DNA of 12,611 bases from an uncultured Bacilli bacterium (GTDB lineage: Bacteria > Bacillota_I > Bacilli_A > RF39 > UBA660), in NCBI GenBank assembly GCA_944331815.1, contig CALVIQ010000083.1:1-12611 (forward strand), written 5' to 3'. Both the position numbers and the translations under genes were made by a program. Below are positions 1-12,611 of the stretch, in pieces. The first letter of the stretch is position 1. Every line of letters begins with the position of its first letter. Under the pieces are notes generated by a model. That model searched no databases. It had not been told where the DNA came from and saw nothing but the letters and a program-made list of their open reading frames with translations.

Positions 1-530
1 CATTCGTTTTCACACATATAAAGACCAAGTATTTTTCCAGTAGCATCATCAATATAACCGTGAAGAGAGTATTTTTTACCAATGTTGAACCAATCAAATG
101 GAGTACCATCTGTTTGAACTAACAATCCTTCTGCTTCTTTTCTTTTTCTCCTTCTATGTGTTTTTTTACATTTATGAGCTTTTTTAGATGTAATATGATT
201 GTTATTTAAAATATTATATAAAGCAGAGTAAGAAATTTTAATATTTTCTCTTTCTTCTAATAAATCCCTAAAATGACTAAAATTAGTATTTGAATAGTCA
301 TCAGATAATTTTAATTGAATAATTTTTTCTTTTAACTCATTAGATAGAGTATGTACTGGTTTATAATTTTTATTTTTATGTTTTATTCCTTCTGGGCCTT
401 CGTCTTTAAATCTTTTAACAATTTTTCTAATTTGTCTATCTGATAGTTTTAATATCTTAGCTGCTTCTTTTTGAGTCCTTATTCCATCAATTACGGATTG
501 AATAATAGTAATTCTTTTTAATTCATTCAT
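1..530 (-). CDS. IS1202/ISNCY-type transposase, N-terminal part (runs off the window)
   Basis: Reading the minus strand leftward from 530 gives an uninterrupted frame of about 176 codons that continues past the window edge. The protein begins MNELKRITIIQSVIDG, followed by a helix-turn-helix (QKEAAKILKLSDRQIRKIVK, residues about 20-40) and a GPEGIKHKN segment. A basic stretch (HKCKKTHRRRKRK) leads into LVQTDGTPFDWF, where the Asp looks like the first catalytic Asp of a DDE/RNase H-fold domain, and IDDATGKILGLYM follows. This order matches the IS1202 group of ISNCY transposases as I know them. The start at 530 is preferred because GAAAGGA (540-546 on the plus strand) lies 9 bases upstream; the in-frame ATG at 539 would touch the ribosome site. 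The rest of the catalytic domain lies outside the window, so whether the element is intact is unknown. Confidence 0.82.
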   Translation of the reverse strand, partial: MNELKRITIIQSVIDGIRTQKEAAKILKLSDRQIRKIVKRFKDEGPEGIKHKNKNYKPVHTLSNELKEKIIQLKLSDDYSNTNFSHFRDLLEERENIKISYSALYNILNNNHITSKKAHKCKKTHRRRKRKEAEGLLVQTDGTPFDWFNIGKKYSLHGYIDDATGKILGLYMCENE

Positions 531-536
531 TGTAAA

Positions 537-565
537 CATTCCTTTCAAAATTTATCATTCCTTTC
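537..565 (-). repeat. 10-bp direct repeat duplicating the ribosome site and ATG of the transposase leader
   Basis: CATTCCTTTC occurs at 537-546 and again at 556-565 (on the minus strand GAAAGGAATG twice, period 19). Each copy carries a Shine-Dalgarno-like GAAAGGA fused to an ATG. Next to it, CTACA (568-572) and TGTAG (579-583) form a short hairpin in the leader RNA. Both could affect translation of the transposase, but this is inference. Confidence 0.5.
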
Positions 566-660
566 ATCTACATTTTGTTGTAGAATTTTAGGAATTATTC
601 ATAAATAAACTTATAATAGGAATTTATCACAAATTTAAGACAAATTGTTTACTATTGTCC

Positions 661-689
661 TTTACAATAATTAAAAAAAATATTATAAT
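661..689 (+). promoter_or_regulatory. Sigma-A promoter of the DGR operon
   Basis: TTTACA (661-666) is separated by exactly 17 bases from a consensus TATAAT (684-689). The first gene starts 30 bases downstream with a GAGGTG ribosome site (710-715). No other good promoter is visible between here and the template repeat, so one transcript probably covers the three genes and the TR. GACAAATTGTT lies just upstream at 639-649 and nearly repeats the palindrome core found before lepB. Confidence 0.7.
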
Positions 690-718
690 ATAGTTGCAGT
701 ACAATAGATGAGGTGTTG

Positions 719-1063
719 ATGAAAAATTATGTAGAAATAATTAAGATAGGAATTTTTTATAATGTTTTTAATGAAGATTGCCTAATTATTAATAGTTTGT
801 TTGATTATAAAATAATTAATAATCGCTGTGGTTTTCCACTTAAGAATATTGATGTTGTTGTAAACAAGCTTAAAGATAACCATATTAATTTTAAATATGA
901 AGATAAACATGTAAAGTATAAAGATAATAAATATCATAGTATGTTAAAAAAAATAAAAAATAAAAATGACATTGAAAGAAGAATAAATAGAATAACAGAA
1001 TGTTTATTTGATAATAATGAACTGATTTCTAAGGTTGAAGAAATATGCAAGATAAATTATTGA
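719..1063 (+). CDS. MutS domain I-like small protein associated with the DGR
   Basis: This gene encodes a 114-residue basic, Asn/Lys-rich protein with no signal peptide or membrane segment. Residues about 7-55 (IIKIGIFYNVFNEDCLIINSL, then CGFPLKNIDVVVNKL and INFKY) follow the pattern of the mismatch-recognition domain I of MutS (GDFYELF-DDA ... GVPYH ... L). The Phe of the MutS Phe-X-Glu motif is kept, but the Glu is Asn here. No other MutS domain is present. MutS-like small proteins are, as far as I recall, a recurrent accessory class in DGRs, where they may bind TR RNA/cDNA or mismatched heteroduplex; that role is inference. The ATG at 719 is preferred to the upstream GTG/TTG because GAGGTG ends 3 bases before it. 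Its end overlaps the next gene by 19 bases, which implies translational coupling. Confidence 0.6.
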   Translation: MKNYVEIIKIGIFYNVFNEDCLIINSLFDYKIINNRCGFPLKNIDVVVNKLKDNHINFKYEDKHVKYKDNKYHSMLKKIKNKNDIERRINRITECLFDNNELISKVEEICKINY

Positions 1064-1380
1064 TTGTGACCAATTTAAAAAAAACAATTATGTATATAGA
1101 AAAAACAGTTATAAATTATCCAAATAAATATAAAGTTTTAAAAGATAAAATAATTTCTTCTTTATATGATATTTTAGAACTTACTTATTATACTAATTGT
1201 TTAGAAGATAAGAAAAACAATCAATATTTAATAATAAGTAAAATTAAAATGTTAGATTTTTATTTTATGATTTCATTAAATAATAAATTAATAAATCAAA
1301 AAAAATATGTAAGTTATACAAACTATTTATTAGATATTACAAAATTAATATATGGTTGGATTAATGAAACGAACAAATAA
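1045..1380 (+). CDS. avd: Avd-like four-helix-bundle accessory protein of the DGR
   Basis: This gene encodes a 111-residue, almost wholly helical protein. The N-terminal helix (LLIVTNLKKTIMYIEKTVINYPNKYKVLKDKI), the central LYDILELTYYTNCL, the KIKMLDFYFMISLNNKLINQKKY helix pair and the closing LLDITKLIYGWINETNK match the Avd/23S-rRNA-IVP-type bundle, especially the (I/L)GGWI-like ending, here IYGWI. In characterised DGRs Avd is a basic pentamer that binds the RT and the TR RNA and is required for cDNA synthesis. This copy is divergent, so identification rests on length, helix pattern and position directly before the RT. The start is internal to the previous gene, with AAGG (1031-1034) upstream. 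Its last 17 bases overlap the RT start. Confidence 0.75.
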   Translation: MQDKLLIVTNLKKTIMYIEKTVINYPNKYKVLKDKIISSLYDILELTYYTNCLEDKKNNQYLIISKIKMLDFYFMISLNNKLINQKKYVSYTNYLLDITKLIYGWINETNK

Positions 1381-2425
1381 TTTATATTCTAAAATTTGTG
1401 ATATAGATAATATTATTTATATATATAATCAAATTAAAATTAATAATAAAGTAAGAAAAGAAAAATTTAATGATTTTTATTCAATGAATATAGTAGATAT
1501 ATATAATAAATTAAATAATAAAAATTATGTATTTGATAAATATAATATATTTACAATATATGAACCTAAAAGAAGAATAATTATGTCATTAAAAATTAAA
1601 GATAAAATTGTTAATCATTTAGTTGCTTATTATTTTTTAGATTTTGAAGAGAGCTACATTGATTCTAATGTTGCAGCAAGACTTAATAAAGGTTCAAGTT
1701 ATGGGATTAAATTAGTTAAAAAATATTTAAATCAAATTAAAAATAAAAATTTTTATATTTTAAAATTTGATATTAAAAAATATTTTTACAGTATTAATCA
1801 TGAAATATTAAAAAAATTAGTTTCAAAAAAAATTAAAGATAAAGATGCTCTAAATCTTATTTATCAAATAATTGGCAGTACTAATTATATTAATGATTAT
1901 GGTTATACTAAAGGAAAAGGAATACCTATTGGTAATATGACTAGTCAAGTATTTGGAATATTTTATTTAAATGATTTAGATCATTATATAAAAGAAGTAT
2001 TAAAAATTAAATATTATTGTCGTTATATGGATGATGGAGTTTTGATTCACGAAGATAAAAATTATTTGAAATATTGTTTATTAAAAATAAAAGAATTTTT
2101 AATAAAATATGATTTAGAACTTAATCATAAAACTAAAATATATTCTAAAAAAGAAGGAGTAACTTATTTAGGATTTAGATTTATTGTTTTAAATAATAAA
2201 GTAATTATTAAAGTAAAAAATTCTACAAAATTAAAATTTAAAAAAAGAATTAAGAAAATGTATAAACTTTACAAAACTAATAAAATTCCTTTTGAAAATT
2301 ATTTTCAAGTATTTAGTAGTTATAAAGGTCATCTAGAAAAAGGAAATTGTTACAATTTGATAATAAAAAATCAAAAATTTGAAACAATAAAAGGAGAGTG
2401 GGTAAGAGTAGAAGATTATTTATAG
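1364..2425 (+). CDS. DGR reverse transcriptase
   Basis: This gene encodes a 353-residue group-II-intron-related reverse transcriptase without maturase or endonuclease domains, the usual DGR size. Visible motifs are IYEPKRRIIMS (about 65-76), motif A KFDIKKYFYSI with catalytic Asp136, and the DGR-specific motif B IPIGNMTSQ (about 187-195) in place of the SQG-type motif of other RTs. Motif C is YMDD (221-224, bases 2024-2035), and LELNHKTKIY...TYLGFRF gives motifs D/E. All three catalytic Asp are present, so the enzyme looks active. It would copy the adjacent TR with adenine-specific infidelity. MKRTNNLYSKICDI is taken as the start because DGR RTs begin this way; an in-frame ATG at 1352 would add four residues. 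It overlaps avd by 17 bases, and its stop lies only about 15 bases before the TR. Confidence 0.92.
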   Translation: MKRTNNLYSKICDIDNIIYIYNQIKINNKVRKEKFNDFYSMNIVDIYNKLNNKNYVFDKYNIFTIYEPKRRIIMSLKIKDKIVNHLVAYYFLDFEESYIDSNVAARLNKGSSYGIKLVKKYLNQIKNKNFYILKFDIKKYFYSINHEILKKLVSKKIKDKDALNLIYQIIGSTNYINDYGYTKGKGIPIGNMTSQVFGIFYLNDLDHYIKEVLKIKYYCRYMDDGVLIHEDKNYLKYCLLKIKEFLIKYDLELNHKTKIYSKKEGVTYLGFRFIVLNNKVIIKVKNSTKLKFKKRIKKMYKLYKTNKIPFENYFQVFSSYKGHLEKGNCYNLIIKNQKFETIKGEWVRVEDYL

Positions 2426-2440
2426 GGATAATGCTGCAGT

Positions 2441-2563
2441 GTTGTGTCTAATCCTGATAACGCGTGGAATGTCAATGACAACGGCAACCTCAACAACGAC
2501 AATGTGGACAACTCTGACAACTATGGCGTTCGCCCAGCTTTCTATAAAACTAAGTATATATAG
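2441..2563 (+). ncRNA. DGR template repeat (TR), non-coding
   Basis: This stretch is about 47% G+C over 2441-2545, amid DNA roughly half as GC-rich. Its potential frame reads VVSNPDNAWNVNDNGNLN and NYGVRPAF, ending in YKTKYI and TAG, like the C-terminus of DGR-diversified ligand-binding domains. Between 2441 and 2545 there are 11 Asn codons (7 AAC, 4 AAT) and 5 Asp codons. Every one ends in C or T, so adenine randomisation cannot create a stop codon. No ribosome site or start codon precedes the frame, so it is a template rather than a gene. The GC-rich, A-poor 3' part (GGCGTTCGCCCAGCTTTC, 2525-2542) resembles an IMH-type segment that marks where mutagenic homing starts. The exact 5' edge is uncertain and may extend to about 2430. 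Confidence 0.85.
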
Positions 2564-2578
2564 AGTGATTTATAAATA

Positions 2579-2638
2579 AGAAGATATAGAAAACAAGCGT
2601 TATTCCTTGTTAGAAATAACTAAAAATAGAAGATATAG
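2579..2638 (+). repeat. Hairpin bracketed by 11-bp direct repeats downstream of the TR
   Basis: AACAAG (2592-2597) and CTTGTT (2606-2611) form a 6-bp stem with an 8-base loop. There is no T-run after it, so it is not a terminator. AGAAGATATAG occurs at 2579-2589 and again at 2628-2638, one copy on each side. In studied DGRs the RNA just 3' of the TR is needed to bind RT-Avd and prime cDNA synthesis, so this structure could belong to that functional spacer; that role is inference. Confidence 0.45.
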
Positions 2639-2662
2639 TATAAAGTAGTACTAGTAAAGAAA

Positions 2663-2692
2663 TTGAAAATTCTATTTTTGCTGACCTATATC
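2663..2692 (+). promoter_or_regulatory. Possible promoter of the prepilin-like gene
   Basis: TTGAAA (2663-2668) and TATATC (2687-2692) lie 18 bases apart, about 55 bases before the gene start. TCAAAA/TTTTGA (2691-2696 and 2703-2708) form a small inverted repeat at the expected start of transcription. The match is moderate; the gene may also be read through from the DGR operon, since no terminator separates them. Confidence 0.3.
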
Positions 2693-2746
2693 AAAAAATA
2701 TATTTTGACTATATTTTTAGAAAATTCAAAGAAAGAGGTAAAGATA

Positions 2747-3919
2747 ATGAAAGAAATAAAAAATGGATTTACGCTAATAGAGTTATTAGCAGTAATAATT
2801 ATACTAGCTATTGTGGCTCTTATTGCAACCCCAATAATATTAAATGTGGTAGATGATGCTAAAAAAAGTGCCGGATTATCAGAATCAAATATGATATATA
2901 GTGGAATCAATAATTATTGTGCAACAGAAGATGTGAAAGCTCAATTGGATAAAGATTATGTAAGAATATGTACATCAAGTTTAGATGCAGAAAAAGTAAA
3001 AGAAATGGTAAATTTAGGTAATGCTAAAATAATAGAAATAGAGTATAGTACTAAATTAACATGGTTAAAAGTAGAAAGTAATGGACACATATATAGTTTA
3101 GAAGAAAATGCAATGGTAGAAGGAGATTTAAATAAGCCAGAATCAAAATATGCAGTAGGAGATTTATTAAAAGTTCAAGTAAGTGATAGTGAGACCCAAA
3201 ATATCTATGTACTAGAAGTAAATGGAGATGAAATAGTAGGAATATTAGATAGAAATTTACCGGGAGGAACAGTAGCTTGGATAAGTGTAGAAGATTATAA
3301 GACAGCTACAGGTAGTGATATGCAAACGGATTATGAAAATAATCCAGAACAATTGAATCAAAATTTATATACATATGGAGCTGTTACAGCAAATAAAACA
3401 TTAAATGAAAGAACAAGTAGTTGGAATAAAGTAACAAAGAAATATTTACCAGAAGCAGAAGACATATTAAAATTAACAGAATATTATAAAGAATTAGAAG
3501 CAAGTGGAGAAACATCAAATTGGGAAAGTAAATATTCTACAGATTTTAGTAATTTTATATTGGATAATATTGAAATAAATGATTGTATTTTTAGAAAAGA
3601 ATGTCAAGAGGCAATAATAGCAGCAGGTGGGGAAAAATATTTGTTTCCAGAATGGGTAACGATAAATTTAGCTACAAATGGAGATAATAGTGCAGGAGTT
3701 GGTTATTGGACAAATAAATTGGTAAATGTGAATGTTGCATCTAATATTGGAAATGTATGGAATGTACTTAATAGTGGAATTTTTTTTGTTACTTCGCTAG
3801 ATGATGATAGTGGTTTAGGTATACGTCCAGTTATTCATATTTCACAATCTAATGTTGTTTCTAAATTAGATTCACCAGAATATGTAAATCCGGATGAAAT
3901 AGGAAGTATTCCACATTAA
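2747..3919 (+). CDS. Prepilin-like surface protein with C-terminal DGR-target-type ligand-binding domain
   Basis: This gene encodes a 390-residue protein. The start MKEIKNGFTLIELLAVIIIL is a class III (type IV pilin/pseudopilin) signal: cleavage is expected after Gly7, giving mature Phe1 and the conserved Glu5, then a hydrophobic helix to about residue 32. The body contains VGDLLKVQV, YVLEVNGDEIVGILDRNL, LPEAEDILKLT and FPEWVTINLATNG. It ends with GYWTNKL...WNVLNSG...DDDSGLGIRPVIHIS, the closing pattern of C-type-lectin-like domains diversified by DGRs (also seen in DUF6273-type domains). Residues 330-363 align ungapped with the TR frame, keeping V-SN-N-WNV-G and G-RP. The start at 2747 is chosen for AGAGG 8 bases upstream; the longer frame from 2663 lacks a ribosome site and would bury the signal. 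A surface-displayed adhesin or receptor is likely; its ligand is unknown. No prepilin peptidase or pilus motor gene is in the window. Confidence 0.82.
   Translation: MKEIKNGFTLIELLAVIIILAIVALIATPIILNVVDDAKKSAGLSESNMIYSGINNYCATEDVKAQLDKDYVRICTSSLDAEKVKEMVNLGNAKIIEIEYSTKLTWLKVESNGHIYSLEENAMVEGDLNKPESKYAVGDLLKVQVSDSETQNIYVLEVNGDEIVGILDRNLPGGTVAWISVEDYKTATGSDMQTDYENNPEQLNQNLYTYGAVTANKTLNERTSSWNKVTKKYLPEAEDILKLTEYYKELEASGETSNWESKYSTDFSNFILDNIEINDCIFRKECQEAIIAAGGEKYLFPEWVTINLATNGDNSAGVGYWTNKLVNVNVASNIGNVWNVLNSGIFFVTSLDDDSGLGIRPVIHISQSNVVSKLDSPEYVNPDEIGSIPH
3734..3835 (+). repeat. Variable-repeat-like segment of the prepilin gene
   Basis: These 34 codons align without gaps to TR codons 2441-2542. 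TR Asn codons correspond to CTT, AGT, ATT, TTT, GTT, GAT and GGT, that is, random first and second bases with T third, as expected after adenine mutagenesis of AAT codons. Only about 47 of 102 bases are identical, and many differences are not at template adenines (for example GTC to GTA, CGC to CGT). The segment is therefore a homologue of a VR, not the VR of this TR. Confidence 0.6.
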
Positions 3920-3953
3920 CATAGAAAATTTACATTAAATTATCAATAAAAGT

Positions 3954-3998
3954 AAATCTAATAAATTATTAGGTAATAATTTATTAGATTTTTTATTT
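3954..3998 (+). terminator. Intrinsic terminator after the prepilin-like gene
   Basis: AAATCTAATAAATTATTA (3954-3971) and its exact reverse complement (3974-3991) form an 18-bp perfect inverted repeat around GG. The right arm runs into TTTTATTTG. The stem is almost all A-U, but its length makes up for that. It is nearly symmetrical, so it may also work from the other side. It insulates the division cluster from the accessory region. Confidence 0.75.
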
Positions 3999-4018
3999 GT
4001 CAAATTTACATAAATCTA

Positions 4019-4047
4019 TTTACAAAAATTAAGAAAAAGAGTAAAAT
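4019..4047 (+). promoter_or_regulatory. Promoter of the division/cell-wall cluster
   Basis: TTTACA (4019-4024) and TAAAAT (4042-4047) are separated by 17 bases. Transcription would start near 4054, inside the MraZ boxes, about 40 bases before mraZ. Confidence 0.65.
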
Positions 4048-4084
4048 GTTGGTATGAAGTGGTAATAGGTGTCAAAAAGTGGGT
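4045..4084 (+). promoter_or_regulatory. MraZ operator: four boxes with 10-bp period
   Basis: TTGG (4049-4052), GTGG (4059-4062), GTGT (4069-4072) and GTGG (4079-4082), each preceded by an A-rich triplet, repeat exactly every 10 bases, one helical turn. MraZ is known to bind tandem boxes of this type (TGGG-type in E. coli, AAAGTG[T/G] in mycoplasmas) upstream of its own gene. The boxes start at the -10 element, so bound MraZ would block initiation and autorepress the cluster. The last box also supplies the mraZ ribosome site. Confidence 0.7.
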
Positions 4085-4091
4085 GATAATT

Positions 4092-4520
4092 ATGTTTATG
4101 GGGGAATATCATCATACAATTGATGATAAAGGAAGAATAACCATTCCATCAAAATTAAGATATGAATTAGGTGAACAATTTATTGTAACTAAAGGTTTAG
4201 ATGGTTGTTTATTTATCTATCCTAAAGAAGAATGGAATAATATAGCTAATAAATATAAAGAATTACCAAACACTAAAGATGCTAGAAATTATTTGAGATT
4301 TTTCTTATCAGGCGCTACAATAGGAGAATTTGATAAACAAGGAAGATTAAATATACCAAGTCCACTTATAAAATACGCTGATTTAAAAAAAGAATGTGTA
4401 GTAATCGGTGTGAATGAAAGATTAGAAATATGGAGTAAAGAAAGATTTGAACAATTCTTATTAGATAATGAAGATTCAATATCTGATATAGCAGATAAAT
4501 TATTTGCTCCAAATATTTAA
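4092..4520 (+). CDS. mraZ: Transcriptional regulator MraZ
   Basis: This gene encodes a 142-residue DNA-binding regulator made of two AbrB-like half domains. Both carry the family DxxxR signature: HTIDDKGRITIPSKLR near residues 8-23 and GEFDKQGRLNIPSPL near 76-90. LGEQFIVTKGLDGCLFIYP is also typical. MraZ forms a ring-shaped oligomer that binds repeats upstream of the dcw cluster and represses it. Start MFMGEYHH matches the family; GGGTGA (4081-4086) lies 5 bases before the ATG. A longer in-frame extension from 4059 would run through the operator and is not credible. It is first in the operon, 8 bases before rsmH. Confidence 0.95.
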   Translation: MFMGEYHHTIDDKGRITIPSKLRYELGEQFIVTKGLDGCLFIYPKEEWNNIANKYKELPNTKDARNYLRFFLSGATIGEFDKQGRLNIPSPLIKYADLKKECVVIGVNERLEIWSKERFEQFLLDNEDSISDIADKLFAPNI

Positions 4521-4528
4521 GGTGATTT

Positions 4529-5437
4529 ATGCATATAAGTGTTTTATTAGAAGAATGTATTAATAATTTAAATTTAAAAGAAGATAGTATAGTTGTAGAT
4601 TGTACTTTAGGCTATGCAGGACATAGTAGTGAGATATTGAAAAGAATAAAAAAGGGATATTTATATGCATTTGATCAAGATAAAGAAGCTATTAATAAGG
4701 CTAATTTAAAACTAGAAGGAATAGGGAACAACTATAAAATTATTAATAGTAATTTCGTTAATTTAAAAGAAGAATTAAATAGATTAAGCATTAATGAAGT
4801 TGATTCTATTTTATATGATTTAGGAGTATCTAGCCCACAATTAGATGAAAAAGAAAGAGGATTTAGTTTTCATCAAGATGCACGATTAGATATGAGAATG
4901 AATCAAGAACAAAAATTAGATGCTTATTATATTGTTAATAACTATGATTTAAATAAATTAGTTGATATATTCAAAAAATATGGTGAAGAAAAATATGCAT
5001 TATCAATTGCTAAAGGTATTATTAAAAATAGACCAATCACAACTACTTTAGAATTAGCTGAAGTAATTAAAGATAATGTACCATTTAGTTATAAAAAAGA
5101 AAAACATCCAGCAAGAAAGGTATTTCAAGCTATTAGGATTGAAGTTAATGATGAATTAAATGTCTTTGAAAAAAGTTTAAGGCAAGCATTAGATTTAATT
5201 AAAGTTGGTGGTAGAATCGAAGTTATAACTTTTCATTCACTAGAGGACAAAATATGTAAAAAAATATTTGATGAAGTAAGTAAGGTTGATAAAAATTTAA
5301 AAAATTTACCAATCATTCCTCTTGAATATCAACCTAAATATAAAATAGTTGGTAATATTGATCCAAGTAATGAAGAATTAATTAATAATAATAGAGCAAG
5401 AAGCGCTAAATTAAGGATAATTGAAAGGGTAAGATAG
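4529..5437 (+). CDS. rsmH: 16S rRNA (cytosine-1402-N4)-methyltransferase RsmH (MraW)
   Basis: This gene encodes a 302-residue cytosolic enzyme that uses S-adenosylmethionine to methylate N4 of C1402 in the ribosomal P site. The start HISVLLEECINNL and SAM-binding loop VVDCTLGYAGHSSEIL (about 22-38) are characteristic. So are YLYAFDQDKEAI, ILYDLGVSSPQLDEKERGFSF (about 94-114) and the inserted helical domain with HPARKVFQAIRIEVNDEL (about 192-209). GGRIEVITFHSLEDKICKKIF and the tail NNNRARSAKLRIIERVR complete it. Length and all motifs are normal. AAGGTGA (4519-4525), beginning on the mraZ stop codon, is the ribosome site. ftsL follows after 2 bases. Confidence 0.96.
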   Translation: MHISVLLEECINNLNLKEDSIVVDCTLGYAGHSSEILKRIKKGYLYAFDQDKEAINKANLKLEGIGNNYKIINSNFVNLKEELNRLSINEVDSILYDLGVSSPQLDEKERGFSFHQDARLDMRMNQEQKLDAYYIVNNYDLNKLVDIFKKYGEEKYALSIAKGIIKNRPITTTLELAEVIKDNVPFSYKKEKHPARKVFQAIRIEVNDELNVFEKSLRQALDLIKVGGRIEVITFHSLEDKICKKIFDEVSKVDKNLKNLPIIPLEYQPKYKIVGNIDPSNEELINNNRARSAKLRIIERVR

Positions 5438-5439
5438 CT

Positions 5440-5727
5440 ATGGCAAAAAAGAAAAAGGGTTTGACTAAAGGTGAAAAATTATTATATTTTTGTGGAATTT
5501 TATGTTTTGCATTAACCATTTTTATTAAAATTTTTTTTGGTGCAAGTATTGGAAACTATAAAATGAGCAATGAAAAAATTAAATATGAAATATCAACAGA
5601 AGAAAAAACTGTTGAAAGTCTTACAATGCAAGTAAATGAATTAACTTCATTTGATAATGTATCTAAAGTTGTCAAAGAATTAGGTTTAGCGTATAATAAT
5701 GATAATATAGTTGTTATAGGTGATTAA
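5440..5727 (+). CDS. ftsL: Cell division protein FtsL
   Basis: This gene encodes a 95-residue bitopic membrane protein with a short basic cytoplasmic N-terminus (MAKKKKGLTKGEK). One membrane helix covers about residues 14-35 (LLYFCGILCFALTIFIKIFFG), followed by an extracytoplasmic coiled coil (about 45-75, heptad-like leucine/valine spacing). FtsL pairs with DivIC/FtsB and activates the FtsW-PBP septal synthase. Sequence conservation in this family is poor; the call rests on size, topology and its place between rsmH and the division PBP. GAAAGGG (5423-5429) inside the end of rsmH is the ribosome site. Confidence 0.85.
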   Translation: MAKKKKGLTKGEKLLYFCGILCFALTIFIKIFFGASIGNYKMSNEKIKYEISTEEKTVESLTMQVNELTSFDNVSKVVKELGLAYNNDNIVVIGD

Positions 5728-5739
5728 GAGGTGAAAAAT

Positions 5740-7884
5740 ATGAAAACAAGAAGTATAAAATGGAAAACTCCAATGACGGTATTCTGTGTATTTCTTGTTT
5801 TTATTTTTGTATTATTTTTACAATATTTATATTTGTCATTATCACCAAATGTATATGGTATAAATATGCAAGAATTTGCTTCTAATCGTAATACATATTC
5901 TTCTACTTTACATGCTAAAAGAGGAACTATTTATGATTCCCAAGGAGATGTTTTAGCTACAGATGTATCTAGTTATACAGTAATTGCATATTTAGATGAA
6001 AGTAGAACTGGATCATCAACTACTTTATATCATGTTAAAGATAAAGAAGGAACGGCAAAAGCATTAGCTCCTTTATTAAATATGAAGGAAGAAACAATTT
6101 TAGAACTATTGAACAAAAAAGCTTATCAAGTTGAATTAGGTCCAGGTGGTAGAGGAATAACCGAAATATTAAAAAAGCAAATTGAAGATTTAAATTTACC
6201 AGGAATTGATTTTATTGAAAGTTATAAAAGATATTATCCAAATGGTGATTTTGCTTCTTATATTATTGGATATGCTAAAAAAAATGAAGTCGAAGTAATA
6301 GTTGATGATGTTACTAAAACTGAAGTTGTTATTCAAGGTGAATTAGGAATTGAAGTTGAGTATGATGAAATATTAAAAGGGATTAATGGTTATATTAGTT
6401 ATCAACAAGATAGATATGGTTATAAAATACCAGATACTCCTGAAGAAAATGTTCCTGCTGTTGATGGAAGTGATATTTATTTAACTATTGATGCTAATAT
6501 TCAAAGAATAATAGAAGCAGAAGTTAATAAAGTAGTTGAAGATTACAATCCTGAATGGTTAACAGTTAATGTTATGGATGCTAAAACAGGTGATATATTA
6601 GGATCTGTTTCTGAGCCTTCCTTCGATCCGAATAAATTAAATTTAACTAATTATGAAAATCCATTGACTTCTTTTGTTTACGAACCAGGTAGTGTTATGA
6701 AAATATTTACCTATATGTGTGCAATTGAAAAAGGTACTTATGTGGGTGATCAAACTTATCAATCCGGTGTTATTGATGTTGAAGGTACTAAAATATACGA
6801 TTGGAATAAAGTTGGTTGGGGAGAAATTACGTATGATCATGGATTTGAAATGTCTAGTAATGTTGGTACTGTTAATATAATGCAGAATTTTTTAACTAAG
6901 GATGATTTAAAAGATTGTCTAACTAGTTATGGATTTGGCAATACAACTGGTGTTGAATTACCTAGAGAATTATCTGGTAGTTTAGTATTTAATTATCCAG
7001 TTGAGGTTGCGGCTGCTTCATATGGTCAAGGTATCACAACCACACCAATTCAACAATTACAAGCTTTAAGTATTATTGCAAATGATGGTTATATGGTAAA
7101 ACCTAAAATTGTTAGTAAAATTTTAAATAATGGTGAACTAGTATATGAAAGAACAGTTGAAAAAAGTGATCGAATTGTAAGTCATAACACTGTTGAAAAA
7201 ATTAAAGAATTAATGTATAATGCAGTTAATAATGTAGAAGATGGAGCAATTGGAACTGCTTATATGATTGATGGATTAGATGTTATGGGTAAAACAGGAA
7301 CAGCTGAAATATATGATGAAGAACATGGCGGTTATTTAAATGGTTGGTTAGATAATTTGTATTCTTTTTCAGGAATTTTTCCTAAAGATGATCCTGAAAT
7401 AATAATATTTGTTTCTATGAAAAGGCCTAATAATGGTTCTAATATTGGATTAAAAACCATGACTCATGCTATTATGGAATCGATAGCTAAATATAAAGGT
7501 ATGATAAGTAATAAAGATGATGATGAAACAAAAAAAAGAATTGAAATAACAGATTATACAAATTTAAAAACTGAAGAAGTTGTTAAAAAATTAGAAGATC
7601 AAGGATTAGAAGTGGTATTATTAGGAAATGGTGATAGAATTATAAATCAATATCCTAATAAAACAACATTATTAACTGGAGAAAAAATTATTTTATTAAC
7701 AAATGACAACAATATTAAAATGCCATCATTAATTGGATATTCTAGAATTGATGCTATTTCGATTCTTGATTTATTAAAAATAGATTATGATATTGAAGGC
7801 TACGGATACGTTGTTGAACAAAGTATTAAAGCTGGAAGTAAATTATCTGATAAAATAAAATTAAAATTAAAACAAGATGAATAG
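5740..7884 (+). CDS. Class B penicillin-binding protein (division transpeptidase, PBP2B/PBP2X/FtsI type) with PASTA domains
   Basis: This gene encodes a 714-residue membrane-anchored D,D-transpeptidase for septal peptidoglycan. One N-terminal membrane helix (about 10-32) leads to a PBP dimer domain (LHAKRGTIYDSQGDVLATD, about 58-76), then the transpeptidase domain. Its catalytic motifs are S318-VMK (EPGSVMK), S372-SN and K518-TGTA. From about residue 600 two PASTA repeats follow (IEITDYTNLKTEEVVKKLED... and MPSLIGYSRIDAISILDLL...), the typical Gram-positive arrangement. Start 5740 is chosen because AGAGG (5727-5731) lies 8 bases upstream; the GTG at 5731 overlaps that site. It sits 12 bases after ftsL, in the place of pbpB/ftsI in dcw clusters. 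All active-site residues are present. Confidence 0.93.
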   Translation: MKTRSIKWKTPMTVFCVFLVFIFVLFLQYLYLSLSPNVYGINMQEFASNRNTYSSTLHAKRGTIYDSQGDVLATDVSSYTVIAYLDESRTGSSTTLYHVKDKEGTAKALAPLLNMKEETILELLNKKAYQVELGPGGRGITEILKKQIEDLNLPGIDFIESYKRYYPNGDFASYIIGYAKKNEVEVIVDDVTKTEVVIQGELGIEVEYDEILKGINGYISYQQDRYGYKIPDTPEENVPAVDGSDIYLTIDANIQRIIEAEVNKVVEDYNPEWLTVNVMDAKTGDILGSVSEPSFDPNKLNLTNYENPLTSFVYEPGSVMKIFTYMCAIEKGTYVGDQTYQSGVIDVEGTKIYDWNKVGWGEITYDHGFEMSSNVGTVNIMQNFLTKDDLKDCLTSYGFGNTTGVELPRELSGSLVFNYPVEVAAASYGQGITTTPIQQLQALSIIANDGYMVKPKIVSKILNNGELVYERTVEKSDRIVSHNTVEKIKELMYNAVNNVEDGAIGTAYMIDGLDVMGKTGTAEIYDEEHGGYLNGWLDNLYSFSGIFPKDDPEIIIFVSMKRPNNGSNIGLKTMTHAIMESIAKYKGMISNKDDDETKKRIEITDYTNLKTEEVVKKLEDQGLEVVLLGNGDRIINQYPNKTTLLTGEKIILLTNDNNIKMPSLIGYSRIDAISILDLLKIDYDIEGYGYVVEQSIKAGSKLSDKIKLKLKQDE

Positions 7885-7918
7885 ATATTGACAAATTGTC
7901 TATATTTAGTAATATATT
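7885..7918 (+). promoter_or_regulatory. Promoter before lepB with overlapping palindrome
   Basis: A consensus TTGACA (7888-7893) is followed after 16 bases by TAATAT (7910-7915), or after 19 bases by TATATT (7913-7918). The -35 element lies inside a 21-bp palindrome at 7885-7905, ATAT-T-GACAA-A-TTGTC-T-ATAT, with one mismatch pair around a single central base. That geometry suits a dimeric repressor rather than an RNA hairpin. The regulator is unknown. Confidence 0.5.
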
Positions 7919-7934
7919 ATTAGGAAGCGATATT

Positions 7935-8468
7935 ATGGATTTTAGAGGAATAAAAGAATTTTTCAAAGATATATTAAAGTATATTATTGTTATTGTTGTA
8001 GTTTTAATAATAGTTTTATATGTTGTTACTTTACAACAAGTTGTAGGGCCTTCTATGCAGCCAACTTTAAATGAAGGGGATGTTTTAATATTAAATAAAT
8101 TTCATTATTATTTATTTGATGTTAAAAGAAATGATGTTGTATCACTTAAATATGATGGTAGTAAATATTTAATAAAGAGAATAATAGGATTACCAGGAGA
8201 ATCAATATATTATAAAGATAATATACTATATATAAACGATAATCCTTATAAAGAAAATATAGTTGATGGTTTAGTTACTGAAGATTTTAATTTAAAAGAT
8301 TTAGGGTATGATGTTATTCCAGAGGATATGTATTTGGTATTAGGAGATAATCGTGGAAATTCATTAGATAGTCGAAATAAGGAAGTTGGTTTAATTAAAA
8401 AAGAAGATATTATAGGTAAGGTATTTATAAGGATTTGGCCTTTGAGTGGTTTTAAATTAGTTAAGTAG
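7935..8468 (+). CDS. lepB: Type I signal peptidase
   Basis: This gene encodes a 177-residue membrane serine protease that removes signal peptides from exported proteins. One N-terminal membrane helix (about 13-34, YIIVIVVVLIIVLYVVTL) precedes the catalytic serine S40 in GPSMQPTL. Box C/D follows with general-base lysine K81 in YLIKRIIGLPGE, and box E is VLGDNRGNSLDSR (about 138-150). The Ser-Lys dyad spacing and short length fit the Gram-positive SipS type. AGGAAG (7922-7927) lies 7 bases before this ATG; a TTG at 7896 would add 13 residues within the promoter and is unlikely. Its presence between the division PBP and clpC is not the standard dcw arrangement. It has its own promoter candidate. 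Confidence 0.94.
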   Translation: MDFRGIKEFFKDILKYIIVIVVVLIIVLYVVTLQQVVGPSMQPTLNEGDVLILNKFHYYLFDVKRNDVVSLKYDGSKYLIKRIIGLPGESIYYKDNILYINDNPYKENIVDGLVTEDFNLKDLGYDVIPEDMYLVLGDNRGNSLDSRNKEVGLIKKEDIIGKVFIRIWPLSGFKLVK

Positions 8469-8476
8469 GTGGTTTT

Positions 8477-8863
8477 ATGGCATATATTAAATTTAAAGAA
8501 TTAACAAAATATTTTAATTTTAATAAAAAAATTGAAATAGGTGAGTTACCAAAATATGTTTTAGATTATGTTTTGGATAATGAAGAAATAATTGCAGCAT
8601 ATCGAACTTCTCGTGATAGAGCAGTATTTACCGATAAAAGAATGATTTTGTTTGATGTTACACCTTATACAAGAAATAAAAAAATCCATATTTTACCTTA
8701 TAAAAATATATCTACTAGTGCTATTATGTTTGGTGGATCTAAAGCAAAATTATTAATTTCATTTGATAGTGGATATCAATTAAGATTAGACTTTTCTAGA
8801 ATGAGTCCTGATGATAAAAAATCATTACGTTTGTTATATACTGAAATGACAAGAATAAAATAA
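8477..8863 (+). CDS. Bacterial PH domain protein (bPH_1/YvbH-like), function unknown
   Basis: This gene encodes a 128-residue soluble protein with no signal or membrane segment. Residues about 45-125 form a bacterial pleckstrin-homology pattern: RDRAVFTDKRMILFDV, KKIHILPYKNISTSAI, KLLISFDSGYQLRLDF and a closing helix (SPDDKKSLRLLYTEMT). The strand order and the FTDKR...LPYKNI signature resemble the PF08000 (YvbH-type) family, for which no biochemical function is established. AGGTGG (8467-8472) overlaps the lepB stop codon and gives 4-base spacing, so it is co-transcribed and probably coupled with lepB. A terminator overlaps its own stop codon and ends this unit. Confidence 0.75.
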   Translation: MAYIKFKELTKYFNFNKKIEIGELPKYVLDYVLDNEEIIAAYRTSRDRAVFTDKRMILFDVTPYTRNKKIHILPYKNISTSAIMFGGSKAKLLISFDSGYQLRLDFSRMSPDDKKSLRLLYTEMTRIK

Positions 8864-8878
8864 TTCTTGTTTTTTGTT
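8848..8878 (+). terminator. Intrinsic terminator overlapping the end of the PH-domain gene
   Basis: ACAAGAAT (8849-8856) and ATTCTTGT (8863-8870) form an 8-bp stem with a 6-base AAAATA loop, followed by TTTTT (8871-8875). The left arm lies within the last codons and the loop includes most of the stop codon. It separates the lepB unit from clpC. Confidence 0.65.
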
Positions 8879-8937
8879 GTATAAAATTAATTAAATATCC
8901 TCATTATTAACATAGAATAATATTGGGAGGAAATATA

Positions 8938-11211
8938 ATGTTTGGACAATTTACAGAAGAAGCAAGAAAAATATTAGTTAATGCTAAGTCAGAGATGATG
9001 GAATTAAGACATCCTTATGTTGGAAGTGAACATCTTTTGTTAGCAATTTTAAAATCAAAAAATAATGTTTCTAAAAAATTAAAACAATATAATTTGGATT
9101 ATGATAAATTTAAAAATAAAATTATTGAAATTTTAGGCTTTGGTACTAAAGAGAGTGAATGGTTTTTATATACTCCGTTACTTAAAAGAATAATGGAAAA
9201 TGCTATGTTAGATTGTAAAGAAAAAAATAGTGAGGTTACCATTGAAGCTTTATTTTCTAGTTTGTTAGAAGAAGGTGAAGGTGTAGCAATTAGAATATTG
9301 TTAAATTTAAATATTGATTTAGATAAATTATATAACGAATTTAATTATAAAATATTTAAACCAAAAAAGAAAAAATTGTTATTAGAAGAATTAGGTACGG
9401 ATTTAACTAATAAAGCTAATGAATTAGATCCTGTAATTGGAAGAGAAGATGAAATAAAAAGAGTAATTGAAATTTTATCAAGAAGAACAAAAAACAATCC
9501 ATTATTGATTGGTGAAGCAGGCGTTGGAAAGACAGCTATTGTAGAGGAATTAAGTAGAAGAATTATAAATGGTGATGTACCTAATAATTTGAAAACTAAA
9601 AGAATAATTAGTTTAGATATGGCAACTTTAGTTGCTGGGACTAAGTATCGTGGGGAATTTGAAGAGAGAGTTCGTAAAATATTAAAAGAAGTAGAAGAAG
9701 ATAATGATATAATTTTATTTATTGATGAAATTCATACATTAGTTGGTGCAGGAGGTGCTGAAGGGGCAATTGATGCATCGAATATATTTAAACCTGCATT
9801 ATCAAGAAATAAATTAAGATGTATTGGAGCTACAACAATCAGTGAATACAAAAAATTTATTGAAAGTGATAAGGCTTTAGAAAGAAGATTTCAAAAAGTT
9901 AATATTGAAATACCTAATAAAGATGTTGTAAAACAAATATTATTAAAGTTAAAACCAATTTATGAAAATTATCATCATGTAATAATTAAAGATGAATTAT
10001 TAGATAAAATTATTGAATTATCAGATAAATATATATTTGATCGTAATCAACCTGATAAATCAATTGATATTTTAGATGAGGTGTGTGCAAAAAGTAGTTT
10101 AAAAGAAAGTAAAGAATTAATTGAATATAATAAATTAAATAAGCAATTACAAAATTTAATTAAAAACAAAAATGAGGCAGTTAGTAATTGTGATTTTAAA
10201 AAAGCAACAAGCTGTAAAGAAAAGGAATTTGTTTTAATGGATAAGATTAACAACTTAGAGCTTACATTATGTAATAAAACAAAAAATGAAGTTACCATTG
10301 ATGAAATTGCTAATGTTATCCATGCTAAAACCAAAATACCTGTTTATGAAATATTAAATAATAGTGATATAAAACAACTTGAACATGAATTAAATACCAT
10401 AATTGGTCAAGATAAGGCTATAAAAGAACTAAGTAATATTGCAAAGAAAATAAAACTAGGATTTAAAGATGATAGATGTTATTCATTTTTATTTGCTGGA
10501 CCTTCTGGAGTAGGTAAAACTGAACTTGCAAAAATATTTGGTAAATCTTTAGTTGGAGATAATGTAATAAGATTAGATATGAGTGAATTTAGTGAGTCTC
10601 ATAGTGTTAGTAAGTTTGTTGGAGCTCCTCCTGGATATATTGGATATAGTGATAATAAAACTATATTAGAAGAAATAAGAAATAAACCATTTTCTGTTTT
10701 GATATTAGATGAAATTGAAAGAGCTAATCAAACTATTATTAATTTATTATTTCAGATATTGGATAATGGTAAAATAAAAGATTCAAAAGGTGTAGATGTT
10801 TATTTTAATAATGTAATTATTATAATGACTTCTAATATTGGATTTGATGAAATAAATGTTGGATTTAATAAAAATAATGATGATTTAACAAAATTGAAAG
10901 AATATTTTAGCATTCTATTTATTAATCGTATTGATAATATTGTTTCATTTAATAGATTGAATGAAAAAAATATTAAAGAAATAATTAATAATAAAATAAA
11001 TAAATTAATTTTAAAATATAAAAATATTAAAATTAAGATAGATGAAAATGTTATAAATGATATTATAAAATTAAGTAATTATAATGAATTTGGAGCTAGA
11101 AAAATAGATAAAATCATTAAAGATAAATTAGAAAATACTATTATTGATAAAATTATTGATAATAAAAAAAGTGTTCATATTAAATCTCTTGAATTAAATA
11201 TATATACTTAA
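8938..11211 (+). CDS. clpC: AAA+ unfoldase ClpC (ClpP partner)
   Basis: This gene encodes a 757-residue HSP100 ATPase that unfolds proteins for ClpP. The N-terminal Clp-N double repeat (MFGQFTEEARKIL..., about 1-145) is followed by the first AAA+ domain with Walker A GEAGVGKT (192-199) and Walker B ILFIDEIHTLVGAGGAEGAID. A UVR-like middle domain follows (NEAVSNCDFKKATSCKEKEF). The second AAA+ domain has GPSGVGKT (521-528), GAPPGYIGY, VLILDEIER, NRIDNIVSF and a C-terminal domain. VGF in INVGFNKN fits the ClpP-docking loop that separates ClpC from ClpB. It is about 50 residues shorter than B. subtilis ClpC, mainly in loops and tail. GGGAGGA (8925-8931) precedes the ATG by 6 bases. No CtsR heptad repeat (GGTCAAA type) is visible upstream, and mcsA/mcsB/ctsR are absent, so regulation differs from the B. 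subtilis operon. Confidence 0.94.
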   Translation: MFGQFTEEARKILVNAKSEMMELRHPYVGSEHLLLAILKSKNNVSKKLKQYNLDYDKFKNKIIEILGFGTKESEWFLYTPLLKRIMENAMLDCKEKNSEVTIEALFSSLLEEGEGVAIRILLNLNIDLDKLYNEFNYKIFKPKKKKLLLEELGTDLTNKANELDPVIGREDEIKRVIEILSRRTKNNPLLIGEAGVGKTAIVEELSRRIINGDVPNNLKTKRIISLDMATLVAGTKYRGEFEERVRKILKEVEEDNDIILFIDEIHTLVGAGGAEGAIDASNIFKPALSRNKLRCIGATTISEYKKFIESDKALERRFQKVNIEIPNKDVVKQILLKLKPIYENYHHVIIKDELLDKIIELSDKYIFDRNQPDKSIDILDEVCAKSSLKESKELIEYNKLNKQLQNLIKNKNEAVSNCDFKKATSCKEKEFVLMDKINNLELTLCNKTKNEVTIDEIANVIHAKTKIPVYEILNNSDIKQLEHELNTIIGQDKAIKELSNIAKKIKLGFKDDRCYSFLFAGPSGVGKTELAKIFGKSLVGDNVIRLDMSEFSESHSVSKFVGAPPGYIGYSDNKTILEEIRNKPFSVLILDEIERANQTIINLLFQILDNGKIKDSKGVDVYFNNVIIIMTSNIGFDEINVGFNKNNDDLTKLKEYFSILFINRIDNIVSFNRLNEKNIKEIINNKINKLILKYKNIKIKIDENVINDIIKLSNYNEFGARKIDKIIKDKLENTIIDKIIDNKKSVHIKSLELNIYT

Positions 11212-11221
11212 TAATAATAAT

Positions 11222-11255
11222 AAAACATATACTTAAGTGGGTGAGTATATGTTTT
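11222..11255 (+). promoter_or_regulatory. 12-bp perfect hairpin enclosing the ribosome site and start codon of the SpoVD-like gene
   Basis: AAAACATATACT (11222-11233) and AGTATATGTTTT (11244-11255) are exact reverse complements around the 10-base loop TAAGTGGGTG. The Shine-Dalgarno region (GTGGGTG) is in the loop and the ATG (11249-11251) is in the right arm, which ends in TTTTTT. In RNA it would sequester the start codon. It also has the form of a weak terminator 10 bases after clpC. Confidence 0.6.
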
Positions 11256-12505
11256 TTAAAAGTATTCATATTAGAATTAAAATAGTTATGTTAGTTATAT
11301 TTTTGTTTTTTATTTTAATAATTGGTAAAGTATTTTATATTCAAGTATTTGAATATGAAAAACTAAATAATTATGCAACTAGTTTATGGAGTAGAAACTT
11401 ACCAATAGAAGCTAATAGAGGAAAAATATATGATCGAAATGGTGTAGTACTTGCTGATAATATAACAACAACATCTTTAGTTTTGATACCTAATCAAATT
11501 GAAGATAAAGAAAAAACAGCAAAATTAATAGCTCCTATTTTAGGTATTACTTATGAAGATATGTATGAACATGTTTCGGTAAAATCTTCAATTGAAAGAG
11601 TCCATCCAGAGGGTAGAAGATTAGATTACGAAACAGCAGATAAAATAAATGATTTAGATTTACCAGGTGTATATTTATTAAAAGAAAGTAAAAGATATTA
11701 TCCTTATGGTAGTATGTTGGCACATACTTTAGGTTTTGTAGGAATAGATAATCAAGGTTTGTCTGGATTAGAACTTATGTATGATGATTATTTAACAGGA
11801 AGTTATGGAGCTATAAAATTTTTTAGTGATGCAAAAGGAAATAAATTACAATTATCAGAAGTATATGAACAACCACAAGATGGTATAGATGTTTATTTAA
11901 CAATAGATTATAATATTCAGGTAGCATTAGAAAGTGAACTTGATAATGCTATTAGTAAATATAATCCTGATCAAGCATTAGGTATAGTTATGAATCCTAA
12001 AACTGGTGAGATACTTGCAATAGCATCACGTCCTACATTTGAACCAAGTAATTATCAAGATTATTCAACTGAAATAATCAATCGTAATTTGCCAATTTGG
12101 ATGACATATGAACCTGGTTCTACTTTTAAAATAATTACATTAGCTACTGCTTTAGAAGAAAATATTGTAAATTTAGATGAAGATCATTTTTACGATAGTG
12201 GTGCTGTTAAAGTTGGTGGTGCTACAATTCACTGTTGGAAACATGGAGGACATGGAGAACAAACATTTTTACAAGTTGTAGAAAATTCTTGTAACCCAGG
12301 ATTTGTAGAATTAGGTTTAAAATTAGGTAAAGACACTTTATTTGATTATATTGATAAATTTGGCTTTGGAAGTGTGACTGGGATTGATTTAAATGGGGAA
12401 GCAAATGGTATTATATTTGATAAAGATAAAATAGGAGATCTAGAGTTAGCTACAACTGCATTTGGTCAAGGTGTATCTGTTACTCCAATACAACAAGTTG
12501 TCTAA
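11249..12505 (+). CDS. Class B penicillin-binding protein, SpoVD-like, truncated before the KTG motif
   Basis: This gene encodes 418 residues of a membrane-anchored peptidoglycan transpeptidase. A membrane helix (about 10-30), dimer domain (IEANRGKIYDRNGVVLADN, about 48-66; SKRYYPYGSMLAHTLGFVG) and the first two catalytic motifs are intact: S291-TFK in YEPGSTFK, and S347-CN in VVENSCNPGFVELG. The segment IHCWKHGGHGEQTF is typical of SpoVD-type proteins. The frame ends right after FGQGVSVTPIQQVV, where relatives continue for well over 100 residues with KTGTA and usually PASTA. No other frame after 12500 resumes the family sequence, so this is not a simple frameshift. The product would lack the oxyanion-side KTG strand and be inactive. 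Start 11249 follows GGGTGAG; an in-frame GTG at 11237 is inside that site. Sporulation or general wall synthesis could be its role. Confidence 0.85.
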   Translation: MFFKSIHIRIKIVMLVIFLFFILIIGKVFYIQVFEYEKLNNYATSLWSRNLPIEANRGKIYDRNGVVLADNITTTSLVLIPNQIEDKEKTAKLIAPILGITYEDMYEHVSVKSSIERVHPEGRRLDYETADKINDLDLPGVYLLKESKRYYPYGSMLAHTLGFVGIDNQGLSGLELMYDDYLTGSYGAIKFFSDAKGNKLQLSEVYEQPQDGIDVYLTIDYNIQVALESELDNAISKYNPDQALGIVMNPKTGEILAIASRPTFEPSNYQDYSTEIINRNLPIWMTYEPGSTFKIITLATALEENIVNLDEDHFYDSGAVKVGGATIHCWKHGGHGEQTFLQVVENSCNPGFVELGLKLGKDTLFDYIDKFGFGSVTGIDLNGEANGIIFDKDKIGDLELATTAFGQGVSVTPIQQVV

Positions 12506-12611
12506 TAAATGATACCCTTACTATTACTAGAGGAATAAATAGTAAATACACTAAAAAATACGATGTGGAGTATGAATATAAGTGTTTGATAAATATATAG
12601 ATTTAAATACT
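12501..12611. other. Unidentified sequence replacing the 3' end of the SpoVD-like gene
   Basis: From about 12500 the PBP coding sequence stops matching its family and unrelated AT-rich DNA begins. TTACTATT (12518-12525) and AATAGTAA (12538-12545) make a perfect 8-bp stem with a 12-base loop close to the junction. An open frame from 12502 to 12600 (ending in TAG) encodes ...DTLTITRGINSKYTKK... with no start codon or recognised family. It may be the end of an inserted element or a rearrangement or assembly breakpoint. Confidence 0.5.

Follow-up and report, generated by a model that had tools for sequence, protein, structure and literature searches.

An uncultured Bacilli bacterium carries a genuine diversity-generating retroelement (DGR) of the Avd and MSL type. 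The window, meaning the whole 12,611-base contig analysed here, contains this element together with an adjacent prepilin gene, and we are confident of the overall reading, in which the DGR rewrites the lectin-like ends of pilins while the adjacent prepilin is a non-target recombinant of N- and C-terminal modules. The initial annotation had proposed a complete compact DGR with three overlapping genes and a template repeat (TR) at 661..2611. That description is borne out by the reverse transcriptase (RT) tree and motif, by Avd, MSL and the TR, by a structured RNA, and by adenine-only TR/VR differences in relatives. The two outcomes that the initial annotation had named as refuting, an RT outside the DGR clade and the lack of an adenine-only partner for the TR, were both checked and came out in favour of a DGR, the second through a VR in a congeneric genome. 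Of the proposed bounds, the start at 661 is kept, but the conserved RNA extends beyond 2611 to at least 2674, and the data support a complete DGR at 661-2674 that comprises a promoter-like site, MSL, Avd, a DGR-clade RT, the TR and the structured RNA, the last of which the initial annotation had not noted. Comparisons drew on G001, the nearest genome, and on 18 genomes of its genus.

1..644, minus strand: IS-like repeat with a transposase-like ORF (3-548) and HTH profile matches, a neighbour outside the DGR
661..689, plus strand: promoter-like TTTACA-17-TATAAT, 11 of 12 consensus bases
719..1063, plus strand: MSL, a lone MutS domain I protein (a GTG start at 713 is also possible)
1045..1380, plus strand: Avd, by bAvd, NF033474 and phrog_3206 matches
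1364..2425, plus strand: DGR reverse transcriptase (alternative start 1352), by IGNMTSQ, YMDD, profiles and tree
2437..2546, plus strand: TR, reading SVVSNPDNAWNVNDNGNLNNDNVDNSDNYGVRPA in frame from 2438, by adenine-specific partners in kin and derivability of protein P0004
2537..2674, plus strand: structured noncoding RNA, spacer-like, by conservation and helix pairing; as drawn it overlaps the last 10 TR bases
2750..3919, plus strand: adjacent prepilin, whole, with the GFTLIE motif
2750..3160, plus strand: its N-terminal module, with an N_methyl profile match and 99% identity to P0004
3155..3275, plus strand: conserved seam, the N/C recombination point of homologues, by homologue comparison
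3161..3919, plus strand: its C-terminal module, predicted lectin-like by fold
3731..3832, plus strand: VR-equivalent within the adjacent prepilin; it does not derive from the TR, with which it agrees at 35 of 73 non-A bases

The order from left to right is IS-like repeat, promoter-like site, MSL, Avd, RT, TR, noncoding stretch, prepilin, mraZ and rsmH. The last two are the first of the cell-division genes downstream of the prepilin, whose names we assume from our own reading of the ORFs.

The cassette and its reverse transcriptase

The reading frames of MSL, Avd and RT are all open, lie on the plus strand and overlap one another, as the initial annotation had described in calling the element uninterrupted and confined to one strand. 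Both RT motifs that it had named, IGNMTSQ and YMDD, are present. The profile search that it had suggested matched the RT to RVT_1 (2.9e-20) and phrog_1423 (3.9e-88). An RT tree of 25 rows was built from the window, its kin, 13 family members, five DGR references (BPP-1 Brt, BalMu-1, VP58.5, Lelie and Prosthecochloris) and five outgroup RTs (four ltrA and one Cas1-fused RT). A split with 100/99 support set the 20 DGR-side rows apart from the other five, with a long-branch warning that includes the Cas1-fused row, and the window RT thus groups with BPP-1 Brt against the group II and CRISPR RTs. The sequence [IL]GxxxSQ was found in 20/20 DGR-side rows and QGxxxSP in 5/5 others; a YxDD box was found by regular expression in 17 of the 20 DGR-side rows. 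Among solved structures the best relative was 8ub7, "Reverse transcriptase" (E 5.4e-28), which we take to be the BPP-1 RT, followed by a group II RT (1.7e-15). The window and BPP-1 RTs are about 29% identical. The NCBIfam matches listed for the RT (group_II_RT_mat, Drt3a and Drt5) would fit an enzyme of another class, from a group II intron, a retron or a defence system, but all are far below cut-offs and such an origin is contradicted by the tree, the motif, Avd and the TR/VR pairs, so that we regard its probability as practically negligible.

RT matches were also seen in 123 phage and 162 plasmid records, every one below 60% identity. Matches at E <= 1e-30 occur in 83 of the 193 genomes of the family of G001, and the proteins with a match at E <= 1e-60 number at least 1,380, which makes this a very common RT group.

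The two accessory genes were named correctly in the initial annotation as MutS-like and Avd-like. MSL matches MutS_I at E 0.0034, below the Pfam cut-off, and 16 of 18 aligned MSL relatives match the same profile (best 3.5e-6). It has both the domain I fold and the GxFY motif, and mismatch binding is predicted. The Avd matches are bAvd (3.8e-8) and NF033474 (1.8e-11), both below the curated Pfam and NCBIfam cut-offs, and phrog_3206 (1.6e-10).

Upstream, the promoter that had been called exists as a TTTACA-17-TATAAT site, the top scorer among 31 promoter-like sites, but shuffled sequences contain no fewer of them (35.8 on average), and the assignment is suggestive only. The inner end of the IS-like repeat lies about 17 nt ahead of the -35-like box. 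Copies of this repeat occur in 9 of 18 genus genomes; among the matches listed, 21 of 26 end at window positions 642-649 and five reach 678-691 at 83-89%. The repeat, which is multicopy, may affect DGR expression.

On the other side of the RT gene, a 138-nt stretch (2537-2674) is shared without any difference by three genomes (the window, L021 and L127), while the RT DNA of the window and L021 differs by 5.6%. Several more distant family members retain a hairpin, an ACAAG..TTATTCC-like box and further hairpins. The outer helix (P1) was examined in nine of 13 sequences, with L021 and L127 omitted as identical there, L094 and L093 omitted as the box was not seen, and the L041 box placed by hand; the mean was 7.2 pairs within sequences against 5.1 between them, and 0 of 3,000 permutations were as good. 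An Rfam search at gathering scores gave no match. In BPP-1, according to PMC12875486, the TR-adjacent spacer folds, recruits RT-Avd and primes cDNA synthesis. By analogy, the RNA 3' of the window TR would have the same recruiting and priming role.

Template repeat and dispersed prepilin targets

The TR starts 12 nt past the RT stop. No VR with adenine-only differences was found within the 12,611-nt window, and partners were identified in relatives. The nearest kin, an uncultured Bacilli MAG (G001, locus L021), has the same cassette, with amino acid identities of 93.8% for RT, 95.5% for Avd and 88.6% for MSL. When the first 103 of the 110 columns are compared, the TR of this kin and its own adjacent VR differ at 19/29 adenines and 2/74 other bases (p 1.3e-11). 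For the TR of the window, an adenine-only partner was found in the congeneric genome G047, where 17/30 adenines and 1/73 other bases are changed in 103 columns (p 1.6e-10); over all 110 columns the counts are 17/32 and 3/78. The seven terminal columns, in which the ends of TR and VR diverge, are omitted from the 103-column comparisons. A VR in G208 is changed at 16/30 adenines and 4/73 other bases. Both VRs are closer to the window TR than to the kin TR (other-base changes of 1 and 4 against 12 and 15), a fit to be read with the caveat that both genomes are incomplete, that G208 has a single RT match, at 57% identity and interrupted by two stops, and that the G047 prepilin is split in two ORFs. 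No RT match was found in G047, which is 89% complete. Its locus L135 (G047:C23, 5352-6554) holds the VR that fits the window TR best, as an orphan target or next to an assembly gap.

We scanned 21 RT loci for TR/VR pairs, with the TR restricted to 1.5 kb round the RT. By our reading, adenine-specific pairs are present in 12 of these loci; the remaining nine include the window. Repeats in L081 (plus), L085 (minus), L097 (minus) and part of L097 (plus) were judged on reading not to be DGR pairs and were set aside.

Derivability of VR residues from the window TR was counted for the best 120 of 127 homologues, of which 48 without the RPV anchor were left out. In P0004, a likely conspecific protein, 33/33 VR residues are derivable and 15/15 fixed codons are kept. 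None of 371 residues at AAY codons is K, E, Q, M or W, a count that is partly circular as the VRs were preselected at >=90% derivable.

Across the genus, the DGR targets are type IV-like prepilins that are encoded at dispersed sites and terminate in a C-type-lectin-like part; three VR-bearing prepilins are present in G001 and five in G207. An N-terminal methylation/cleavage motif, GFTLIE in the window, is present in 57/57 aligned prepilin homologues, and T2SSF and a prepilin peptidase were found in 18/18 genus genomes. With the structure model of the pilin, Foldseek gave no lectin in the best 50 rows, its single match at E <= 0.001 being an IgA peptidase; a second structural aligner listed lectins, and the model suggests a lectin-like target fold.

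Several further observations concern the relatives. The prepilin at L021 2857-4020 and protein P0024 have near-identical VRs that are one residue apart (H vs N) at a TR adenine codon, which would be expected of a recent DGR event at the adenine or of an ordinary point mutation. Frame-broken TR-derived VRs, in which small length changes shorten the prepilin, were seen in L040 (about 5731-5840), L127 (about 9575-9684) and L130 (about 201-298). The kin genome also has a second DGR, L041 (G001:C20, 13335-17640), with a TR at 15542-15601 and a VR at 14615-14674 inside a 702-aa prepilin. Its parts are MSL, Avd in two pieces and an RT with one stop, and it looks damaged; related RTs are open in G205 and G207.

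The adjacent prepilin and apparent reshuffling of modules

The VR-equivalent of the adjacent prepilin has the length and register of the TR, with 21/33 residues derivable and 8/15 fixed codons kept. By these counts and that of the non-A bases (35/73), the gene as it stands in this contig is not a present target of the window TR. Its C-module is 100% identical to that of P0006, which carries it on a different N-module (27%). Because its N-module is 99% identical to that of P0004, whose VR is TR-derivable, and its C-module is that of P0006 with another N-module, the adjacent prepilin is, on sequence comparison, an N/C recombinant that joins modules of two prepilin genes, either truly in the genome or through chimeric assembly. 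Among 76 seam-bearing homologues (2,701 pairs), the adjacent prepilin and P0006 are the one pair with C >=90% and N <=50%, and 25 pairs have N >=95% with C <=80%, 15 of them without any of four proteins with a truncated VR. Prepilin stems and lectin modules thus look reshuffled; metagenome misjoins at conserved seams can look alike.

The recombinant could be an artefact of a chimeric contig, with the DGR and N-module taken from one prepilin locus and, beyond a join at the seam, the C-module and the flank with mraZ taken from a different one. The non-target neighbour would then be false and the true neighbour P0004-like; the DGR itself stands in either case. Both possible parents exist as proteins, P0004 and P0006, and the seam is conserved at the DNA level. 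Moreover, the DGR-prepilin unit lies before mraZ in the window and before fmt-ruvAB-queA in the kin, whose own mraZ is preceded by another, 906-aa prepilin. However, in G207 the unit is found in a third neighbourhood, beside genes that are RNase J- and FtsY-like (these neighbourhood names are presumptive, from our own reading), so real movement is possible, and the same N/C reshuffling is seen in many homologue pairs, though these also come from metagenome assemblies. The unit neighbourhoods fit either a real recombinant or a misjoin, and we consider a chimeric contig somewhat unlikely. Alternatively, the C-module may be a retired VR that drifted in place once overwriting stopped and not a swapped module. 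The TR length and register are shared, 8/15 fixed residues are kept, a pyrimidine is the third base of 14/16 codons at variable positions, and similar AT-rich modules occur in L133 and L136. The idea that these third-base pyrimidines are left over from former AAY codons was nevertheless rejected, as the test corrected for amino acid was not significant (p 0.12; L136 0.12, L133 0.69), and the identity of the whole C-module to that of P0006 on another N-module argues for at least one swap. Retirement in place of a swap is unlikely in our view, although both may have happened.

Of 17 loci examined, 6 (window 2750-4058, L047, L174, L176, L180 and L181) have a prepilin ORF within 1 kb on the upstream side of mraZ, a different one each time; one locus was too short to judge. 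From these arrangements the region upstream of mraZ appears to be a variable pilin slot.

Proposed mechanism and relation to known systems

In the mechanism that we propose for this DGR, the structured RNA 3' of the TR would recruit RT and Avd, and these would produce a cDNA of the TR that carries errors at adenine positions. By retrohoming, this cDNA would take the place of the VR, a segment of roughly 100 nt close to the end of homologous prepilin genes at various genomic sites. The result would be a rewritten binding face of a C-type-lectin-like module, presumably displayed on type IV-like pili. The MSL protein consists of a single MutS mismatch-binding domain, and it may attach to the cDNA/VR duplex with its mismatches or protect it.

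The initial annotation had held diversification to be probably active in the organism. The intact parts and the likely conspecific P0004, derivable from the TR, speak for this, but the window is without a VR, and the one prepilin that adjoins the DGR does not derive from the TR. Activity of the DGR in this strain is plausible. The DGR might be intact in sequence yet dormant in this lineage, as the absence of a live target within the window would allow, along with second DGRs of kin with a broken RT (one stop in G001:C20, two in G208:C14) and the frame-broken VRs. Against dormancy, which we judge very unlikely, the three genes are open, the RNA is unchanged over 138 nt despite the RT divergence from kin, and P0004 fully fits the window TR.

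A broader scheme, which we offer tentatively as a possibility, is that pilins are diversified at two levels. At one, a DGR equipped with a mismatch-binding protein of its own would rewrite lectin loops in many dispersed prepilins; at the other, recombination at the seam would swap lectin modules, including non-templated ones, between stems, thereby moving loci in and out of reach of the DGR and the DGR-pilin unit between slots.

The BPP-1 DGR (mtd, TR, brt; AY029185.2) is similar in its DGR-clade RT with IGxxxSQ/YMDD, adenine-specific TR/VR differences, TR-adjacent RNA and lectin-like target. In contrast to it, the window DGR is cellular and has MSL, kin have several dispersed prepilin targets, and the TR and RNA follow the RT gene, whereas those of BPP-1 lie between avd and brt. 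Pilin antigenic variation in Neisseria proceeds by recombination between pilin gene copies, which is shared with the present system; here the donors are whole genes and a DGR acts as well. DGRs of Treponema denticola (PMC4891356) resemble the present ones in having targets at remote loci and leftover targets, some next to a core DGR and some where there is none; prepilin targets and N/C reshuffling distinguish the present system. Bacteroides DGRs diversify type V tip pilins (cited in PMC12632263), so that the presumed binding domain of a pilin is diversified in both cases, in type V lipoprotein pilins there and in type IV-like GFTLIE prepilins here. DUF1566 DGR targets have been linked to putative pilin structures (PMC6642488); a lectin-fold DUF1566/Lcl_C-type domain with pilin-like parts is common to those targets and the present ones, and the passage concerned makes no mention of module swapping. 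Remote and leftover DGR targets, pilin-like DUF1566 targets and DGR-diversified type V tip pilins are thus already in print; a literature search, mostly of papers outside subscription, brought up no case of type IV-like prepilins that are diversified by a DGR and also swap modules.

The findings link a DGR class common in small-genome Bacilli to type IV-like pili. The helix of the TR-adjacent RNA lends itself to mutational tests, and the MutS-domain-I accessory to assays of a part in retrohoming. The findings also warn that the gene adjoining a DGR need not be the target of that DGR. If module swapping is true, targeted mutation and recombination would act jointly on one surface repertoire.
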